A stretch of DNA of 64,000 nucleotides, taken from NCBI GenBank assembly GCA_946412355.1, contig CAMKGX010000003.1, forward strand, positions 1 through 64,000. The letters are read 5' to 3'. Positions 1-64,000 of this stretch are shown piece after piece; within the stretch, counting starts at the first letter, position 1; every line of letters begins with the position of its first letter. Source of the DNA: an uncultured Clostridia bacterium. Lineage in GTDB: Bacteria > Bacillota > Clostridia > Oscillospirales > Oscillospiraceae. The notes below the pieces were generated by a model that was not told the DNA's origin, did not search any database, and was given only the letters and a program-made list of their open reading frames with translations. The position numbers and the translations under genes were made by a program.

Positions 1-57
1 GTGCGCGCAGTAGACTGCAATCCCATTGTCAAAAAACGGCATAGCCGTTTTTTGACA
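1..57 (-). repeat. Dispersed hairpin-plus-tail repeat, copy A
   Basis: A perfect 14-bp inverted repeat (27-40 and 44-57, 3-nt loop) with core AAAACGGC/GCCGTTTT. Read on the minus strand it is followed by a tail (26 down to 1) that matches, at 19 of 26 positions, the sequence after a similar hairpin at 12890-12946. Hairpin plus conserved tail therefore form one repeat family with two copies in opposite orientation. The copy may continue past the left edge. Function unknown. Confidence 0.7.
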
Positions 58-62
58 GGCTC

Positions 63-85
63 AGCCGCCTGCTGGCGGCTCTTTT
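63..85 (+). terminator. Intrinsic terminator of an upstream gene outside the window
   Basis: AGCCGCC-TGCT-GGCGGCT followed by CTTTTCC: a 7-bp GC-rich stem with a short U tract. It would end a plus-strand transcript entering from the left. Confidence 0.5.
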
Positions 86-161
86 CCATGCTTTTCCGCC
101 CTTGCCCACCGGAACAAAAAGGATTACAATAGCGTCAAAGAAAACGAAAAAGGAGCAAACA

Positions 162-842
162 ATGTTTCAAGGATACGACCAGACCACTGTGGACTTCATG
201 TGGGGCATCCGCTTCAACAATGAGCGGGATTGGTTCATGGCCCACAAGTCCGACTATACCGACCATTTTTTGGCGCCCACCAAGGCCCTGGCGGACCAGG
301 TGTATGACGCCATCCACGCCGCCCTGCCCGACGAGCCCCTGATCTGCAAGGTCAGCCGCATTTACCGGGACGCCCGCCGCCTTTTCGGCCGGGGCCCCTA
401 CAAGGACAATCTCTGGTTTGCCGTCCGCTCCGGGGAGGAGGACTGGCAGGGCCGCCCCACCTTCTGGTTTGAGATCGGCCCCGACTTCTACCAATACGGC
501 CTGGGCTTCTGGGCCCCCGGGGCGGCGGTGCTGGCCCAGTACCGCAAGTACGTGGATGAACACGCCGACGAGTTTGCCAAGCTGGTGCGCCGGTTTAACC
601 GCCAGAGCGAATTCGTGCTGGAAGGGGAGAGCTACGCCCGGCCCAAGGGCGACCCCGGCAAGCTGCTGTACCCCTGGTATCAGAAGAAAAACATCATGCT
701 GGTTCGCACCGTCACCCCCCTGGATGACCGCATCTTCGACCCGGCGCTGGCGGACGACGTGATAAAGGGTCTCACCGAATTGGTGCCCTTTTACCGTTTC
801 TTTGCCAAGGTATTGGCCAGTGTGCCCGTAGAGGAACGCTGA
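162..842 (+). CDS. DUF2461 family protein (TIGR02453-like)
   Basis: A 226-residue soluble protein with the DUF2461 pattern: an N-terminal helix with NNERDWF, then a basic central block (SRIYRDARR, GPYKDNLWF), then FEIGPDFYQYGLGFW. The family is widespread in bacteria and has no established biochemical role. The ATG at 162 was chosen because AAGGAG lies 6 nt upstream; the frame is open back to 102 but without a ribosome binding site. It ends 31 bp before the next gene on the same strand, so the two may be cotranscribed. Family assignment is confident; function is unknown. Confidence 0.85.
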   Translation: MFQGYDQTTVDFMWGIRFNNERDWFMAHKSDYTDHFLAPTKALADQVYDAIHAALPDEPLICKVSRIYRDARRLFGRGPYKDNLWFAVRSGEEDWQGRPTFWFEIGPDFYQYGLGFWAPGAAVLAQYRKYVDEHADEFAKLVRRFNRQSEFVLEGESYARPKGDPGKLLYPWYQKKNIMLVRTVTPLDDRIFDPALADDVIKGLTELVPFYRFFAKVLASVPVEER

Positions 843-873
843 CCGAGGCCCATTTTTCAGAGGAGGATAGAAT

Positions 874-2682
874 ATGAAAAAAACCATTCGTATCGTTGCC
901 GCCCTGCTGTGCCTTCTGCTGCTGGCAGGCTGCGGCGGGCAAAAAGAGAACACCGTCCCCACCGGGCCGGACTACCTCTACTTTACCCAGGAGCAGGGCC
1001 GCCCCTACGCCCAGCCCGTGGACGGAGGCGAGGCCGTCCGCCTGCTGGACACCGTCACCGGCAAGGTCTACCGCTGGGGTGACAAGCTGGTGATGCTCGG
1101 CGGCGGCAACCTGCTGTGCCTCCATGAAGACGGCACCGTGACCACCGCCTCCGTGGGCACCAGCGCCGGCGAGGTGCTGCCCCTGGAGGACGGCGTGCTG
1201 GTGCGGACCTTCACCATGATAGACGGCTACAGCAGCTATTATTATGACGGCAAAACCATCCAACCCATCGCCTTTCCCGAGAGCGCCTATCAGCTGGCGG
1301 CCCGGGGCAACACCATCATCTACTGCGAAAGCACCTACGACGAGACTTCTGACACCGTGATCAACCGGCTGTGCGCCATGGACCCCGTCACCGGTGAGAC
1401 GCTGTGGGAAAAGACCAACCCCTCCGACGACGATCTGTATTACTTCGTCAACGCCGCCGACCGCCTTTGGGCCCACCGCCGCACCTGGGGCTATGACCAG
1501 GACGGCAACTATATTACCAGCTCCCGCATGACCGAAATCGACCCCGCCACCGGCGAGGAGACGGAGGTGGCGGTGCCCTTCGACATGAACGGCGCCACCG
1601 TCCTGGCGGTGGGCAGCGGCGGCTATCTGGTGCTGCGTGACAACGACGCCGCCGGCACCACCGACACCTATTTCTACGACCTGGACGGCAACGCCACCCT
1701 TCTCCCGGTGGAGAACAGCGGCTGGGGCGTCCGCACCGAGGACGTGCTGGGCGACCATGTGCTGCTCTCCGGCAGCGTGGAGGCCACCACGGAGTTGTGG
1801 GGCGAGCCCTACTACGGCTTCCGCGTCCACCGCTATCTCGTGGACCTGTCCAGCGGCGCATGCACTGAGGTCACCCGCCCCGGCGTGGAGACCAGCCTCT
1901 TTGCCGACGGCTCCTTCCCCGTGATGGATTCCTCCACCGCCCGCAAGCCCGTCACCTCCCGCCTCTGGCAGTTCTTCTGCCAGGAGCAGGGTGTGGAGGG
2001 CAGCCAGCCCCTTTGCTCCACCACCCACGGGGCCTGGCTGAACATCGCTGACGGCGTGGCGGACATCGCCCTGCTGGCGGCCCCCACGGAAGAGGAGGAG
2101 GCCTACCTCAAGGAAAAGGGCGTCACCGTGGATATGAAGCTCTACGGCGGCGACGGCCTGGTGTTCATCGTCAACAGTGCCTGCGGCGTGACGGACGTCA
2201 CCCTGGATGACCTGCGGGCTGTCTACCGGGGCGAGATCACCAACTGGAGCCAGCTGGGCGGCGTGGATGCCCCCATCCACGTGCTGTACCGTGACGACCA
2301 GTCCGGCAGCCAGCGGCTGTTCGACAAGCTGCTCTTCGGCGGCGACGCCCCGGATCTGTCGGGCTTTGAGCGCCTGGACGAGATGAGCACCATCGTGGGG
2401 GCCGTGGAGTATGACCCCTACGCCATGGGCTACTCCATCATGACGTATCTCGACAGCGTCTACGGCGAGACTGACGTCCGGGTCCTGTCCCTGGACGGCG
2501 TGGACCCCACCCCGGAGAACGTGGCCGACAACACCTACCCCCTGGGCACCAAGGGCTACGTGGTCATCCGGACCGACGAGCCGGCCGACAGCCCCGCCCG
2601 GCGGCTGTTCAACTGGTTCGGCTGCCCCACCTGCGACGACATCCTCACCCAGTGCGGCGTCACCCCCCTCCACGAAAACTAA
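874..2682 (+). CDS. Lipoprotein: beta-propeller-like region joined to a PstS-like binding domain
   Basis: A 602-residue secreted lipoprotein. Residues 1-20 form a lipoprotein signal peptide with lipobox LAGC. Residues about 30-350 consist of repeated short strands with YYYDG, MDPVTGETLW and IDPATGEE motifs, resembling PQQ/WD-type propeller blades. Residues about 360-600 resemble the second half of phosphate-binding PstS proteins: a YRGEITNWSQLGG segment, then RDDQSGSQRLF, the usual anion-binding stretch. No Pst permease genes are nearby, so transport is not implied; a surface sensor or scaffold is equally possible. AGAGGAGGA lies about 10 nt before the ATG. The domain combination is unusual; see findings. 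Confidence 0.8.
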   Translation: MKKTIRIVAALLCLLLLAGCGGQKENTVPTGPDYLYFTQEQGRPYAQPVDGGEAVRLLDTVTGKVYRWGDKLVMLGGGNLLCLHEDGTVTTASVGTSAGEVLPLEDGVLVRTFTMIDGYSSYYYDGKTIQPIAFPESAYQLAARGNTIIYCESTYDETSDTVINRLCAMDPVTGETLWEKTNPSDDDLYYFVNAADRLWAHRRTWGYDQDGNYITSSRMTEIDPATGEETEVAVPFDMNGATVLAVGSGGYLVLRDNDAAGTTDTYFYDLDGNATLLPVENSGWGVRTEDVLGDHVLLSGSVEATTELWGEPYYGFRVHRYLVDLSSGACTEVTRPGVETSLFADGSFPVMDSSTARKPVTSRLWQFFCQEQGVEGSQPLCSTTHGAWLNIADGVADIALLAAPTEEEEAYLKEKGVTVDMKLYGGDGLVFIVNSACGVTDVTLDDLRAVYRGEITNWSQLGGVDAPIHVLYRDDQSGSQRLFDKLLFGGDAPDLSGFERLDEMSTIVGAVEYDPYAMGYSIMTYLDSVYGETDVRVLSLDGVDPTPENVADNTYPLGTKGYVVIRTDEPADSPARRLFNWFGCPTCDDILTQCGVTPLHEN

Positions 2683-2695
2683 AAACCCTCTCAAA

Positions 2696-2724
2696 AAAGA
2701 GCCGCCGACCGGCGGCTCTTTTTC
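2696..2724 (+). terminator. Intrinsic terminator after the propeller/PstS-like lipoprotein gene
   Basis: AGAGCCGCC-GACC-GGCGGCTCT followed by TTTT: a 9-bp stem, 4-nt loop and U tract. It separates the lipoprotein gene from the hexuronate operon. Confidence 0.9.
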
Positions 2725-2737
2725 TGCCCTCTCCGGC

Positions 2738-2780
2738 TTTACTTTATGGCAAAATTGGGTTATACTGTATCCGTATAACC
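2738..2780 (+). promoter_or_regulatory. Promoter and dyad operator of the hexuronate operon
   Basis: The -35 element TTTACT (2738-2743) and the -10 element TATACT (2761-2766) are separated by 17 bp. A perfect inverted repeat GGTTATAC-N7-GTATAACC (2758-2780) covers the -10 element and start region, a position suited to repression. The regulator is not encoded in the window; GntR- or LacI-type repressors usually control such operons (inference). Confidence 0.75.
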
Positions 2781-2836
2781 AGGCGCACGGGCGCCCATTA
2801 CCGAAAAACAGGCACGAGAGGAATGAGGTATTGACG

Positions 2837-3670
2837 ATGGACAAGAAAAAAATCGATATTCTGGCCGCGAAAATCCGGCTGGAAACGCTGAAGGTCATCC
2901 ATTCCCGGGGCTTCGGCCACGTGGGCGGCTCCGTGGATCTGGCGGAGCTGATGGCCGTGCTGTACGGCGCGGAGATGCGCTTTGATCCAAAGAATCCCCG
3001 CTGGCCCGACCGTGACTGGCTGGTGCTCAGCAAGGGCCACGCTGGACCTGTGTCCTATGCCACCCTTGGCATCATGGGCTACTATCCCCTGGCCGACGCC
3101 TACACCCTCAACTTCCCCGGCACCCATTTCCCCAGCCACACCGACCGCAAGCTGACCCCCGGCGTGGACCTGACCACCGGCTCTCTGGGCCAGGGCGTGT
3201 CCACCGCCACCGGCGCCGCCCTGGGCAACCGTCTGGACGGCCGGGATAACTGGGTCTACTGCGTCATCGGCGACGGCGAGGCTGACGAGGGCCAGGTCTG
3301 GGAGGCGTTCCACTTCGCCTGCGCCCACAAGCTGGACAATATCATCTATTTCATCGACTGCAACGGCTACCAGCTTGACGGCCCCACCGACGCCATCCTG
3401 CCCCACGGCAATCTGACGGCCAAGGTGAAGGGCTTCGGCCTCCACGTCCAGGAGATCGACGGCCACGACACCGCCGCCATCTATGACGCCATCGAGAAGG
3501 CCAAGGCCACAAAGGGCGTGCCCTCCTGCATCGTGCTGCGCACCAGCAAGGGCCGGGGCGCCACCTTTGCCGAGCCCAAGCACGACCACTCCTCCCAGCC
3601 CAAGGAGGAGCAGTGGCAGGAGGCCCTGGCCGCTGCCGAACAAGCCCTGCGTGATGCTGAAAATGCGTGA
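2837..3670 (+). CDS. Transketolase, N-terminal (TPP-binding) subunit
   Basis: A 278-residue homologue of the first half of transketolase, which moves two-carbon units between ketose and aldose phosphates. It carries the thiamine-diphosphate motif (GDGEADEGQVWEA followed about 26 residues later by DCNGYQ), the phosphate/substrate segment LSKGHAGPVSYATL, and TTGSLGQGVSTATG. Split transketolases are common in Clostridia and archaea. The ATG at 2837 was chosen over an in-frame TTG at 2831 because GAGG lies 8 nt before it. The C-terminal half follows after 13 bp. Its place in the hexuronate operon suggests linking the glyceraldehyde-3-phosphate made by the aldolase to the pentose-phosphate pool (inference). 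Confidence 0.93.
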   Translation: MDKKKIDILAAKIRLETLKVIHSRGFGHVGGSVDLAELMAVLYGAEMRFDPKNPRWPDRDWLVLSKGHAGPVSYATLGIMGYYPLADAYTLNFPGTHFPSHTDRKLTPGVDLTTGSLGQGVSTATGAALGNRLDGRDNWVYCVIGDGEADEGQVWEAFHFACAHKLDNIIYFIDCNGYQLDGPTDAILPHGNLTAKVKGFGLHVQEIDGHDTAAIYDAIEKAKATKGVPSCIVLRTSKGRGATFAEPKHDHSSQPKEEQWQEALAAAEQALRDAENA

Positions 3671-3683
3671 GGAGGTGCCGGAA

Positions 3684-4655
3684 ATGAAACTGAATCTGAT
3701 TGCCAAGCATGAAAACGATCCCCGTGCCTGCCGTGACGGCCTGGTGGAGGAGCTGAAAAAATTGATGGCCGCCGATGACAGCGTGGTCTACGTGGACTGC
3801 GACCTGATGAGCTGCCTGGGCACCAAGTCCCTGAGGCAGCTGTGGCCTGACCGGGCCATCGAGGCCGGCATCGCCGAGGCCAACGCCGCCGGTATCGCCG
3901 CCGGCCTTGCCGCCACCGGCAAGAAGGTGTATCTCCACTCCTTCGGCACCTTCGCCTCCCGCCGTATCTATGACCAGATTTATATGTCCGCCGCCTATGC
4001 CGACCTGCCCGTCCACGTGCTGGGCAGCGATGCCGGCGTGGTGGCCGCTTTCAACGGCGGCACCCACATGCCCCTGGAGGACGGCGCCATGTACCTGTCC
4101 ATCCCCCAGGCCGTGGTGTTCGACGCCTGCGACTATGCCCAGCTGGCCTTCGTCACCCGTGCCCAGGTGGATATCCCCACCGTCACCTACACCCGCTTCG
4201 TCCGCAAGGGCGTGGTGCAGGTCTACGGCGACGACACCGAGTTCGCCGTAGGCAAGGGCGTGGTGCTCCACGAGAGTGACCACGACCAGGCCACCATCAT
4301 CACCTCCGGCATCATGGTGGATGAGTCCCTCAAGGCCTATGAGGCGCTGCTCGCCCAGGGCATCACCGTCCGGGTCATCGATATGTTCACCTGGAAGCCT
4401 CTGGATGAAGACCTGCTCTTAAAGGCCGCCCGGGAGACCGGCGCCATCGTCACCGCCGAGAACCACAACCTGACCTGCGGTCTGGGCAGCGTGGTAGCCA
4501 ACAGCCTTGTGCGCCACTGCCTGGTGCCCCAGGAGTTCGTGGGCGTGGACGACCGCTTCGGCCAGGTGGGCCCCCAGGCGTACCTGATGGACGAGTACGG
4601 CCTGCGCAGCGCCAACATCGTGGCGGCGGTGCAAAAGGCCATTTCCCGCAAATAA
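3684..4655 (+). CDS. Transketolase, C-terminal (pyrimidine-binding) subunit
   Basis: A 323-residue partner of the preceding gene. It has the pyrimidine-binding region (AGIAEANAAGIAAGLAATGKKVYLHSF, given here only as landmark AGIAEANAAGIAAGLA near residue 62) with the expected catalytic glutamate, and the transketolase C-terminal domain from about residue 190 (VGKGVVLHE to the end). The start ATG at 3684 has GGAGGTG 6 nt upstream. The frame is open further upstream inside the neighbour, but no signal supports an earlier start. The two subunits form one active enzyme in known split transketolases. Confidence 0.92.
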   Translation: MKLNLIAKHENDPRACRDGLVEELKKLMAADDSVVYVDCDLMSCLGTKSLRQLWPDRAIEAGIAEANAAGIAAGLAATGKKVYLHSFGTFASRRIYDQIYMSAAYADLPVHVLGSDAGVVAAFNGGTHMPLEDGAMYLSIPQAVVFDACDYAQLAFVTRAQVDIPTVTYTRFVRKGVVQVYGDDTEFAVGKGVVLHESDHDQATIITSGIMVDESLKAYEALLAQGITVRVIDMFTWKPLDEDLLLKAARETGAIVTAENHNLTCGLGSVVANSLVRHCLVPQEFVGVDDRFGQVGPQAYLMDEYGLRSANIVAAVQKAISRK

Positions 4656-4683
4656 TCATTATTTTCAATAGGAGGAAACAATA

Positions 4684-5709
4684 ATGAGCCCTGTTCCCGG
4701 CAAGGACGGCAATCGCTATATCCCCTTTGACCAGCGCACTGGCGACAGCTCCGTGGTGTTCTTCACCCGCGACCTGTCCGAGGCCGGCCTGAAGAAGATT
4801 TACGACCGGGTGGCCTCCGTCATCTCCGGCAAGGTGGCCATCAAGCTCCACACCGGCGAGGCCCACGGCCCCAACATCATCCCCCGTCCCTGGGTAAAGG
4901 CCCTGGTGGACGACCGGCTCCCCGGTGCGTCCATCGTGGAGACCAACACCTATTATGAGGGCAGCCGCTACACCACCGAGGCCCACCGCCAGACCCTGGA
5001 GATCAACGGCTGGACCTTCTGCCCCGTGGACATCACCGACGCCGAGGGCGTCACCACCTTCCCGGTGAACGGCGGCAAATGGTTTACCGAGATGCACGTG
5101 GGCAAGACCCTGGCCGACTACGACTCTCTCGTGGTGCTGACCCACTTCAAGGGCCACACCATGGGCGGCTTCGGCGGCAGCAACAAAAACATCGGCATCG
5201 GCTGCGCCGACGGCCGCATCGGCAAAAAGGAGATCCACTCCCGCGTGGATATGTGGGACATCGCCGAGGAGGAGCTGATGGAGCGCATCTCCGAGTCCAC
5301 CAAGGCCACCGTGGACCACTTCGCCCCCCACGTCTGCTTCATCAACACCATGCGCAATATGTCCGTGTCCTGCGACTGCGAGGGCCCCGAGGCGGAGCCT
5401 GTGGTCACCCCCGACGTGGGCATCCTGGCCTCCCTGGACATCCTGGCGGTGGACAACGCCTGCGTGGACCTGCTGTACAACCTGCCCGACGGCGGCGGCA
5501 AGGCCATGATCGAGCGCATCGAGACCCGCCACGGCCTGCGCCAGCTCAGCTACATGAAGGAGCTGGGCATGGGCAACGACCGCTATACCCTCGTCGACAT
5601 CGACAACGGCGACGCTGTCATCACCGCCGCCCAGGCGGTGCAGGACGTGAAACCCGGCTGGAAGCCCGACCGCTACAACGTGTTCTGGGGCCGCAACCGC
5701 CGCGGATAA
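4684..5709 (+). CDS. DUF362 domain protein without a ferredoxin domain
   Basis: A 341-residue protein of the DUF362 family. Recognisable blocks are VAIKLHTGEAHGPNIIPRPWV, KTLADYDSLVVLTHFKGH, GGFGGSNKNIGIGCADGRIGK and DVGILASLDILAVDNACVDLL. Many DUF362 proteins carry a C-terminal 4Fe-4S ferredoxin module; here no CxxCxxCxxxC cluster is visible and the protein ends soon after DUF362. The reaction is unknown. Its ATG has AGGAGG 8 nt upstream, and it sits 28 bp after the transketolase subunit, so it is almost certainly in the operon. Confidence 0.85.
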   Translation: MSPVPGKDGNRYIPFDQRTGDSSVVFFTRDLSEAGLKKIYDRVASVISGKVAIKLHTGEAHGPNIIPRPWVKALVDDRLPGASIVETNTYYEGSRYTTEAHRQTLEINGWTFCPVDITDAEGVTTFPVNGGKWFTEMHVGKTLADYDSLVVLTHFKGHTMGGFGGSNKNIGIGCADGRIGKKEIHSRVDMWDIAEEELMERISESTKATVDHFAPHVCFINTMRNMSVSCDCEGPEAEPVVTPDVGILASLDILAVDNACVDLLYNLPDGGGKAMIERIETRHGLRQLSYMKELGMGNDRYTLVDIDNGDAVITAAQAVQDVKPGWKPDRYNVFWGRNRRG

Positions 5710-5760
5710 AAGAAAAAGGCTGGCCGCAAAAGCCATGCGGCAGCCCCCAGCGTCTATGAA

Positions 5761-5803
5761 AAAGATTGGGAACACCGAGTCAAATCGGCAGTTCCCAATC
5801 TTT
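5761..5803 (+). terminator. Long hairpin at the DUF362/SDR-remnant junction
   Basis: Two perfect 13-bp arms (5761-5773 and 5791-5803, ending GGGAAC / GTTCCC) enclose a small inner stem CCGA/TCGG. It ends in CTTT without a long U tract. It may act as a weak terminator or partial attenuator. It also marks the exact left edge of the remaining SDR fragment. Confidence 0.5.
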
Positions 5804-5804
5804 G

Positions 5805-5900
5805 GATAAGGCCCTGGCCTCCGAGGCCTCTGATTTTGTCAACGGCCACATCCTGTATGTGGACGGCGGCATCCTTGCCTACATCGGCAAGCAGCCCTAA
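5805..5900 (+). pseudogene. C-terminal remnant of an SDR dehydrogenase (gluconate 5-dehydrogenase / KduD type)
   Basis: The frame ending at the TAA at 5898-5900 reads KALASEASDFVNGHILYVDG then GILAYIGKQP. This is the characteristic C-terminus of clostridial gluconate 5-dehydrogenase or 2-deoxy-gluconate/KduD-type short-chain dehydrogenases, where ASDFVNG and VDGG close the fold. Only about 31 codons remain. There is no start codon, cofactor-binding Gly motif or catalytic Tyr-Lys. The upstream part has been replaced by the hairpin at 5761-5803. Such enzymes belong with hexuronate or gluconate breakdown, matching the operon. Confidence 0.85.
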
Positions 5901-5920
5901 ATGAAATAGTGCTACGCTGC

Positions 5921-5945
5921 CCGTGCGCCGACCCCCGGCGCACGG
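5921..5945. repeat. Perfect 10-bp hairpin in the gap before the hydrolase gene
   Basis: CCGTGCGCCG-N5-CGGCGCACGG, with no U tract after it. It lies in the 119-bp gap between the SDR remnant and the hydrolase. It could stabilise a processed mRNA end; nothing else is seen in the gap. Confidence 0.5.
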
Positions 5946-6019
5946 ACACGTTGCGATAAGGCCCCTTTTCCCGCCCCGGCAGGGCAGGGGAGAGGCGGCT
6001 CCATTCCACGGGAGGCGCT

Positions 6020-6799
6020 ATGCAAATCGTCACTTTTTCCGCTGACGGCGCCGCCGTCACCGGCTATCTGCAAGAGGATCATCCCCGCCTTGTCCACCAC
6101 AAGACCCGTCCCGCCCTCATCGTCTGCCCCGGCGGGGGGTATAACCACATCTCCCCCCGGGAGGCCGACCCGGCGGCTCTGCCCTTTCTGGCCCAGGGTT
6201 ACCAGGTGTTTTTGCTGTCCTACTCCGTAGCCCCCGACGCCGGCGGCTGCCGCCCTCTGCGCCAGCTGGCCCAGACGGTGGTCACCCTCCGGGAAAGGGC
6301 AGAGGCGTGGCACATAGAGCCCCACCACATCGCCGTGCTGGGCTTCTCCGCCGGGGGCCACCTGGCCGCCAGCCTTGCCACGTTGTGGGACGATCCGGAG
6401 CTGCACCTGGACCCCCGCTGCCGCCCCGACGCCGTAGCCCTGGCCTATCCGGTGATTACCACCGCCGAATACGCCCACCGGGAGTCGGCGGACAATGTAA
6501 GCGGCGGCGACGATGCGCTGCGGGAGAAGCTGTCCCTGGAGCGCCGGGTCAAGCCCACCATGCCCCCCACCTTCGTGTGGCACTGCGTGGGGGATGAGAG
6601 CGTACCGGTGGAGAACACGCTGCTGCTGGTCACCGCCATGCAGCGCTCCGGCGTGGACTACGAGTGCCACCTCTTTTCCGGCGGCGCCCACGGCATCTCC
6701 GTCTGCACCCAGGAGACGGAGACCCCCACCCCCGCCTGCGCCCCCTGGGTGTCCCTTTGTCAAACCTGGCTCAACGAAAGATTTCATTATATTCCATAG
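6020..6799 (+). CDS. Alpha/beta hydrolase, acetyl-esterase-like (BD-FAE type)
   Basis: A 259-residue cytoplasmic alpha/beta hydrolase with no signal peptide. The oxyanion segment is CPGGGY (residues 36-41), the nucleophile is Ser110 in GFSAGG, and Asp192 (GDESVPVENT) and His224 (GAHGIS) complete the triad. This arrangement is typical of small esterases related to acetyl-xylan and feruloyl esterases. Within a hexuronate operon a deacetylase or de-esterase acting on substituted uronates is plausible but not shown. The ATG follows GGGAGG with a 4-5 nt gap. It lies 13 bp before the aldolase gene. Confidence 0.85.
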   Translation: MQIVTFSADGAAVTGYLQEDHPRLVHHKTRPALIVCPGGGYNHISPREADPAALPFLAQGYQVFLLSYSVAPDAGGCRPLRQLAQTVVTLRERAEAWHIEPHHIAVLGFSAGGHLAASLATLWDDPELHLDPRCRPDAVALAYPVITTAEYAHRESADNVSGGDDALREKLSLERRVKPTMPPTFVWHCVGDESVPVENTLLLVTAMQRSGVDYECHLFSGGAHGISVCTQETETPTPACAPWVSLCQTWLNERFHYIP

Positions 6800-6812
6800 G
6801 AGGTATCCCCAC

Positions 6813-7772
6813 ATGAACGAAGTATTGCGCAAGATTTCCCAGATTGGTATCGTCCCCGTCATCGCCATTGAAGACGCCAGCAAGGCCGTGCCTCTGGCCA
6901 AGGCCCTGGTGGCCGGCGGCCTGCCCGCCGCCGAGGTCACCTTCCGCACCGCCGCCGCCGAGGACGCCATCCGCGCCATCATCAGGGAAGTGCCGGAGAT
7001 GCTGGTGGGCGCCGGCACCGTGCTGACCCACGAGCAGCTGGACCGCGCCCTGGATGCCGGCTGCCAGTTCATCGTCTCCCCCGGCTTTAACCCCGACATG
7101 GTGCGTTACGGCCTGTCCAAGGGCGCCTTGATGCTGCCCGGCACCGCCACCGGCGGCGAGATGGAGCAGGCCATGGCCATGGGTCTGGACGTGGTCAAGT
7201 TCTTCCCCGCCGAGGATAACGGCGGCGTGAAGAAGCTGAAATCCCTGGCCGGCCCCTACCGCAATCTGAAGTGGATGCCCACCGGCGGCGTCAACACCAA
7301 GAACATGATGGATTACCTCTCCTTCGATAAGATCGTCGCCTGCGGCGGCACCTGGATGGTGAAGAAGGAGCTCATCGACGGCGAGAAGTGGGATGAGATC
7401 ACCGCCATCTGCCAGGAGGCCGTCAAGACCATGCTGGGCCTCCGTCTGGATCACGTTGGCGTGCCCTGCGGCGACGCCGAGAACGCCAGGAAGACCGCCC
7501 AGCTGATTGCCGGCCTGCTGGGCTTCACCACCCGGGAGACCAGCAAGTCCTGGTTCGCCGGCGACGGCATCGAGTGCATGTTCAAGCCCGCCCCCGGCGC
7601 CAAGGGCCACATCGCTTTCAAGACCAACAACCTGGAGCGGGCCATGTACCACCTGGGCCGCCGCGGTGTCACCTTCGACGAGAGCACCCTGAAGTACAAC
7701 GACAAGGGCCAGCCCAAGTTCGTGTATATCAACGGCGAGTTCAACGGCTTCTCCATCCACATCGGCCTGTAA
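6813..7772 (+). CDS. KDPG/KHG aldolase with a C-terminal VOC (glyoxalase-like) domain
   Basis: A 319-residue protein. Residues 1-210 are a class I KDPG aldolase: Glu41 (AAEVTFRT), the Schiff-base lysine Lys129 (DVVKFFPAE), and PTGGVN for phosphate binding. It splits 2-keto-3-deoxy-6-phosphogluconate into pyruvate and glyceraldehyde-3-phosphate. Residues about 214-319 form one VOC-fold module (LRLDHVGVP, then GHIAFKTNN, FVYINGEFNGFSIHIGL). Plain Eda is about 210 residues, so this is a fusion. The start at 6813 has TAGGAGGT upstream. An internal ATG before the VOC part has a GGAGG at a poor 11-nt distance and is not convincing. The role of the VOC part is unknown. Confidence 0.93.
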   Translation: MNEVLRKISQIGIVPVIAIEDASKAVPLAKALVAGGLPAAEVTFRTAAAEDAIRAIIREVPEMLVGAGTVLTHEQLDRALDAGCQFIVSPGFNPDMVRYGLSKGALMLPGTATGGEMEQAMAMGLDVVKFFPAEDNGGVKKLKSLAGPYRNLKWMPTGGVNTKNMMDYLSFDKIVACGGTWMVKKELIDGEKWDEITAICQEAVKTMLGLRLDHVGVPCGDAENARKTAQLIAGLLGFTTRETSKSWFAGDGIECMFKPAPGAKGHIAFKTNNLERAMYHLGRRGVTFDESTLKYNDKGQPKFVYINGEFNGFSIHIGL

Positions 7773-7832
7773 AATCAAATGTGAATCCTCCGGCGGAAAA
7801 TGCCGGTACTGCGTAAAAAGGAGATTAACACT

Positions 7833-8861
7833 ATGGCAAAAGTTATCACCTTCGGCGAGATCATGATTCGTCTCCAGCCCTATAACTACGAGCGTTTCGT
7901 CCAGGCCGATCACCTGGAGTTCACCTTCGGCGGCGGCGAGGCCAACGTGGCCGTGTCCCTGGCCAACTACGGCCTGGATGCCGCTTACGTCACCAAGCTG
8001 CCCGCCCACGCCATCGGCCAGTGCGCCGTCAACAGCCTGCGCCGCTACGGCGTGGACACCTCCCTCATCGTCCGGGGCGGCGACCGTGTGGGCATCTACT
8101 TCAATGAGAAGGGCGCCTCCCAGCGGGGCAGCGTCTGCATCTATGACCGCGCCCACTCCGCCATCCAGGAGGCCACCACCGCCGACTTCGACTGGGATAA
8201 GATTTTCGAGGGCGCCGACTGGTTCCACTTCACCGGCATCACCCCGGCCCTGGGCCCCAACGTGGTGGACATCTGCCGGGAGGCCTGCAAGGCCGCCAAG
8301 GCCCACGGTCTAAAAATCAGCTGCGACCTGAACTACCGCGGCAAGCTGTGGACCCGCGAGCAGGCCCGCGCCGCCATGACCGACCTGTGCCAGTATGTGG
8401 ACGTGTGCATCTCCAACGAGGAGGACGCCAAGGACGTGTTCGGCATCGAGGCCGAGGCCACCGACATCTACGCCGGTGAGATCAACCGGGAGGGCTACAA
8501 GAGCGTGGCCAAGCAGCTGGCCGATAAGTTCGGCTTCGAGAAGGTGGCCATCACCCTCCGCGAGTCCCACTCCGCCAGCGACAACGGCTGGAGCGCCATG
8601 CTGTACGACGTGAAGAGCGGCGAGTATTGCTTCTCCAAGAAGTATGAGCTGCGCATCATCGACCGCGTGGGCGGCGGCGACAGCTTCGGCGGCGGCCTGA
8701 TCTACTCCCTGCTCACCGGCAAGACCACCCAGCAGGCGGTGGAGTTCGCCGTGGCAGCCTCCGCTTTGAAGCACTCCATCGAGGGCGACTACAACATGGT
8801 CACCGTCGCCGAGGTGGAGAAGCTGGCCGGCGGCGACGGCTCCGGCCGCATCCAGCGCTGA
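7833..8861 (+). CDS. PfkB-family sugar kinase, probable 2-keto-3-deoxygluconate kinase (first of two)
   Basis: A 342-residue ribokinase-fold kinase. It opens with VITFGEIMIRL and the substrate-side glycine motif FGGGEANVAVSLANYG. The C-terminal DRVGGGDSFGGGLIY carries the catalytic aspartate and anion hole. Between KDPG aldolase and the uxa genes the likely reaction is KDG + ATP to KDPG. The ATG at 7833 was chosen because AAAAAGGAG lies about 9 nt upstream. A second related kinase starts 4 bp after its stop. Substrate specificity is inferred from context. Confidence 0.88.
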   Translation: MAKVITFGEIMIRLQPYNYERFVQADHLEFTFGGGEANVAVSLANYGLDAAYVTKLPAHAIGQCAVNSLRRYGVDTSLIVRGGDRVGIYFNEKGASQRGSVCIYDRAHSAIQEATTADFDWDKIFEGADWFHFTGITPALGPNVVDICREACKAAKAHGLKISCDLNYRGKLWTREQARAAMTDLCQYVDVCISNEEDAKDVFGIEAEATDIYAGEINREGYKSVAKQLADKFGFEKVAITLRESHSASDNGWSAMLYDVKSGEYCFSKKYELRIIDRVGGGDSFGGGLIYSLLTGKTTQQAVEFAVAASALKHSIEGDYNMVTVAEVEKLAGGDGSGRIQR

Positions 8862-8865
8862 CGCC

Positions 8866-9954
8866 ATGGAACACTCCAATCCTTTACTGCGCGGCAAGTG
8901 CACGGGGCAGAAGTTCATCACCTTCGGTGAGCTGATGCTGCGTCTGACCCCGCCCAACTATGAGAAAATCCGCATGGCCACCAATTTCGAGGCCAGCTAC
9001 GGCGGCAGCGAGGCCAATATCGCCCTGGCCCTGGCCAACCTGGGTGTGGACAGCACCTTTTTCTCCGTGGTGCCCAACAACTCCCTGGGCAAGAGCGCCA
9101 TCCGTATGCTCCGCAGCAATGACGTCCATTGCACCCCGGTGATTCTCAGCACCCCCGAGGAGACCCCCACCCACCGCCTGGGCACCTACTATCTGGAGAC
9201 GGGCTACGGCATCCGCCCCAGCAAGGTCACCTACGACCGCAAGCACAGCGCCATCACCGAGTACGACTTCGCCAAGGTGGATCTGGACTGGCTGCTGGAG
9301 GGCTTCGATTGGCTGCATTTAAGCGGCATCACCCCCGCCCTGTCCCCCAGCTGCGCCGATTTTATCTTACAGTGCATGGCCAAGGCCAAGGAGAAGGGGC
9401 TCACCGTCAGCTTCGACGGCAACTTCCGCTCCCGGCTGTGGACGTGGGAGGAGGCCCGTGACTTCTGCACCCAGTGCCTGCCCTACGTGGACGTTCTCTT
9501 CGGCATCGAGCCCTATCACCTGTGGCGTGACGAGGCCGACCATGCCAAGGGCGACGTGAAGGACGGCGTCCCCCTGCAGCCCAGCTATGAGCAGCAGGAC
9601 GAGGTGTTCCAGGCCTTCGTGGCCCGCTACCCCAACATCAAGTGCATCGCCCGCCACGTCCGCTACGCCCACACCGGTAGCGAAAACAGCCTTATGGCCT
9701 ACATGTGGTATCAGGGCCACACCTTCGAGAGCAAGCTCTTCACCTTCAACATTCTCGACCGTGTGGGCGGCGGCGACGCCTTTGCCAGCGGCCTCATCTA
9801 CGCCATGATGAACGGCTATAAGCCCATGGACATGGTGAACTTCGCCGTGGCCAGCAGCGTCATCAAGCACACCATCCACGGCGACGGCAACATCACCGAT
9901 GACGCCGAGAGCATCCGCAACCTGATGAACATGAATTACGACATTAAGAGGTAA
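8866..9954 (+). CDS. PfkB-family sugar kinase, second tandem paralogue
   Basis: A 362-residue PfkB kinase with FITFGELMLRLTPPNYEKI, YGGSEANIALALANLG and DRVGGGDAFASGLIY. It differs from its neighbour by an N-terminal extension of about 15 residues and by an insertion near residues 220-245. The gap to the previous stop is 4 bp and there is no good ribosome binding site, so translation is probably coupled. Either both phosphorylate KDG, or one has drifted to another 2-keto sugar acid. The motifs do not decide this. Confidence 0.85.
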   Translation: MEHSNPLLRGKCTGQKFITFGELMLRLTPPNYEKIRMATNFEASYGGSEANIALALANLGVDSTFFSVVPNNSLGKSAIRMLRSNDVHCTPVILSTPEETPTHRLGTYYLETGYGIRPSKVTYDRKHSAITEYDFAKVDLDWLLEGFDWLHLSGITPALSPSCADFILQCMAKAKEKGLTVSFDGNFRSRLWTWEEARDFCTQCLPYVDVLFGIEPYHLWRDEADHAKGDVKDGVPLQPSYEQQDEVFQAFVARYPNIKCIARHVRYAHTGSENSLMAYMWYQGHTFESKLFTFNILDRVGGGDAFASGLIYAMMNGYKPMDMVNFAVASSVIKHTIHGDGNITDDAESIRNLMNMNYDIKR

Positions 9955-9958
9955 CAAC

Positions 9959-11392
9959 ATGAAGCAGTTTATGGATAAGGATTTCCTCCTGGAGACCGAG
10001 ACCGCCCGCCATCTCTTCCACGACTATTCCGAGCGTCTCCCCCTGGTGGACTATCACTGCCACATCTCCCCCCGGGAGATTTATGAGGACCGCCGCTTCA
10101 ACAATCTGGTGGAGGTCTGGCTGGGCGGCAAGAACCCCGACGGCACCTACTTCGGCGACCACTACAAGTGGCGCGTCATGCGCTCCAACGGCACCCCCGA
10201 GGAATACGTCACCGGCGATAAGCCCGCCTTTGAGCGCTTTGAGAAGTTCGTGGAGGCGCTGCAGCTGGCCATCGGCAACCCCATGTACCACTGGTGCAAC
10301 CTGGAGCTGCGTCAGTTCTTCGGCTACGATAAGCCCCTCACCCCCGAGAACGCCAGGGAGTGTTGGGACTGGTGCAACGATAAGCTGCAGCATGACCCGT
10401 CCCTCACCGTCCGCGGCATCATCGAGAAGGCCAACGTGGCCTTCATCGGCACCACCGACGATCCCATCGATTCCCTGGAGTGGCATGAGAAGATTGCCGC
10501 CGACCCCACCATTAAGGTAAAGGTCTGCCCCTCCTTCCGCCCCGACAAGGCCATCAATATCAATAAGCCCGGCTTCGTGGCATACATCGGCAAGCTGGCC
10601 CAGAGCGTGGGCAAGAGCGCCCTGCCCACCGCCGCCGACGTGTGCGATGCCCTGGTGGAGCGCCTGGAATTCTTCGCCAAGATGGGCTGCCGCGCCAGCG
10701 ACCACGGCCTGGACTACATCCCCTTCCGCCCCGCCACCGCCGAGCAGGTGGAGGCGGTCTACGCCAAGGCCATGGCCGGCCAGGCCATCACCGTGGAGGA
10801 GGCCGAGCAGTACCAGACCGCCGTGCTGCTGTGCCTGGGCAAGGCGTATCACCGCCTCAACATCGCCATGCAGCTCCACTATTCCTGCCATCGCAACGCC
10901 AATGAGCGCATGTACGCCAAGCTGGGCCCCGACACCGGCTTCGACATGATCGCCCAGACCTCCTGCGCCGTGGAGATTTCCCGCTTCCTGTCCGCCCTGG
11001 ACAAGGAGGGCCAGTGCCCCAAGACCATTCTCTACTCCCTCAACGGCGTGGACAATGACGTGCTGGGCACCATGCTGGGCTGCTTCCAGGGCACCGAGGT
11101 CCCCGGCAAGATTCAGCTAGGCAGCGCCTGGTGGTTCATGGACACCAAGTCCGGCATGGAGAACCAGATGCGCTCCCTGGCCAACCTGGGCCTCCTGGGC
11201 AACTTCGTGGGCATGCTCACCGACTCCCGCTCCTTCCTGAGCTATGCCCGTCATGACTATTTCCGCCGCATCTTCTGCAACCTGGTGGGTAACTGGGTGG
11301 AGAACGGCGAATATCCCGCCATCGAGAGCGCGCTGCAGCGCATCGTGGAGGGCGTCAGCTACCGTAACGCCGCCCGCTATTTTGATCTGTAA
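9959..11392 (+). CDS. uxaC: Glucuronate (uronate) isomerase
   Basis: A 477-residue member of the uronate isomerase family (amidohydrolase fold), which converts glucuronate to fructuronate and galacturonate to tagaturonate. It shows the family's metal-binding start LPLVDYHCHISPREI (HxH), the block WLGGKNPDGTYFGDHYKWR, GLDYIPFRPAT and the end-domain LTDSRSFLSYARHDYFRR. Length is normal for UxaC. The ribosome binding site AAGAGG lies inside the end of the preceding kinase gene, 4 bp upstream. It is the first step of the pathway encoded here. Confidence 0.96.
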   Translation: MKQFMDKDFLLETETARHLFHDYSERLPLVDYHCHISPREIYEDRRFNNLVEVWLGGKNPDGTYFGDHYKWRVMRSNGTPEEYVTGDKPAFERFEKFVEALQLAIGNPMYHWCNLELRQFFGYDKPLTPENARECWDWCNDKLQHDPSLTVRGIIEKANVAFIGTTDDPIDSLEWHEKIAADPTIKVKVCPSFRPDKAININKPGFVAYIGKLAQSVGKSALPTAADVCDALVERLEFFAKMGCRASDHGLDYIPFRPATAEQVEAVYAKAMAGQAITVEEAEQYQTAVLLCLGKAYHRLNIAMQLHYSCHRNANERMYAKLGPDTGFDMIAQTSCAVEISRFLSALDKEGQCPKTILYSLNGVDNDVLGTMLGCFQGTEVPGKIQLGSAWWFMDTKSGMENQMRSLANLGLLGNFVGMLTDSRSFLSYARHDYFRRIFCNLVGNWVENGEYPAIESALQRIVEGVSYRNAARYFDL

Positions 11393-11401
11393 GGAGAGAT
11401 A

Positions 11402-12883
11402 ATGACTATGGAACTGTTAAGCTACAAGACCCTGCGCGACCAGGGCTACGATGGTTACCTGCTGCCCGAGGCCCCTGTGAAGGTGTTGCAATTCGGCGAG
11501 GGCAACTTCCTCCGTGCCTTCGTGGATTATTTCATCGACGTGATGAACGAGAAGGCCGGCTTCAACGGCAAGGTGGTGCTGACCCAGCCCATCGCCCCGG
11601 GCCTGGCCCCCATGATCAACGCCCAGGAGGGCCTGTACACCCTGTTCCTCCGGGGCCGCGAGAATGGCGAGAAGGTGAACCGCAAGCGTGTCATCTCCTG
11701 CGTCAAGAGTTGCAATAACCCCTATGAGGACTTCCAGGGTCTGCTGGACCAGGCCAAGAATCCCGACCTCCGCTTCCTGGTGTCCAACACCACCGAGGCC
11801 GGCATCGTCTTCGACCCCGCCTGCCAATTCGACGATACGCCCCCCTCCAGCTTCCCCGGCAAGCTCACCGTGTTCCTGCACCAGCGCTGGCAGCAGGGCC
11901 TGAAGGGCTTTGTCATCCTGTCCTGCGAGCTCATCGACCATAACGGCGACGAGCTGAAGCGCTGCGTCCAGGAGTATATCAAGCTCTGGGGCCTGGAGGA
12001 TGACTTCGCCGCCTGGGTGGATCGTGAGAACGTGTTCTGCTCCACCCTGGTGGACCGCATCGTCACCGGCTATCCCCGCAAGGAGGCCGAGGCCATCTGC
12101 CAGGAGCTGGGCTACCAGGATAACATCATCGACACCGCCGAGGTCTTCGGCTTCTGGGTCATCGAGGGCCCCCAGTGGATCAAGGACGAGTTCCCCTTCG
12201 AGAAGGCCGGCCTGCCCATCATCGTGGTGGACGACCATACCCCCTACAAGCAGCGCAAGGTTCGCATCCTCAACGGTGCCCATACCTCCATGGTGCTGGG
12301 CGCCTACCTGGCCGGCAAGGACATCGTCCGCCAGTGCATGGAGGATGCCACCATCCGCGACTTCATGAACAAGACCATCTTCGACGAGGTCATCCCCACC
12401 CTGGACCTGCCGAAAGACGAGCTCACCGAGTTCGCCGGCTCCGTCATCGACCGGTTCAATAACCCCTACATCGACCATCAGCTTCTGGACATCTCCCTGA
12501 ACTCCACCGCCAAGTGGAAGGCCCGGGTCATGCCCAGCCTCACCGAGTACTATAAGCGCCTGGGCAAGCTGCCCCGGTGCATCACCTTCTCCTTCGCGGC
12601 CTATATCGCCTTCTATCACACCGCCCGTGAAAAGGGCGAGAACTGCCTCATCGGCCGCCGGGGCGAGGGCACCTATAACATCAAGGACGACGACTGGACC
12701 CTGGATTTCTACCTGCAGCATAAGGACGATGACCTGAAGACCCTGGCTCACGCCGTCATCCACAATGACCGCATGTGGGGCGACACCCTGGCCAACCTCC
12801 CCGGCTTCGAGGCCGCGGTGGTGGAGGCCCTGGAGGCCATCCAGACCAAGGGCATGTACGAGGCCATGAAGGCCTGCCTCTGA
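11402..12883 (+). CDS. uxaB: Tagaturonate reductase (altronate oxidoreductase)
   Basis: A 493-residue mannitol-dehydrogenase-family reductase. The nucleotide-binding start is VLQFGEGNFLRAFVDYF, followed by LVSNTTEAG and the catalytic-region segment KVRILNGAHTSMVLGAYLAG. It reduces tagaturonate to altronate with NADH. AAGGAG stands 5 nt before the ATG at 11402; an ATG two codons later (11408) is also possible. UxuB is related, but the presence of UxaA rather than UxuA in the operon favours UxaB. Confidence 0.93.
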   Translation: MTMELLSYKTLRDQGYDGYLLPEAPVKVLQFGEGNFLRAFVDYFIDVMNEKAGFNGKVVLTQPIAPGLAPMINAQEGLYTLFLRGRENGEKVNRKRVISCVKSCNNPYEDFQGLLDQAKNPDLRFLVSNTTEAGIVFDPACQFDDTPPSSFPGKLTVFLHQRWQQGLKGFVILSCELIDHNGDELKRCVQEYIKLWGLEDDFAAWVDRENVFCSTLVDRIVTGYPRKEAEAICQELGYQDNIIDTAEVFGFWVIEGPQWIKDEFPFEKAGLPIIVVDDHTPYKQRKVRILNGAHTSMVLGAYLAGKDIVRQCMEDATIRDFMNKTIFDEVIPTLDLPKDELTEFAGSVIDRFNNPYIDHQLLDISLNSTAKWKARVMPSLTEYYKRLGKLPRCITFSFAAYIAFYHTAREKGENCLIGRRGEGTYNIKDDDWTLDFYLQHKDDDLKTLAHAVIHNDRMWGDTLANLPGFEAAVVEALEAIQTKGMYEAMKACL

Positions 12884-12889
12884 TATGCT

Positions 12890-12946
12890 TATCATAAAAC
12901 GGCTGCGCCATTTTATGATAGTGAGATGGCAGTCCACTCCATGCAC
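12890..12946 (+). repeat. Dispersed hairpin-plus-tail repeat, copy B
   Basis: TATCATAAAA-N11-TTTTATGATA (12890-12920) followed by a tail with TGAGATGGCAGTCCACT. The hairpin core (AAAACGGC...GCC.TTTT) and the tail match copy A at 1-57 in the opposite orientation. It sits between uxaB and uxaA. Confidence 0.7.
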
Positions 12947-12985
12947 TTGCTTTGCTGGCACACTGCGTGGCCCAAAAAATAGCTT

Positions 12986-13015
12986 CATAGGGACGGGCAT
13001 CTGCCCGCCCCTATC
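12986..13015. repeat. Palindromic repeat of the TAGGGG...CCCCTA type, single copy
   Basis: GGGACGGGCA-TC-TGCCCGCCCC, flanked by ATA and TAT. It has the same design as the repeats at 38.15-39.17 kb: an outer TAGGG/CCCTA border with a variable GC-rich stem. It lies just before the uxaA ribosome binding site. Confidence 0.65.
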
Positions 13016-13036
13016 AGCCTATAAGGAGATACGATT

Positions 13037-14515
13037 ATGAAACTCATCAAGATCCATCCTGCGGACAACGTGGCCGTTGCCCTGGAGAATCTGGTAAAAG
13101 GAGAGACCCTCACCGTAGACGGCGCCGCCGTCACCGCCATCGAGGACGTGGAGCGGGGCCATAAGATCGCCCTCACCGCCATCCCCGAAGGCGCCCCCAT
13201 CATGAAGTACGGCAACCCCATCGGCCTGGCCAAGTGCGACATCGCCCCCGGCGCCTGGGTCCACGTCCATAACGTCCGCACCGGCCTTTCCGAGACGGCG
13301 GATTACGTCTATGACCATAAGACCTACGACCTGCCCACTGTGTCCGAGCGCACCTTCATGGGCTACCGCCGTGATGACGGCCGTGCCGCCGTTCGCAACG
13401 AGCTGTGGATCATCCCCACCGTGGGCTGCGTCAACAACGTGGCCGCCGCCCTGGTGCGGGAGAACCAGCACCTGGTCACCGGCAATATTGATGGCCTCTA
13501 CACCTTCCCCCATCCCTTCGGCTGCAGCCAGATGGGCGGCGACCACGCCCAGACCCGGAAGCTGCTGGCGGCCCTGGTGCGCCATCCCAACGCCGGCGGC
13601 GTGCTGGTGCTGTCCCTGGGCTGCGAGAATCTCACCCAGGAGCAGTTCAAGGAGGAGCTGGGCCAGTGGGATGACCGCCGCGTCAAGTTCCTCACCTGCC
13701 AGCAGGTGGAGGACGAGCTGGAAGCCGGCTCCGCCCTGCTGCAGGAGCTGGCGGCCTACGCCCAGGGCTTTAAGCGCGAGGCCCTGCCCGCCTCCGAGCT
13801 GGTGGTGGGCCTGAAGTGCGGCGGCTCCGACGGCCTCTCCGGCATCACCGCCAACCCCGCCGTGGGCCGCTTCTCCGACCGTCTGGTGGCCCTGGGCGGC
13901 TCCACCGTCCTCACCGAGGTGCCCGAGATGTTCGGCGCCGAGAATATCCTGTTCTCCCGCTGCCAGAACCGCCAGGTGTTCGACGAGGCCGTGTCGATGG
14001 TCAACAGCTTCAAGGACTATTTCGTCAGCCACGGCCAGGTGGTCTACGAGAATCCCAGCCCCGGCAATAAGGCCGGCGGCATCACCACGTTGGAGGACAA
14101 GTCCTGCGGCTGCGTCCAGAAGGGAGGCTCCGCCCAGATCGTGGACGTGCTGCACTACGGCGAGGCCGTGGAGAAGAAGGGCCTGAGCCTGCTCAGCGCC
14201 CCCGGCAACGACCTGGTGGCCTCCACCGCTCTGACGGCGGCGGGCGCCCATATCATCCTCTTCACCACCGGCCGGGGCACCCCCTTCGGCGCCCCCGCCC
14301 CCACCGTGAAGATTTCCACCAACACCCCCCTCTACGAGAAGAAGAACAACTGGATCGACTTCAATGCCGGCACCGTGGCCCAGGGCGAGAGCCTGGACGA
14401 CGCCGGCGACCGCCTGCTGGACTACGTCCTCCGCGTGGCCTCCGGCGAGGAGACCAAGGCCGAGCGCCATGGCGCCCGTGAGATTTCCATCTTCAAAGAC
14501 GGCGTAGTGCTGTAA
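13037..14515 (+). CDS. uxaA: Altronate dehydratase
   Basis: A 492-residue fused altronate dehydratase: an N-terminal SAF domain (residues about 1-95, VHVHNVRTGLSE near its end) and a large C-terminal catalytic domain (FMGYRRDDGRAAVRNELWII, TVGCVNNVA, HPFGCSQMGGDHAQTRKLL, GLKCGGSDGLSGITANP). The conserved cysteines in GCSQ, GCEN and KCGG fit metal binding. It converts altronate to 2-keto-3-deoxygluconate. The ATG has AAGGAG 9 nt upstream. The 153-bp gap before it holds two repeat elements, so it may be less tightly coupled to uxaB. Confidence 0.95.
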   Translation: MKLIKIHPADNVAVALENLVKGETLTVDGAAVTAIEDVERGHKIALTAIPEGAPIMKYGNPIGLAKCDIAPGAWVHVHNVRTGLSETADYVYDHKTYDLPTVSERTFMGYRRDDGRAAVRNELWIIPTVGCVNNVAAALVRENQHLVTGNIDGLYTFPHPFGCSQMGGDHAQTRKLLAALVRHPNAGGVLVLSLGCENLTQEQFKEELGQWDDRRVKFLTCQQVEDELEAGSALLQELAAYAQGFKREALPASELVVGLKCGGSDGLSGITANPAVGRFSDRLVALGGSTVLTEVPEMFGAENILFSRCQNRQVFDEAVSMVNSFKDYFVSHGQVVYENPSPGNKAGGITTLEDKSCGCVQKGGSAQIVDVLHYGEAVEKKGLSLLSAPGNDLVASTALTAAGAHIILFTTGRGTPFGAPAPTVKISTNTPLYEKKNNWIDFNAGTVAQGESLDDAGDRLLDYVLRVASGEETKAERHGAREISIFKDGVVL

Positions 14516-14531
14516 TCATCCCCCGAAAACA

Positions 14532-14561
14532 GAATCCCCCATCCGGCCGGATGGGGGATTC
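14532..14561 (+). terminator. Hairpin after uxaA
   Basis: A 30-bp uninterrupted palindrome with core CCATCCGGCCGGATGG, starting 17 bp after the uxaA stop. It has no U tract, so it may work as an mRNA 3' stabiliser together with the next hairpin. Confidence 0.6.
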
Positions 14562-14588
14562 CGCGCTATATAGCCCCGGGATACATTA

Positions 14589-14620
14589 AAAGCCCCTCGT
14601 TCGGTGGAACGAAGGGCTTG
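14589..14620 (-). terminator. Terminator between uxaA and the 42-residue gene
   Basis: The stem AAGCCC.TCGTTC / GAACGA.GGGCTT has a 4-nt loop. On the minus strand it ends in CTTTTAAT, a U-rich tail, which fits termination of the small minus-strand gene at 14691-14819. Confidence 0.65.
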
Positions 14621-14690
14621 TTCGCATATACACGCCTTGCGGCGGAATAGTAGAGTGTTCTCTCCGCTGTGTGCAGCGGTGAGGGCGAGA

Positions 14691-14819
14691 TTACATCTCA
14701 GCGAAGGGCAGAGTCCAGGAGTACATCACGAAGTCCCGGTCGTTCAGCAGGTTGGGGAAATGGGCCTCGCTTTCAAGCTCTGCAATAGCGATCATGTTGC
14801 GATCGTTCATCATGTTCAT
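14691..14819 (-). CDS. Unrecognised 42-residue protein
   Basis: A small reading frame with a complete set of signals: promoter TTGTTT-17 bp-TAGAAT, AGAAAGGA 4-5 nt before the ATG, and a downstream terminator. The product starts MNMMNDRNMIAIAELESE and ends DFVMYSWTLPFAEM. It is acidic, with no signal peptide, transmembrane segment, cysteine or leader-peptide GG motif. I recognise no family. It could be a regulatory micro-protein or a leader/signal peptide. Codon use resembles neighbouring genes. It is divergent from the export-like gene's neighbours but on the same strand as that gene. Confidence 0.55.
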   Translation of the reverse strand: MNMMNDRNMIAIAELESEAHFPNLLNDRDFVMYSWTLPFAEM

Positions 14820-14848
14820 CGCGTCCTTTCTTTTCTGAAGCTGGCGTT

Positions 14849-14891
14849 ATTCTATCCCCACCCAGAGCCAAAAACAAGGGCAATCATTGCC
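14849..14891 (-). promoter_or_regulatory. Promoter and palindrome of the 42-residue gene
   Basis: On the minus strand, TTGTTT (14877-14872) and TAGAAT (14854-14849) are 17 bp apart. Transcription would begin about 20 nt before the start codon. The palindrome GGCAATCATTGCC (14879-14891) touches the -35 box and may be an operator. Confidence 0.6.
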
Positions 14892-15123
14892 AAACCTCAC
14901 AAAAAAGACCCACAGCTTTTGTGCTATCTCACAATAAGAAAAGCAAAAACCCACACAACCGCACCAAAAAGTCCATATCCAACCCGCCCGAAACATCCCC
15001 CAAACATCTCCAAACCCCCAAGAAAACCCGGCATCCAAGCGGAAACACAAATAAATAAAATCGTTTCCATCCATACACACATCCGAAATGTGCATATCAA
15101 TCCCGTGCTACATGCGAGCCCTA
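14892..15123. other. Strand-asymmetric AC-rich intergenic stretch
   Basis: The plus strand is mostly A and C with very few G; the minus strand is correspondingly GT-rich. A minus-strand open frame of 82 codons (15095-14847) exists, but its Trp/Phe/Gly/Cys-rich product follows from the base skew, and it has no ribosome binding site. I see no convincing gene. It could be an untranslated leader or a skewed spacer. Confidence 0.5.
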
Positions 15124-15126
15124 TAA

Positions 15127-15152
15127 AAAAACAGCCCCCAAGGGGCTGTTTT
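15127..15152 (-). terminator. Terminator of the small multidrug-export-like gene
   Basis: AAAACAGCCCC-N4-GGGGCTGTTTT, with a longer T run on the minus strand (TTTTTTT over 15125-15131). It starts 12 bp after the stop codon of the gene at 15164-15640. Confidence 0.9.
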
Positions 15153-15163
15153 CCCGTTCTGCC

Positions 15164-15640
15164 TTACCCTATCACGCCGAACGCCGTCACGCCCAGCAGG
15201 CTCAGCGCCCCCATGATGACGCCTGCCAGCAGCACGCCGCCCATGCAGGCCAGGGCACTCTTTTTCAGGCCCATATTCAGAATGCTGGCGCCCAGGGTGC
15301 CGGTCCAGGCCCCGGTGCCGGGCAGGGGGATGCCCACAAACAGCAGCAGCGCCCAGAAGAGGCCCCGGCCCGCCTTGGACTGCAGCTTCTGCCCCGCCTT
15401 CTCGCCCTTTTGGAGGCACCAGGTGAAAAAAGGCCCGATGAGGGGCTTGTCCTGCCCCCAGGTCAGCACCTTGCGGGCAAAGAGATAGATAAAGGGCACC
15501 GGCAGCATGTTGCCTACGATGGCGATGGCGTAGGTCAGCCACAGGGGCAGTCCGTAGACCACGCCGTAGGGAATGGCGCCCCGCAGCTCAATCAGCGGCA
15601 CCATGGACACCAGAAACACAATGAGACAATGCTTAATCAT
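15164..15640 (-). CDS. COG2426 / small multidrug export protein family membrane protein
   Basis: A 158-residue integral membrane protein with about four hydrophobic segments. Landmarks are MVPLIELRGAIPYGVVYGLP, NMLPVPFIYLFARK and GIPLPGTGAWTGTLGAS; the paired ELRGAIP and PLPGTGAW segments are hallmarks of the family (Sm_multidrug_ex). These resemble the re-entrant loops of DedA-like proteins. The family name comes from weak drug-resistance evidence and the substrate is unknown. The ATG at 15640 follows GTAAGGAG at 6 nt. The gene has its own promoter and terminator. Confidence 0.85.
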   Translation of the reverse strand: MIKHCLIVFLVSMVPLIELRGAIPYGVVYGLPLWLTYAIAIVGNMLPVPFIYLFARKVLTWGQDKPLIGPFFTWCLQKGEKAGQKLQSKAGRGLFWALLLFVGIPLPGTGAWTGTLGASILNMGLKKSALACMGGVLLAGVIMGALSLLGVTAFGVIG

Positions 15641-15667
15641 ACGCCGCTCCTTACAAAAAACTGATTC

Positions 15668-15696
15668 ATTATACTCCCGCGCCGCGCCATTGGCAA
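15668..15696 (-). promoter_or_regulatory. Promoter of the COG2426 gene
   Basis: On the minus strand, TTGCCA (15696-15691) and TATAAT (15673-15668) are separated by 17 bp, a strong sigma-A promoter. Confidence 0.85.
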
Positions 15697-15746
15697 GCTG
15701 CGGCATAAAAAATGCGCTAAAAACCCTAATTTCGTGAGAAAACCTA

Positions 15747-15775
15747 TCGACAAACGGCGGCGCGTCCGCTATACT
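15747..15775 (+). promoter_or_regulatory. Promoter of the Na/Pi cotransporter gene
   Basis: TCGACA (15747-15752) and TATACT (15770-15775) are spaced 17 bp. It is divergent from the COG2426 promoter. Confidence 0.7.
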
Positions 15776-15814
15776 GTCAATGTACGCTATTTTATGATGG
15801 GAGGGTATGGGCTA

Positions 15815-17572
15815 ATGACAGTCTCAGACATCGTTACCCTATTGGGCGGCATAGCCCTTTTCCTATACGGCATGTCCGTCATGGGTGACAATTTGAAGAA
15901 GGTTGCCGGCAGCAAGCTGGAGGTGTTCCTCTACCGGCTGTCCAGCACGCCGATCCGCGGCATTCTGCTGGGCACCGGGGTCACGGCTGTGATCCAGTCC
16001 TCCTCCGCCACGTCCATTATGGTGGTGGGCTTCGTCAACTCCGGCATGATGAAGGTGCGCCAGGCCATCGGCGTGATTATGGGCTCCATTCTGGGCACCA
16101 GTATCACCGGCTGGATTCTGGCCCTGGGCTCCATCAGCGGCGGCAACAGCGGCTGGCTTGACATCCTCTCCACCGCCACGCTGACGGGCATCATCGCCGT
16201 GGTGGGCATTCTGCTGCGGATGATCTCCCACAAGGCGGCCACCCGCCACGTGGGCGCCATCCTCATGGGCTTCGCGGTGCTGATGTACGGCATGTCCATG
16301 ATGTCCGGCGCGGTGGAGCCGCTGCGGGAGAGCCAGGTGTTCGTCAACGTGCTGACCACCTTCTCCAACCCCCTGCTGGGCATCCTGGCCGGCATGCTGT
16401 TCACCGCCGTCATCCAGAGTGCCAGCGCGGCGGTAGGTATCGTCCAGGCGCTGGCCGTTACCGGGGCCATCACCTTTGACGTGGCGCTGCCCGTCATCAT
16501 GGGTATTGCCATCGGCGCCGCGGTGCCGGTGCTGATCAGCGCCCTGGGCGCCAGCACCAACGGCGTGCGCACGGCGCTGGTGTATCTCATTACCGATATT
16601 TTAGGCGTGGTCATGGGCTCGGCGCTGTTCTACGGCGCCAACGCCATTTTCCATTTCAGCTTCATGCAGATGGTGATGACCTCCGTCACCATTGCGGCGC
16701 TGAACACGGCCTTCCGCCTGTTCAGCGTGGTGCTGCTGACGCCCTTTATCCCGCTGATGGAGCGCCTGGTGTGCATCCTGGTGCCGGATAAGCCCGGCAG
16801 CGCCGACGCCCAGGACATGGATCTGCTGGAGGAGCGCTTCCTGCAGCACCCGGCCCTGTCTATTGAGCAGAGCCGCCTGGTGACCAACTCCATGGCCCAG
16901 AAGGCCCGGCGGAATCTGATGGACGCCATCGCCCTGCGCACCAATTACAGCGACAAGGGCTACCAGGCCGTGGTGGACATGGAGGACATGATCGACCGCT
17001 ACGAGGACAAGCTGGGCACCTACCTGATGAAGATTACCAACAAGGCCCTGTCCGTGGAGCAGAGCGAGGACGTGAGCAAATACCTCCACACCATCTCCGA
17101 CTTTGAGCGTATCTCCGACCACGCCGTGAACATCGCCGACCTTGCCCAGGAGCTCCACGAGAAGAACGTGGACTTCTCTCCCACCGCCCGGAAGGAGCTG
17201 GGCGTCATGGAGAGCGCCGTCAGCGAAATCCTCACCCTGGCCATCGACGCCTTCGTCAACAACGACGAGGAGCTGGCCGCCCGGGTGGAGCCGTTGGAGG
17301 AGATCATCGACGGCCTGTGCGACGAACTGAAGCTCCATCACGTGGATCGGCTCCAGGCGGGTCTGTGCACCCTGTCCCAGGGCTTCGTGTTCAACGATTT
17401 GCTGACCAACTATGAGCGTGTGGCCGACCACTGCTCCAACATCGCCGTGGCCCTCATCGAGCTGGACCGCGACACCTTTGACACCCACGAGTACCTCAAC
17501 TCCGTGCGGGATATGAAGTCCGCCTCCTTTGCCCGGTACTACGACGAGTACAAGACCAAATACGCGGTTTGA
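15815..17572 (+). CDS. Na/Pi cotransporter family protein with PhoU-like domain
   Basis: A 585-residue protein. Residues about 1-310 hold two inverted Na/Pi-cotransporter repeats, each with the QSSSATS-type loop: VIQSSSATSIMVVGFVNSG and VIQSASAAVGIVQALAV. Residues about 340-560 form a helical PhoU-like domain (DMEDMIDRYEDKLGTYLMKI, DFERISDHAVNIADLA, NYERVADHCSNIAVALIE). It would import phosphate with sodium, with PhoU modulating activity. The ATG at 15815 has GGGAGGG about 10 nt upstream; in-frame ATGs at 15794 and 15797 are less well placed. A PAP2 phosphatase follows after 25 bp. Confidence 0.92.
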   Translation: MTVSDIVTLLGGIALFLYGMSVMGDNLKKVAGSKLEVFLYRLSSTPIRGILLGTGVTAVIQSSSATSIMVVGFVNSGMMKVRQAIGVIMGSILGTSITGWILALGSISGGNSGWLDILSTATLTGIIAVVGILLRMISHKAATRHVGAILMGFAVLMYGMSMMSGAVEPLRESQVFVNVLTTFSNPLLGILAGMLFTAVIQSASAAVGIVQALAVTGAITFDVALPVIMGIAIGAAVPVLISALGASTNGVRTALVYLITDILGVVMGSALFYGANAIFHFSFMQMVMTSVTIAALNTAFRLFSVVLLTPFIPLMERLVCILVPDKPGSADAQDMDLLEERFLQHPALSIEQSRLVTNSMAQKARRNLMDAIALRTNYSDKGYQAVVDMEDMIDRYEDKLGTYLMKITNKALSVEQSEDVSKYLHTISDFERISDHAVNIADLAQELHEKNVDFSPTARKELGVMESAVSEILTLAIDAFVNNDEELAARVEPLEEIIDGLCDELKLHHVDRLQAGLCTLSQGFVFNDLLTNYERVADHCSNIAVALIELDRDTFDTHEYLNSVRDMKSASFARYYDEYKTKYAV

Positions 17573-17597
17573 TTCTGAAAAAAGAGAGGCATCCGTT

Positions 17598-18518
17598 ATG
17601 GCATTTCTCACCTTTTTGGAGGGGCTGCGTCTGCCGCCCCTGACGGCGTTCTTCTCCGTGATCACCTACCTGGGCGACGAAACCTGCTTCATGGCCCTGG
17701 CTATGCTGCTGTTCTGGTGCTTCAATAAGCGGCAGGGGTATTACCTGTTCGCCGTGGGCTTTGCCGGCATTGCGGCAAGCCAGATGATGAAGCTGTATTT
17801 CCGCGTTCCCCGGCCCTGGGTGCTGGACCCCGGTTTTACCATCGTGGAGTCGGCCCGGGCGGGGGCCGGCGGCTACTCCTTTCCCTCCGGCCACACCCAG
17901 AACATCGTAGGCACCCTGGGGGTCATCGCCGTGTCCAACCGGCAGAAATGGGTGCGCTGGCTGTGCCTGGCGGGGGTGATTCTGGTGCCCTTCTCCCGGA
18001 TGTACCTGGGGGTCCACACGCCGTTGGACGTAGCCGTGGGCTTCGCTCTGTCGGCAGTGCTGGTGGCAGCGCTGTGGTTCGTGTTCCGTGACGACGCCCA
18101 CTTCGCCCGCGGCGCGGTGTGGGTGCTGCTGGGCCTGCTGGCCCTGTCGCTGGTGTATCTGCTGTTCGTGCTGCGCTATCCCTTCCCCGCCGACATCGAC
18201 CCGGAGAACTACGCCGAGGGCGTGAAAAACGCCTGGGTGATGCTGGGCGTGATGCTGGGCCTGCTGGTGAGCCGCTTCGTGGACGAGAAAAAGCTCCGCT
18301 TCGACGTGGCGGCGCCCCTCCTGGGCCAGACGTGTAAGCTGGTGCTGGGCCTGGCGCTGCTGGTGGCCATCCGCGTGGTGCTGAAAGCGCCCCTGCTGGC
18401 CCTGTTCCACGGCAGCGTGGCGGCGGACGCCGTGCGCTATTGCTGCATGGTCATCTTTGCCGGCTGCGTCTGGCCGCTGACCTTCCCCCTTTGGCAGAAG
18501 GTGGGGGCCAAAAAGTAA
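17598..18518 (+). CDS. PAP2-family membrane phosphatase
   Basis: A 306-residue protein with six or more membrane segments and the three PAP2 signatures: KLYFRVPRPWV (KX6RP), YSFPSGHTQN (PSGH) and SRMYLGVHTPLDV (SRX5HX3D). These phosphatases act on lipid phosphates such as phosphatidic acid or undecaprenyl pyrophosphate. An extended hydrophobic C-terminal part (residues about 170-300) goes beyond the core. The ATG at 17598 was chosen for GAGAGG 8-9 nt upstream. It is probably cotranscribed with the Na/Pi transporter, which would reclaim released phosphate (inference). Confidence 0.92.
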   Translation: MAFLTFLEGLRLPPLTAFFSVITYLGDETCFMALAMLLFWCFNKRQGYYLFAVGFAGIAASQMMKLYFRVPRPWVLDPGFTIVESARAGAGGYSFPSGHTQNIVGTLGVIAVSNRQKWVRWLCLAGVILVPFSRMYLGVHTPLDVAVGFALSAVLVAALWFVFRDDAHFARGAVWVLLGLLALSLVYLLFVLRYPFPADIDPENYAEGVKNAWVMLGVMLGLLVSRFVDEKKLRFDVAAPLLGQTCKLVLGLALLVAIRVVLKAPLLALFHGSVAADAVRYCCMVIFAGCVWPLTFPLWQKVGAKK

Positions 18519-18533
18519 AACCGAATACAAAAT

Positions 18534-18563
18534 AATCCCTCCGGACAGTGGTCCGGAGGGATT
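18534..18563. terminator. Bidirectional terminator between PAP2 and PspC genes
   Basis: AATCCCTCCGGAC-AGTG-GTCCGGAGGGATT, followed by TTTT on the plus strand and by TATTTTG on the minus strand. It serves both convergent genes. Confidence 0.9.
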
Positions 18564-18576
18564 TTTGCCAGATTTG

Positions 18577-18783
18577 TCAGCCGTTGTAGCCTGTATAGTC
18601 GGGGCTCTCGGGCATCACCAGAGCGGCGATGATATACAGCAGCAGCCCGGTGCCGGCAAAGGCCACGCAGGCGGCCCAGATCAGCCGCACGATGGTGGGG
18701 TCGATGTTGAAATACTCCGCGATGCCGCCGCACACGCCGGCGATCTTGCGGTTGGTGGCGCTCTTGGTCAGTTTCTTTTCCAT
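18577..18783 (-). CDS. PspC-domain membrane protein
   Basis: A 68-residue protein made of a single PspC domain: KIAGVCGGIAEYFNIDPTIVRLIW followed by one or two membrane segments (VAFAGTGLLLYIIAALVMP). Such short PspC proteins are common in Firmicutes and are linked to membrane stress by analogy with the phage-shock system; no pspA is nearby. The ATG at 18783 was preferred to a GTG two codons earlier because GGAGG lies 8 nt before the ATG. Confidence 0.9.
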   Translation of the reverse strand: MEKKLTKSATNRKIAGVCGGIAEYFNIDPTIVRLIWAACVAFAGTGLLLYIIAALVMPESPDYTGYNG

Positions 18784-18828
18784 AGTCACGTCCTCCTTAG
18801 CGTTGCTGTTGGGGCTTTCTTTGACTGT

Positions 18829-18856
18829 ATTGTAGCCCCTGTGGCGGGAAAGTCAA
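18829..18856 (-). promoter_or_regulatory. Promoter of the PspC gene
   Basis: On the minus strand, TTGACT (18856-18851) and TACAAT (18834-18829) are 16 bp apart. Confidence 0.75.
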
Positions 18857-18901
18857 GCCCCGGGGCGAAAAGTTTACAGTCCTGTCACGATTGCCGCCCA
18901 T

Positions 18902-18930
18902 TTGACAGCCGCAGCCATAGTGATTATAAT
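18902..18930 (+). promoter_or_regulatory. Consensus promoter of the CPBP protease gene
   Basis: TTGACA (18902-18907) and TATAAT (18925-18930) with a 17-bp spacer, identical to the sigma-A consensus. It is divergent from the PspC promoter. Confidence 0.92.
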
Positions 18931-18975
18931 GATACGGCAAATCGGATTCCCCCCGGGGGGAGAAAGGATAGGAAA

Positions 18976-19848
18976 ATGGATAATATGAACGTGGTCATGC
19001 CGGAGGCGCCCAAGCATAAAAAGCGCCACTTCGTGGTGTGGGTGCTGCTGATTGCTCTGGCGCTGATGTTCGTGGGCAGCCTCATCGGTGAAATCCTGGT
19101 GGCCGTGCTGCTGCGGCTGGTGCCCATGTCCGACGGCATGGTGTTCTCCGCCAGCAACTACCTGACCTTCATCGGCATCGACGCCCTGGTGCTGCTGTAC
19201 TGCGCCCTGGCGGAGAAAGATATGTTCCGCAGCTTCGGCGCAGCCCGGCGGGGCGGCGGAAAGGGCAACACCGCCAAAGGCCTCCTCTGGGGCCTGCTGG
19301 TGGGCTTCGGCACCAACGCGGTGTGCATCCTGGTGGCCTGGCTGGCGGGGAACGTGGACTTCTCCGTGGGCCGTTTTCAGCCCCTGTACCTGCTGGTGTC
19401 CTTTGTCATGGTAGCCATCCAGTCCGGCGCCGAGGAGCTGCTGACCCGGGGCTATATGTTCGGCGTGCTGTCCAAGCGGTATAACGTGTGGGTGGCCCTG
19501 GCCTGCAACGCCCTGCTGTTCGGCGCGCTGCACCTGCTGAACACAGGCGTCACGGTGCTGTCCATTGTCAACATCGTGTTGTACGGCGTGCTGCTGAGCC
19601 TGGTGATGATCTACCACGGCAGCCTGTGGTTCTGTATCGCCATGCACACCGCCTGGAACTTTACCCAGAACTACCTCTTCGGCCTGCCCAACTCCGGCCT
19701 GGTGGCCCAGCAGTCCTTCCTGCATCTGGAGGCCGCCCGGGGCGACGTGCTGTACAGCGCCCTGTTCGGCGTGGAGGGCGGCGCCGTCTGCACCGTGGTC
19801 ATCGGCCTGTGCTGCGTGGCAGCCGTCCTGCTGGGGCGGAAAAAGTAA
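18976..19848 (+). CDS. CPBP-family intramembrane metalloprotease
   Basis: A 290-residue protein with about eight membrane segments. It has the CPBP (Abi/CAAX-protease-like) motifs in order: EELLTRGYMFGVL (EExxxR), LFGALHLLN (FxxxH) and MHTAWNFTQN (HxxxN), which form the metal site. Bacterial members are linked to prenyl-protein processing or bacteriocin self-immunity; no bacteriocin gene is nearby. Start ATG at 18976 follows AGAAAGGATAGG. Its strong promoter suggests constitutive expression. Confidence 0.92.
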   Translation: MDNMNVVMPEAPKHKKRHFVVWVLLIALALMFVGSLIGEILVAVLLRLVPMSDGMVFSASNYLTFIGIDALVLLYCALAEKDMFRSFGAARRGGGKGNTAKGLLWGLLVGFGTNAVCILVAWLAGNVDFSVGRFQPLYLLVSFVMVAIQSGAEELLTRGYMFGVLSKRYNVWVALACNALLFGALHLLNTGVTVLSIVNIVLYGVLLSLVMIYHGSLWFCIAMHTAWNFTQNYLFGLPNSGLVAQQSFLHLEAARGDVLYSALFGVEGGAVCTVVIGLCCVAAVLLGRKK

Positions 19849-19860
19849 CCCAATAAAAAC

Positions 19861-19895
19861 AACCTCCCGTGTCCGATAAAGGATACGGGAGGTTT
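19861..19895. terminator. Bidirectional terminator between CPBP and alarmone synthetase genes
   Basis: AACCTCCCGT.TCC-N6-GGA.ACGGGAGGTT, followed by TTT on the plus strand and by TTTTTAT on the minus strand. Confidence 0.88.
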
Positions 19896-19916
19896 TATAC
19901 TCTGCTCTTGTTGTTC

Positions 19917-20633
19917 TTAATCCGCCTTTTTTTCGCCCGTTTTTCGCTTTTCGGAATACTCCGGCCCGGCGCCCTGGTAGATGTTCTGCATCTCCCGGTC
20001 TATCTCGGAGATGGCGTCGGAGCACAGCCGCAGCCGGTAGGCGTCGTCCTTGCTGAATTTCCGCGGGGACTTGTAGCGCAGCTCATGCTCCAGGCTGGCC
20101 CACATGTCCATGGCGATGGTCCGCAGCTGGATCTCCACCGGCAGCTTCAGCGTGCCCTCGGAGATGACGATGGGCACCTCCACCACCAGGTGCAGGCTGC
20201 GATAGCCCGTGTCCTTGGGGGTTTTGATGTAGTCCGTCTCCCGCAGCACCTTGAAGCTCTCGCTGCGGGTCAGCAGGCTGCGGAGATAGTAGATGTCGTC
20301 CAGATAGTTGCAGATGACCCGGATGCCCGCCACGTCGTGGATGTGGGCGTAAATGTTGTCGATGGTCACCTCATAGCCCCGCCGCCGCAGCTTATCGATG
20401 ATGCTGTCCAGCGTCTTGATGCGGTACTCAATGTGGTGGATAGGGGAGTGGTCGTACAGGCTGGCGAACTCCTCGTCCAGGATCTCCACCTGGGTCATAG
20501 CCACCTTCAATGCGCTGCGGTACAGGTGGTTGACCCGCACCATGCCCTTGGCCAGCTCCTTCTGCTGGGCCGTCAGGTTTTTGGCCATGGGGATCTCCTC
20601 AAATTGGATGCTGCCCCGTTTTTCTACCATCAT
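19917..20633 (-). CDS. Small alarmone synthetase (RelP/RelQ type GTP pyrophosphokinase)
   Basis: A 238-residue single-domain (p)ppGpp synthetase without the hydrolase, TGS or ACT domains of long RelA/SpoT. It has the family blocks IEYRIKTLDSIIDKL, IHDVAGIRVICNYLDDIY, DYIKTPKDTGYRSLHLVVEVP and VEIQLRTIAMDMWASLEHEL, containing the synthetase's conserved Asp, Arg, Tyr and Glu. It transfers pyrophosphate from ATP to GTP or GDP. The ATG at 20633 follows AAGGAGG at 7 nt. The C-terminus is charged (SEKRKTGEKKAD). RelP and RelQ cannot be separated on sequence inspection alone. Confidence 0.93.
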   Translation of the reverse strand: MMVEKRGSIQFEEIPMAKNLTAQQKELAKGMVRVNHLYRSALKVAMTQVEILDEEFASLYDHSPIHHIEYRIKTLDSIIDKLRRRGYEVTIDNIYAHIHDVAGIRVICNYLDDIYYLRSLLTRSESFKVLRETDYIKTPKDTGYRSLHLVVEVPIVISEGTLKLPVEIQLRTIAMDMWASLEHELRYKSPRKFSKDDAYRLRLCSDAISEIDREMQNIYQGAGPEYSEKRKTGEKKAD

Positions 20634-20758
20634 ACGCGAAGCCTCCTTGCCCCTCTCTCCCTAACGATTCAATTATACTATGCTCCGGCACGGAAATGCA
20701 AGGATAGAATACTTTGGCGGCGAAAAGGAATTTTCTCTAAAAAATGGGCGATAAATGC

Positions 20759-20786
20759 TTGACAAGCGGCGTCGATTTGGTATAAT
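20759..20786 (+). promoter_or_regulatory. Promoter of the tRNA-Ser gene
   Basis: TTGACA (20759-20764) and TATAAT (20781-20786), both consensus, with a 16-bp spacer. It lies about 30 bp before the tRNA. Confidence 0.92.
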
Positions 20787-20818
20787 AACATCTGCTGTTG
20801 CGCAGCAAAATCGAATAT

Positions 20819-20910
20819 GCAGTGGTATCGAAGTGGTCATAACGAGCACGACTGGAAATCGTGTTGCCGTCAAAAGCGGCACGAGGGTTCAAATCCCTCC
20901 CACTGCGCCA
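20819..20910 (+). tRNA. tRNA-Ser (anticodon GGA)
   Basis: A 92-nt class II tRNA. The acceptor stem GCAGTGG pairs with CCACTGC, then G and an encoded CCA. The anticodon arm is CACGA-CTGGAAA-TCGTG, giving GGA for Ser codon UCC. A long variable arm TGCCG/CGGCA is typical of Ser. The T arm is GAGGG-TTCAAAT-CCCTC. Confidence 0.96.
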
Positions 20911-20911
20911 G

Positions 20912-20941
20912 AAAAAACCTCGTCGAAAGACGAGGTTTTTT
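20912..20941 (+). terminator. Terminator of tRNA-Ser
   Basis: CCTCGTC-GAAA-GACGAGG with six A before and six T after. It begins 2 bp after the tRNA CCA end, and the hairpin array starts 2 bp after its T run. Confidence 0.93.
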
Positions 20942-20943
20942 CA

Positions 20944-21112
20944 GTTATATTCGCCTTCGGCGAGTGATATTGCTTCGCAGTGCTATTCGGCTTACAACCA
21001 GTGATATTGCGCTTCGCGCAGTTTTGAGGCGAATATAATATCACTGCGCCCCAGGCGCAATATAACTGTCCCGAAGGGACAATATAACTGCCGCCAAAGG
21101 CGGCAATCGCAC
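20944..21112. repeat. Variable-hairpin array 1 with inverted 7-bp linkers (solo copy)
   Basis: Linkers on the left are GTTATAT (20944), GTGATAT (20964), GTGCTAT (20980) and GTGATAT (21001). On the right they are the reverse complements ATATCAC (21038) and ATATAAC (21060, 21082), ending ATCGCAC (21106). Each linker is followed by a short perfect hairpin with a 3-nt loop and a different stem: TCGCC, TGC, TGCGC, TGCGCC, TGTCCC, TGCCGCC. One left unit (20987-21000) has lost its pairing. Left loops read TTC; right loops read CCA, GAA and AAA. There is no four-helix gene beside this copy. Long frames across it are artefacts. Confidence 0.8.
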
Positions 21113-21177
21113 TTGAAATTTCGTGAGTACGAATCCACTTGGCAAAAACGCCAATCCATCTTTTTCGTACCCTATTT
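21113..21177. other. Structured non-coding segment following array 1
   Basis: GTACGAA (21127) and TTCGTAC (21164) can pair around an inner stem TTGGC-N6-GCCAA, giving a hairpin with two internal loops. It directly follows array 1 and is followed by a terminator at 21180. It may be the end part of the same element or a small RNA. No credible reading frame is present. Confidence 0.4.
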
Positions 21178-21179
21178 CC

Positions 21180-21222
21180 AAAAAACACCGGAAGCAAGCG
21201 GCCTTCCGGTGTTTTTCTTTTT
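21180..21222. terminator. Bidirectional terminator after array 1
   Basis: AACACCGGAAG-N7-CTTCCGGTGTT (approximate loop), with A runs before and TTTCTTTTTC after. No plus-strand gene lies between it and the tRNA-Ser terminator, so it suggests that the array region itself is transcribed, or it is a leftover of a lost gene. Confidence 0.75.
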
Positions 21223-21321
21223 CTGCCAGAAATGGAAGAAAATGGGCTTGTACTAATAAATGTTCTACTATAAATCCCCGAGAAGGCTCCCCATAACGCT
21301 GCTCCCGCCCCAAAATAGCGA

Positions 21322-21350
21322 TTGCCATACCAATAGAATAATGGTAGAAT
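21322..21350 (+). promoter_or_regulatory. Probable promoter of the amylosucrase gene
   Basis: TTGCCA (21322-21327) and TAGAAT (21345-21350), 17-bp spacer. Transcription would start near 21357, so the next hairpin lies in the leader. Confidence 0.65.
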
Positions 21351-21372
21351 GATACCTGTGAATCCGATTGCT

Positions 21373-21409
21373 GCCAATCCCCCTGGTGCGTCCCATCAGG
21401 GGGATTGGC
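21373..21409 (+). promoter_or_regulatory. Leader hairpin / operator of the amylosucrase gene
   Basis: A perfect 13-bp inverted repeat, GCCAATCCCCCTG-N11-CAGGGGGATTGGC, ending 10 bp before the ribosome binding site GGAGGAGGAG. It could be an mRNA control hairpin or a repressor operator; no U tract follows. Confidence 0.6.
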
Positions 21410-21435
21410 GGCAAAGGGATGGAGGAGGAGAGAAA

Positions 21436-23283
21436 ATGGCGAAAGAGACCACTTTTGACAGGCGTCTGGCCCGCCACCGCGCCGAACTGCGGCAGGTGTA
21501 CGACGGGCTCTATCACGATGCCGCCGCCTACGACTATTTCGAGGCCATGCTCCGCCGTATGTGGCAAGAGCGCAGCGCCGCGCTGAAGCGGTTGGACGCC
21601 AGGCGGGAGAAGGACCCGGACTGGTATCGGGGCCGTGATCTGCTGGGCATGCTGATGTACACACAGGCCTTTGCCGGCACGCTGCAGGGCGTCCGGGAGA
21701 AGCTGGACTACCTGCAGGAGGCGGGCGTCAACTACCTCCACCTGATGCCTCTGTTGGAGAGCCCCGCCGGCCGCAGCGACGGCGGCTATGCCGTGGCGGA
21801 CTTTCGCAAGGTGCAGCCCCAGCTGGGCACCATGGAGGATTTGGCCGCCCTGGCGGAGGATTGCCACCGCCGGGGCATGGCGGTGTGCCTGGACTTCGTG
21901 ATGAATCACACCAGTGAGGATCACGAATGGGCCCGCCGGGCCAAAGCAGGGGAGAGGGAGTACCAAAACCGCTACTTCTTCTATGACGACTGGTACATTC
22001 CCCGGCAGTTCGAGCAGACGGTGCCCCAGGTGTTCCCCACCACCGCCCCCGGCAACTTCTCCTGGTGTGCCGAGGCGGGCAAGGTGGTGATGACCACCTT
22101 CTACCCCTACCAGTGGGACCTGAACTATGGCAACCCTGTGGTGCTCAACGACATGACGGAGAACATGCTCTACCTCTGCAACCAGGGCGTGGACGTCATC
22201 CGCCTGGACGCGGTGCCCTATATCTGGAAGGAGCTGGGCACCAGCTGTCGCAACCTGCCCCAGGTACACGACCTGGTGCGCCTGATGCGCATGGTGTGCG
22301 AGATCGTCTGCCCCGGCGCGCTGCTGCTGGGGGAGGTGGTGATGGAGCCCAGTAAGGTGGCCCCCTATTTCGGCACCCCGGAGCGCCCCGAGTGCCACCT
22401 GCTGTACAACGTCACCACCATGGCCACCACCTGGCACACCGTGGCCACCCACGACGTCCGCCTGCTGCGCCACCAGCTTGCCCAGGTGTTCGCCCTGCCG
22501 AAAGAGTACGGCTTCCTCAACTATCTCCGCTGCCACGACGACATCGGCTGGGGCCTGGATTACGATTTCCTCCACCAGTTCGGTGTGGCGGAGGTGGGCC
22601 ATAAAAAGTTCTTAAACGATTACTTTACCGGCAAATGGCCCGGCAGTCCCGCCCGGGGCGAGCTGTATAACGACGACCCCCGCCTGGGCGACGCCCGCCT
22701 GTGCGGCACCACCGCCTCCCTCTGCGGCGTGGAGGCGGCCCGGTACGAACGGGACGAAGAGAAGCTGGCCTGGGCCTTGCGGCTGGATTTGATGCTCCAC
22801 GCCTTCGTGTTCACGTTAAGCGGCATCCCCGTGCTGTACAGCGGCGACGAGGTGGCCCGGGAGAACGACTATACCTACCATGACGACCCCTTGAAGGCGG
22901 CGGACAGCCGCTATCTCCACCGGGGCGATATGCAGTGGGACGCGGCGGAGCACCGCGGCGACCCCACCACCCCCGAGGGGCAGCTGTTCCAAGGTCTGCG
23001 GCAGCTGGAGACCATCCGCGCCGCCCACCGCGTCTTTGACGGCGGCGCCGACGTGTGGCTTGTCAATACCTTTGACGACGGCGTCCTGACCATCGGCCGC
23101 TATTATAAGGGCGAGAAGCTGGTGGCCCTGTTCAACTTCACGGAGCAGGAAAAGTACGTGGCCGTAGACGAGCTGGGCGACTACCACGACCTGTGTACCG
23201 GCGCCCACGCGGATAAAAATTGGCTCACCCTCCCCTCCGGCGGCTTCCAATGGCTCCTCTGCGACTTCGGCGAAACGGAATAA
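21436..23283 (+). CDS. Amylosucrase-like GH13 glucosyltransferase
   Basis: A 615-residue GH13 enzyme of the amylosucrase group. Characteristic blocks are NYLHLMPLLESPAGRSDGGY, LDFVMNHTSEDHEWA and VPQVFPTTAPGNFSW. Catalytic residues appear intact: nucleophile Asp258 (VIRLDAVPY), acid/base Glu300 (LLLGEVV) and Asp368 (RCHDDIGW). Amylosucrases use sucrose to extend alpha-1,4-glucan and release fructose; relatives hydrolyse or phosphorolyse sucrose. There is no signal peptide, so it acts inside the cell. The ATG at 21436 follows GGAGGAGGAG. It stands alone, with no sucrose transporter or fructokinase alongside. The exact product cannot be fixed from sequence alone. Confidence 0.87.
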   Translation: MAKETTFDRRLARHRAELRQVYDGLYHDAAAYDYFEAMLRRMWQERSAALKRLDARREKDPDWYRGRDLLGMLMYTQAFAGTLQGVREKLDYLQEAGVNYLHLMPLLESPAGRSDGGYAVADFRKVQPQLGTMEDLAALAEDCHRRGMAVCLDFVMNHTSEDHEWARRAKAGEREYQNRYFFYDDWYIPRQFEQTVPQVFPTTAPGNFSWCAEAGKVVMTTFYPYQWDLNYGNPVVLNDMTENMLYLCNQGVDVIRLDAVPYIWKELGTSCRNLPQVHDLVRLMRMVCEIVCPGALLLGEVVMEPSKVAPYFGTPERPECHLLYNVTTMATTWHTVATHDVRLLRHQLAQVFALPKEYGFLNYLRCHDDIGWGLDYDFLHQFGVAEVGHKKFLNDYFTGKWPGSPARGELYNDDPRLGDARLCGTTASLCGVEAARYERDEEKLAWALRLDLMLHAFVFTLSGIPVLYSGDEVARENDYTYHDDPLKAADSRYLHRGDMQWDAAEHRGDPTTPEGQLFQGLRQLETIRAAHRVFDGGADVWLVNTFDDGVLTIGRYYKGEKLVALFNFTEQEKYVAVDELGDYHDLCTGAHADKNWLTLPSGGFQWLLCDFGETE

Positions 23284-23302
23284 AATACACGAGAATAAAA
23301 GG

Positions 23303-23329
23303 AAAAGCAGCCCCCAAAGGGCTGCTTTT
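23303..23329. terminator. Bidirectional terminator between amylosucrase and four-helix-bundle genes
   Basis: AAAAGCAGCCC-N5-GGGCTGCTTTT. It has T runs on both strands and lies between convergent genes. Confidence 0.9.
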
Positions 23330-23336
23330 CTGCGTG

Positions 23337-23696
23337 TCAGTCATCGTTATCGTTTTGCTTCGCCGTGCGGCAAGAGGCCACCAGCATCACCCGTAGGGTA
23401 GCGCACTGCGTCTGCAGGGGCTGATAGGCGGCGTCGTCCAGGTAGCCCGTCCGGTGCAGCAGCTCCAGCCAGTAGCCGGTTTCACTGGCTTCCTTCAGCG
23501 CAATTTCCAGTTTGGAGATGAAGTCCCTTTTCCCCTGGGCGTACTTGGCTTCATAAATGTTGGCCCCAATGGAAGTGCCAGACCGCCCGATTTGATTGGC
23601 AATCACTGTTTCGTGTTTCGCTTTTAGCTCCTTGACAAGAGCAATGATTTGCACGGAGAAGGACATGGAGAGGTCGGCCAACTTGTTTTCACCCAT
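23337..23696 (-). CDS. Four-helix-bundle protein (TIGR02436, S23/Avd-like)
   Basis: A 119-residue helical protein of the family found in 23S rRNA intervening sequences (S23) and related to Avd, the accessory of diversity-generating retroelements. Family landmarks are ANQIGRSGTSIGANIYEA, FISKLEIALKEASETGYWL and LLHRTGYLD. Avd proteins form basic pentameric barrels that bind reverse transcriptase and RNA. No reverse transcriptase, variable gene or template repeat is in the window. The ATG at 23696 follows AAGGGGGCAG; the frame is open further upstream into the array. The gene lies 25 bp downstream, in its own direction, of hairpin array 2, and farther downstream of tRNA-Leu. Confidence 0.9.
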   Translation of the reverse strand: MGENKLADLSMSFSVQIIALVKELKAKHETVIANQIGRSGTSIGANIYEAKYAQGKRDFISKLEIALKEASETGYWLELLHRTGYLDDAAYQPLQTQCATLRVMLVASCRTAKQNDNDD

Positions 23697-23721
23697 AGGT
23701 CTGCCCCCTTCAAAGGAAAAA

Positions 23722-23898
23722 ATGATGTTTGCCCTGACGGGCAAGTGATGTTATGCCTGCGGCATAGTGATGTATGGCGGCGCTGCCGCCAAATGATGTG
23801 ATGTGTTCCGCCACACTTGCCGAAGGCAAACATCACGCCCGGAGGGCACATCACTTGGCGAAGCCAAACATCACGTTCCGCGGCAGCGGAACACATCG
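23722..23898. repeat. Variable-hairpin array 2 with inverted 7-bp linkers, beside the four-helix gene
   Basis: Left linkers are ATGATGT (23722), GTGATGT (23745, 23767) and ATGATGT/GTGATGT (23793-23804). Right linkers are ACATCAC (23830, 23848, 23868), ending ACATCG (23893). ACATCAC is the reverse complement of GTGATGT. Hairpins between linkers have unrelated stems: TTGCCC, TATGCC, TGGCGGC, then TTGCC, GCCC, TTGGC and GTTCCGC, each with 3-4 nt loops. The apex is GTGT-N6-ACAC. The folded form would be a long helix of paired linkers with hairpin side arms. On the minus strand it ends in ACATCATTTTTT, 25 bp before the four-helix start codon. Confidence 0.85.
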
Positions 23899-23900
23899 TT

Positions 23901-23940
23901 CAAGAAAGCCTCTTTTGCCAAAGCAAAAGAGGCTTTCTTG
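23901..23940 (-). terminator. Terminator of tRNA-Leu
   Basis: Perfect 18-bp arms (ending CTTTTGC / GCAAAAG) around a 4-nt loop, touching the tRNA CCA end. The array begins 2 bp beyond it, as at tRNA-Ser. Confidence 0.85.
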
Positions 23941-24027
23941 TGGTGCCGGTGACCGGACTCGAACCGGTACGCTGTCGCCAGCGGTGGATTTTGAGTCCAC
24001 TACGTCTACCAATTCCATCACACCGGC
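23941..24027 (-). tRNA. tRNA-Leu (anticodon CAA)
   Basis: An 87-nt class II tRNA. The acceptor stem GCCGGTG pairs with CACCGGC, then A and an encoded CCA. The anticodon arm is GTGGA-CTCAAAA-TCCAC, giving CAA for Leu codon UUG. A long variable arm and the T loop GTTCGAG are present. Confidence 0.96.
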
Positions 24028-24040
24028 AGATAACTCCGTT

Positions 24041-24069
24041 ATTATACCGTGGCTTTCCCCTAATTGCAA
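24041..24069 (-). promoter_or_regulatory. Promoter of tRNA-Leu
   Basis: On the minus strand, TTGCAA (24069-24064) and TATAAT (24046-24041), 17-bp spacer. Confidence 0.88.
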
Positions 24070-24179
24070 GTGTAAAATTATCGTGAACGGCGGTAAAATC
24101 GCAAACAAACCCTACCCAAGCGGCGGAAACTGTGGTATGATATACACGTATTAGTATGGGCCGAAAGGGGGCATTGCCG

Positions 24180-25543
24180 GTGAAACGGCTGCGTTTATCA
24201 TTGCTAATAGCGCTTTCGCTGGCGCTGACAATGCTGCTTTGCGGCTGCTCCATGGGCGTGTCCGTGGAGGAGCTGTTCACCCTGCCCCAGCTCCCCGAGG
24301 AATACGCCGGCCTCTCCCTGGCGCTGGAGGAACTGCTGGAGAGCGGCTATGAATACGTCACCCCCGAGAGCGGCGAGAACATTGAGCCCATCCAGATGGT
24401 GGATTTGGACGGCGATGGGGAAAAGAGCGCCGTGGTGTTTTTGCGGCGCAGCGGCGATGAAAACCCATTGAAAATCCTGGTGCTGGACCCTGACGGCGAC
24501 AGCTATCAGCGCGTCTGCACCATCGAGAGCCGGGGCGCCGGCGTGGACTGCGTGCTCTACCGTGACATGACCGGCGACGGCGCAAAGGAGCTGATCGTGG
24601 GCTGGCGGGGCACCGGCGAGGAGCGTACCGCTACCGTCTACCGCGTGGGCCGCGACTGTATCCCCCTGGTGCGCTGCGACTATTCCCGTTTCGTCACCCT
24701 GTCCTTTTCTGACAGCGATACTCCCTGCCTTATCGCCATCCATTCTGACGAGCGCAGCTCCCTCTCCGCCGACGTGTATCAGTGGAGCTCCGGCGTCATG
24801 AGCCGGGTGCAGCAGCTGAGCCTGTCCGGCACCATCGACGACTTGCGCCGTGGCTCGCTGGTCTGCGGCACCACCGATCGGCAGGAGCCCGCCCTGTTCA
24901 TCACCGGCGTCAATGAGAATAACGAGGCTGCCACCCGTCTGGTGGTGCAGTCCGACGGCTTTTTCTGGGACGACGCCGAGCCCGTGGGCCAGCGGCTCCG
25001 TGTTTTTACCGTCTATCCCAGCGATGACTTCCGCAACAAGACGTATGCCTACTGCGGCCTGGAGCCCCAGGACATCGACGGTGACGGCATTACCGAGGTG
25101 CCCTGCGCCGCCTCCGGCCAGGCGAGCGCCGCCCGGTACTATCCCGATGGCGTGCTGGTGAACTGGTGGCGCTGCGCCGCCTCCGGCGCCGCCGAAGTGG
25201 GCGCCGTCACCTACCATTGCGCATCTGCCGGCTGGTATCTCACCATACCCGACACGTGGTGGAATGTGGTGTCCGTCACTTCCGCCCATGTGGCCGCCGG
25301 GGAGGAGCAGGCCACCATCGCCATTGACGGCGAACCTGTGGCCAACCTTTACACCATCACCAGCGACACCCGTGAGAGCCGCGCCGTCATGGACGGCCGC
25401 TTCATCATCACCCGCCTCAGCGATACCATCATCGCCGGCGAGCTCACCGATGCCTCCGCCGCCTACGGTGTAGACCAGGAGCTGCTGCGCAACTGCTTCT
25501 CCCTGATGGTCCACACCTGGGGGAGCCGTGAAAGGAGTAACGG

Positions 25544-25547
<4 letters not shown>
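24180..25547 (+). CDS. Lipoprotein with FG-GAP/VCBS-like DxDGDG repeats
   Basis: A 455-residue exported lipoprotein: residues 1-24 are a signal peptide with lipobox LLCGC. Calcium-loop-like repeats occur at VDLDGDGEKSAVVF, RDMTGDGAKELIVG and QDIDGDGITEVPC, as in FG-GAP/VCBS beta-propeller proteins. The GTG at 24180 was chosen because AAAGGGGG lies 8 nt upstream; an in-frame ATG at 24156 has no ribosome binding site and lies close to an extended -10 (TGGTATGAT, 24132-24140). Its end overlaps the response-regulator start by 4 bp, so it probably works with that two-component system as a sensor accessory or target (inference). Confidence 0.82.
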
Positions 25548-26230
<683 letters not shown>

Positions 26231-26267
26231 CGCCGCCCCTATTTTACCGGAAAGGAGATGACACCCT

Positions 26268-27722
26268 ATGGCCGACCACCCCCGCAAAAAGGGCCTGCGC
26301 CGCCGCTGGCTGATCAACAGCATCGTGCCTGTGGTGGTGCTGCTGTTCCTCATCTCCGCCCTGGTGTCCATCGCCTTTGCCGACAACTATTACAGCGGCG
26401 CCCGCTCCGCCCTGGAGGCCAAGGTCAATGCCGGCGCCGAGTATTTCAACACCTATGTCATGACCGGCTACGACGAGTATTACCGCGGCGCCGCCCAGTA
26501 CTGCGCCACCTTCGACAGCCGGGAGCGGGTGGAACTGCAATTCCTCACTGCCGACGGCACCGTGGAGCTCACCACCCGCAGCCTCACCGTGGGCATGCGC
26601 CCCGGCACCTCCGACATTGTGGAGACCATGCGCACCGGCCAGGTGGGCAGCTTCACCGGCCGGGACCCCGTCACCGGCGAGCGCATTGTGGCCGTCAGCA
26701 GCCTTTTAAAGTTCAACGGCACCGTGGTGGGCATGATGCGCCTGGTCACCTCCCTCCGTGACATTGACAACCAGGTGATTATGACGGTCATCATGGTGCT
26801 GGCCATCACCTTTGCCGCCCTGGTGCTGATTCTCCTTTCCAGCCTGCTGTTCATTAACAGCGTGGTGGCCCCCGTCAGCGCTGTGTCCGACGCCGCCCAG
26901 CGCATCTCCCAGGGCAGCTACGGCATCCAGATTCCCAACACCTACGCCGACGAGATGCACGACCTGGTGGACAACATCAACGATATGTCCGTGAAAATCG
27001 GGCGCAACGAGCGGACCCAGCGTGAGTTCGTCTCCTCTGTGTCCCATGAGCTGCGCACCCCCCTCACCGCCATCAACGGCTGGGGCGAGACGCTGCTGGG
27101 GGATGTGGACAGCGGCAACGTGGACAGCGAGGCCATGCGCCGCGGCCTCACCATCATCTGCAAGGAGTCCGCCCGGCTCACCAACATGGTGGAGGAGCTG
27201 CTGGACTTTTCCCGCCTGGTGGACGGCCGCTTCACCCTCCAGGTGGAGCCCACCGATCTGCAGGCCGAGCTGGAGGACGCGGTGTACACCTACCGTGAGC
27301 TGTTCCGCCAGGACGGCATCGAACTGAATTACCACAGCGGAAAAGAGTTTTATGAAGACCCCATCGATGGCGACGGCGAGCGGCTCAAGCAGGTGTTCAG
27401 CAACGTGCTGGACAACGCCCGCAAGCACGGCGGCGCCGGCAAGCGCATCGACGTGGCGCTCCACCGCCGCAGCGGCTTCTATGTCATCACCATCCGTGAC
27501 TACGGCCATGGCATCCCCGAGGACGAGCTGCCCTACGTCAAGCAGAAGTTCTACAAGGGCTCCAGCAAGGCCCGGGGCAACGGCATCGGCCTGGCGGTCT
27601 GCGATGAGATTATCCGCCTTCACGGCGGCACCTTCGACATTGGCAACGCCCGGGGCGGCGGCGCGGTGGTCACCATCCGCCTGCCCATCCCCGATAAAAA
27701 AGAGGGCCATACGCCGGCCTAA
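26268..27722 (+). CDS. Membrane sensor histidine kinase
   Basis: A 484-residue kinase. One membrane segment lies near residues 15-38 and the second near 170-198, with an extracellular sensing domain of about 130 residues between them. A HAMP linker follows (about 198-250), then HisKA with His260 (SSVSHELRTPLTAINGWGE), and HATPase_c with N box FSNVLDNARKHGG, G1 RDYGHGIPEDELPYV and G2 ARGNGIGLAVCDEI. The HisKA motif resembles the PhoR/WalK group. The ATG follows GGAAAGGAG. It pairs with the preceding response regulator. Confidence 0.95.
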   Translation: MADHPRKKGLRRRWLINSIVPVVVLLFLISALVSIAFADNYYSGARSALEAKVNAGAEYFNTYVMTGYDEYYRGAAQYCATFDSRERVELQFLTADGTVELTTRSLTVGMRPGTSDIVETMRTGQVGSFTGRDPVTGERIVAVSSLLKFNGTVVGMMRLVTSLRDIDNQVIMTVIMVLAITFAALVLILLSSLLFINSVVAPVSAVSDAAQRISQGSYGIQIPNTYADEMHDLVDNINDMSVKIGRNERTQREFVSSVSHELRTPLTAINGWGETLLGDVDSGNVDSEAMRRGLTIICKESARLTNMVEELLDFSRLVDGRFTLQVEPTDLQAELEDAVYTYRELFRQDGIELNYHSGKEFYEDPIDGDGERLKQVFSNVLDNARKHGGAGKRIDVALHRRSGFYVITIRDYGHGIPEDELPYVKQKFYKGSSKARGNGIGLAVCDEIIRLHGGTFDIGNARGGGAVVTIRLPIPDKKEGHTPA

Positions 27723-27728
27723 ATAATA

Positions 27729-27766
27729 GAACAACTGTTGCATTTTGCGTTCTATTGTGTTACAAT
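27729..27766 (+). promoter_or_regulatory. LexA box and promoter of the DUF1385-prmC-recA-recX-rimO operon
   Basis: GAACAACTGTTG (27729-27740) matches the Firmicutes LexA box GAAC-N4-GTTC at 7 of 8 positions. It overlaps the -35 TTGCAT (27738-27743); the -10 TACAAT (27761-27766) is 17 bp away. The lexA gene has the same arrangement at 56771-56808, with 20 of 22 bases identical over the box and -35. Confidence 0.75.
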
Positions 27767-27789
27767 TCCCCAAGAAAGGACCATTGTAT

Positions 27790-28746
27790 ATGGAACAGAA
27801 ACAATCCTGCGCCTTCCGCACCACCATCGGCGGTCAGGCGCTCATCGAGGGCATCCTCATGCGGGGGCCCGATAAACAGGCCATCGTGGTGCGCTCCAAG
27901 GAGGGCCTGGTCACCAAGGTGGAGGACCGCAAGCTGGTTTCCCAGCGCTATCCCATCCTGGGCTGGCCCATCATCCGGGGCAGCGTCGTGTTTCTCACCT
28001 CCGTCATCCAGGGCGTCAAGGCGCTGATGTTCTCCGCCGACTATTTCCCCGATGAGGACCTGGGGGAGCCGGACAAGCTGGATCAGTGGCTGGAGGCCCA
28101 CGTCCCCGCCGAGAAGCTGCAAAGCGTCCTCATCGCCGTGTCGGTGATTCTGTCCCTGGGGCTGACGCTGCTGCTGTTCATGATTCTGCCCACCTTCCTG
28201 GCGGGCCTTATCGACCCCTTCATCAACAGCGCCCTTGTCCACAATCTGGTGGAGGGCGTGGTGAAAATCGCCATCTTCATGGCCTATTTGATATTGGTGT
28301 CCCGGCAGAAGGACGTCCGCCGTGTGTTTCAGTACCACGGCGCCGAGCATAAGACCATCTTCTGCTACGAGGCGGGGCTGCCCCTGACGGTGGAGAACGC
28401 CCGCATCCAGCCCCGGCACCATCCCCGCTGCGGCACCAGCTTCCTGTTCGTGGTCATCGTGGTGTCCATCCTGGCCTCCTCCGCTGTGTTCACCTTTGTG
28501 GACTGGCGCAGCTTCTGGGTGCGGCTGGGGCTCCACCTGCTGCTGCTGGTGCCGGTGGTGGGCGTCACCTATGAGTTCAACCGCCTGGTGGGGGCCCACG
28601 ACAACAAGCTGACCCGCCTCCTCTCCGCCCCCGGCATGTGGATGCAGAATTTCACCACCAACGAGCCGGATGACGGTATGCTGGAGGTGGCCATCGAGGC
28701 CATGAAGCTGGTCATCCCCGACCAGGCCGGGAAGGACAGGTGGTAA
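27790..28746 (+). CDS. DUF1385 family membrane protein (YqhQ-like)
   Basis: A 318-residue protein with the DUF1385 hallmarks: GGQALIEGILMRGP at the start, YPILGWPIIRGSV, QYHGAEHKTIFCYE and RHHPRCGTSFLF. Three to four hydrophobic segments span residues about 110-235. The family is conserved across Firmicutes, often beside prmC, with no settled function; the HGAEHK and HPRCGTSF motifs look like a metal site (inference). The ATG at 27790 has AAGAAAGGA 9 nt upstream. It is the first gene of the recA operon and ends in a short overlap with prmC. Confidence 0.92.
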   Translation: MEQKQSCAFRTTIGGQALIEGILMRGPDKQAIVVRSKEGLVTKVEDRKLVSQRYPILGWPIIRGSVVFLTSVIQGVKALMFSADYFPDEDLGEPDKLDQWLEAHVPAEKLQSVLIAVSVILSLGLTLLLFMILPTFLAGLIDPFINSALVHNLVEGVVKIAIFMAYLILVSRQKDVRRVFQYHGAEHKTIFCYEAGLPLTVENARIQPRHHPRCGTSFLFVVIVVSILASSAVFTFVDWRSFWVRLGLHLLLLVPVVGVTYEFNRLVGAHDNKLTRLLSAPGMWMQNFTTNEPDDGMLEVAIEAMKLVIPDQAGKDRW

Positions 28747-29648
28747 CCGTGGCCGTTACCTATAACGACCTGAACCTGGACACCCGCCAGCGCCTGCGGC
28801 TGGCCGGTCTGCCCGCCGCCACCCTGGAGGCCCGGGAGCTGCTGTGCTATGCCTCCGGCAAGTCCCGCGATGAGCTGCGCCGTGATGGCCGCCTGTATGT
28901 GCCCGCCGATGTGGCGGCGCGGATGGAAGAGCTGGTGCAGCGCCACTTAAACGGCGAGCCGGTGGCCTACCTCATCGGCGAGTGGGAGTTTTACGGCCTG
29001 CCCCTGGACATCGACCCCCGTGTGCTGATTCCCCGGCCCGACACGGAGGTGCTGGCCGCCCAGGCCATCGACTTCGTCTCCGCCCTGCCGGGCGACCCCC
29101 GTGTGCTGGACCTGTGTGCCGGCAGCGGCTGCGTGGGCCTGGCGGTGGCCTCTCAATGTCCCCGCGCCCACGTTACGCTGGGTGACGTGGAGGAGGGGGC
29201 GCTGAAGCTGTGCCGCCAGAACATCCGCCGCAACGATCTGACCGCCCGGGTCTCCGCGGTTTTCGCCAACGCACTGGAGAAGCCCTCTGCCCAGCTGGGG
29301 GAGTTTGACGCCATCGTCTGCAACCCGCCCTACATCCCCACCGCCGACATCCCCGGCCTGGACGAATCCGTCCGGGACTATGAGCCCCACGTGGCCCTGG
29401 ACGGCGGCGCCGACGGCCTGGATTTCTACCGCGCCGTCTCCACCCGCTGGCGGGACGCCCTCCACCTGGGCAGCCGCCTCTTCTTCGAGGTGGGCATCGG
29501 CCAGGCCGACGACGTGCTGCGCCTCATGCGTTCCGTGGGCTTCGGTGACATTACCGTGGTGCCGGATTTGAACGGCATCCCCCGTGTGGTGTGGGGCACC
29601 CTGAAAGGCCGCCCCGACGACAGCATTTACCCGGAAGAACTGTCCTGA
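28740..29648 (+). CDS. prmC: Peptide chain release factor N5-glutamine methyltransferase
   Basis: A 302-residue SAM-dependent methyltransferase that methylates the GGQ glutamine of release factors. The N-terminal helical domain recognises the factor (ARELLCYASGKSRDELRRD). SAM motifs follow: RVLDLCAGSGCVGLAVA, then the catalytic NPPY in VCNPPYIPTADIPGLD and RVVWG near the end. Starts at GTG 28740, overlapping the DUF1385 stop; a second in-frame GTG at 28749 is about as likely, since AAGGACAGG precedes both. Confidence 0.94.
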   Translation: MVTVAVTYNDLNLDTRQRLRLAGLPAATLEARELLCYASGKSRDELRRDGRLYVPADVAARMEELVQRHLNGEPVAYLIGEWEFYGLPLDIDPRVLIPRPDTEVLAAQAIDFVSALPGDPRVLDLCAGSGCVGLAVASQCPRAHVTLGDVEEGALKLCRQNIRRNDLTARVSAVFANALEKPSAQLGEFDAIVCNPPYIPTADIPGLDESVRDYEPHVALDGGADGLDFYRAVSTRWRDALHLGSRLFFEVGIGQADDVLRLMRSVGFGDITVVPDLNGIPRVVWGTLKGRPDDSIYPEELS

Positions 29649-29658
29649 ATTTAGGACA
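29641..29658 (+). promoter_or_regulatory. 18-bp palindrome at the prmC/recA junction
   Basis: TGTCCTGAA/TTTAGGACA: half-sites match at 8 of 9 positions. It covers the prmC stop codon and lies 47 bp before the recA ATG. TATAGT (29667-29672) follows as a possible -10. It is unlike the GAAC-type LexA box. Confidence 0.5.
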
Positions 29659-29704
29659 CTTATTCATATAGTATTACCTTACCAAATCAAGAGGAGGACC
29701 ACAC

Positions 29705-30805
29705 ATGGCAGCGAAAAAAGAGACTGCGGCCCCTGTGAACAGCGATAAGAAAAAGGCGTTGGAGACCGCCATGCAGCAGATTGAGAAGATGTATGGCAAG
29801 GGCTCCATCATGCGCTACGGCGCCAACGAGACCGTGAACGTGGACGTGATTCCCACCGGCTCCCTGGCCCTGGACCTGGCCCTGGGTATCGGCGGCCTGC
29901 CCCGTGGCCGCGTGGTGGAGATTTACGGCCCCGAGTCCTCCGGTAAGACCACCCTGGCCCTCCATGTGCTGGCCGAGGCCCAGAAGCTGGGCGGCGAGGT
30001 GGCCTTTGTGGACGCCGAGCACGCTCTCGACCCCACCTATGCCCGTGCCCTGGGCGTCAACATTGAGGATATGCTGATTTCCCAGCCCGACACCGGCGAG
30101 CAGGCGTTGGAGATCACCGAGGCCCTGGTCCGTTCCGGCGCCATCGACGTGGTGGTGGTGGACTCCGTGGCCGCCCTGGTGCCCCGGGCCGAGATTGAGG
30201 GTGAGATGGGCGACAGCTTCGTGGGCCTCCACGCCCGGCTCATGTCCCAGGCCCTCCGCAAGCTCACCGGCATCATCAACAAGACCAATTCCATCGTCAT
30301 CTTCATCAACCAGCTCCGGGAGAAGGTGGGCGTCATGTACGGCAACCCCGAGGTCACCACCGGCGGCCGGGCCTTGAAGTTCTACGCCTCCGTCCGCATC
30401 GATGTCCGCCGCATCGAGACCTTGAAGGTGGGCGGCGAGATGGTGGGCAACCACGTCCGGGCCAAGGTGGTGAAGAACAAGGTGGCGCCTCCCTTCCGTG
30501 AGGCGGAGTTCGACATCATGTACGGCGAGGGCATCTCTCATTTGAGCGAGCTCATCGACCTGGCGGTGAAGCTGGACCTGGTGCAGAAGAGCGGTAGCTG
30601 GTTCAATATGGGCGAGCTGCGGCTGGGCCAGGGCAAGGACGCCGCCAAGGACTACTTCCGCCAGCATCCCGAGGAGGCCGCCAAGCTGGAGCAGGACGTG
30701 CGGGATAACTTCCATAAGCTGATGGGCGCCCAGTCCAAGATTGCCGCCCGTGCCGCCGGCCGGGCCGTGGACGTGTCCGCCGACGACTTCGACGACGAAG
30801 ACTGA
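29705..30805 (+). CDS. recA: DNA recombination and SOS protein RecA
   Basis: A 366-residue RecA that coats single-stranded DNA, drives strand exchange and triggers LexA self-cleavage. Walker A is GPESSGKTT near residue 78, Walker [11 protein letters not shown], and L2 carries [20 protein letters not shown]. The C-terminal tail is acidic (DDFDDED). The ATG follows AGAGGAGG. recX overlaps its stop by one base. Control probably comes both from the LexA-box promoter 2 kb upstream and from the palindrome just before the gene (inference). Confidence 0.98.
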
Positions 30806-31428
30806 TGCGCGTCGCCAAGATAGAAACGTCAAAACATAAGCAGGAGCGGGTCCTGGTGTTTCTGGAGGGGGAGAAAGACCCCCTCCGTCTCACCGAGGCC
30901 GAGCTCCTGCGCTTTGGCCTGTTTACAGGTAAAGAGATAGGGGAGGATGAGCTGCCCGCCCTCCGCCAGGCGGCCCATCGCTCCCAGGTGAAGGCCGACG
31001 GCGCCCGCATCGCCTCCTCCGCCATGGTGTCCCGCCGGGATTTGCATCGTAAGCTCACCGCCAAGGGCGCCACTGAGGACGAGGCGGCGGAGACGGTGCA
31101 GTGGCTGGCGGATTTGGGCGCCGTGGATGACAGCGCCACCGCCGCCACTGCCGTGCAGCACTATGCCCGCATGGGCTACGGCCCCGGCCGCGTCCGCCAG
31201 GAGCTGCACCGCCGGGGCATCCCCCGGGCGCTGTGGGAGGACGCCATGGCCCACATGCCCCCGTCGGAGGAGATCATAGCGGCGTATCTCAAGGCCAAAA
31301 AGCGGGACTTGTCCGACCCCGACCAGGCCAAAAAGACCGCCGCCGCCCTGGCCCGCCGGGGCTTTTCCTGGAACGATATTCGCGCTGCCCTCCGCGCTGC
31401 GGGGCAGGATTGGGAGGAAACAGAATGA
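30805..31428 (+). CDS. recX: Regulatory protein RecX
   Basis: A 207-residue RecX-family modulator, which caps RecA filaments. It has the helical three-repeat pattern, with MVSRRDLHRKLTAKGATEDEA, YARMGYGPGRVRQELHRRGI and ARRGFSWNDIRAALR. An N-terminal beta-rich stretch (KQERVLVFLEGEKDPLRLTEAE) is usual in Firmicutes. It starts in the recA stop (TGATG) and ends in a 4-bp overlap with rimO, so expression is coupled. Confidence 0.93.
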   Translation: MRVAKIETSKHKQERVLVFLEGEKDPLRLTEAELLRFGLFTGKEIGEDELPALRQAAHRSQVKADGARIASSAMVSRRDLHRKLTAKGATEDEAAETVQWLADLGAVDDSATAATAVQHYARMGYGPGRVRQELHRRGIPRALWEDAMAHMPPSEEIIAAYLKAKKRDLSDPDQAKKTAAALARRGFSWNDIRAALRAAGQDWEETE

Positions 31429-32741
31429 ACGTAGCCTTTATTTCCCTGGGCTGTGATAAAAACCGTGTCAACACCGAGCAGATGATGGCCCTCTGCGTAG
31501 ACGCCGGCATGACGCTGCAAACGGAGCCGGAGGACGCCGACGTGGTGGTGGTCAACACCTGCGGCTTCATCGACAGCGCCAAAAGCGAGGCCATCGACGT
31601 GATTTTGGAGATGGCGGACTTAAAGGCCCAGGGCCGCCTGGGGGCCATTCTGGTCACCGGCTGCCTCAGCCAGCGGTATCGGGAGGAGATGCTCGCCGAG
31701 CTGCCCGAGGTGGACGGCATCATGGGCACCGGCAGCTACGGCGACATCGTGGCCGCCATTGATGAGGTGGCCCGGGGCGAGAAGTGTGAGCATTTTGGTG
31801 ACATCCACGCCCCCGTGCCGGAGCTGCCCCGGATTCTCACCACCCCCGGCCATTACGCCTATTTGCGCATCGCCGAGGGCTGCAGCAACCGCTGTGCCTA
31901 CTGCGTCATCCCCTCCCTCCGGGGCAAATACCGCAGCCGTCCCATGGAGGAGATTTTGCAGGAGGCCCGGGAGCTGGCGGAGAGCGGCGTGAAGGAATGC
32001 ATCGTCATCGCCCAGGACATCACCCGCTACGGCGTGGACCTCTACGGCGAGAAGCGGCTGCCCGCCCTGTTAAACGCCCTGTGCGACCTGGATTTCCAAT
32101 GGATTCGCCTCCATTATCTCTACCCCGACGCCATCACCGACGAGCTGCTGGACACCATCGCCGCCCAGCCTAAAATCTGCCACTATCTGGACATCCCCAT
32201 CCAGCACTGCAACGACGCCGTCTTAAAGGCTATGCGCCGCCGGGAGACCAAGGCGGGCCTTCTGGACCTGTTTGCCCGCATCCGCCGCCGCATCCCCGAC
32301 ATTGTGCTGCGCACCAGCATCATCACCGGTCTGCCCTTTGAGGACGAGGCCGCCTTCGACGAGCTGTGCGCCTTTTTGCGGGAGGTGCGGATCCAGCGGG
32401 CCGGGGCCTTCCCCTTCTCCCCGGAGGAGGGCACTCCCGCCGCCGACATGCCCAACCGGGTGGACGGCGACGAGGCCGCCCGCCGCGCTGAGCTGGTGAT
32501 GGACGTGCAGAGCGACGTAATGGACGCTTTCAACGAATCCCGCCTGGGCACGGTGGTCACCGTCCTCTGCGACGGCTGGGACGAGGAGGCCCAGTCCTTT
32601 GTGGGCCGCAGCTACGCCGAGAGCCCCGGCATCGACGGCGTCATCTACTTCGACGCCCCCGACGCCCATCCCGGCGATATGCTGCCCGTCCGCATCACCG
32701 GCGTCATGGACGGCGACCTCACCGGTGAGGTGGAGGGGTAA
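31425..32741 (+). CDS. rimO: Ribosomal protein S12 methylthiotransferase
   Basis: A 438-residue radical-SAM MiaB/RimO-family enzyme adding a methylthio group to Asp of S12. The N-terminal UPF0004 domain has cluster cysteines in SLGCDKNRVN, NTCGF and TGCLSQRY. The radical-SAM motif is EGCSNRCAYCVIP (CxxxCxxC). The TRAM domain follows near residues 375-438 (RLGTVVTVLCDG). LGCDKNRVNTE is the RimO rather than MiaB signature. The start at 31425 overlaps the recX stop. Confidence 0.95.
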   Translation: MNVAFISLGCDKNRVNTEQMMALCVDAGMTLQTEPEDADVVVVNTCGFIDSAKSEAIDVILEMADLKAQGRLGAILVTGCLSQRYREEMLAELPEVDGIMGTGSYGDIVAAIDEVARGEKCEHFGDIHAPVPELPRILTTPGHYAYLRIAEGCSNRCAYCVIPSLRGKYRSRPMEEILQEARELAESGVKECIVIAQDITRYGVDLYGEKRLPALLNALCDLDFQWIRLHYLYPDAITDELLDTIAAQPKICHYLDIPIQHCNDAVLKAMRRRETKAGLLDLFARIRRRIPDIVLRTSIITGLPFEDEAAFDELCAFLREVRIQRAGAFPFSPEEGTPAADMPNRVDGDEAARRAELVMDVQSDVMDAFNESRLGTVVTVLCDGWDEEAQSFVGRSYAESPGIDGVIYFDAPDAHPGDMLPVRITGVMDGDLTGEVEG

Positions 32742-32745
32742 GGGC

Positions 32746-32773
32746 TTGCGCCAAATCGGAAACATGGTATAAT
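32746..32773 (+). promoter_or_regulatory. Promoter of pgsA
   Basis: TTGCGC (32746-32751), 16-bp spacer, and TATAAT (32768-32773) with an extended -10 TGG just before it. Confidence 0.7.
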
Positions 32774-32809
32774 GGTAGCACTTGATAGTAAAGAAAGGTG
32801 GTTTTTCCC

Positions 32810-33337
32810 ATGCCCATGACCACAGCCAATAAGCTGACGCTGCTGCGTATCGCACTGATCCCCGTATTCCTGGTGCTGATGTACATGACCTTCCCCGCCC
32901 ACCGCCTGGTGGCCCTGGGGGTCTATATCCTGGCCTGCCTCACCGACTACCTGGACGGCTACATCGCCCGCCACTACGATCAGGTGTCCAACTTCGGCAA
33001 GTTTGCCGACCCCCTGGCGGATAAGTGCCTGGTGATGGCGGCCCTGTGCATCTTCGTGGCCGAGGGCAGCCTGGCCGCCTGGATCCTGGCGGTGGTGCTG
33101 CTGCGTGAGTTCGCCGTTAGCGGATTGCGGATGGTGGCCGTGGAGGAGGGCCGTGTCATTGCCGCCGCCTGGTCCGGCAAGATCAAAACCGCCTCCACCA
33201 TGGTGTGCATCTGCCTCATCCTCTTCGGCATCCCCGGCTGGCTGAACACCGTCTGCCAGTGGGTGATCCTGGTCACCACCGTCTACTCCGGCGTGGAGTA
33301 TTTCTGGAAGAACAAGGACGTTTTTTCTGAAAAATAG
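32810..33337 (+). CDS. pgsA: CDP-diacylglycerol-glycerol-3-phosphate 3-phosphatidyltransferase
   Basis: A 175-residue membrane enzyme making phosphatidylglycerol phosphate. The CDP-alcohol phosphotransferase motif is complete: DYLDGYIARHYDQVSNFGK followed by FADPLADK (DGxxAR-x8-GxxxDxxxD). Four to five membrane segments follow. The ATG at 32810 was chosen for AGAAAGGTGG 8 nt upstream. It has its own promoter and a strong terminator. Confidence 0.95.
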   Translation: MPMTTANKLTLLRIALIPVFLVLMYMTFPAHRLVALGVYILACLTDYLDGYIARHYDQVSNFGKFADPLADKCLVMAALCIFVAEGSLAAWILAVVLLREFAVSGLRMVAVEEGRVIAAAWSGKIKTASTMVCICLILFGIPGWLNTVCQWVILVTTVYSGVEYFWKNKDVFSEK

Positions 33338-33358
33338 TAACAAAAAATGAACAAAAAA

Positions 33359-33392
33359 ATGAGCCTGCGCCTTAAGCGCAGGCTCATTTTTT
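33359..33392 (+). terminator. Terminator of pgsA
   Basis: ATGAGCCTGCGC-N4-GCGCAGGCTCAT followed by TTTTTTG. The A run upstream lets it also serve copA on the minus strand. Confidence 0.93.
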
Positions 33393-33416
33393 GATGCGTT
33401 TTGTTCGGTTTGACCG

Positions 33417-33626
33417 TCAGCGAACGGCGGTGACTTCGTAGTCCTGATCCTCCACCGCCTTGCGCAGTACCTCATCGGCTACCGGCTGGGACAGGGTCAC
33501 CACGGCGGTGCCCTTGTTGTGGTCGGCCACGGCGGCGCTCACGCCCTCCACGGCCTCCAAAGCCTTTTTTACCCGGGCCTCGCAGTGCTCGCACATCATG
33601 CCCTTTACGTCCAGTGTCTTTTCCAT
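33417..33626 (-). CDS. Possible internally initiated CopZ-like copper chaperone
   Basis: The last 69 codons of copA form a full HMA chaperone starting MEKTLDVKGMMCEHCEARV. The ATG at 33626 is in frame with copA and has AAAAGGAGG (33643-33635) 8 nt upstream, as good as any ribosome binding site in the window. So the cell may make both the fused ATPase and free CopZ from one mRNA. E. coli copA makes a short copper chaperone by frameshifting instead. Internal initiation here is inferred. Confidence 0.6.
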   Translation of the reverse strand: MEKTLDVKGMMCEHCEARVKKALEAVEGVSAAVADHNKGTAVVTLSQPVADEVLRKAVEDQDYEVTAVR

Positions 33627-35957
33627 AGTGGTTTCCTCCTTTTGCTTTTGCTGCCGGGGCGCTTCCGCCGGGGCAGGTGTTGAATGGTGTTTCCGTGGCC
33701 GGTCATGGCCGGCATCCCGCAGGGGGAACAGGTTCAGCCTCAGGGCATTCATGCACACCGTGAAGCTGGAAAGGCTCATGGCCGCCGCGCCGATCATGGG
33801 GCTCATCTCCCACGTCCAGCCAAAGACGGCGCCGTAAAATCCGGCGGCCAGGGGGATGCAGATGACGTTGTAGAAGAAGGCCCAGAACAGGTTTTCGTGG
33901 ATGTTCCGCACCGTGGCCCGGGAAAGGCGGACGGCGGCGGACACATCGGTGAGCCGGGAGTGCATCACCACCACGTCGGCAGCGTCGATGGCCACGTCGG
34001 TGCCCGCGCCGATGGCGATGCCCACCGTGGCCCGCTTGAGAGCCGGTGCGTCGTTGATGCCGTCGCCCACCATGGCCACGGTGCCGCTTGCCAGCAGGCG
34101 GCGAATGACCGCCTCCTTGCCGTCGGGCAGTACCCCGGCGATGACCTCGTCTACCCCGGCCTCCCGGCCGATGGCATGGGCGGTGCGCGCATTGTCGCCG
34201 GTGAGCATCACCACACGGATGCCCATGTTTTGCAGCTCCTTCACCGCTTGGGCGGAGTCGGGCTTGATGGCGTCCGCCACGGCGATTAAGCCACAAACGG
34301 TATCGTTTTCTGCAAAATACAGGGGCGTTTTGCCCTGTTCGGCCAGCTTCTGTCCCTGTGCCAGCAGGGCGGGGGAGAGGGCGAACTTGCCGCCCATGAA
34401 TTTCCCGGAGCCGCCCCAGAGGGTTTTCCCGTTTCGCCGGGCGGTGAGCCCGCTGCCGGAGAGCACGGCAAAGTCGGTGACAGGGGAGAGGGCCACGGCC
34501 TTTTCGGCGGCATAGGCCATCACCGCCGCCGCCAGGGGATGCTCGGAGTGCTGCTCCAAATCGGCGGTCAGCTGCAACAGGGCCTCCGCCGTCACGCCGG
34601 GGGCAGGCACCACGTCGGTGACCACCGGCGCGCCGGAGGTAATGGTGCCGGTCTTGTCCAGCACCACGGTGTCCACCTTGCCGGCGTTTTCCAGGGCCAC
34701 GGCGGTTTTGAAGAGGATGCCGTTTTTGGCACCCACCCCGTTGCCCACCATGATGGCCACCGGGGTGGCAAGGCCCAGGGCGCAGGGGCAGGAGATCACC
34801 AGCACGGCGATGGCCCGGGCGATGGAGAAGGCGAAGTCCCGGCCCGAGAGCAGCCAGACCGCCAGCGTCACCACCGCGATGCCGATCACCGCCGGGACGA
34901 ACACGGCGGACACCTTGTCGGCAATGCGGGCAATGGGAGCCTTGGTGGCGGCGGCGTCGGACACCATGCGGATGATTTGGGAAAGGGTGGTGTCCTCCCC
35001 CACCCGGGTGGCCCGGCAGCGGAGATACCCGGAGGTGTTGATGGTGGCGGCGGAGACGGTGTCCCCCGGCCCCTTGTCCACAGGGACGGACTCGCCGGTG
35101 AGGGCCGCCTCGTTGACGGCGCTGTCGCCCTCCAAAATGACGCCGTCCACCGGGATGGCCTCCCCGGGCCGCACGGCGAACGTGTCGCCCACGGCCACCT
35201 CACCGATGGGAACCGTTACCTCCTGCCCACCCCGCACCAAAACGGCGGTCTGGGGCGCCAGGCCCATGAGACCCTTCAGGGCGTCGGTGGTGCGGCCTTT
35301 GCTGATGGCTTCCAGCAGCTTGCCGAGAGTAATCAGCGTGGGGATCATGGCCGCCGTCTCAAAGTACAGGTTGTGACCCAGAGCCATGACGGCGCCCTGG
35401 TCGCCCGAGCCCATGGCCCCCGCCATGGCGAACAGCTCCACCAGGCTGTACCCGAAGGCGGCGCTGCTGCCCAGGGCCACCAGCGTGTCCATGTTGGGGG
35501 CGCGGTCAAATAAGGTGCGGTAGCCCACGGTGAAGAATTTGTGGTTGATGCGCATCACCACCACGGCCAGCAGCATCTGCATGATGGCCATGGACACGTG
35601 GTTTTCCAAAAAGGCGGGCACGGGAAAGCCCAGCATACTGTGGCCCATGGAGAGATATAGCAGCACCGCCAGCACGCAAAGGGACGTGATAAGCCGCCGA
35701 CGCAGCACCGGGGTCTCCCGGCCCAACAGAGCGCCCTCCTCCGCCGCCGGAGCGGCGGCGCCCTTCTTTTTGGCACCGTAGCCCGCCGCCGTCACCGCCT
35801 GGATGATGGCGGCGCTGTCGGCCGTGCCCTCCACGCCCATGGCGTTGGTCAGCAGCGACACGGCGCAGCTTGTCACCCCCGGCACGGCGGACACCGCCTT
35901 TTCCACCCGGGCCTGGCAGGCGGCGCAGCTCATGCCGGTGACTTCATATTGTTCCAA
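33417..35957 (-). CDS. copA: Copper-exporting P1B-type ATPase with C-terminal CopZ-like domain
   Basis: An 846-residue Cu(I) ATPase. The N-terminal HMA domain has GMSCAAC (Cys11, Cys14). Membrane helices start near residue 88. The actuator carries TGES (287-290), the ion path CPC (390-392), the phosphorylated Asp434 in DKTGT, then HSEHPLA and GDGINDAPAL. YNVICIPLAAG and MSLSSFTVCMNALRL fit copper specificity. Uniquely, a second HMA domain (GMMCEHC) follows at the C-terminus after a Pro/Ala/Gln-rich linker. The start is TTG at 35957, 8 nt after GGAGG; no ATG is better. csoR lies 13 bp upstream. Confidence 0.95.
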   Translation of the reverse strand: MEQYEVTGMSCAACQARVEKAVSAVPGVTSCAVSLLTNAMGVEGTADSAAIIQAVTAAGYGAKKKGAAAPAAEEGALLGRETPVLRRRLITSLCVLAVLLYLSMGHSMLGFPVPAFLENHVSMAIMQMLLAVVVMRINHKFFTVGYRTLFDRAPNMDTLVALGSSAAFGYSLVELFAMAGAMGSGDQGAVMALGHNLYFETAAMIPTLITLGKLLEAISKGRTTDALKGLMGLAPQTAVLVRGGQEVTVPIGEVAVGDTFAVRPGEAIPVDGVILEGDSAVNEAALTGESVPVDKGPGDTVSAATINTSGYLRCRATRVGEDTTLSQIIRMVSDAAATKAPIARIADKVSAVFVPAVIGIAVVTLAVWLLSGRDFAFSIARAIAVLVISCPCALGLATPVAIMVGNGVGAKNGILFKTAVALENAGKVDTVVLDKTGTITSGAPVVTDVVPAPGVTAEALLQLTADLEQHSEHPLAAAVMAYAAEKAVALSPVTDFAVLSGSGLTARRNGKTLWGGSGKFMGGKFALSPALLAQGQKLAEQGKTPLYFAENDTVCGLIAVADAIKPDSAQAVKELQNMGIRVVMLTGDNARTAHAIGREAGVDEVIAGVLPDGKEAVIRRLLASGTVAMVGDGINDAPALKRATVGIAIGAGTDVAIDAADVVVMHSRLTDVSAAVRLSRATVRNIHENLFWAFFYNVICIPLAAGFYGAVFGWTWEMSPMIGAAAMSLSSFTVCMNALRLNLFPLRDAGHDRPRKHHSTPAPAEAPRQQKQKEETTMEKTLDVKGMMCEHCEARVKKALEAVEGVSAAVADHNKGTAVVTLSQPVADEVLRKAVEDQDYEVTAVR

Positions 35958-35970
35958 GGTTGTCGCCTCC

Positions 35971-36288
35971 TTATTTCATCAGCTTTTGCAGCACCGCCAG
36001 CAGCTCCTCCACGGCCTCGTCGTCGCCCCGGCGGATGTCGTCGGCCACGCAGGTGCGGATGTGGTTGGCCAGCAGCACCTTATTAAAACTGTGGAGCGCC
36101 GCGTTGATGGCGGCCACCTGCAAGAGGATGTCGGTGCAGTAGGCGTTGCTCTCCAGCATGTTCCGCACGCCCCGGACCTGGCCCTCGATGCGGCTGAGCC
36201 GGTTGCACAGGTCCCGGTACTCCTTCTCGCTGCGCTCCTTGGTCTTGTGGCGGCAGCAGTCGGGCAGTTGCTTTTCCATTTGCTCCAT
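35971..36288 (-). CDS. csoR: Copper-sensing repressor CsoR
   Basis: A 105-residue all-helical repressor of the CsoR/RcnR family. The Cu(I) ligand set is Cys51 (SNAYCTDIL), His76 and Cys80 (LLANHIRTCV), matching the C-H-C pattern of copper sensors. RLSRIEGQVRGVRNML is the DNA-contact helix. An extra Cys-Cys-x-His lies near the N-terminus. Copper binding releases it from its operator at 36326-36342 and turns on csoR-copA. Confidence 0.95.
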   Translation of the reverse strand: MEQMEKQLPDCCRHKTKERSEKEYRDLCNRLSRIEGQVRGVRNMLESNAYCTDILLQVAAINAALHSFNKVLLANHIRTCVADDIRRGDDEAVEELLAVLQKLMK

Positions 36289-36320
36289 GCGTCCATCCTC
36301 CTTTACGGATCTTCACCGTT

Positions 36321-36349
36321 ATAATATACCCCCAGGGGGTATTTGTCAA
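36321..36349 (-). promoter_or_regulatory. csoR-copA promoter with CsoR operator
   Basis: On the minus strand, TTGACA (36349-36344) and TATTAT (36326-36321), 17-bp spacer. The palindrome ATACCCCC-A-GGGGGTAT (36326-36342) fills the spacer. C/G-run palindromes of this kind are the known CsoR operators. Confidence 0.9.
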
Positions 36350-36374
36350 GAGCGACGGAGGCAATAAAAATCAG

Positions 36375-36403
36375 TTGACAGCGGTGGCAAAGGCTGATAT
36401 GAT
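36375..36403 (+). promoter_or_regulatory. Promoter of the T-box/cysS unit
   Basis: TTGACA (36375-36380), 17 bp, and an extended -10 TGATATGAT (hexamer 36398-36403). Divergent from the csoR promoter. Confidence 0.9.
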
Positions 36404-36409
36404 ATTTGC

Positions 36410-36650
36410 CGAACTGAACAGCGCGATGAACGGAAGAGTACCGCTCCATAGGCGACCCAGAGAGGCAGGGCCCACAGGCTGGAAGGCCCGCCGCCGCCGG
36501 GGGAGGGAAGTGCGTCCGCGAGCGCGGGGGATGCAGAAGCCCTCCGCCCTGGGCCGGCGAAACGGCCTTTTAAGCGACAAACGAGAGTGGAACCGCGGCA
36601 TCGCCGCCTCTCATGCCCCGCGGGGCGTGAGGGGCGTTTATTTTTTCGCA
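36410..36650 (+). promoter_or_regulatory. T-box riboswitch upstream of cysS
   Basis: The leader has stem I features (GAAGAGTACC, CCAGAGAGGC, AGGCTGGAAGGCC), the T-box core GAGAGTGGAACCGCGG (36583-36598) and a terminator CCTCTCATGCCCC-GC-GGGGCGTGAGG ending TTTATTTTTT. The T box can pair instead into the antiterminator. A TGC (36532-36534) in the 3' side of stem I is the likely Cys specifier, though a second TGC lies at 36511. Uncharged tRNA-Cys would turn on cysS. Confidence 0.9.
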
Positions 36651-36687
36651 TATATTTAATATAGTATCAAAGCGAAGGAGAAGGGCT

Positions 36688-38139
36688 ATGTATCTGTATA
36701 ACTCGGCTACCCATAAAAAAGAGGAATTCAAGACCCACACCCCGGGCCGGGTGGAGATGTACACCTGCGGCCCCACCGTGTACCATTTTGCCCACATCGG
36801 CAACCTGCGCTCCTACATCATGGAGGACGTGCTGGAAAAATATCTCCGTTTCCTGGGCTACGACGTGAACCGGGTGATGAACATCACCGACGTGGGCCAT
36901 CTCACCTCCGACGCCGACGAGGGCGAGGACAAGATGCTCAAGGGCGCCCGCCGGGAGCACAAGACGGTGATGGAGATCGCCCGGTATTACACCGACGCCT
37001 TTTTTGACGACTGCCGCAAGCTGAACATCAAGCGGCCCGACCACGTCCAGCCCGCCACCGGCATGATCGAGGACTACATCCGCATCATCTCCGGCCTGCT
37101 GGACAAGGGCTACGCCTATCTTGCCGGAGGCAACGTGTATTTTGACACGTCCAAGCTGGAAAAATACTATGTGTTCAACGAGCATAACGAGGAGGACCTG
37201 TTCGTGGGCGTCCGGGAGGGCGTGGAGGAGGACACCAACAAGCGCAATAAGAACGACTTTGTGCTGTGGTTCACCAAGTCCAAGTTTGAGGACCAGGCCC
37301 TGAAATGGGACTCCCCCTGGGGCGTGGGCTACCCCGGCTGGCACATTGAGTGCTCCGGCATCTCCATGAAGTACAACGGCGAATACCTGGACATCCACTG
37401 CGGCGGCATCGACAACGCCTTCCCCCACCACACCAACGAGATCGCCCAGACCGAGAGCTACCTGGGCCACCCCTGGTGCTCCTGGTGGGTCCACGTGCTG
37501 CACCTGAACACCAGCGACGGCAAGATGAGCAAGTCCAAGGGCGAGTTCCTCACCGTGTCCCTGCTGGAGGAGAAGGGCTACGACCCCCTGGCCTACCGCT
37601 TCTTCTGCCTGCAAAGCCATTACCGCAAGAGCCTGGTGTTCACCTGGGAGAACCTGGACAACGCCGCCGGTGCGTTCCAGAAGCTGATCGCCAAGGTGGC
37701 TAACCTAAAGCCGGATGACGGCCCCGTGGACGAGGCCGCGGTGGAGGCGCTGAAAAATAAGTTCAAGTCCGGCATGGATAACGATCTGAATACCTCCCTG
37801 GGCGTCACCTGCCTGTACGACATTCTGAAGGCCAAGACCAACGACGCCACCAAGCTGGCGGCCCTGGACGCGGTGGACGCGGTGCTGGGCCTGAAGCTGA
37901 CGGAGAAGGCGGCGGCCCAGCGGGCCAAAAACGCCCAGGCTGCGGCGGCCCCGGCGGGCTTCGCCATCATCAGCGAGAGCGGCGAGGCGGACGCGGCGGT
38001 GGAGCAGCTCATCCGCGACCGGGCCGACGCCAAGAAGGCCAAGGACTTCGCCCGTGCCGACGGCATCCGGGACCGGCTCAAAGCCATGGGCGTGGAGATC
38101 ACCGACATGCCCGGCGGGGCCAAGTGGCGGCGAGTGTAA
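36688..38139 (+). CDS. cysS: Cysteinyl-tRNA synthetase
   Basis: A 483-residue class I synthetase. It opens TPGRVEMYTCGPTVYHFAHIGN, with the zinc cysteine in TCGPTVY and the HIGH-type HIGN. A second zinc site lies around WHIECS and HHTNEIAQ, and KMSKS is in SDGKMSKSKGEF near residue 270. The DALR-type anticodon-binding domain and a short C-terminal tail follow (RADGIRDRLKAMGVEI). It charges tRNA-Cys. AGCGAAGGAGAAGG precedes the ATG. Control is by the T-box leader. Confidence 0.97.
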   Translation: MYLYNSATHKKEEFKTHTPGRVEMYTCGPTVYHFAHIGNLRSYIMEDVLEKYLRFLGYDVNRVMNITDVGHLTSDADEGEDKMLKGARREHKTVMEIARYYTDAFFDDCRKLNIKRPDHVQPATGMIEDYIRIISGLLDKGYAYLAGGNVYFDTSKLEKYYVFNEHNEEDLFVGVREGVEEDTNKRNKNDFVLWFTKSKFEDQALKWDSPWGVGYPGWHIECSGISMKYNGEYLDIHCGGIDNAFPHHTNEIAQTESYLGHPWCSWWVHVLHLNTSDGKMSKSKGEFLTVSLLEEKGYDPLAYRFFCLQSHYRKSLVFTWENLDNAAGAFQKLIAKVANLKPDDGPVDEAAVEALKNKFKSGMDNDLNTSLGVTCLYDILKAKTNDATKLAALDAVDAVLGLKLTEKAAAQRAKNAQAAAAPAGFAIISESGEADAAVEQLIRDRADAKKAKDFARADGIRDRLKAMGVEITDMPGGAKWRRV

Positions 38140-38149
38140 CATCCAGCCG

Positions 38150-38384
38150 GGGGGCGGACAGAGTCGTCCGCCCCTACGAAATATACCGTCCCCCCCGCTA
38201 CCATGAAAACGTTTATCAAAATCGATACTCTGTAAGGCGGCACACATGGGTGCCGCCCTACGAACGGGTTAACGTTTCCTTCGTAGGGCGGGACCTGTGT
38301 GTCCCGCCGTTACCCGGGGCGGATGGGAGAAAAGGCGCCGTTGGCTGCGAACGGTCGCGGCTTCCTCCGTAGGGGCCGCCGCCT
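38150..38384. repeat. Palindromic repeat mosaic after cysS
   Basis: Four units share a CCCTACGAA / TTCGTAGGG border but have different self-complementary stems: GGGGCGGAC/GTCCGCCCC (38151), GGCGGCAC/GTGCCGCC (38236), GGCGGGAC/GTCCCGCC (38287), and a CGTAGGGGCCGCCGCC end (38369). The second and third lie head to head. From 38280 to 38384 the sequence matches 39051-39157. No gene is visible in the stretch 38140-38508. Confidence 0.75.
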
Positions 38385-38508
38385 ACCCCAAGGGCACTGG
38401 CTCCACATTCCGCTCATGCTTCGCGGTGTGTCGCTGGCGCCGGCGGCCCGGGACACGGCGGCATCTATACGTATCGTGCGTTTCAGCGAGACAGAAAGAG
38501 AGGCAGAT

Positions 38509-38904
38509 ATGAAGAAGCTTTTGGCGTATCTGAAGGAGCATCGGCGGGAGAAAATAGACAAATTGAGCCTGCTCATGGTTGCGACATCTGCGTTTGGAGT
38601 GCTGCTCTATTTACAGAAAGACGACAGCGCTGGCCGCGGTATGGCCGTAGTTTGGAGCGCATCACTGCTGCTCTATCTCTACCAGATGTTTTTCGTCACG
38701 CCGGGGGAGAAGAAGATCGACTACGCTGCCGAATCGGCCCAGGCGGAGGCGGATCTGACCGCCGCCCTGGCGGGGTGCGACGACGCGGCCCTGCGGAAAA
38801 TCATCGACGACCCCCTGCGGGGCGAGGCCATCAAGGCCAGGGCAAGGGCGCTGCTGGCGGAGAGGGAACAGGAAGGACGCTCTCCTTTTCCCCCGGCGGA
38901 TTAA
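38509..38904 (+). CDS. Unrecognised small membrane protein
   Basis: A 131-residue protein. A basic N-terminus (KEHRREKIDK) precedes two hydrophobic segments (residues about 18-37 and 44-63). A soluble, Ala/Glu-rich helical C-terminus follows (YAAESAQAEADLTAALAGC, LRKIIDDPLRGEAIKARARA). The ATG at 38509 has AGAGAGG upstream. I recognise no family. Part of its first half has lower GC than the neighbours. It is bracketed on both sides by related repeat clusters, which suggests it arrived or was isolated as a repeat-bounded cassette (inference). Confidence 0.65.
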   Translation: MKKLLAYLKEHRREKIDKLSLLMVATSAFGVLLYLQKDDSAGRGMAVVWSASLLLYLYQMFFVTPGEKKIDYAAESAQAEADLTAALAGCDDAALRKIIDDPLRGEAIKARARALLAEREQEGRSPFPPAD

Positions 38905-38915
38905 ACCATGTGGGA

Positions 38916-39166
38916 GGGCGGACAGAGTCGTCCGCCCCTACAAAGGGTTGTCGTTCCCGTTTGCCGTGCAGCCCACCTTGGCGTTTTTCGTTACCGCGCT
39001 GCGGGCGATTCGTGAATCGCCCCTACGATGAAAACAGAGGCCCAGTTCTGTTCGTAGGGGCGCTTCATGAAGCGCCCGTTGCCCACGGGGGGAAAATTGA
39101 GGAAAGGCACCGTTGGATGCGAATGGTCGCGGCTTCCTCCGTAGGGGCCGCCGCCCCCGGCGGCCC
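38916..39166. repeat. Palindromic repeat mosaic before the S10 operon
   Basis: Units are GGGCGGAC/GTCCGCCC (38916, the same stem and loop as at 38152), GGGCGATTC/GAATCGCCC (39003), GGGCGCTTC/GAAGCGCCC (39058) and GGGCCGCCG/CGGCGGCCC (39145). The two middle ones are head to head. From 39051 to 39157 it repeats the module at 38280-38384. No gene is visible from 38905 to 39270. Confidence 0.75.
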
Positions 39167-39270
39167 GTAACCCTGTTTTCCCCCTACATTTTGTACCTCA
39201 ATCCCCCCGCCGACCCTATTGTACAAAACGCAGAAATCGGCCCGAAAAATTCTTGCAAAAATCACAAAAA

Positions 39271-39315
39271 ATAATCGAAAACCCCCTTGACAACAAGGGG
39301 GTTTTCGATTATTAT
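39271..39315 (+). promoter_or_regulatory. S10-operon promoter inside an 18-bp perfect inverted repeat
   Basis: The -35 TTGACA (39287-39292) and -10 TATTAT (39310-39315) are 17 bp apart. The arms 39271-39288 and 39295-39312 (AAAACCCCCTT / AAGGGGGTTTT at the centre) are perfect complements with a 6-nt loop. So the -35 box forms the loop region of the hairpin. It can also act as an incoming terminator. Confidence 0.75.
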
Positions 39316-39610
39316 AGGCAAGTACGCGCGGAAGAGGTGCTGCACACCCGGAAGCGTTTACACTGCGATGAACCGGGAGATTGCTCCGCAAGGAGGTAAC
39401 TTCCGGGGAGTATGTCCGATAATCGGGCGGCTGAGGATGTTCTGTTCGCCGGCGTAGATCGCCGCGCCAGAGCCACACCGGCCACGTCTGCGTGCCGGTG
39501 TTTCTTATGAGCCGGAATGATACGCACGGAACGGCGGATAGAGAGACCTCACCGTACGGAATTGGTCAAAGCAAACAAAACCGTACATTGAAGTAAGGAG
39601 TAAACAAGAA
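39316..39610 (+). promoter_or_regulatory. Long structured leader of the S10 ribosomal operon
   Basis: About 290 nt from promoter to rpsJ with no credible gene. A hairpin ACACCGGC-N11-GCCGGTGT followed by TTCTT (39472-39505) resembles an attenuator. An AAGGAGG lies at 39391 without a following frame of note. Autogenous control of the S10 operon by L4 is established in E. coli; by analogy this leader may sense a ribosomal protein (inference). Confidence 0.5.
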
Positions 39611-39919
39611 ATGGCAAAGGAAATGATTCGCATTCGTCTGAAGGCCTATGACCATCAGGTCATCGACCAGAGCGCAGAGAAGATCGTGGAGACCGCCAAG
39701 CGCACCGGCGCCACCGTGTCCGGCCCCATCCCTCTGCCCACCAAGAAGGAGATCGTCACTATCCTGCGTGCGACCCACAAGTACAAGGACAGCCGTGAGC
39801 AGTTCGAGCGCCGCACTCACAAGAGACTGATCGACATCACCCGCTCCACCCCCAAGACCGTGGAGGCCCTGATGGCCCTGGATCTGCCCGCCGGTGTGGA
39901 GATCGAGATCAAGCTGTAA
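39611..39919 (+). CDS. rpsJ: 30S ribosomal protein S10
   Basis: A 102-residue S10 of normal length, first gene of the superoperon. Landmarks are [31 protein letters not shown] and the C-terminal [14 protein letters not shown]10 also takes part in antitermination as NusE. AGTAAGGAG precedes the ATG. A 162-bp gap separates it from rplC. Confidence 0.98.
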
Positions 39920-39975
39920 CACATTATTATATACAGCCATCTCGCAGCAAACCCTTATTACGCTTGCTACCCAAT

Positions 39976-40002
39976 GTCCGCCTGACTTGCGTGAGGGCGG
40001 AC
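39976..40002 (+). promoter_or_regulatory. Hairpin in the rpsJ-rplC spacer
   Basis: GTCCGCC-N13-GGCGGAC in the 162-bp spacer, much longer than other spacers in this operon. It has no U tract, so it is more likely a processing or translational-control structure than a terminator. Confidence 0.4.
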
Positions 40003-40081
40003 GGGTTACGTCGGCAGAGCAAGCTGCCTTCCCCAATGGAGGTTGAATCTATGCCGACCAATAACCTTTAAGGAGGATCAT

Positions 40082-40801
40082 ATGAAAGCAATCATCGGCA
40101 AGAAAGTCGGTATGTCTCAGATCTTCGACGAGAACGGCAAGGTGATCCCCGTCACCGTTATCGAGGCGGGCCCCTGCGTTGTCGTGCAGAAGAAGACGAC
40201 CGAGAAAGACGGCTACACCGCCGTGCAGCTGGGCTACGAGGACATCCCCGAGCGCAAGCTGACGAAGCCCGAAATGGGCCACCTGAACAAGGCGGGCGTG
40301 GCTCCCAAGAAGTACCTGCGTGAGTTCAACCTGGACAACGCCGCCGAGCTGAATGTGGGCGACATCGTCAAGGCTGACACCTTCAAAGAGGGCGACTTCG
40401 TGGACGTGACCGGCACCAGCAAGGGCCACGGCTACCAGGGCGTCATCAAGCGCTGGGGCGCACAGCGCACTCCCACCAGCCACGGCGGCGGCCCCGTGCA
40501 CCGTCACGCTGGTTCCATGGGCTCCACCACCGATCCCTCCCGCATCTTCAAGGGCAAGATCGGCGCCGGCCAGATGGGTGTTGACCAGGTCACCATCCAG
40601 AACCTGGACATCGTCAAGGTGGATACCGAGCTGAACCTCATCGCCGTTCGCGGCGCGATCCCCGGCCCCAAGGGCGGACTGGTCACCATCAAGTCCACCG
40701 TCAAGACCCATCGCGTCAAGCACGCCGACACCGGCATCAGCAACAACCCGCAGAAGGCTTCCGGCCGTAATCCCCAGAAGGCTTCCGCCCGTACTAAGTA
40801 A
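40082..40801 (+). CDS. rplC: 50S ribosomal protein L3
   Basis: A 239-residue L3 starting MKAIIGKKVGMSQIFDENG, with the central-loop region RTPTSHGGGPVHRHAGSMG that reaches the peptidyl-transferase centre. The C-terminus is extended by a small tandem repeat (NPQKASGRNPQKASARTK). ATG 40082 was chosen for TAAGGAGG 7 nt upstream; the frame extends upstream without a signal. Confidence 0.98.
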   Translation: MKAIIGKKVGMSQIFDENGKVIPVTVIEAGPCVVVQKKTTEKDGYTAVQLGYEDIPERKLTKPEMGHLNKAGVAPKKYLREFNLDNAAELNVGDIVKADTFKEGDFVDVTGTSKGHGYQGVIKRWGAQRTPTSHGGGPVHRHAGSMGSTTDPSRIFKGKIGAGQMGVDQVTIQNLDIVKVDTELNLIAVRGAIPGPKGGLVTIKSTVKTHRVKHADTGISNNPQKASGRNPQKASARTK

Positions 40802-40820
40802 GGAAAGGAGTGCTTGAAAC

Positions 40821-41444
40821 ATGTCTACCATTAAAGTTCTCAACATGGCCGGCGCTGAGGTCGGCACCGTTGAGCTGAACGACGCCATCTTCGGCATCGA
40901 GCCCAATGAGGCCGTTGTCCACGACGTGGTGAAGAATCACCTGGCCAACTGCCGTCAGGGCACCCAGAGCGCTCTGACCCGCGGCGAGGTCTCCGGCGGC
41001 GGCAAGAAGCCCTGGCGCCAGAAGGGCACCGGTCACGCCCGTCAGGGCAGCACCCGCGCCCCCCAGTGGACCCACGGCGGCATCGTGTTCGCCCCCAAGC
41101 CCCGCAGCTACGCCTACGTGCTGAACAAGAAGGTGAAGCGCCTGGCTATGAAGTCCGCCCTGTCCGCCAAGCTGGCCGCCGGCGAGATCATCGTCGTCGA
41201 CAGCATCAAGCTGGACGCCATCAAGACTAAGGATTTCCGGAACTTCCTGGGCGCCATCAAGGCCGAGGGCAAGTCCCTGGTCGTCACCCCCGACGTGGAC
41301 AGCGTGGTCGTGAAGAGCGCCCGCAACATCCCCGGCGTGGAGACCACCTTCGCCAAGGTGCTGAACGTCTATGACATCCTCAAGGCCAAGAACCTGGTCA
41401 TCGACAAGAATGCCCTGGCAGTTATCGAGGAGGTGTTCGCATAA
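40821..41444 (+). CDS. rplD: 50S ribosomal protein L4
   Basis: A 207-residue L4 with the exit-tunnel loop [20 protein letters not shown]. In E. coli L4 represses its own operon through the S10 leader. Its stop overlaps the rplW start (TAATG), so the two are coupled. Confidence 0.98.
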
Positions 41445-41740
41445 TGACGAACGTTTACGACATCATTATTCGTCCCATCATCACCGAGCGCTCCATGGAG
41501 GCCACCGCTGACAAGAAGTACGTCTTCGAGGTTGCCCCCACCGCCGGCAAGGTGGAGATCAAGAACGCCGTGGAGCAGATCTTCGGCGTGAAGGTGGCCA
41601 AGGTCAACACCATCAACTACGATGGCAAGGCCAAGCGCATGGGCGCTGCCCGCCCCGGCCGCCGCAAGAGCTGGAAGAAGGCTTATGTCCAGCTGACTGA
41701 CGATTCCAAGACCATCGAGTTCTTCGAGGGTATGGTGTAA
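41444..41740 (+). CDS. rplW: 50S ribosomal protein L23
   Basis: A 98-residue L23 with [20 protein letters not shown] and the tunnel-exit loop [20 protein letters not shown]. It is the docking site for trigger factor and signal-recognition particle at the ribosome exit. Confidence 0.98.
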
Positions 41741-41759
41741 GAGGAAGGAGTTGTAAGAA

Positions 41760-42596
41760 ATGTCTGTGAAAACTTTTAAGCCGACCACCCCTTCCCGCCG
41801 TCACATGACGGTCTCCGGCTTCGACGGTATTGACAAGCACGCCAAGCCCGAGGCCAGCCTCGTTGAGGTGCTGAAGAAGAACGCTGGTCGCAACAGCTAT
41901 GGCCGCATCACCGTCCGCCATCGCGGCGGCGGCGAGAAGCGCAAGTATCGTATCATCGACTTCAAGCGCGACAAGGTGGATATGGAAGCCACCGTGCTGC
42001 GCCTGGAGTATGACCCCAACCGCAGCGCCAACATCGCCCTGGTGGAGTACGCCGACGGCGAGAAGCGCTACATCATCGCTCCCGTGGGCCTGAACGCCGG
42101 CGACAAGGTGATGGCCTCCGCCGCTGCCGACATTAAGCCCGGCAACTGCCTGCCCATCGCCAACATCCCCGTGGGTACCGTCATCCACAACGTGGAGATG
42201 CACCCCGGCAAGGGCGCCCAGCTGGTCCGCAGCGCCGGCGCTTATGCCCAGCTGATGGCCAAGGAGGGCGACAACGCCCAGATCCGTATGCCCTCCGGCG
42301 AGGTGCGCATCATCCGCACCAACTGCACCGCCTGCATCGGTCAGGTGGGCAACCTGGAGCATGAGAACATCCAGATCGGTAAGGCTGGCCGTAAGCGCCA
42401 CATGGGTTGGCGTCCCACCGTGCGCGGCTCCGTCATGAACCCCTGCGACCACCCCCACGGCGGTGGTGAGGGCAAGTCCCCCGTGGGTCGTCCCGGCCCT
42501 GTCACTCCCTGGGGCAAGCCCGCTCTGGGTTACAAGACCCGCAGCAAGAAGAATCCCACTGACAAGTTCATTGTCAAGCGTCGTAACGTGAAGTAA
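41760..42596 (+). CDS. rplB: 50S ribosomal protein L2
   Basis: A 278-residue L2, with the conserved peptidyl-transferase-region segment [20 protein letters not shown]. Contacts 23S rRNA domain IV and the subunit interface. GGAAGGAG precedes the ATG. Confidence 0.98.
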
Positions 42597-42610
42597 GGAG
42601 GCAGAAGAAT

Positions 42611-42874
42611 ATGAGCAGATCTATTAAAAAAGGCCCGTATGTTGCCCCTGAGCTTCTCAAGCGGGTTGAAGAAATGAACAAGACCGGCGAGAAGACCGTG
42701 CTGAAGACCTGGAGCCGCAGCTCCACCATCTTCCCCGCCTTCGTCGGCCACACCATCGCTGTCCACGACGGTCGCCGCCATGTGCCTGTGTACGTGCAGG
42801 AGGACATGGTGGGCCACAAGCTGGGTGAGTTCGCTCCCACCCGCACCTTCCGTGGTCATGCCAAGAAAGCGTAA
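42611..42874 (+). CDS. rpsS: 30S ribosomal protein S19
   Basis: An 87-residue S19 ([36 protein letters not shown]). It binds 16S rRNA near the head with S13. AAGGAGG lies in the rplB-rpsS spacer. Confidence 0.98.
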
Positions 42875-42890
42875 AGGAGGAGCGTAGACA

Positions 42891-43226
42891 ATGGAAGCTA
42901 AAGCATATCTGCGCTACGTGCGCATCGCTCCCCGTAAGGTCCAGATCGTGTGCGATCTGATCCGCGGCAAGGACACCAAGACCGCTATGGCCATTCTGAT
43001 GCAGACCCCCAAGGCTGCCTCCGAGCCCCTGGTGAAGCTCCTCAAGAGCGCCTGCGCCAATGCGGAGAACAACTTCAACATGGATCCCGATAAGCTGGTG
43101 GTCACCCAGGTGTTCGCCACCCCCGGCCCCATCCTGAAGCGGATGATGCCCCGCGCCCAGGGCCGCGCTTATCGCATCAACAAGAGAACCTCTCACGTGA
43201 CCATCGCGGTCGCTGAGAGAGACTAA
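42891..43226 (+). CDS. rplV: 50S ribosomal protein L22
   Basis: A 111-residue L22 ([37 protein letters not shown]). The long beta-hairpin containing [12 protein letters not shown] lines the exit tunnel near macrolide sites. Confidence 0.98.
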
Positions 43227-43247
43227 GAAAGGGAGGAGCAGTTTTTT

Positions 43248-44132
43248 ATGGGTCAGAAAGTAAATCCCCACGGCATGCGCGTGGGCGTCATCAAAGACTG
43301 GGATTCCCGTTGGTATGCCAGTGAGGAGAAGGTCGGCGATCTGCTGGTGGAAGACCACAAGATCCGCGTGTACCTGAAGAAGCTCCTGTTCGCTGCCGGT
43401 GTCTCCAAGATTGAGATCGAGCGCAGCAACGAGGTGGTCACCATCTATCTGCATGTGGCCCGTCCCGGTGTGGTCATCGGCAAGGGCGGCGAGCAGGTGG
43501 AGGAGTACCGCAAGAGCGTGGAGAAGCTGATCGGCAAGACCGTGAAGCTGAACATCGTCGAGGTCCGCAACCCCGACATGGACGCGCAGCTTGTGGCCGA
43601 GAATATCGCCGCTCAGATCGAGAAGCGTATCTCTCACCGCCGCGCCATGAAGAATGCCATGGGCCGCGCCATGCGCGCCGGCGCCAAGGGCATCAAGTGC
43701 AACTGCAACGGTCGTCTGGGCGGTCGTGAAATCGCCGGCACCGAGCACTATCACGAGGGCACCATCCCCCTGCAGACCCTGCGCGCCGACATCGACTACG
43801 GCTTCGCTGAGGCTGCCACCACCTTCGGCCGCATCGGCGTGAAGGTGTGGATCTACAAGGGCGAGATCCTGTCCCAGACCCTGCGGACCACCCCCCGCAC
43901 CCTGGACACCACCAAGCCCTATCAGGAGCGCCGTGAGCGCCGTGGCGGCCGCCGTGACGGCGAGCGCCGTGGCGGCTTCAACCGCGACGGTCAGCGCCGC
44001 GAGGGCGGCTTCAATCGCGACGGCCAGCGCCGTGAGGGCGGCTTCAACCGCCAGAACAACAACGGCGGCTTCAACCGTGGTCCCCGCCCCGAGCGCAAGC
44101 CCATTGAGAACAAGGAAGGAGGCGCGCAGTAA
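43248..44132 (+). CDS. rpsC: 30S ribosomal protein S3 with a repetitive Arg/Gly-rich tail
   Basis: A 294-residue S3. The usual KH and C-terminal domains end near residue 218 ([15 protein letters not shown]). About 75 extra residues follow, rich in Arg, Gly, Asn and Gln, with repeats of [11 protein letters not shown] (three GGFNR copies plus NNNGGFNRG). S3 lies at the mRNA entry tunnel, so the tail would be exposed there. Similar but shorter tails occur in some Clostridia. The rplP start overlaps the stop (TAATG). Confidence 0.97.
43972..44075 (+). repeat. Tandem repeats in the rpsC 3' end
   Basis: Three near-identical units of about 33 bp encode [11 protein letters not shown]-type repeats; the third differs after GGFNR. 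Differences between copies are mostly synonymous (AACCGC/AATCGC), so the protein repeat appears to be maintained. Confidence 0.75.
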
Positions 44133-44569
44133 TGCTTCTGCCTAAGAGAGTCAAGTACCGCAGAGTACACCGTGGCCGCCTCACCGGTAAGGCCATGCGC
44201 GGCAACACCGTCACCTACGGCGAATACGGCCTGGTGGCGCTGGAGCCCAGCTGGATCACCAGCAATCAGATCGAGGCCGCCCGTATCGCCATGACCCGTT
44301 ACACCAAGCGTGGCGGTCAGGTGTGGATCAAGATCTTCCCCGATAAGCCCATCACCGAGAAGCCCGCTGAGACCCGTATGGGTTCCGGTAAGGGTTCCCC
44401 CGAGTATTGGGTTGCCGTTGTCAAGCCCGGTCGCGTCATGTTTGAGATCGCCGGTGTGTCCGATGATGTTGCCCGCGAGGCCCTGCGTCTGGCCAGCCAC
44501 AAGCTGCCCATCAAGACCAAGATCGTCAAGCGCGAAGACGTCACCGAGTCCCAGGAAGTAGGTGAATGA
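44132..44569 (+). CDS. rplP: 50S ribosomal protein L16
   Basis: A 145-residue L16 ([58 protein letters not shown]). Located near the A site and important for tRNA accommodation. It overlaps both rpsC and rpmC. Confidence 0.98.
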
Positions 44570-44763
44570 GAATGAAGGCTAGTGAAGTACGTGCAATGTC
44601 CGTCCAGCAGCTGAACGAGAAGCTGGACTCCCTGAAGAAGGATCTGTTCTTCCTGCGTATGCAGCACGCCACCAATCAGCTGGACAATCCTCTCAAGATC
44701 GCTGAAACCAAGCGTGATATCGCCCGCGTTAAGACCGTTATCCGTGAGAAGGAGGAGAAGTAA
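44566..44763 (+). CDS. rpmC: 50S ribosomal protein L29
   Basis: A 65-residue L29 helical hairpin ([39 protein letters not shown]). The first ATG (44566) overlaps the rplP stop as ATGA; a second ATG at 44572 is also possible. Confidence 0.96.
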
Positions 44764-44764
44764 A

Positions 44765-45028
44765 ATGGAAGAGAAGAGAGTTTCCTCCCGCAAGACCCGT
44801 GTGGGCAAGGTCGTGTCCGACAAGATGGACAAGACCGTGGTGGTGGCGATCGCTGACCGCGTGGCTCATCCCCTGTATAAGAAGATCGTCGGCCGTACCT
44901 ACAAGCTGAAGGCCCACGATGAGAACAACACCTGCTCCGTGGGTGATACCGTTAAGGTGATGGAGACCCGCCCCCTGTCCAAGGACAAGCGTTGGCGCGT
45001 GGTCGAGATCATCGAGAAGGCCAAGTAA
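44765..45028 (+). CDS. rpsQ: 30S ribosomal protein S17
   Basis: An 87-residue S17 ([38 protein letters not shown]). The ATG at 44765 lies 1 bp after the rpmC stop and uses GAAGGAGGAG within rpmC; the frame is open upstream only by chance. Confidence 0.97.
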
Positions 45029-45042
45029 GGAGGTAGCCGAGA

Positions 45043-45411
45043 ATGATTCAGCAAGAGTCTTATCTGAAGGTTGCCGATAATACCGGCGCCAAAGAGATCA
45101 AGTGCATCCGCGTTCTGGGCGGCTCCAAGGTGAAGTACGGCAACATCGGTGATGTGATCGTGGCTTCCGTCCGCAAGAGCACCCCCGGCGGCCAGGTGAA
45201 GAAGGGCGAGGTCGTGAAGGCCGTTATCGTCCGCTCCGCCAAGGGCGTCCGCCGCGCCGACGGCACTTACGTCCGCTTCGACGACAATGCCGCCGTCCTC
45301 ATCAAGGACGACAAGAACCCCAGAGGTACCCGTATCTTTGGGCCCGTGGCCCGCGAGCTGCGCGACAAGGATTACATGAAGATCCTGTCTCTGGCTCCGG
45401 AAGTAATTTGA
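45043..45411 (+). CDS. rplN: 50S ribosomal protein L14
   Basis: A 122-residue L14 ([36 protein letters not shown]). Forms an intersubunit bridge and is the RsfS contact. AAGGAGG precedes the ATG. Confidence 0.98.
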
Positions 45412-45426
45412 GGAGGGCCTTGAGAA

Positions 45427-45741
45427 ATGAATAGTCTGAAGATCAAGAAGAACGACAAGGTCGTCGTCCTGTCCGGCAAGGACAAGGGCAAGACCGGCAA
45501 GGTCCTGGGCACCGTGCCCAGCGAGGCCAAGGTCGTGGTGGAAGGCATCAACCTGGTGACCTGCCACATCAAGCCCCGCCGTCAGGGCGAGGAGGGCGGC
45601 ATCGTGAAGCGCGAGGCTGCCATCTACGCCAGCAAGGTGCAGGTCGTCTGCCCCAAGTGCGACAAGGGCACCCGCGTGGCCTACAAGGTCAGCGGCGACA
45701 AGAAAGTTCGCGTGTGCAAGCACTGCGGCGCCGAGTTTTGA
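45427..45741 (+). CDS. rplX: 50S ribosomal protein L24
   Basis: A 104-residue L24 with the KOW motif KKNDKVVVLSGKDKGKTGKV and a C-terminal CPKCDKGTRVAYKV / CKHCGAEF pair of CxxC motifs, a likely zinc site. Early assembly protein of the large subunit. Confidence 0.97.
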   Translation: MNSLKIKKNDKVVVLSGKDKGKTGKVLGTVPSEAKVVVEGINLVTCHIKPRRQGEEGGIVKREAAIYASKVQVVCPKCDKGTRVAYKVSGDKKVRVCKHCGAEF

Positions 45742-45760
45742 GAAAGGAGAGTAGGATAAC

Positions 45761-46300
45761 ATGGCACGTCTGAAAGTGAAGTATACCGAGGAAGTGGCTC
45801 CCGCTCTCTTCAAGAAGTTCGGTTATAAGTCCACCATGCAGATCCCCAAGATCGACAAGGTGGTTGTGAACGTGGGCTGCGGCGAGGCCAAGGAGAATCC
45901 CAAGGTGCTGGACGCCGTCGCCACGGATCTGGGCGAGATCACCGGCCAGAAGGCCGTGATCACCATTGCCAAGAAGAGCGTGGCTAACTTCAAGCTGCGT
46001 GAGGGCATGCCCGTGGGCGCCAAGGTGACGCTGCGCGGCGACAAGATGTGGGAGTTCCTGGATCGTCTGTTCAACGTGGCTCTGCCCCGTGTGCGTGACT
46101 TCCGCGGCATCAGCGCCAACGCCTTTGACGGCCGCGGCAACTATGCCCTGGGCATCAAGGAGCAGCTGATCTTCCCCGAGATCGAGTACGACAAGATCGA
46201 CAAGATCCGCGGCATGGATGTGGTCATCTGCACCACCGCCCAGACCGATGAAGAAGCTCGCGAGCTGCTGACCCTGGTGGGCGCTCCCTTTGAACGCTGA
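45761..46300 (+). CDS. rplE: 50S ribosomal protein L5
   Basis: A 179-residue L5 ([38 protein letters not shown]). Binds 5S rRNA. AAAGGAG lies before the ATG. Confidence 0.98.
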
Positions 46301-46316
46301 GTAGGAGGAAACGAAC

Positions 46317-46502
46317 ATGGCTAAGCTGTCTATGAAGCTGAAGCAGAAGGCTCCGGCGAAGTTCTCCACCCGTAAGTACAACCGCTGCAAGATCTGCGGC
46401 CGTCCTCACGCCTATCTGCGTGACTACGGCGTCTGCCGTATCTGCTTCCGCACGCTGGCTTACAAGGGCGAGATCCCCGGCGTTCGCAAGGCTTCCTGGT
46501 AA
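46317..46502 (+). CDS. rpsZ: 30S ribosomal protein S14, zinc type
   Basis: A 61-residue short S14 with both zinc pairs, CKICGRPH and CRICF. Zinc-type S14 can be replaced by a zinc-free paralogue in zinc-starved Firmicutes; no such paralogue lies in the window. A 179-bp gap separates it from rpsH. Confidence 0.97.
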
Positions 46503-46675
46503 AATCACCCCAACGGTATTCAGGGGGAGTCAGCCCCCGGATATAGCGCCAAAGGCGCAAAGGATGGCGAAAGGTCACGGATAATTAAACATCGCCCCCC
46601 GGGCGGCGGATTAAATTATTCGTGATACCTCGCTGCCTCAACGGGCAAAGCCCGTAACTCTAAAATAGGAGGATA
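46503..46675 (+). promoter_or_regulatory. Structured spacer between rpsZ and rpsH
   Basis: No gene. Hairpins in order are GGGGG-N6-CCCCC (46524), CGCC-AAA-GGCG (46547), a larger imperfect one from ATAATTAA (46581) to TTAAATTAT (46612), and ACGGGC-AAA-GCCCGT (46637). There is no intrinsic terminator. A binding site for autogenous control by S8, which in E. coli represses the spc operon, is possible (inference). Confidence 0.4.
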
Positions 46676-46681
46676 TTTCGT

Positions 46682-47080
46682 ATGCACATCACTGACCCTG
46701 TTGCCGATATGCTGACCCGTATCCGCAACGCCAACAACGCAAAGCATGATACCGTGGATATCCCCGCCTCCAACATGAAGAAGAGCATCGCTAAGATTCT
46801 GCTGGACGAGGGCTATATCAAGGCGTATCAGATCATCGACGACGACACCCAGGGTGTCATCCGCGTCACGCTGAAGTACAACGCCGGCAAGGAGAAGGCC
46901 ATCACCGGCCTGCGCCGTGTGTCCAAGCCCGGTCTGCGGGTGTACGTGGGCGCCGACGAGATGCCCCAGGTCCTGCGCGGCCTCGGTATCGCCATCGTGT
47001 CCACTTCCAAGGGCGTCATGACCGACAAGGCTGCCCGCGCAGCCCACGTCGGCGGCGAAGTCCTGGCATTTGTGTGGTAA
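46682..47080 (+). CDS. rpsH: 30S ribosomal protein S8
   Basis: A 132-residue S8 ([40 protein letters not shown]). Binds the central domain of 16S rRNA. TAGGAGG precedes the ATG. Confidence 0.98.
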
Positions 47081-47095
47081 GGAGGTATTTGAACA

Positions 47096-47641
47096 ATGTC
47101 TAGAATTGGTAGAATGCCCATTACCGTCCCGGCCGGTGTGGAAGTCACCTTCGCCGAGAACAATTTCGTTACCGTGAAGGGCCCCAAGGGCACCCTGTCC
47201 CAGCAGCTCCATCCCGAGATGATTTTCGAGCAGGACGGTAACGTCATCCACGTCAAGCGTCCCTCCGACGACAAGGCCCACTGCGCTCTGCACGGCATGA
47301 CCCGCGCTCTGCTGCACAACATGGTGGTGGGCGTCAGCGAAGGCTTCAAGAAGGAGCTGGAGATCAACGGCGTCGGCTACCGTGCCGCCAAGGAGGGCAA
47401 TGAGCTGGTCATGAACCTGGGCTATTCCCACCAGGTGAAGATGGCCGAGATCGATGGCATCACCATCGACGTTCCCTCCCCCAACAAGGTGGTCATTTCC
47501 GGCCCCGACAAGCAGAAGGTGGGCCAGTTCGCCGCTGAAGTGCGCGAGAAGCGTCCTCCCGAGCCTTATAAGGGCAAGGGCATCAAGTATGTCGACGAGA
47601 CCATCCGCCGCAAGGTCGGTAAGACCGGCGCTAAGAAGTAA
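47096..47641 (+). CDS. rplF: 50S ribosomal protein L6
   Basis: A 181-residue L6 with two repeated domains ([52 protein letters not shown]). Near the factor-binding site. AAGGAGG precedes the ATG. Confidence 0.98.
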
Positions 47642-47655
47642 GGAGGTGCGGAACA

Positions 47656-48015
47656 ATGATTAAAAGACCCAATACTAACGCCCAGCGTCTGAAGCGTCAT
47701 AAGAGAGTCCGCTCCAAGGTGTTCGGCACCCCCGAGCGTCCCCGTCTGAACGTTTTCCGCAGCGAGAAGAACATCTATGCCCAGGTCATCGACGACGTGG
47801 CCGGCAACACCCTGGTTTCCGCCTCCTCTCTGGACAAGGAGATCGAGGGCAACGGCGGCAACAAGACCGCCGCCCGTGCCGTGGGCAAGCTGGTGGCCCA
47901 GCGCTGCAAGGCCAAGGGCATCGACATGGTCGTGTTTGACCGTGGCGGTTACCTGTATCACGGCCGTGTGGCCGAGCTGGCTGAAGGCGCCCGCGAGGGC
48001 GGCCTGGAATTCTAA
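47656..48015 (+). CDS. rplR: 50S ribosomal protein L18
   Basis: A 119-residue L18 ([40 protein letters not shown]). Binds 5S rRNA with L5. Confidence 0.98.
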
Positions 48016-48034
48016 GGAAGGAGGACGAAAGACA

Positions 48035-48535
48035 ATGCCTAGATTTGAAAGAGAACAGAGCGAGTATATCGAGAAGGTCGTTGCCACCAACCGTGTCAGC
48101 AAGACCGTTAAGGGCGGCCGTGTCATGAAGTTCTCCGCCCTGATGGTGGTCGGCGACGGCAAGGGCAAGGTCGGCTTTGGCCTGGGTAAGGCCGCCGAGG
48201 TTCCCGAGGCCATTCGCAAGGGCATCGAGGACGCCAAGAAGAACATGATTCAGGTGTCCCTCAGCGGCTCCACCATCCCCCATGAGGTGATCGGTGAGGC
48301 CGGCGCCGGCCGCGTGCTGATGAAGCCCGCTGCCCCCGGTACTGGCGTGATCGCCGGCGGCCCCGTGCGTATCATCATGGAAGCTGCCGGTATCAAGGAT
48401 ATCCGTACCAAGTGCCTGCGCTCCAACACCGCCGTCAACGTGGTGGCCGCCACCTTCGAGGGCCTGAAGGCTCTGCGTACCCCTGAGGAAGTGGCCCGCA
48501 CCCGCGGCAAGAGCGTGGACGAGATCGTAGGTTAA
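48035..48535 (+). CDS. rpsE: 30S ribosomal protein S5
   Basis: A 166-residue S5 ([40 protein letters not shown]). ATG 48035 was chosen for AAGGAGG upstream and because it gives the normal N-terminus; the open frame inside rplR is ignored. Involved in decoding accuracy and mRNA unwinding at the entry site. Confidence 0.98.
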
Positions 48536-48550
48536 GGAGGCAGAGGACAA

Positions 48551-48733
48551 ATGGCTAATCTGAACATTAAGCTCGTCAAGAGCTTGAACGGCAGACTGGA
48601 AAAGCACATTGCCACTGCCGCTTCCCTGGGCCTGCGCAAGATCGGTGACTCCACCGTTCAGCCCGACAACGACCAGACCCGCGGCAAGATCGCCAAGATC
48701 GGCTACCTGCTGCAGGTCACCGAAGTGAAATAA
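48551..48733 (+). CDS. rpmD: 50S ribosomal protein L30
   Basis: A 60-residue L30 ([39 protein letters not shown]). Normal length; AAGGAGG upstream. Confidence 0.97.
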
Positions 48734-48747
48734 GGAGGTGCGAGAGA

Positions 48748-49188
48748 ATGAAACTGAATGAACTGTCTCCCGCAGCTGGCTCCGTCAAGGAAGCCTACCG
48801 CAAGGGCCGTGGCGCCGGCAGCGGCAACGGCAAGACCGGCGGTCGCGGCCACAAGGGCCAGAAGGCCCGTTCCGGCGGCGGTACCCGCATCGGCTTTGAG
48901 GGCGGCCAGATGCCTCTGGCTCGCCGCATCCCCAAGCGCGGTTTCAACAACATCTTTGCAAAGCCCCTGGAAATCATCAACCTGAGCTCCCTCAACAAGT
49001 TTGAGGATGGCGAGATCGTTACCGCTGAGTCCCTGCTTGCTAAGGGCATCCTGAGCAAGTGTGAGTATGGCTTCAAGGTGCTGGGTAACGGCAAGGTCAC
49101 CAAGAAAGTGACCGTGCAGGCCGCTGCTTTTTCCCAGGCTGCCAAGGAAGCGATCGAGGCAGCCGGTGGAAAGGCAGAGGTGATCTGA
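48748..49188 (+). CDS. rplO: 50S ribosomal protein L15
   Basis: A 146-residue L15 with the glycine-rich RNA-binding stretch ([40 protein letters not shown]). Its stop is followed after one base by the secY GTG, so translation is coupled. Confidence 0.98.
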
Positions 49189-49189
49189 C

Positions 49190-50470
49190 GTGTTTCAGAC
49201 GATTCGCAGAGCTTGGGCCATCCCCGAGCTGCGCAAGAAAATCGTGTTCACTGCGCTGATGCTGCTGATTTTCCGCATCGGTAACGCCATCCCCGTCCCC
49301 TATGTGGACACCGCACTGCTCAACACCTATCTGGATAGTCTGAGCACCACCATTCTGGGCCTGTACAACGTGATGTCCGGCGGCGCGTTCGCCAACGCCA
49401 CGCTGTTTGCCCTGGGTGTGCAGCCCTACATCAACAGCTCCATCATCATCCAGCTGCTGACCATCGCCATCCCGGCGCTGGAGCGTCTGGCCCGTGACGG
49501 CGGCGAGGAGGGCAGGAAGAAGATCCAGTCCATCACCCGTTACGCCACCGTGGCCATCGCCATCCTGCAGGGCTGGGGTTACTACGCCCTGATGAAGAAC
49601 TACGGCATCCTGTCCAACACCGGTATCTGGGCTGCCCTGGTCATCATCGTATCCTTCATGGCCGGCTCCGCCTTCGTGATGTGGATGGGTGAGCAGATCA
49701 CCGAGTTCGGTATCGGCAACGGCATCTCCATGATTCTGTTCGCCGGTATCATCAGCCGCGTGCCCACCATGGTGGGCAGCGCCGTCAGCTACGTCCGCAC
49801 CACCCCCGCCAACTGGTGGCATGTGGTGCTGGTCGTGGTGGGCATCCTGGCTCTGGTGGTCCTGGTCACCTGGGTCAACGGCGCCGAGCGCCGCATCCCC
49901 GTCCAGTATGCCAAGCGCCAGGTGGGCCGCAAGATGTACGGCGGCCAGAGCACCAACCTGCCCATGAAGGTGAATATGTCCGGCGTTCTGCCCGTCATCT
50001 TCGCCCAGTCCATCGCCATGATCATCCCCACCATCGCCGCTTTCACCCACCCCAAGGAGGGCACCTTCTGGTACGCCCTCACCCAGGCCGTGGACAGCCG
50101 CAGCGTGGTGTATATGGTCGTGTACTTCCTGATGATTATCGCTTTCAGCTACTTCTATTCCACCATTCAGTTCAATCCTGTGGAGATCGCCAACAACCTG
50201 AAGAAGAACGGCGGCTTCGTCCCCGGCTTCCGCCCCGGCAAGCCCACCTCCGACTTCATCCAGAAGGTCCTCAACAAGATTACGCTGTTCGGTGCCCTGT
50301 ATCTGGGCGTGGTGGCTATTCTGCCTCTGATCATCGGTAAGATCGTCAACGTTTCCGCGCTGTCCATCGGCGGTACTTCCGTCATCATCGTGGTGGGCGT
50401 GGCGCTGGAGACCGTCCAGGCTCTGGAGTCCCAGATGCTGATGCGTCAGTACAAGGGCTTCCTGAACTGA
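49190..50470 (+). CDS. secY: Protein translocase subunit SecY
   Basis: A 426-residue channel protein with ten membrane helices. Landmarks are the GTG start MFQTIRRAWAIPELRKKI, the plug/TM2 region VMSGGAFANATLFALGVQPY and the ribosome/SecA-contact loop EIANNLKKNGGFVPGFRPGK. It forms the export pore with SecE and SecG (56420). The ribosome binding site AAAGGCAGAGG lies in rplO. Confidence 0.98.
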   Translation: MFQTIRRAWAIPELRKKIVFTALMLLIFRIGNAIPVPYVDTALLNTYLDSLSTTILGLYNVMSGGAFANATLFALGVQPYINSSIIIQLLTIAIPALERLARDGGEEGRKKIQSITRYATVAIAILQGWGYYALMKNYGILSNTGIWAALVIIVSFMAGSAFVMWMGEQITEFGIGNGISMILFAGIISRVPTMVGSAVSYVRTTPANWWHVVLVVVGILALVVLVTWVNGAERRIPVQYAKRQVGRKMYGGQSTNLPMKVNMSGVLPVIFAQSIAMIIPTIAAFTHPKEGTFWYALTQAVDSRSVVYMVVYFLMIIAFSYFYSTIQFNPVEIANNLKKNGGFVPGFRPGKPTSDFIQKVLNKITLFGALYLGVVAILPLIIGKIVNVSALSIGGTSVIIVVGVALETVQALESQMLMRQYKGFLN

Positions 50471-50483
50471 TGAGGTGCATGCA

Positions 50484-51122
50484 ATGAGAATGATCCTTTT
50501 AGGCGCCCCCGGTGCCGGCAAGGGCACTCAGGCTGACATCATCAAAAAGGTGCTGAAGATCCCCACCATCTCCACCGGCAACATCCTCCGGGCCGCCGTG
50601 AAAAACGGCACGCCCACGGGGCTGAAGGCCAAGGCGTTTATGGACGCCGGGGCGCTGGTGCCGGATGAGATCATCATCGGCATCATCAACGAGCGCTTGC
50701 AGGAAGCGGACTGCGCCGACGGGTATATCCTGGACGGCGTGCCGCGGACTGTGGCCCAGGCGGAGGCGCTGGAGGCCGCCGGCATCCAATTCGATGCCGT
50801 GGTGGCCCTGGAGGTGCCCGACGATGTGATCGTGCATCGTATGGGCGGCCGCCGGGTCTGCGAGCACTGCGGCGCCAGCTACCACATCGTCAACGTGCCC
50901 CCCAGGCAGGAGGGTGTCTGCGACGAGTGTGGCGGCAAGCTGGTGCAGCGCAAGGATGATATTCCCGAGACGGTGCTGAGCCGGCTGAAGGAGTATCACG
51001 AAACCACAGAGCCTTTGAAGACGTTCTACGGCGACAGAGGACTTCTGAAAGTGGTGGACAATTATCCTACAGTGGAGGAAACCACCGCTGCGGTCTTAGC
51101 GGCGTTGGGGTATGAACAATGA
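50484..51122 (+). CDS. adk: Adenylate kinase with zinc lid
   Basis: A 212-residue kinase balancing AMP, ADP and ATP. The P-loop is LLGAPGAGKGTQ, the AMP site TGNILRAAVKNGT, and the LID domain holds four cysteines (CEHCGASYH...CDECGG), the zinc form usual in Firmicutes. ATG 50484 was preferred to a GTG at 50475 because GAGGTG lies 6 nt before it. It overlaps map by 4 bp. Confidence 0.97.
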   Translation: MRMILLGAPGAGKGTQADIIKKVLKIPTISTGNILRAAVKNGTPTGLKAKAFMDAGALVPDEIIIGIINERLQEADCADGYILDGVPRTVAQAEALEAAGIQFDAVVALEVPDDVIVHRMGGRRVCEHCGASYHIVNVPPRQEGVCDECGGKLVQRKDDIPETVLSRLKEYHETTEPLKTFYGDRGLLKVVDNYPTVEETTAAVLAALGYEQ

Positions 51123-51880
51123 TTACGCTCAAATCCGCCCATGAGATCGAGCTGATGCGTCGTGCCGGTGAGATCACCGCGGCCGCCCGTGCGGTGGCCC
51201 GGGATATGGTCAGGCCCGGCGTGACCACAGCGCAAATTGACAAGGCAGTGTATGAATTCATCCGCAGCCAGGGGGCTACGCCCTCTTTCCTGCACTACAA
51301 CGGCTATCCCGCCAGCGTGTGCGTCAGCGTCAACGATGAGATTATCCACGGCATCCCCGGCAAGCGCGTCTTGCAGGAGGGCGACGTGGTCAGCGTGGAC
51401 GTGGGCGCCTACATCGGCGGCGTCCATGGCGACTGCGCCGGCACCTATCCCTGCGGCAAGGTGTCCGACGAGAACATGGACCTGATTCGGGTGACGCAGC
51501 AGTCCTTCTTCGAGGGCTTGAAGTTCGCCCGGGAGGGATACCGCATCAGCGACATCGGCCACGCCGTGCAGGAGTATGTGGAGCGCCACGGTTACAGCAT
51601 CGTCCGTGAGTACGTGGGTCACGGCATCGGGCACAATATGCACGAAGCGCCGGAGATTCCCAACTACGGCAAGCCCGGTCATGGCCCCCGCCTGCTGCGG
51701 GGCATGACCATCGCCGTGGAGCCCATGGTCAACGCCGGCTCCGCCGCCATCATCAACATGAGCGACGGCTGGACGGTGAAGACCACCGATGGCAAAAATG
51801 CCGCCCACTATGAAAACACCATTCTCATCACCGACGGGGAGCCGCAGATTCTGACCAACCCCGAGAAATCGTTGGTGTGA
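51119..51880 (+). CDS. map: Methionine aminopeptidase, type I
   Basis: A 253-residue peptidase removing the initiator methionine. The metal ligands lie in VSVDVGAYIGGVHGDCAGTY (two Asp), GHGIGHNMHEAPEIPNYG (His), IAVEPMV (Glu) and a final Glu in HYENTILITD. It overlaps adk (ATGA), as in most Firmicutes. Confidence 0.97.
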   Translation: MITLKSAHEIELMRRAGEITAAARAVARDMVRPGVTTAQIDKAVYEFIRSQGATPSFLHYNGYPASVCVSVNDEIIHGIPGKRVLQEGDVVSVDVGAYIGGVHGDCAGTYPCGKVSDENMDLIRVTQQSFFEGLKFAREGYRISDIGHAVQEYVERHGYSIVREYVGHGIGHNMHEAPEIPNYGKPGHGPRLLRGMTIAVEPMVNAGSAAIINMSDGWTVKTTDGKNAAHYENTILITDGEPQILTNPEKSLV

Positions 51881-51881
51881 C

Positions 51882-52166
51882 ATGGACATTGCCAAATCAG
51901 ACCTTGTAAAATCGACCGCCGGCAGAGACCGGGACAGCCTTTTCTTCGTGCTGGCCACGGAGGGAGACTTCCTGCTGCTGGCGGACGGGAAGCACCGCCG
52001 GCTGGAGAATCCCAAGCGCAAACGGAAAAAACACGTGGCGCTGGTTTCTCCCGGCCAGGGTGCGGTAGCTGAAAAAATCAAATCCAGCGAAAAAATAACA
52101 AACATTGAGCTTCGTAAAGCCATTGCCGCATTCAGCGGCGGTAATTCGGACCAGGAGGGACAGTAA
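51882..52166 (+). CDS. KOW-domain RNA-binding protein
   Basis: A 94-residue protein resembling the KOW/L14e-like proteins encoded between map and infA in many Clostridia. It has [20 protein letters not shown] at the start, then [19 protein letters not shown], a strongly basic patch. The role is probably in ribosome assembly or RNA binding, by family and position. It starts 1 bp after the map stop. Confidence 0.8.
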
Positions 52167-52167
52167 C

Positions 52168-52386
52168 TTGGCAAAATCCGATATGATCGAAGTGGAGGGC
52201 GTAGTGGTTGAGTCCCTGCCCAACACCACATTCCAGGTGGACATTGGAAATGGACACACGATTTTAGCGCATATTTCCGGAAAACTCAGAATGAATTTCA
52301 TCAGGATCCTGCCCGGTGACAAGGTGACCGTTGAGATGTCGCCCTATGATCTGACCCGTGGCCGAATCACCTGGCGCAGCAAGTAA
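52168..52386 (+). CDS. infA: Translation initiation factor IF-1
   Basis: A 72-residue S1-fold factor ([51 protein letters not shown]). The start is TTG at 52168, giving exactly the usual 72 residues; CCAGGAGGG lies 7-8 nt upstream and no ATG would give the conserved N-terminus. A rare start codon may limit its level. Confidence 0.96.
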
Positions 52387-52400
52387 GGAGGTTTCAAACG

Positions 52401-52514
52401 ATGAAAGTAAGACCGTCCGTGAAGCCCATGTGCGAGAAGTGCAAGATCATTCGCCGCAAAGGCCGTGTTATGGTGATTTGCGAGAATCCTAAGCACAAAC
52501 AGCGTCAGGGCTAA
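52401..52514 (+). CDS. rpmJ: 50S ribosomal protein L36, zinc type
   Basis: A 37-residue L36: [20 protein letters not shown], then [13 protein letters not shown]. The three cysteines and one histidine form the zinc site. AAGGAGG lies 9 nt before the ATG. Confidence 0.98.
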
Positions 52515-52539
52515 GTAGAAAGTGGAGGTGCACTAACAA

Positions 52540-52908
52540 ATGGCACGTATTGCCGGTATTGACCTGCCCAAGGATAAGCGAATCGAAATCGGTTTGACTT
52601 ATATCTATGGTATTGGAAGAAAGAGTGCCCAGGACATCCTGGCACAGACAGGCATCAACCCCGACACGAGAGTGAAGGATCTGACCGAGGCCGACGAGGC
52701 GAAGCTTCGTGAGGTCATCGACCAGCATTACACCGTCGAGGGTGATCTGCGTCGTCAAGTGGCGCTGGACATCAAGCGCCTGACTGAAATCGGCTGCTAT
52801 CGCGGCACGCGGCATCGTCGCGGCCTGCCCGTTCGCGGCCAGCGCAGCAAGACCAATGCACGCACCCGCAAGGGCCCCAAGAAGACCATTGCAAACAAGA
52901 AGAAGTAA
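52540..52908 (+). CDS. rpsM: 30S ribosomal protein S13
   Basis: A 122-residue S13 ([40 protein letters not shown]). Bridges the 30S head to the 50S subunit and contacts the P-site tRNA. First gene of the alpha-operon part. Confidence 0.98.
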
Positions 52909-52924
52909 GGAGGGAAGATAGAGT

Positions 52925-53329
52925 ATGGCTACCGCTACTACTAAGGGTAAGAAAGTTATCCGTCGCCGTCGCGAAAAGAAGAACGTCGAGAAGGGCCAGG
53001 TCCATATCCGCTCTTCCTTCAACAACACCATGGTTACCGTCACCGACAGCCAGGGCAACGCCCTTTCCTGGGCTTCCTCCGGCGGTCTGGGTTTCCGTGG
53101 CAGCAAGAAGTCCACTCCCTTCGCCGCACAGAGCGCTGCCGAAACGGCTGCTACCGCCGCTATGGAGCATGGCCTGAAGACCGTGGAGGTCTTCGTCAAG
53201 GGCCCCGGCCAGGGTCGTGAGGCCGCTATCCGCGCGCTGCAGGCCGTGGGTCTGGAAGTGACCATGATCAAGGACGTCACTCCCATCCCCCACAATGGCT
53301 GCCGCCCGCCCAAGCGTCGCCGCGTGTAA
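52925..53329 (+). CDS. rpsK: 30S ribosomal protein S11
   Basis: A 134-residue S11 ([53 protein letters not shown]). Located on the platform near the mRNA exit. Confidence 0.98.
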
Positions 53330-53350
53330 TCGAAGAAGGAGGATATTGCA

Positions 53351-53953
53351 ATGGCTAAGAATATGCAGCCTATTGCCAAGCGCTGCAAGGCGCTGGGCAT
53401 TTCTCCGGCCGTGATGGGTTACTCCAAGAAGGAGACCAAGCGCAATCCCGGCGGCCAGATGAGAAAGAAAAAGAGTGAGTATGCGATCCAGCTCAACGAG
53501 AAGCAGAAGGTTAAGTTCGTGTACGGCATTCTGGAGAAGCAGTTCCGTGCTTACTACGAGAAGGCCGCCGCTATGCCCGGCAAGACCGGCGAGAACCTGC
53601 TGAGCCTGGTTGAGCGTCGTCTGGACAACGTTGTTTACCGTCTGGGCTTTGCCATGACCCGCCGTGAGGCCCGTCAGCTGGTGAACCACGCCCATTTCAC
53701 CGTCAACGGTCACAAGGTCAACATCCCCTCCTACCTGGTTCGCAGCGGTGATGTGATCGAGGTGAAGGAAGCCAGCCGCAGCGCGGCTTGCTTCAAGCGC
53801 CTGACCGGTGAGGATGCTCCCCTGATCACCGTGCCCCAGTGGCTGGAGCGCGACAAGAACGCCCTGAAGGGCACCGTCGTGAAGCTGCCCGCCCGCGAGG
53901 ACATCGATATGCCCATCGAGGAGCACCTGATCGTCGAGTTGTACTCCAAGTAA
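53351..53953 (+). CDS. rpsD: 30S ribosomal protein S4
   Basis: A 200-residue S4 with the S4 RNA-binding domain ([40 protein letters not shown]). The N-terminus lacks the four-cysteine zinc knuckle, so it is the zinc-free form. S4 is the classical autogenous regulator of the alpha operon in enteric bacteria and of its own gene in Bacillus. Confidence 0.98.
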
Positions 53954-54034
53954 TAGGGCTCGAACCCTCATTTACGCAACCATTTTTCCCGCGCGGCGGT
54001 TGCTGCGCGCACTAAAAATCAAGGAGGGTACTGC

Positions 54035-54988
54035 ATGATCGAAATTGAGAAGCCCCATATCGAGTGTTTGGAAACGCCCGGTGATGCTTCCTATGGAAAA
54101 TATGTGATCGAACCCCTGGAGCGCGGCTTCGGAACGACCCTGGGCAACGCACTGCGTCGCACCATGCTCTCCAGTCTGCCCGGCACGGCGGCCACCAGCA
54201 TCAAGATTGCCGGTGTGCAGCACGAGTTTTCCACCATTCCCGGTGTGAAAGAGGACGTGACGGAGATCGTTCTGAATGTGAAGAATCTGCTGACCAAGCT
54301 GCACTGCGACGGCCCCAAGACTGTGTTCATTGAGGCTGCCGGTCCCTGTGAAGTGACGGCCGGCGATATCAAGAGCGACGGTGAAGTAGAGATTCTGAAC
54401 CCCGAGCTGCACATCGCCACGCTGGACGTGGGCGGCGTGCTGAGCATGGAGATTACCCTGGCCCATGGCCGCGGCTATGTGTCTGCCGATAAGAACAAGG
54501 CGCTGCGCGCCGGTGTCATCGGCGTCATCTCCGTGGACTCCATCTACACCCCTGTCTACAAAGTGAACTACACGGTGGAGAGCACCCGTGTGGGCACCAG
54601 CAGCGATTACGACAAGCTGACGCTGGAGGTCTGGACCGACGGCACCATCAGCGCTCGTGACGCGGTGTCCCTGGGGGCCAAGATCCTGTGTGACCACTTT
54701 GCCCTGTTCACCGACCTGTCCGACACCCTGGGCGACAAGTCCATCGTGGTGGAGAAGGCCACCGATCAGCGGGACAAGGTGCTGGAGCTGACCATCGAGG
54801 AGCTGGATCTCAGCGTTCGCAGCTTCAACTGCCTCAAGCGTGCCAACATCAACACCGTGGAGGACTTGATTTCCAAGACCGAGGACGAGATGATGAAGGT
54901 CCGCAATCTGGGACGCAAGTCTCTGGAGGAAGTCATCAACAAGCTGGCTATGATGGGCCTGTCCCTGGCCAGCGAGGAAAACAACTAA
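54035..54988 (+). CDS. rpoA: RNA polymerase subunit alpha
   Basis: A 317-residue alpha subunit. The N-terminal dimerisation domain has [20 protein letters not shown], and the C-terminal domain, which contacts UP elements and activators, has [27 protein letters not shown] precedes the ATG. The 81-bp gap after rpsD has no terminator. Confidence 0.98.
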
Positions 54989-55025
54989 CGCGTACTTACG
55001 CGATCCTATCAAGGAGGAAACAGAA

Positions 55026-55370
55026 ATGCCCGGAACTCGTAAGCTCGGTAAGACTACCGACCAGCGTATGGCGATGCTCCGTCAGCAGGTCACTGATTTC
55101 CTGGACACCGGCCGCATGGAGACCACCATCAGCCGCGCCAAGGAGATCAAGCCCATGGCTGAGAAGATGATCACCCTCGGCAAGAAGGGCGATCTGGCCG
55201 CTTATCGTCAGGCACTGAGCTTTATCACCCGCGAGGACGTTGCCAACAAGCTGTTCAAGAGCATCGCTCCTGAGTATGCCGATCGCAACGGCGGCTATAC
55301 CCGCATCATCCGCACCGGCGTTCGCCGCGGCGATGCTGCTGAGACCGCTATCATCGAGCTGGTAAAGTAA
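55026..55370 (+). CDS. rplQ: 50S ribosomal protein L17
   Basis: A 114-residue L17 ([40 protein letters not shown]), last gene of the superoperon. AAGGAGG before the ATG. Confidence 0.98.
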
Positions 55371-55386
55371 ACGATACTGTTTGTGT

Positions 55387-55438
55387 AAAAAAGCCCCACG
55401 CCATCCCCTCAAAAAGGGGACAGGCGGGGGCTTTTTTT
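55387..55438 (+). terminator. Terminator of the ribosomal superoperon
   Basis: An outer stem AAAAAAGCCCC / GGGGGCTTTTTTT encloses an inner stem TCCCC/GGGGA. It has a strong U tract and lies 16 bp after the rplQ stop. Confidence 0.93.
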
Positions 55439-55491
55439 GCGGCGTAAACCTGTGGTTGCGCGGGAAAATGTCCCAGGCAACCCCAAGTTGC

Positions 55492-55520
55492 TGGACAAGG
55501 GGACCATTTGGGATTATACT
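55492..55520 (+). promoter_or_regulatory. Promoter of the zinc-ribbon membrane protein gene
   Basis: TGGACA (55492-55497), 17 bp, TATACT (55515-55520). Confidence 0.75.
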
Positions 55521-55559
55521 GTTGGCATAAGAGGATCCCGTGGAAGAAAGGAGCGGCCT

Positions 55560-56363
55560 ATGGCAACGGTAAAATGCAGAAGCTGCGGTAAAACCTACCG
55601 CTATACCGGCGACACCTGCCCGTCCTGCGGCGCCTATAACCGGGCACCCAGCCGGGAATACGTGGCCCCCGACGGCACCGTCCACCTGCTGGAGCAGGGG
55701 GAGAAGGTGTGCTACGAGCAAAAGGAGTGTTACGAGCGCAAGGAGTGCCACGAGGACGTGGCCCGGCAGGTACGGAAGAGCCCGAAGCCGGCGGTGGGAG
55801 AGGTCGCCATGGGGAAAAAGGCGGTCCGTCGGCCAAAGCTCACCCCGCAGAAAAAAGAAAAGACGCCGGAGCGGCGGAAATCTGCCCTGCTGATGATCGT
55901 CGGCATCCTGGTGGCCCTGGTGCCCCTGGCCGGGAATATCATCGACGACCTGTGGGATGAGGCGCCGTCTCGCCCGGAGTCCATCATAGAAACGATCCCG
56001 GCAGAGCCTGCCGACAATGAGTATGACCTGGGCGAAGTGTTCGAGGTGGGTGGCCAGCCGGTGTCGGTGGAGAAGTGGGCCGTGGCCCGGGAGGACCCCT
56101 CCACGCTGCTGGTGTGGATCGGCCAGGAGGCCGACTACGACCTGGGCGTCAATCTGATGGCCTGGGAGGAGAGCGGCATGGCGGAGGTGTATATGTCCGC
56201 CGACGAGTGCTTCCGGGACGGCAAGCGGATGTGCTACGTGTTCTACGATGTGGACCTGGCCGTACCCTACGGTGCCCTCCTGGAGATTGACACCGGCGAC
56301 GAAACTGTGGTAGTCTGGCTGGGTGACGGCATAGGCGACACCGCCCTCTCCGGCGGAAAGTAA
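55560..56363 (+). CDS. Unrecognised zinc-ribbon protein with one membrane segment
   Basis: A 267-residue protein. The N-terminus is a zinc ribbon (CRSCGKTYRYTGDTCPSCGAY, here CRSCG at about 6-10 and CPSCG at about 19-23). A charged Glu/Lys/Cys-rich linker follows (YEQKECYERKECHEDV), then a membrane helix near residues 108-128 (ALLMIVGILVALVPLAGNII). An extracellular domain of about 130 residues ends in an acidic, aromatic beta-rich region. The layout resembles the zinc-ribbon membrane proteins common in Oscillospiraceae; function is unknown. AAAGGAG lies 7 nt before the ATG at 55560. It is monocistronic. Confidence 0.75.
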   Translation: MATVKCRSCGKTYRYTGDTCPSCGAYNRAPSREYVAPDGTVHLLEQGEKVCYEQKECYERKECHEDVARQVRKSPKPAVGEVAMGKKAVRRPKLTPQKKEKTPERRKSALLMIVGILVALVPLAGNIIDDLWDEAPSRPESIIETIPAEPADNEYDLGEVFEVGGQPVSVEKWAVAREDPSTLLVWIGQEADYDLGVNLMAWEESGMAEVYMSADECFRDGKRMCYVFYDVDLAVPYGALLEIDTGDETVVVWLGDGIGDTALSGGK

Positions 56364-56369
56364 ACAAAA

Positions 56370-56399
56370 AAGAACCGCTTCCACAAGGAAGCGGTTCTT
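56370..56399. terminator. Bidirectional terminator between the zinc-ribbon gene and secG
   Basis: AAGAACCGCTTCC-ACAA-GGAAGCGGTTCTT with an A run before it, giving a U run on the minus strand (TTTTTTGTTT). Confidence 0.9.
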
Positions 56400-56419
56400 C
56401 GTTTGCAGGGTAAAGTGTT

Positions 56420-56662
56420 TTACATGCCGGCGGCGACCATGCAGTTCAGTGCCAGCGTCAGCACCACGAACACGGCGCCCACCCACTTGGTGGCGCGGGC
56501 CAGACGGGCGTCCAGACCCTTGGCCTTGCTCTTGGCCATGTAGGAGTCAGCGATGCCGCCGATGGCGCCGCTGAGGCCCTGGGATTTACCGGACTGGAAC
56601 AGCACCATGGCGATGAGCACCAGGGCCACCAGAAGCTGCAGAACAGTAACAACAATCAGCAT
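56420..56662 (-). CDS. secG: Protein translocase subunit SecG
   Basis: An 80-residue protein with two membrane helices (IVVTVLQLLVALVLIAMVLF and WVGAVFVVLTLALNCMV) flanking the SecG loop GKSQGLSGAIGG. It assists SecYEG-driven export. The ATG at 56662 was chosen over one at 56677 because GGAGG lies between them, 8 nt before 56662. Confidence 0.93.
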   Translation of the reverse strand: MLIVVTVLQLLVALVLIAMVLFQSGKSQGLSGAIGGIADSYMAKSKAKGLDARLARATKWVGAVFVVLTLALNCMVAAGM

Positions 56663-56770
56663 AATTTCATCCTCCATTATGGAATGCCCCAGAGGGCATA
56701 AGTATCACAGTAAAGCTAATGTTACCATAGGAACAGCGAAAATGCAAGACAAAAAACGAAAAAAATTGTA

Positions 56771-56808
56771 GAACAAATGTTGCAATTTGCGAGAAATTAT
56801 GATACACT
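56771..56808 (+). promoter_or_regulatory. LexA box and promoter of lexA
   Basis: GAACAAATGTTG (56771-56782) fits GAAC-N4-GTTC at 7 of 8 positions. It overlaps -35 TTGCAA (56780-56785); the -10 TACACT (56803-56808) is 17 bp away. LexA would repress itself. Confidence 0.82.
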
Positions 56809-56838
56809 TGTTCCAAGAATAAAAGGGAGGGGCAGAGT

Positions 56839-57459
56839 ATGGCCGGACTGAGCAAAATGCAGCAGGCGATATACGACTTCATCGCCCAGACGCTGGAGGA
56901 GCAGGGGTATCCGCCCTCCGTGCGGGAAATCGGCGAGGCGGTGGGGCTGAAGTCCCCCTCCACGGTGCATTTCCACCTCAAGCACATGGAGGAGCTGGGG
57001 GTCATCCAGAAGGGCAGCGGCAAGGGCCGCGCCATCGCGCTGGTGGACCGGCCTGCCCGCCAGGCACCGGAGGAGGTGGAGGCGGTTGCGGGCCGCATCC
57101 CCATCGTGGGCAACGTGGCCGCCGGTACCCCCATTTTGGCGGAGGAGTGCATCGAGGACTATCTCACCTTCGATACCGGCGGCCGGGAAGGGGAGTACTT
57201 TGCCCTGCGGGTGCGGGGCTATTCCATGCGTGACGCCGGCATTCTGCCGGATGACCTGGTGGTGGTGCACCGCCAGCAGCAGGCCAACAACGGCGAGATC
57301 GTGGTGGCCCTGCTGGAGGATGAGGCCACGGTGAAGCGGCTGCGGCGGGAGAACGGCCGTGTGCTGCTGATGCCGGAGAACCCGGACTACCAGCCCATCG
57401 ACGGCCGCTATGCCTCCATTTTGGGCCGCGTCACTGCGGTGGTGCGGACGTATAGCTGA
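56839..57459 (+). CDS. lexA: SOS repressor LexA
   Basis: A 206-residue LexA. The winged helix-turn-helix (1-65) contains PSVREIGEAVGLKSPSTVHF. The cleavage site is Ala95-Gly96 (NVAAGTP), and the catalytic pair is Ser129 (RGYSMRDAGI) and Lys166 (EATVKRL). RecA filaments trigger self-cleavage. AAAAGGGAGGGG precedes the ATG. The same operator appears before the recA operon at 27729. Confidence 0.97.
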   Translation: MAGLSKMQQAIYDFIAQTLEEQGYPPSVREIGEAVGLKSPSTVHFHLKHMEELGVIQKGSGKGRAIALVDRPARQAPEEVEAVAGRIPIVGNVAAGTPILAEECIEDYLTFDTGGREGEYFALRVRGYSMRDAGILPDDLVVVHRQQQANNGEIVVALLEDEATVKRLRRENGRVLLMPENPDYQPIDGRYASILGRVTAVVRTYS

Positions 57460-57477
57460 TTTTGCAACTGATAATCA

Positions 57478-57507
57478 AAAGCCGCCCGGCAGATGCCGGG
57501 CGGCTTT
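57478..57507. terminator. Terminator between lexA and the substrate-binding protein gene
   Basis: AAAGCCGCCCGGC-AGAT-GCCGGGCGGCTTT. The A run at 57477-57480 gives a U run on the minus strand as well, so it serves both convergent genes. Confidence 0.88.
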
Positions 57508-57535
57508 GCGCTTGTAAAAAAGAGGGGGAATCCCC

Positions 57536-59077
57536 TTACTCCGCCATGTGCAGCGTCCAGTTCTCCATGCCGTAGAAGGGGTTGGCCGCGGTGGGAGAGA
57601 TGTGCTCCACCAGACCGCTGGTGGTGAGTACAGTGACGGATTTGAAGCAGAGGGGGGCAATGGGGCAGGTCTCTTGCAGGTGCTGGCAGAGCTGATACAG
57701 GGCGTCGGGCCGGGCCTCGTCCGTTGCGGACAGGCTGCGGGCGATAAGCTGGTCGGTGGTCTCGTCCCGGTAGCCCCCCAGATTCAGATTGCCGCCCATG
57801 CCCACCAGGGAGGTCATGTCCCAGTCGGCGGTCATGCGGCACTGACCAAAGTAGAGGTCAAATTCGCCTGCCGCCAGGGCGGAGAGATACTCCTCCCAGG
57901 GCAGGGCCCGGACGGTGACGTCCAGATCGTACCGGGCCAAGGCGTCGGCAATGGCCTGACAGATGGCCACGCTGAAGCTGTTTTCGCTGTACACCAGCAA
58001 ATCCAGGGTCCAACGCTCCTCACCGTCCATCAGACCCAGGTCGGTCATGGTGGCATCCACCTCGCTGCGTGTGGGGAAAAGGGCCAGATCCGCGGGATAC
58101 AGGGGGCTCCGGGGATGGATGGGGAACTGGGCGGCCTCGCCGTGGCCAAGGAGATAGGTGCCGGTGATGCGCTGGCGGTCAATGGCCAGGGAGATGGCGC
58201 GGCGCACGGCATCGTCCTGCAGCAGCTGGTGGCCCAGGTGGAAGCCCAGATATTGCAGCACGGGGGCCGGGGCGTCGGTGTAGTCAGAGCGCAGGTCGGG
58301 GATGGTGTCGTCCACGCCGGTGAGCTCGTAGCGCAGCAGGTGCACATCCCGGGCAGAGAAGGCGTAAAGCATGGCCTCGTCGCTCTTGCAGGACATGAGG
58401 GAGATGCGCTCCAGGGGCACGGTTTTCTGCTGCCACCAGTTGTCATTGGCGCACAGCAGCCAGTTCCCCTCGTCCTGGGCCAGGTAGTAGGGCCCGGTGC
58501 CCAGAGGATGAACGGCGCCGGCCACATCCGCCCGGGCGATGGGGATGTCCAGCAGGGCCAGGAACTGCCGGTTGTCCCGATGGAGGGTGATGATCACGTC
58601 GTTATCCCGGCTCTCCACCGACTTGACCTGTTGCAGCCGGGAGGCGTAGCGGTCACAAAGCCGGGCCCGGCGCAGGGACTGGGCCACGTCGTTGGCGGTG
58701 AGGGGGGCGCCGTCAGTAAAGGTGACGCCCCGGCGGAGGGTAATGGTATAGGTAAAGGTCTCGGCGTCGTAGCGGGCCGACTGGGCCAGCACGGGGTAGG
58801 GGGTGAAGGTGTTGTCCAGGGCATAAAGGCTTTCGTACAGCAGCGCCCCCATCGTCTGGGGCCAGCCGTCGGCGCAGGTCAGGGGATCCAGGGTCTCCTC
58901 CGGGTGCCAGGGCAGGGTGAAATCGGTGACGGGGGTGGGGGAGGCGGCCTCATTTTCCGGCTGATAGTAGTCTGTCAGCTCCCGGAGAGGGTCGGCCTCC
59001 ATCTCATCCCAATCGCCGCAGCCCGCCAGGGGCAGAGCCAGACAAAGGACCAGGCAAAGGGCAATCCATCGTTTCAT
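57536..59077 (-). CDS. ABC transporter substrate-binding lipoprotein, family 5 (peptide type)
   Basis: A 513-residue lipoprotein. The signal peptide ends in lipobox LAGC (residues 17-20). It has the SBP family 5 pattern: YESLYALDNTFTPYPVLAQS, TYTITLRRGVTFTDGAPLTA, AISLAIDRQRITGTYLLGHG and WEEYLSALAAGEFDLYFGQC. These proteins deliver peptides or nickel to Opp/Dpp permeases, but none is encoded nearby, so it is an orphan receptor. The ATG at 59077 has GGAGG 7 nt upstream and overlaps the preceding gene's stop by 4 bp. Confidence 0.9.
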   Translation of the reverse strand: MKRWIALCLVLCLALPLAGCGDWDEMEADPLRELTDYYQPENEAASPTPVTDFTLPWHPEETLDPLTCADGWPQTMGALLYESLYALDNTFTPYPVLAQSARYDAETFTYTITLRRGVTFTDGAPLTANDVAQSLRRARLCDRYASRLQQVKSVESRDNDVIITLHRDNRQFLALLDIPIARADVAGAVHPLGTGPYYLAQDEGNWLLCANDNWWQQKTVPLERISLMSCKSDEAMLYAFSARDVHLLRYELTGVDDTIPDLRSDYTDAPAPVLQYLGFHLGHQLLQDDAVRRAISLAIDRQRITGTYLLGHGEAAQFPIHPRSPLYPADLALFPTRSEVDATMTDLGLMDGEERWTLDLLVYSENSFSVAICQAIADALARYDLDVTVRALPWEEYLSALAAGEFDLYFGQCRMTADWDMTSLVGMGGNLNLGGYRDETTDQLIARSLSATDEARPDALYQLCQHLQETCPIAPLCFKSVTVLTTSGLVEHISPTAANPFYGMENWTLHMAE

Positions 59078-59877
59078 AGCGTATCCTCCAGGGAGATGAC
59101 AGCCGCCTGGACGCCCCGGCGGTCGCCACAGCGGCGGTGGGACCAATACCGCTCCGGGTGACACATGGTGCATTCCCGGCACACGTCGATGTGCTGCACG
59201 CCGCAGCGCCGCAGCCAGAGGGCGTTGGCCTCCTTCAAATCAATGTGCCACTTGGCGCCGTTCCAGTCCATCAAGGGCTCCGCGTCGCTGCCCAAAGCCT
59301 CATGCAGCGCCTGGGGCACGTCGCCGTCGGTCTCAAAGCAGCATTTGCCGATGGAGGGACCGATGGCGGCGCGCACGTCGCCGGGGCGGGTGCCGTACTG
59401 CCGGGCCATGACGGCCACCGTCTTGGCGGCGATGCCGGCGGCGGTGCCCCGCCACCCGGCGTGACAGGCGCCGATGGCGTGATGCACCGGGTCGTGGAGC
59501 AAAATCACGTTGCAGTCCGCCCCGAACACCACCAGCGGCGTGCGGGGCACGTTGGTCACCATGGCGTCCACATCGGTGTAGTCCCGGCGGCGCCATAGGC
59601 CCTTGCCTCGGTCCTCCGCCGTCACAACGCGGACGTTGTCGGTGTGGGTTTGCTGGCTCAATACGGCGTGGTCAACGGTCAGCCCCAGGGCGGCACCCAG
59701 CAGGCGGTAGTTCTGCTGCACGTTTTCCATGGCGTCCCCCCGGCTGACGCCCAGATTCAGGCTGTCCCAGGGGGCGGGACTGACGCCACCCAGCCGGGTG
59801 GTGAAGCCGTGGCGCACACCGGATAATTGGTCGGAGGTCAGGTAGACAAGACCGTTTTTCTCCTTGTTTTGGAACAT
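59074..59877 (-). CDS. YlmD/LACC1-family purine nucleoside phosphorylase (polyphenol oxidase family)
   Basis: A 267-residue member of the DUF152 family, once annotated as laccases. Proteins of this family act as purine nucleoside phosphorylases and adenosine deaminases. The zinc ligands are His78 (SQQTHTDNV), Cys122 (GADCNVILL) and His139 (CHAGWRGT). RHGFTTRLGGVSPAPWDSLN is the typical start. AAAAGGAG precedes the ATG. It is coupled to the binding-protein gene. YlmD usually sits in the division cluster; this placement is different. Confidence 0.92.
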   Translation of the reverse strand: MFQNKEKNGLVYLTSDQLSGVRHGFTTRLGGVSPAPWDSLNLGVSRGDAMENVQQNYRLLGAALGLTVDHAVLSQQTHTDNVRVVTAEDRGKGLWRRRDYTDVDAMVTNVPRTPLVVFGADCNVILLHDPVHHAIGACHAGWRGTAAGIAAKTVAVMARQYGTRPGDVRAAIGPSIGKCCFETDGDVPQALHEALGSDAEPLMDWNGAKWHIDLKEANALWLRRCGVQHIDVCRECTMCHPERYWSHRRCGDRRGVQAAVISLEDTL

Positions 59878-59910
59878 AATGGCGCTCCTTTTACGATTGA
59901 GAAAATGGGG

Positions 59911-59936
59911 AAAAAGGCGGGACCACAGTCCCGCCT
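59911..59936 (-). terminator. Terminator of secA
   Basis: AGGCGGGAC-N4-GTCCCGCCT; on the minus strand it is followed by TTTTTCCCC. It begins 12 bp after the secA stop. Confidence 0.85.
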
Positions 59937-59948
59937 ATTATAACCGGA

Positions 59949-62687
59949 TTACTGATGGTACTCCTTGCAGGTGCATTTCTTCCACTTGAGGCCGGACCCA
60001 CACGGGCACAGGTCGTTGCGGCCGATTTTCACCACCTTGGTGGGCTGCTTCTTCACGGTGCCGTCGCCGCCCACGTTCTCGGAGGTGGCCTTGGCCACCC
60101 GCTCCCGCTTGACCTCCTCGTCCTTGCGCAGCCGCACGGAATAGAGCCGACGCACCGTTTCCTCCTGGATGGCGGAGATCATCTCGTCGAACATCTCCAG
60201 CGATTCCTTTTTGTAGGCGATGATCGGGTCGGTCTGGGCGTAGGCCCGCAGGCGGATGCCCTGCTTCAGGTCGTCCATGGCGTCGATGTGGTCCATCCAG
60301 TACTCGTCCACCACCCGCAGCAGCACCACCCGCTCCACCTCGCGCATGACGGGGGAGGTGAACTCCTGCTCCTTCTTGTCGTAGAAGGCGGCGGCAGCCT
60401 GGGTGAACCGGTCGGTGATGTCCTCCTGGGAAAGACCGGCGAGCGATTCGGCGCTGAAGGTGCCCCGGGGGAAGTAGAGCCCCTCCACGGCGCGCAGCAG
60501 ATCCCGCAGGGCGGCGGCGTCGATGTGCTGCTGGCCCAGGAAGGCGGCGGACACCTGGTTGGTGATGGCGGTGGTCATCATGTTCATGATGATCTCCTTC
60601 ACGTCCATGCCCTCCAGCACCTGGGTGCGCTGGCCGTAGATGATCTCGCGCTGCTTGTTCATCACGTCGTCGTATTCCAGCACCGACTTACGGGCCTGGA
60701 AGTTGCGGCTCTCCACAGTGGTCTGAGCCTGCTCGATGGCGTGGGACAGCATCTTGTTCTCGATGGGGGTGTCCTCGTCGATGTTCATGCGCTCCATCAT
60801 GCCGGTGATGCGGTCGCCGCCGAAGAGACGCATCAGGTCGTCCTCCAGGGAGATGTAGAACCGGGACTGGCCGGGGTCGCCCTGACGTCCGGCGCGGCCG
60901 CGAAGCTGGTTGTCGATGCGGCGGGAGTCGTGGCGCTCGGTGCCGATGATGAACAGGCCTCCCGCTGCCCGGACCTTTTCCGCCTCGTCGGCGATTTCGG
61001 CCCGGTAGTGCTCCATCTTCTCGGCAAAGAGCTTCCGGGCGTCCAGAATCTCCTGGTTGTCGGTGTCGGCATAGCCGGTGGCCTCGGCAATCAGTTCATC
61101 GCTGAGGCCCGCCTTGCGCAGATCGTTTTTGGCCAGATACTCGGCGTTGCCGCCCAGCATGATGTCGGTGCCGCGGCCGGCCATGTTGGTGGCCACGGTG
61201 ACGGCCCCCAGCTTGCCTGCCTGGGCCACGATCTCCGCTTCCTTCTCGTGGTTCTTGGCGTTCAAGAGGTTGCAGGGAATGCCCTCCCGGCGGAGAAGCT
61301 GGCCCAGCAGCTCATTTTTCTCAATGGACACGGTGCCCACCAGCACGGGCTGACCCTTTTCGTGGCACTCCTTCACCTGGCGGATGACGGCCCGGTACTT
61401 GCCGCTTTCGGTTTTGTACACGCTGTCGTCCAGATCCACACGGGCCACAGGCCGGTTGGTGGGGATCTCCACGATATCCAGCTTGTAGATGGTGGCAAAT
61501 TCCTCCTCCTCCGTCAGGGCCGTACCGGTCATGCCGGACAGCTTCTGATACAGGCGGAAATAGTTCTGGAAGGTGATGGTGGCCAGCGTCTTGCTCTCCC
61601 GCTGGACGTTGACGTGCTCCTTGGCCTCGATGGCCTGGTGGAGGCCCTCGGAGTACCGGCGGCCGAACATGAGGCGGCCGGTGAACTCGTCCACGATCAC
61701 CACCTCGCCGTCCTTCACCACATAGTCCACATCCCGGCGCATGGTGCCGTGGGCCTTTATGGCCTGGTTGATGTGGTGGGCGATGGTGGCGTTCTCCGGG
61801 TCGCCCAGGTTTTCCACCTTGAAGAACTCCTCCGCCTTCTTGATGCCCCGGGCGGTGAGGGTGGCGGTGCGGGCCTTCTCGTCCACGATGTAGTCGGCGT
61901 CCAGGGAGGGGTCTTCCTCCTCCTTGGCGTCGGTTTCCGCCACCACGTATTTTTTCAGGCGGGCGGCAAACATCTCCGCCATGTCGTACAGCTGGGTGGA
62001 CTTATCCCCCATGCCGCTGATGATCAGCGGCGTGCGGGCCTCGTCGATGAGGATGGAGTCCACCTCGTCCACGATGGCGAACTGGTGGCCCCGCTGCACC
62101 TGCTCATTGGCATAAATGGCCATGTTGTCCCGCAGGTAGTCGAAGCCCATCTCGTTGTTGGTGCCGTAGGTGATGTCGGCGGCATAGGCCTGCTGGCGCT
62201 GGGCCTTGTCCATGTCGTGGATGATGAGGCCCACGGTGAGCCCCAGGAAGCGATGGACCTTACCCATCCACTCGCTGTCGCGCTTGGCCAGGTAGTCGTT
62301 GACGGTGACGATGTGGACGCCCTTGCCGGTGAGGGCGTTGAGGTAGGCGGGCAGGGTGGCCACCAGCGTCTTGCCCTCGCCGGTCTTCATCTCGGCGATG
62401 CGGCCCTGGTGAAGCACAATGCCGCCCACCAGCTGCACCGGGTAGGGCCGCAGGCCCAGCACCCGGTCGGCGGCCTCCCGCACGGTGGCGAAGGCCTCGG
62501 GCAGAATATCGTCCAGCGTCTCCCCGGCGGCAAGCCGCTCCTTGAACTCCGCCGTCTTTTGCTGGAGCTGCTGGTCGGTGAGGGCTTTATATTCGTCCTC
62601 CATGGCCTCGATGCGGTGCACCACCGGCCAGATGGATTTCAGCTCCCGCTGGGAGTAGGTACCGAAAATTTTCGTAAACAGTCCCAT
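59949..62687 (-). CDS. secA: Protein translocase ATPase SecA
   Basis: A 912-residue motor that drives preproteins through SecYEG. Walker A region is [19 protein letters not shown], with [19 protein letters not shown] as the DEAD-type box, [13 protein letters not shown] in the second motor domain, and [20 protein letters not shown] near the helicase end. The C-terminal zinc motif [14 protein letters not shown] binds SecB or ribosomes. Length is normal for SecA1. AAAGGAGATAC precedes the ATG at 62687. Confidence 0.98.
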
Positions 62688-62732
62688 GAAATGTATCTCC
62701 TTTGGAAAGGGTAATAGCGTACAATCTCATAT

Positions 62733-62738
62733 AGTATA
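62733..62738 (-). promoter_or_regulatory. Extended -10 of the secA promoter
   Basis: TGGTATACT on the minus strand (hexamer 62738-62733), about 45 bp before the ATG. A good -35 is not seen (TTCCAT at 16 bp), which fits an extended -10 promoter. Confidence 0.55.
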
Positions 62739-62819
62739 CCACACGGGCGAGGGGATGGAAAGGGAAAAGTGTAAACAAATGGGAAACAATACATTTTGCG
62801 CCCCGGCGGCGGAATCGCC

Positions 62820-62848
62820 TTGCGAAAGGGCGGCGGCAATGGTACAAT
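62820..62848 (+). promoter_or_regulatory. Promoter of the beta-CASP gene
   Basis: TTGCGA (62820-62825), 17 bp, TACAAT (62843-62848). Divergent from secA. Confidence 0.75.
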
Positions 62849-62885
62849 ATCACTTGAAATATTCTGCGGAGAAAGGATGAGCCAA

Positions 62886-64000
62886 ATGAAGCTATCATTT
62901 TTCGGCGCCGACCGCTGTGTCACCGGCAGCTGCCACTGTCTGGAGGTGGGGGGCAAAACCATCCTCATCGACTGCGGCTTGCAGCAGGGCCGGGACGAGA
63001 TCGACAACGCCTCCCTGCCCTTCGCCCCCGGCAGCGTGGACTACGTGCTGGTGACCCATGCCCACATCGACCACTCCGGCCGCCTGCCCATGCTGGTGCG
63101 CCAGGGCTTCCGGGGCCGCATTCTCACCACCGCCCCCACGGCGGAACTGCTGAAGATCATGCTGGCCGACTCCGCCCACATCCAGGAGAGCGACGCCGCC
63201 TACCAGAATCGAAAGAACGAGCGGGCGGGACGGCCCCTGGTGGAGCCTATCTACACGGTAGAGGACGCCATGCGTGTGGCGGACTATATCGACACCTGCG
63301 GCTATGACCAGACCATCGACCTGTGCCCCGGCGTGAAGGCCACCTTCATCGACGCCGGGCACCTGCTGGGCTCGGCCTCCATCCGCCTGACGCTGACGGA
63401 GGGGGAGGAGACGCGGACCATCGTGTTCTCCGGCGACATCGGCAACGTGGACCAGCCCATCCTGCGGGACCCCCAGTGCTTCCACGAGGCGGACTACGTG
63501 GTGATGGAGTCCACCTACGGCGACCGCAACCACACCGAGGTGTGGAGCTACACGGAGGAGCTGGCCCAGATCATCGACGAGACCTTCCGCCGGGGCGGCA
63601 ACGTGGTGATTCCCAGCTTTGCCGTGGGCCGCACCCAGGAGCTGCTGTACTTCATCCGGGAGATCAAGGACCGCGGCCTGGTGACGGCGGTGCCCGACTT
63701 CCCGGTGTATGTGGACTCGCCCCTGGCCAGGGCCGCCACCACCATCTTCTGCGGCGATCTGCGGGGCTATCTGGACGAGGAGGCCCTGGCCCTGGTGCAG
63801 GACGGCACCGCCATGTTCTCCTTCCCCGGCCTGCGGCTGACGGAGACCACCGAGGAGTCCAAGCTGCTGAACGAGGACAGGACCCCCAAGGTCATCATCT
63901 CCGCCAGCGGCATGTGTGACGCCGGGCGCATCCGCCATCATCTGAAATACAACCTGTGGAGGCCGGACAGCGCCATCGTGTTCGTGGGCTTCCAGAGCCC
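62886..64000 (+). CDS. MBL-fold beta-CASP RNA/DNA-processing enzyme, partial at right edge
   Basis: The first 371 residues of a metallo-beta-lactamase-fold protein running off the window. Metal motifs are THAHIDHSGR (HxHxDH), DAGHLLGSAS and SGDIGN. The beta-CASP part has YVVMESTYGDRNH (motif A) and KVIISASGMCDAGRIRHHLK (motif B). This is the CPSF/YSH1-like group of nucleases (COG1236), which cleave RNA. AGAAAGGATGAG lies 4-5 nt before the ATG. The full protein would be about 530 residues. Confidence 0.93.
   Translation, partial: MKLSFFGADRCVTGSCHCLEVGGKTILIDCGLQQGRDEIDNASLPFAPGSVDYVLVTHAHIDHSGRLPMLVRQGFRGRILTTAPTAELLKIMLADSAHIQESDAAYQNRKNERAGRPLVEPIYTVEDAMRVADYIDTCGYDQTIDLCPGVKATFIDAGHLLGSASIRLTLTEGEETRTIVFSGDIGNVDQPILRDPQCFHEADYVVMESTYGDRNHTEVWSYTEELAQIIDETFRRGGNVVIPSFAVGRTQELLYFIREIKDRGLVTAVPDFPVYVDSPLARAATTIFCGDLRGYLDEEALALVQDGTAMFSFPGLRLTETTEESKLLNEDRTPKVIISASGMCDAGRIRHHLKYNLWRPDSAIVFVGFQS

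Follow-up and report, generated by a model that had tools for sequence, protein, structure and literature searches.

A hairpin array with Gut-1-like halves behind tRNA-Leu: probable arms of a small mobile element related to 23S rRNA intervening sequences

Closest described systems

Gut-1 is described as a probable noncoding RNA of human gut sequences only (PMC2864571, Weinberg et al. 2010), and the portion of that description available here contains no reference to mobility, an inverted second half, a tRNA site or a protein. The 64,000-nucleotide stretch of Clostridia DNA that was analysed (the window) contains a hairpin array at 23720..23898 on the minus strand, recognized by direct reading, linker statistics, a Gut-1 match per half and covariation. 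Gut-1 and this array share a build in which a repeated heptamer linker connects three hairpins, although the Rfam model of Gut-1 (RF01706) represents one half only (77 nt) and has the linker GTGAAAT, whereas the window linker is GTGATGT. Against this model the window array scored 39.0 bits at 23825-23901 on the minus strand (E 1.7e-6) and 36.5 bits at 23720-23804 on the plus strand (E 7.4e-6); both matches span the full model, 1-77, and lie under the gathering score of 50. Sibling arrays exceed that score (L174, 77.8 bits; L247, 68.7 bits; and L108, a gene-less array in the window's own genome, G000, 63.7 bits), and many elements have a Gut-1 match in each half, the two lying on opposite strands. 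Because such matches fill the array halves, Gut-1 looks like one arm of these elements, and this orphan Rfam family would gain a physical context as the arm of a mobile element.

The intervening sequences (IVSs) of 23S rRNA are described as selfish and sporadic, with complementary ends, and as replacing the hairpin loops of rRNA helices (PMC4990558, in the part available). They share with the window element the S23 protein (PF05635) and complementary ends that close a stem, which in the element belong to the array only. A further likeness is that IVSs sit in rRNA hairpin loops and one family of elements, in genome G061, sits in terminator loops. However, IVSs lie inside a 23S rRNA helix, whereas the window element lies behind tRNA-Leu, and the window gave no rRNA match at Rfam thresholds. 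The present elements also differ from IVSs in their tRNA, tmRNA or terminator sites, in their multi-hairpin heptamer-linked arrays, in their many gene-less copies, and in having both arms on one side of the gene. A Gut-1-type RNA is thereby linked to the S23/IVS protein family; among the matches listed from the open-licence literature, no report joins Gut-1, S23 and tRNA ends.

The Avd protein of diversity-generating retroelements (4dwl, 8ube) has a four-helix fold in common with the S23 protein, a likeness by fold only, and the resemblance between PF05635 and Avd was noted previously (PMC10053308, in the part available). These retroelements need a reverse transcriptase, and no RVT_1 (PF00078) match was found in the whole G000 genome, which is 96.5% complete. 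The original prediction had stated that no reverse transcriptase is present, which this genome-wide result supports. Retrotransposition by a host reverse transcriptase is weakened for G000 by the same absence.

MITEs and other palindromic elements (RUP, ERIC and the RPE of Rickettsia) are likewise small, dispersed, non-autonomous and palindromic, and the Rickettsia RPE also enter RNA genes, tmRNA among them; unlike the present elements, RUP, ERIC and RPE are described, in the portion of the source available, without an array of distinct heptamer-linked hairpins, an S23 gene, or targeting of tRNA ends or terminator loops (PMC2229807). The array probably represents the two structured arms of a small, selfish mobile element that is related to IVSs in its protein and lifestyle.

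The element behind tRNA-Leu and its array

The tRNA-Leu (CAA) gene occupies 23941..24027 on the minus strand, as determined by ARAGORN, Rfam and comparison with sister genomes, and the element starts directly after its encoded 3' CCA. The left end is a bidirectional terminator hairpin with a perfect 18-bp stem (23901..23940, minus strand), which stands between tRNA-Leu and the array and was not part of the original prediction. The array follows, and the right part is the TIGR02436/PF05635 gene (23337..23696, minus strand) for a 23S rRNA intervening-sequence protein (S23) of 119 aa, modelled as a four-helix bundle. With its own terminator, array and gene, the whole inserted element covers ~23338-23940, about 600 bp. 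Just beyond its right end lies another terminator (23302..23330, minus strand), which is probably the native tRNA-Leu terminator. Because the window copy sits behind the CCA and carries its own terminator, the tRNA would still be terminated.

When the tRNA-Leu loci of G160 and G164 were compared with the window by BLAST, homology ended at the tRNA end and restarted at 23337. Between these points, G160 and G164 have a different terminator, linker and TIGR02436 gene, plus a second gene behind the latter (L127 in G164, L128 in G160), which we take to be GNAT acetyltransferase-like. The tRNA-Leu inserts measure about 600 bp and 1.1 kb, no integrase was seen in them, and the site is known as replaced rather than as empty. 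An array was present at five loci (L125-L128, L138) out of 20 fetched for tRNA-Leu, a set that includes some loci of a different gene and one truncated locus. Reading by eye also revealed a small lipoprotein-like ORF in the element of L138 (G167), and the elements seem to pick up cargo, such as this ORF and the GNAT-like gene of L127/L128. Directly behind the TIGR02436 stop of L126 (G036), at the right end of the element, lies what we take to be an antisense group II intron-like sequence (by eye).

Read from the tRNA on the minus strand, the tRNA-side half of the array (~23812-23898) consists of the GATGTGTTCCGC hairpin and then the hairpins TTGGC, GCCC and TTGCC, linked by GTGATGT. The centre GCGGAACACATC (23800-23811) and ACATCAT come next, followed in the gene-side half (23720-23799) by the hairpins TGGCGGC, TATGCC and TTGCCC, joined by ACATCAC. 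Six T and then the RBS mark the gene-side end. Direct reading thus confirms what had been proposed for the layout: seven hairpins, near-constant heptamer linkers that invert at the centre, and an end in six T before the RBS on the gene strand. All seven stems are perfect, and the further proposal that they have no sequence in common is correct within one array, but stems recur between arrays. The pattern GTGATGT-N(8-30)-GTGATGT occurs four times in the window, always inside the array, against 0.01 expected (100 shuffles), and the RNA folding energy of both array strands lies far below that of dinucleotide shuffles (z -5.5 and -5.6; 0/200).

The RNAalifold consensus of nine arrays is a nested linker spine with side hairpins, which is the architecture originally predicted, with linkers pairing across the whole array and hairpins as side arms. 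In the nine-array alignment, 95.2% of the cells of the consensus spine are paired, against 20-59% in slid controls, a comparison in which the consensus has an advantage because it came from the same alignment as was scored. The covariation check suggested at that time gave a positive result, as the spine has 15 pairs with double changes versus 6.4 in shuffles, with 0/500 as high. The outer linkers pair in this fold as well (columns 5-10 with 159-164), which describes the array alone and not the array plus gene.

A feature absent from the original prediction is that the array's opening 12 nt (START, GATGTGTTCCGC, 23886..23897, minus strand) are the exact reverse complement of 23800..23811 (CENTRE, GCGGAACACATC, minus strand). 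START can pair either with its local partner in hairpin 1 or with CENTRE, so that two competing folds arise, and other arrays have START and CENTRE with other sequences. Because the Gut-1 model excludes the centre, Gut-1 hits provide an unbiased test of this pairing, whereas two earlier sets, picked on the START/CENTRE pair, were biased. After 30 of the 63 listed hits were dropped as near-duplicates or as having <50 nt behind them, a START complement of >=9 nt within 65 nt was found in 22 of the 33 non-redundant hits and was missing from the other 11; with shuffled partners, the mean was 2.1 and the maximum 7 (200 shuffles).

The hairpin loops were counted in 32 array rows, in which a few arrays are counted twice. 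In the left half (97 hairpins) the commonest loops are TTC (26) and TGC (11), and in the right half (89 hairpins) they are GAA (12) and AAA (10). The loops are therefore strand-mirrored between the halves, and the right half resembles the left half turned round. This pattern is compatible with RNA and with single-stranded DNA alike and does not decide between them. In DNA, triloops of the GNA type are highly stable. A comparison of G-U with A-C mismatches, as a test of the folded strand, met with very few mismatches in the arrays.

The mirrored loops would suit a purely DNA-level MITE, whose hairpins would work in single-stranded form, like those of IS200/IS605 or attC, and be moved by an HUH or tyrosine recombinase with the S23 protein as a passenger. 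The targets are palindromes, as this explanation would have it, and Y1_Tnp exceeds its cut-off in 7/8 array genomes. However, Y1_Tnp also does so in 5/14 controls, and G160 has arrays and no Y1_Tnp match. The element encodes no transposase, recombinase or reverse transcriptase, and no partner transposase was identified with the one family tried (Y1_Tnp). Furthermore, the passenger idea alone leaves unexplained the match between protein and linker that is described below, although joint inheritance could explain it. We consider movement of this kind a doubtful but serious alternative to the IVS-like element. A broken Y1_Tnp (IS200/IS605-type) gene was observed within ~300 bp of an array missing its start (L109; G000:C16:33704-34563).

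Copies, insertion sites and distribution

The window holds a second occupied site, at the tRNA-Ser (GGA) gene (20819..20910, plus strand). The element behind it is gene-less and 270 bp long (20911..21180, plus strand), with its own terminator, an array and a tail. The array (~20943-21114), also missing from the original prediction, is built alike with the linker GTGATAT / GTTATAT, and its Gut-1 match (20942-21012, 44.6 bits) is under the threshold. In G000 the site reads CTGCGCCA-(270 bp)-AAAAACACCGGAAGC, where a CCA also closes the insert and so stands at both junctions, whereas in G160, G164 and G036 it is empty and reads CTGCGCCA-AAA(A/G)ACACCGGAAGC. Filled and empty sites, as known for mobile elements, were thus found at tRNA-Ser, the sole site shown in both states at base level, in a comparison of the four closest genomes. 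A terminator hairpin of its own opens the insert, so that the native terminator has come to lie on the far side of the element. The tRNA-Ser search matched 31/32 genus genomes, and of the 20 loci fetched, two of them cut short by contig ends, an array was present at two (L145, L160).

The genome of the window contains at least 13 arrays and two TIGR02436 genes, each behind an array. A covariance model built from 12 arrays gave 14 matches in G000, which correspond to 13 arrays because the window array matched in both halves; Gut-1 gave 25 matches there, halves included. With the gene-less L012 as query, stretches 93, 91 and 85% identical were found at three other places in G000, the tRNA-Ser element included. 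In G061, roughly twelve copies, complete or partial, form a ~309-bp dispersed family, so that dispersed similar copies, another hallmark of mobile elements, are present in both genomes.

These numbers bear on the original prediction that the array is the upstream partner RNA of the gene. This idea finds no support, as arrays far outnumber genes in G000 and the unit is inserted at tRNA ends and terminators. A more specific version sees in the array a 5' leader on the TIGR02436 mRNA, through which the protein, by binding it, would regulate its own gene. It draws on the window, where the array runs right up to the RBS with no promoter-like site between array and gene, on the covarying fold, and on the agreement between protein clade and linker type. 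Against these points stand the surplus of arrays, the terminator that parts the array from the tRNA promoter, promoter-like hexamers between array and gene in L044 and L061 (by eye), and the filled and empty sites, which a leader leaves unexplained; a cis-regulatory role is therefore unlikely. In the best reading, an IVS-like mobile element with a Gut-1-like fold takes the place of a leader RNA as the functional frame, while the structural insight of the original prediction holds. Its suggestion of an RNA-protein partnership survives in part, since the association of arrays with the gene and the clade-linker match fit it, but the array is not mainly a gene leader.

Across 150 family genomes, 29/61 TIGR02436 matches have a same-strand tRNA <=900 nt upstream and 0/61 have one on the opposite strand, against a random expectation of 1-2%, which is a rough estimate and not a computed value. 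The remaining 32 matches are not behind a detected tRNA, some of them having little upstream sequence. Among 25 fetched array hits, hand-chosen from the covariance-model matches, eight are located 33-45 nt downstream of a tRNA or tmRNA (ARAGORN), and most of the others follow a hairpin with no tRNA call, partly because contigs end there. A 'type B' build was observed behind tRNAs at L028, L029, L033, L036, L168, L172 and L175; its START combines the tRNA CCA with the terminator's 5' arm, its CENTRE is the complement of this, TGG included, and its arms are TTCACTA-like heptamers.

The 3' ends of tRNA and tmRNA genes are classical attachment sites, and the arrays could accordingly be passive cargo left by larger integrative elements that use them. 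Consistent with this, an integrase-like region of L059 is followed by a 3' fragment of a tRNA and then the array, and the right end of L298 repeats 8 nt of the tRNA end (both by eye), which, like the CCA at both junctions at tRNA-Ser, is a possible target-site duplication. However, the inserts are only 270 bp, ~600 bp and 1.1 kb long with no integrase seen, and the G061 family occupies terminators of other genes, which makes this explanation improbable in comparison with an element that inserts in its own right.

In G061, the host flanks of complete copies pair as terminator stems, for example AACACAAAAATCCGCTGC - element - GCAGCGGATTTTTGTG in L253, which indicates that the element enters terminator loops. 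For eight complete copies, the summed duplex energy of their own flanks is -154.9, a value reached by 5/100000 random pairings, and the own flank pair is better than every swapped partner in 7/8 copies. The exception is one L247 copy, whose own flanks give -8.0 against a mean of -11.7 for others; in a first flank-pairing test with seven copies, L247 was also no better than swapped flanks. Flanks of the same kind were seen by eye at L290/L296 (G161) and L280/L281 (G160/G164).

Together, these comparisons show that the array is part of a multicopy insertion unit at tRNA/tmRNA 3' ends and, in another family, at terminator loops. Since it is an insertion and its spacers do not vary, readings of the array as CRISPR-like, TIGR-like or attC-like were set aside. 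The host would tolerate the insertion because the element closes up by folding, and two harmless routes can be envisaged, namely to carry its own terminator or to occupy a hairpin loop and fold shut.

The association of arrays with TIGR02436 genes, which had been proposed as a check across genomes, was found in the same 150 family genomes: 12/17 array genomes have a TIGR02436 match versus 25/133 others (p = 2.6e-5, an optimistic value because the genomes are related), and 5/17 array genomes have none. Reading by eye, which took in 21 of 25 named loci, found arrays in 20 of the 21, L062 being the one that lacks it. At the genus level, Gut-1 matches occur in 11/32 genomes, and at the phylum level in 3/299, G000 included, under stricter filters, so that hairpin arrays appear narrowly distributed; most of the genomes compared are draft assemblies, and the E. 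coli control gave a Gut-1 match under the cut-off.

This distribution also bears on a host function, by which the arrays would be 3' elements domesticated for stronger termination or for the processing of tRNA precursors. The frequent position of arrays behind a tRNA and terminator is in line with such a role. It is nevertheless very improbable, since arrays come and go among close relatives, different elements occur at one tRNA, and 21/32 genus genomes have no Gut-1 match.

The S23 protein and its linker heptamers

The window protein matches TIGR02436 with 101.9 bits (cut-off 24) and PF05635 with 91.5 bits (cut-off 33.8). Its most likely start is the ATG at 23696 (119 aa), because a start at the TTG at 23744 would reach into the array and most homologues in the alignment have their first Met close to this ATG. 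The AlphaFold2 model has four helices with a mean pLDDT of 86, and the best PDB matches by Foldseek are 2rld and 2gsc of the S23 family, followed by Avd 4dwl (TM 0.67 on query and 0.82 on target, Foldseek E 0.1, sequence identity 13%), so that the predicted Avd-like character of the protein is upheld at the level of the fold. Codon comparisons reveal purifying selection on the gene. Between the window and L043 there are 4 synonymous and 0 nonsynonymous changes, and the window and L044 give a dN/dS of 0.06, near saturation; among 10 pairs, two were informative (0.06, 0.11), one near-identical pair gave 0.26, and the remaining ones either were saturated or lacked synonymous changes.

Mapping the five linker types onto a tree of 29 labelled proteins takes 5 changes, where the minimum is 4 and the shuffled mean 18.0, with 0/200 as low. 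The 60 underlying loci were picked by hand and gave 59 usable rows, of which 29 were clearly labelled; among the 30 rows dropped as 'none' are some whose arrays can be seen but are degenerate (e.g., L063, L165), and type D pools GTGATAT/GTTATAT and CGATAT linkers, which form two clades. Two linker types coexist in several genomes (G000, A and D; G001, B and C; G107, A and B; G148, C and D; G149, A and D), which argues that the protein-linker match is not host phylogeny. The tree thus shows protein clade and linker heptamer inherited as one unit. The match is what specific recognition would give, and does not prove it. Of 15 G000 arrays, an incomplete list drawn from earlier hits, 13 belong to the two linker types for which G000 has a protein. 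The heptamer that changes with the protein clade is a likely partner of S23.

Within the proposed mobile element, the S23 protein would recognize the linker/hairpin fold, either as RNA or as single-stranded DNA, and may help the copying of the element into new hairpin sites. The element would be transcribed, and the gene-less copies would be served in trans, as MITEs are.

Inverted heptamers also accompany TIGR02436 genes in Cyanobacteria and Bacteroidota, where the gene lies between the arms, e.g., (AATTCGT)n / (ACGAATT)n at L101 (by eye). Similar loci are L102, L103 and L104; genes between such arms lie on plasmids of Nostoc, Aulosira and Bernardetia, and the arms are less regular at L100, L105 and L107 (all by eye). 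In contrast to the present arrays, these arms flank the gene, have no hairpins between the heptamers and are not behind tRNAs. Among the literature matches listed, no report ties heptamer-repeat arms to TIGR02436. It is possible, though this is a tentative proposal that goes well beyond the window, that all of these belong to a new class of mobile elements over several phyla, in which an Avd-like S23 four-helix ring, the sole protein of the element's own, is combined with inverted heptamer arms, developed in the present case into Gut-1 hairpin arrays, and each clade reads its own heptamer. Such elements would target nucleic-acid hairpins (rRNA loops, terminator loops, tRNA/tmRNA 3' ends) by START/CENTRE pairing with a host cutting/joining enzyme.

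The loci L098-L107 are plasmids plus one phage contig, and in some of them TIGR02436 lies inside defence or CRISPR gene clusters. The gene was observed between cas1 and cas2 (L105), between hsdS- and hsdR-type genes (L099), and between drmD and a pglX gene (L107). With regard to a defence role, PADLOC and PHROGs gave no match. Elsewhere in the window, at 39360-39430, Rfam detected an S10-Clostridia ribosomal protein leader with 41.4 bits.
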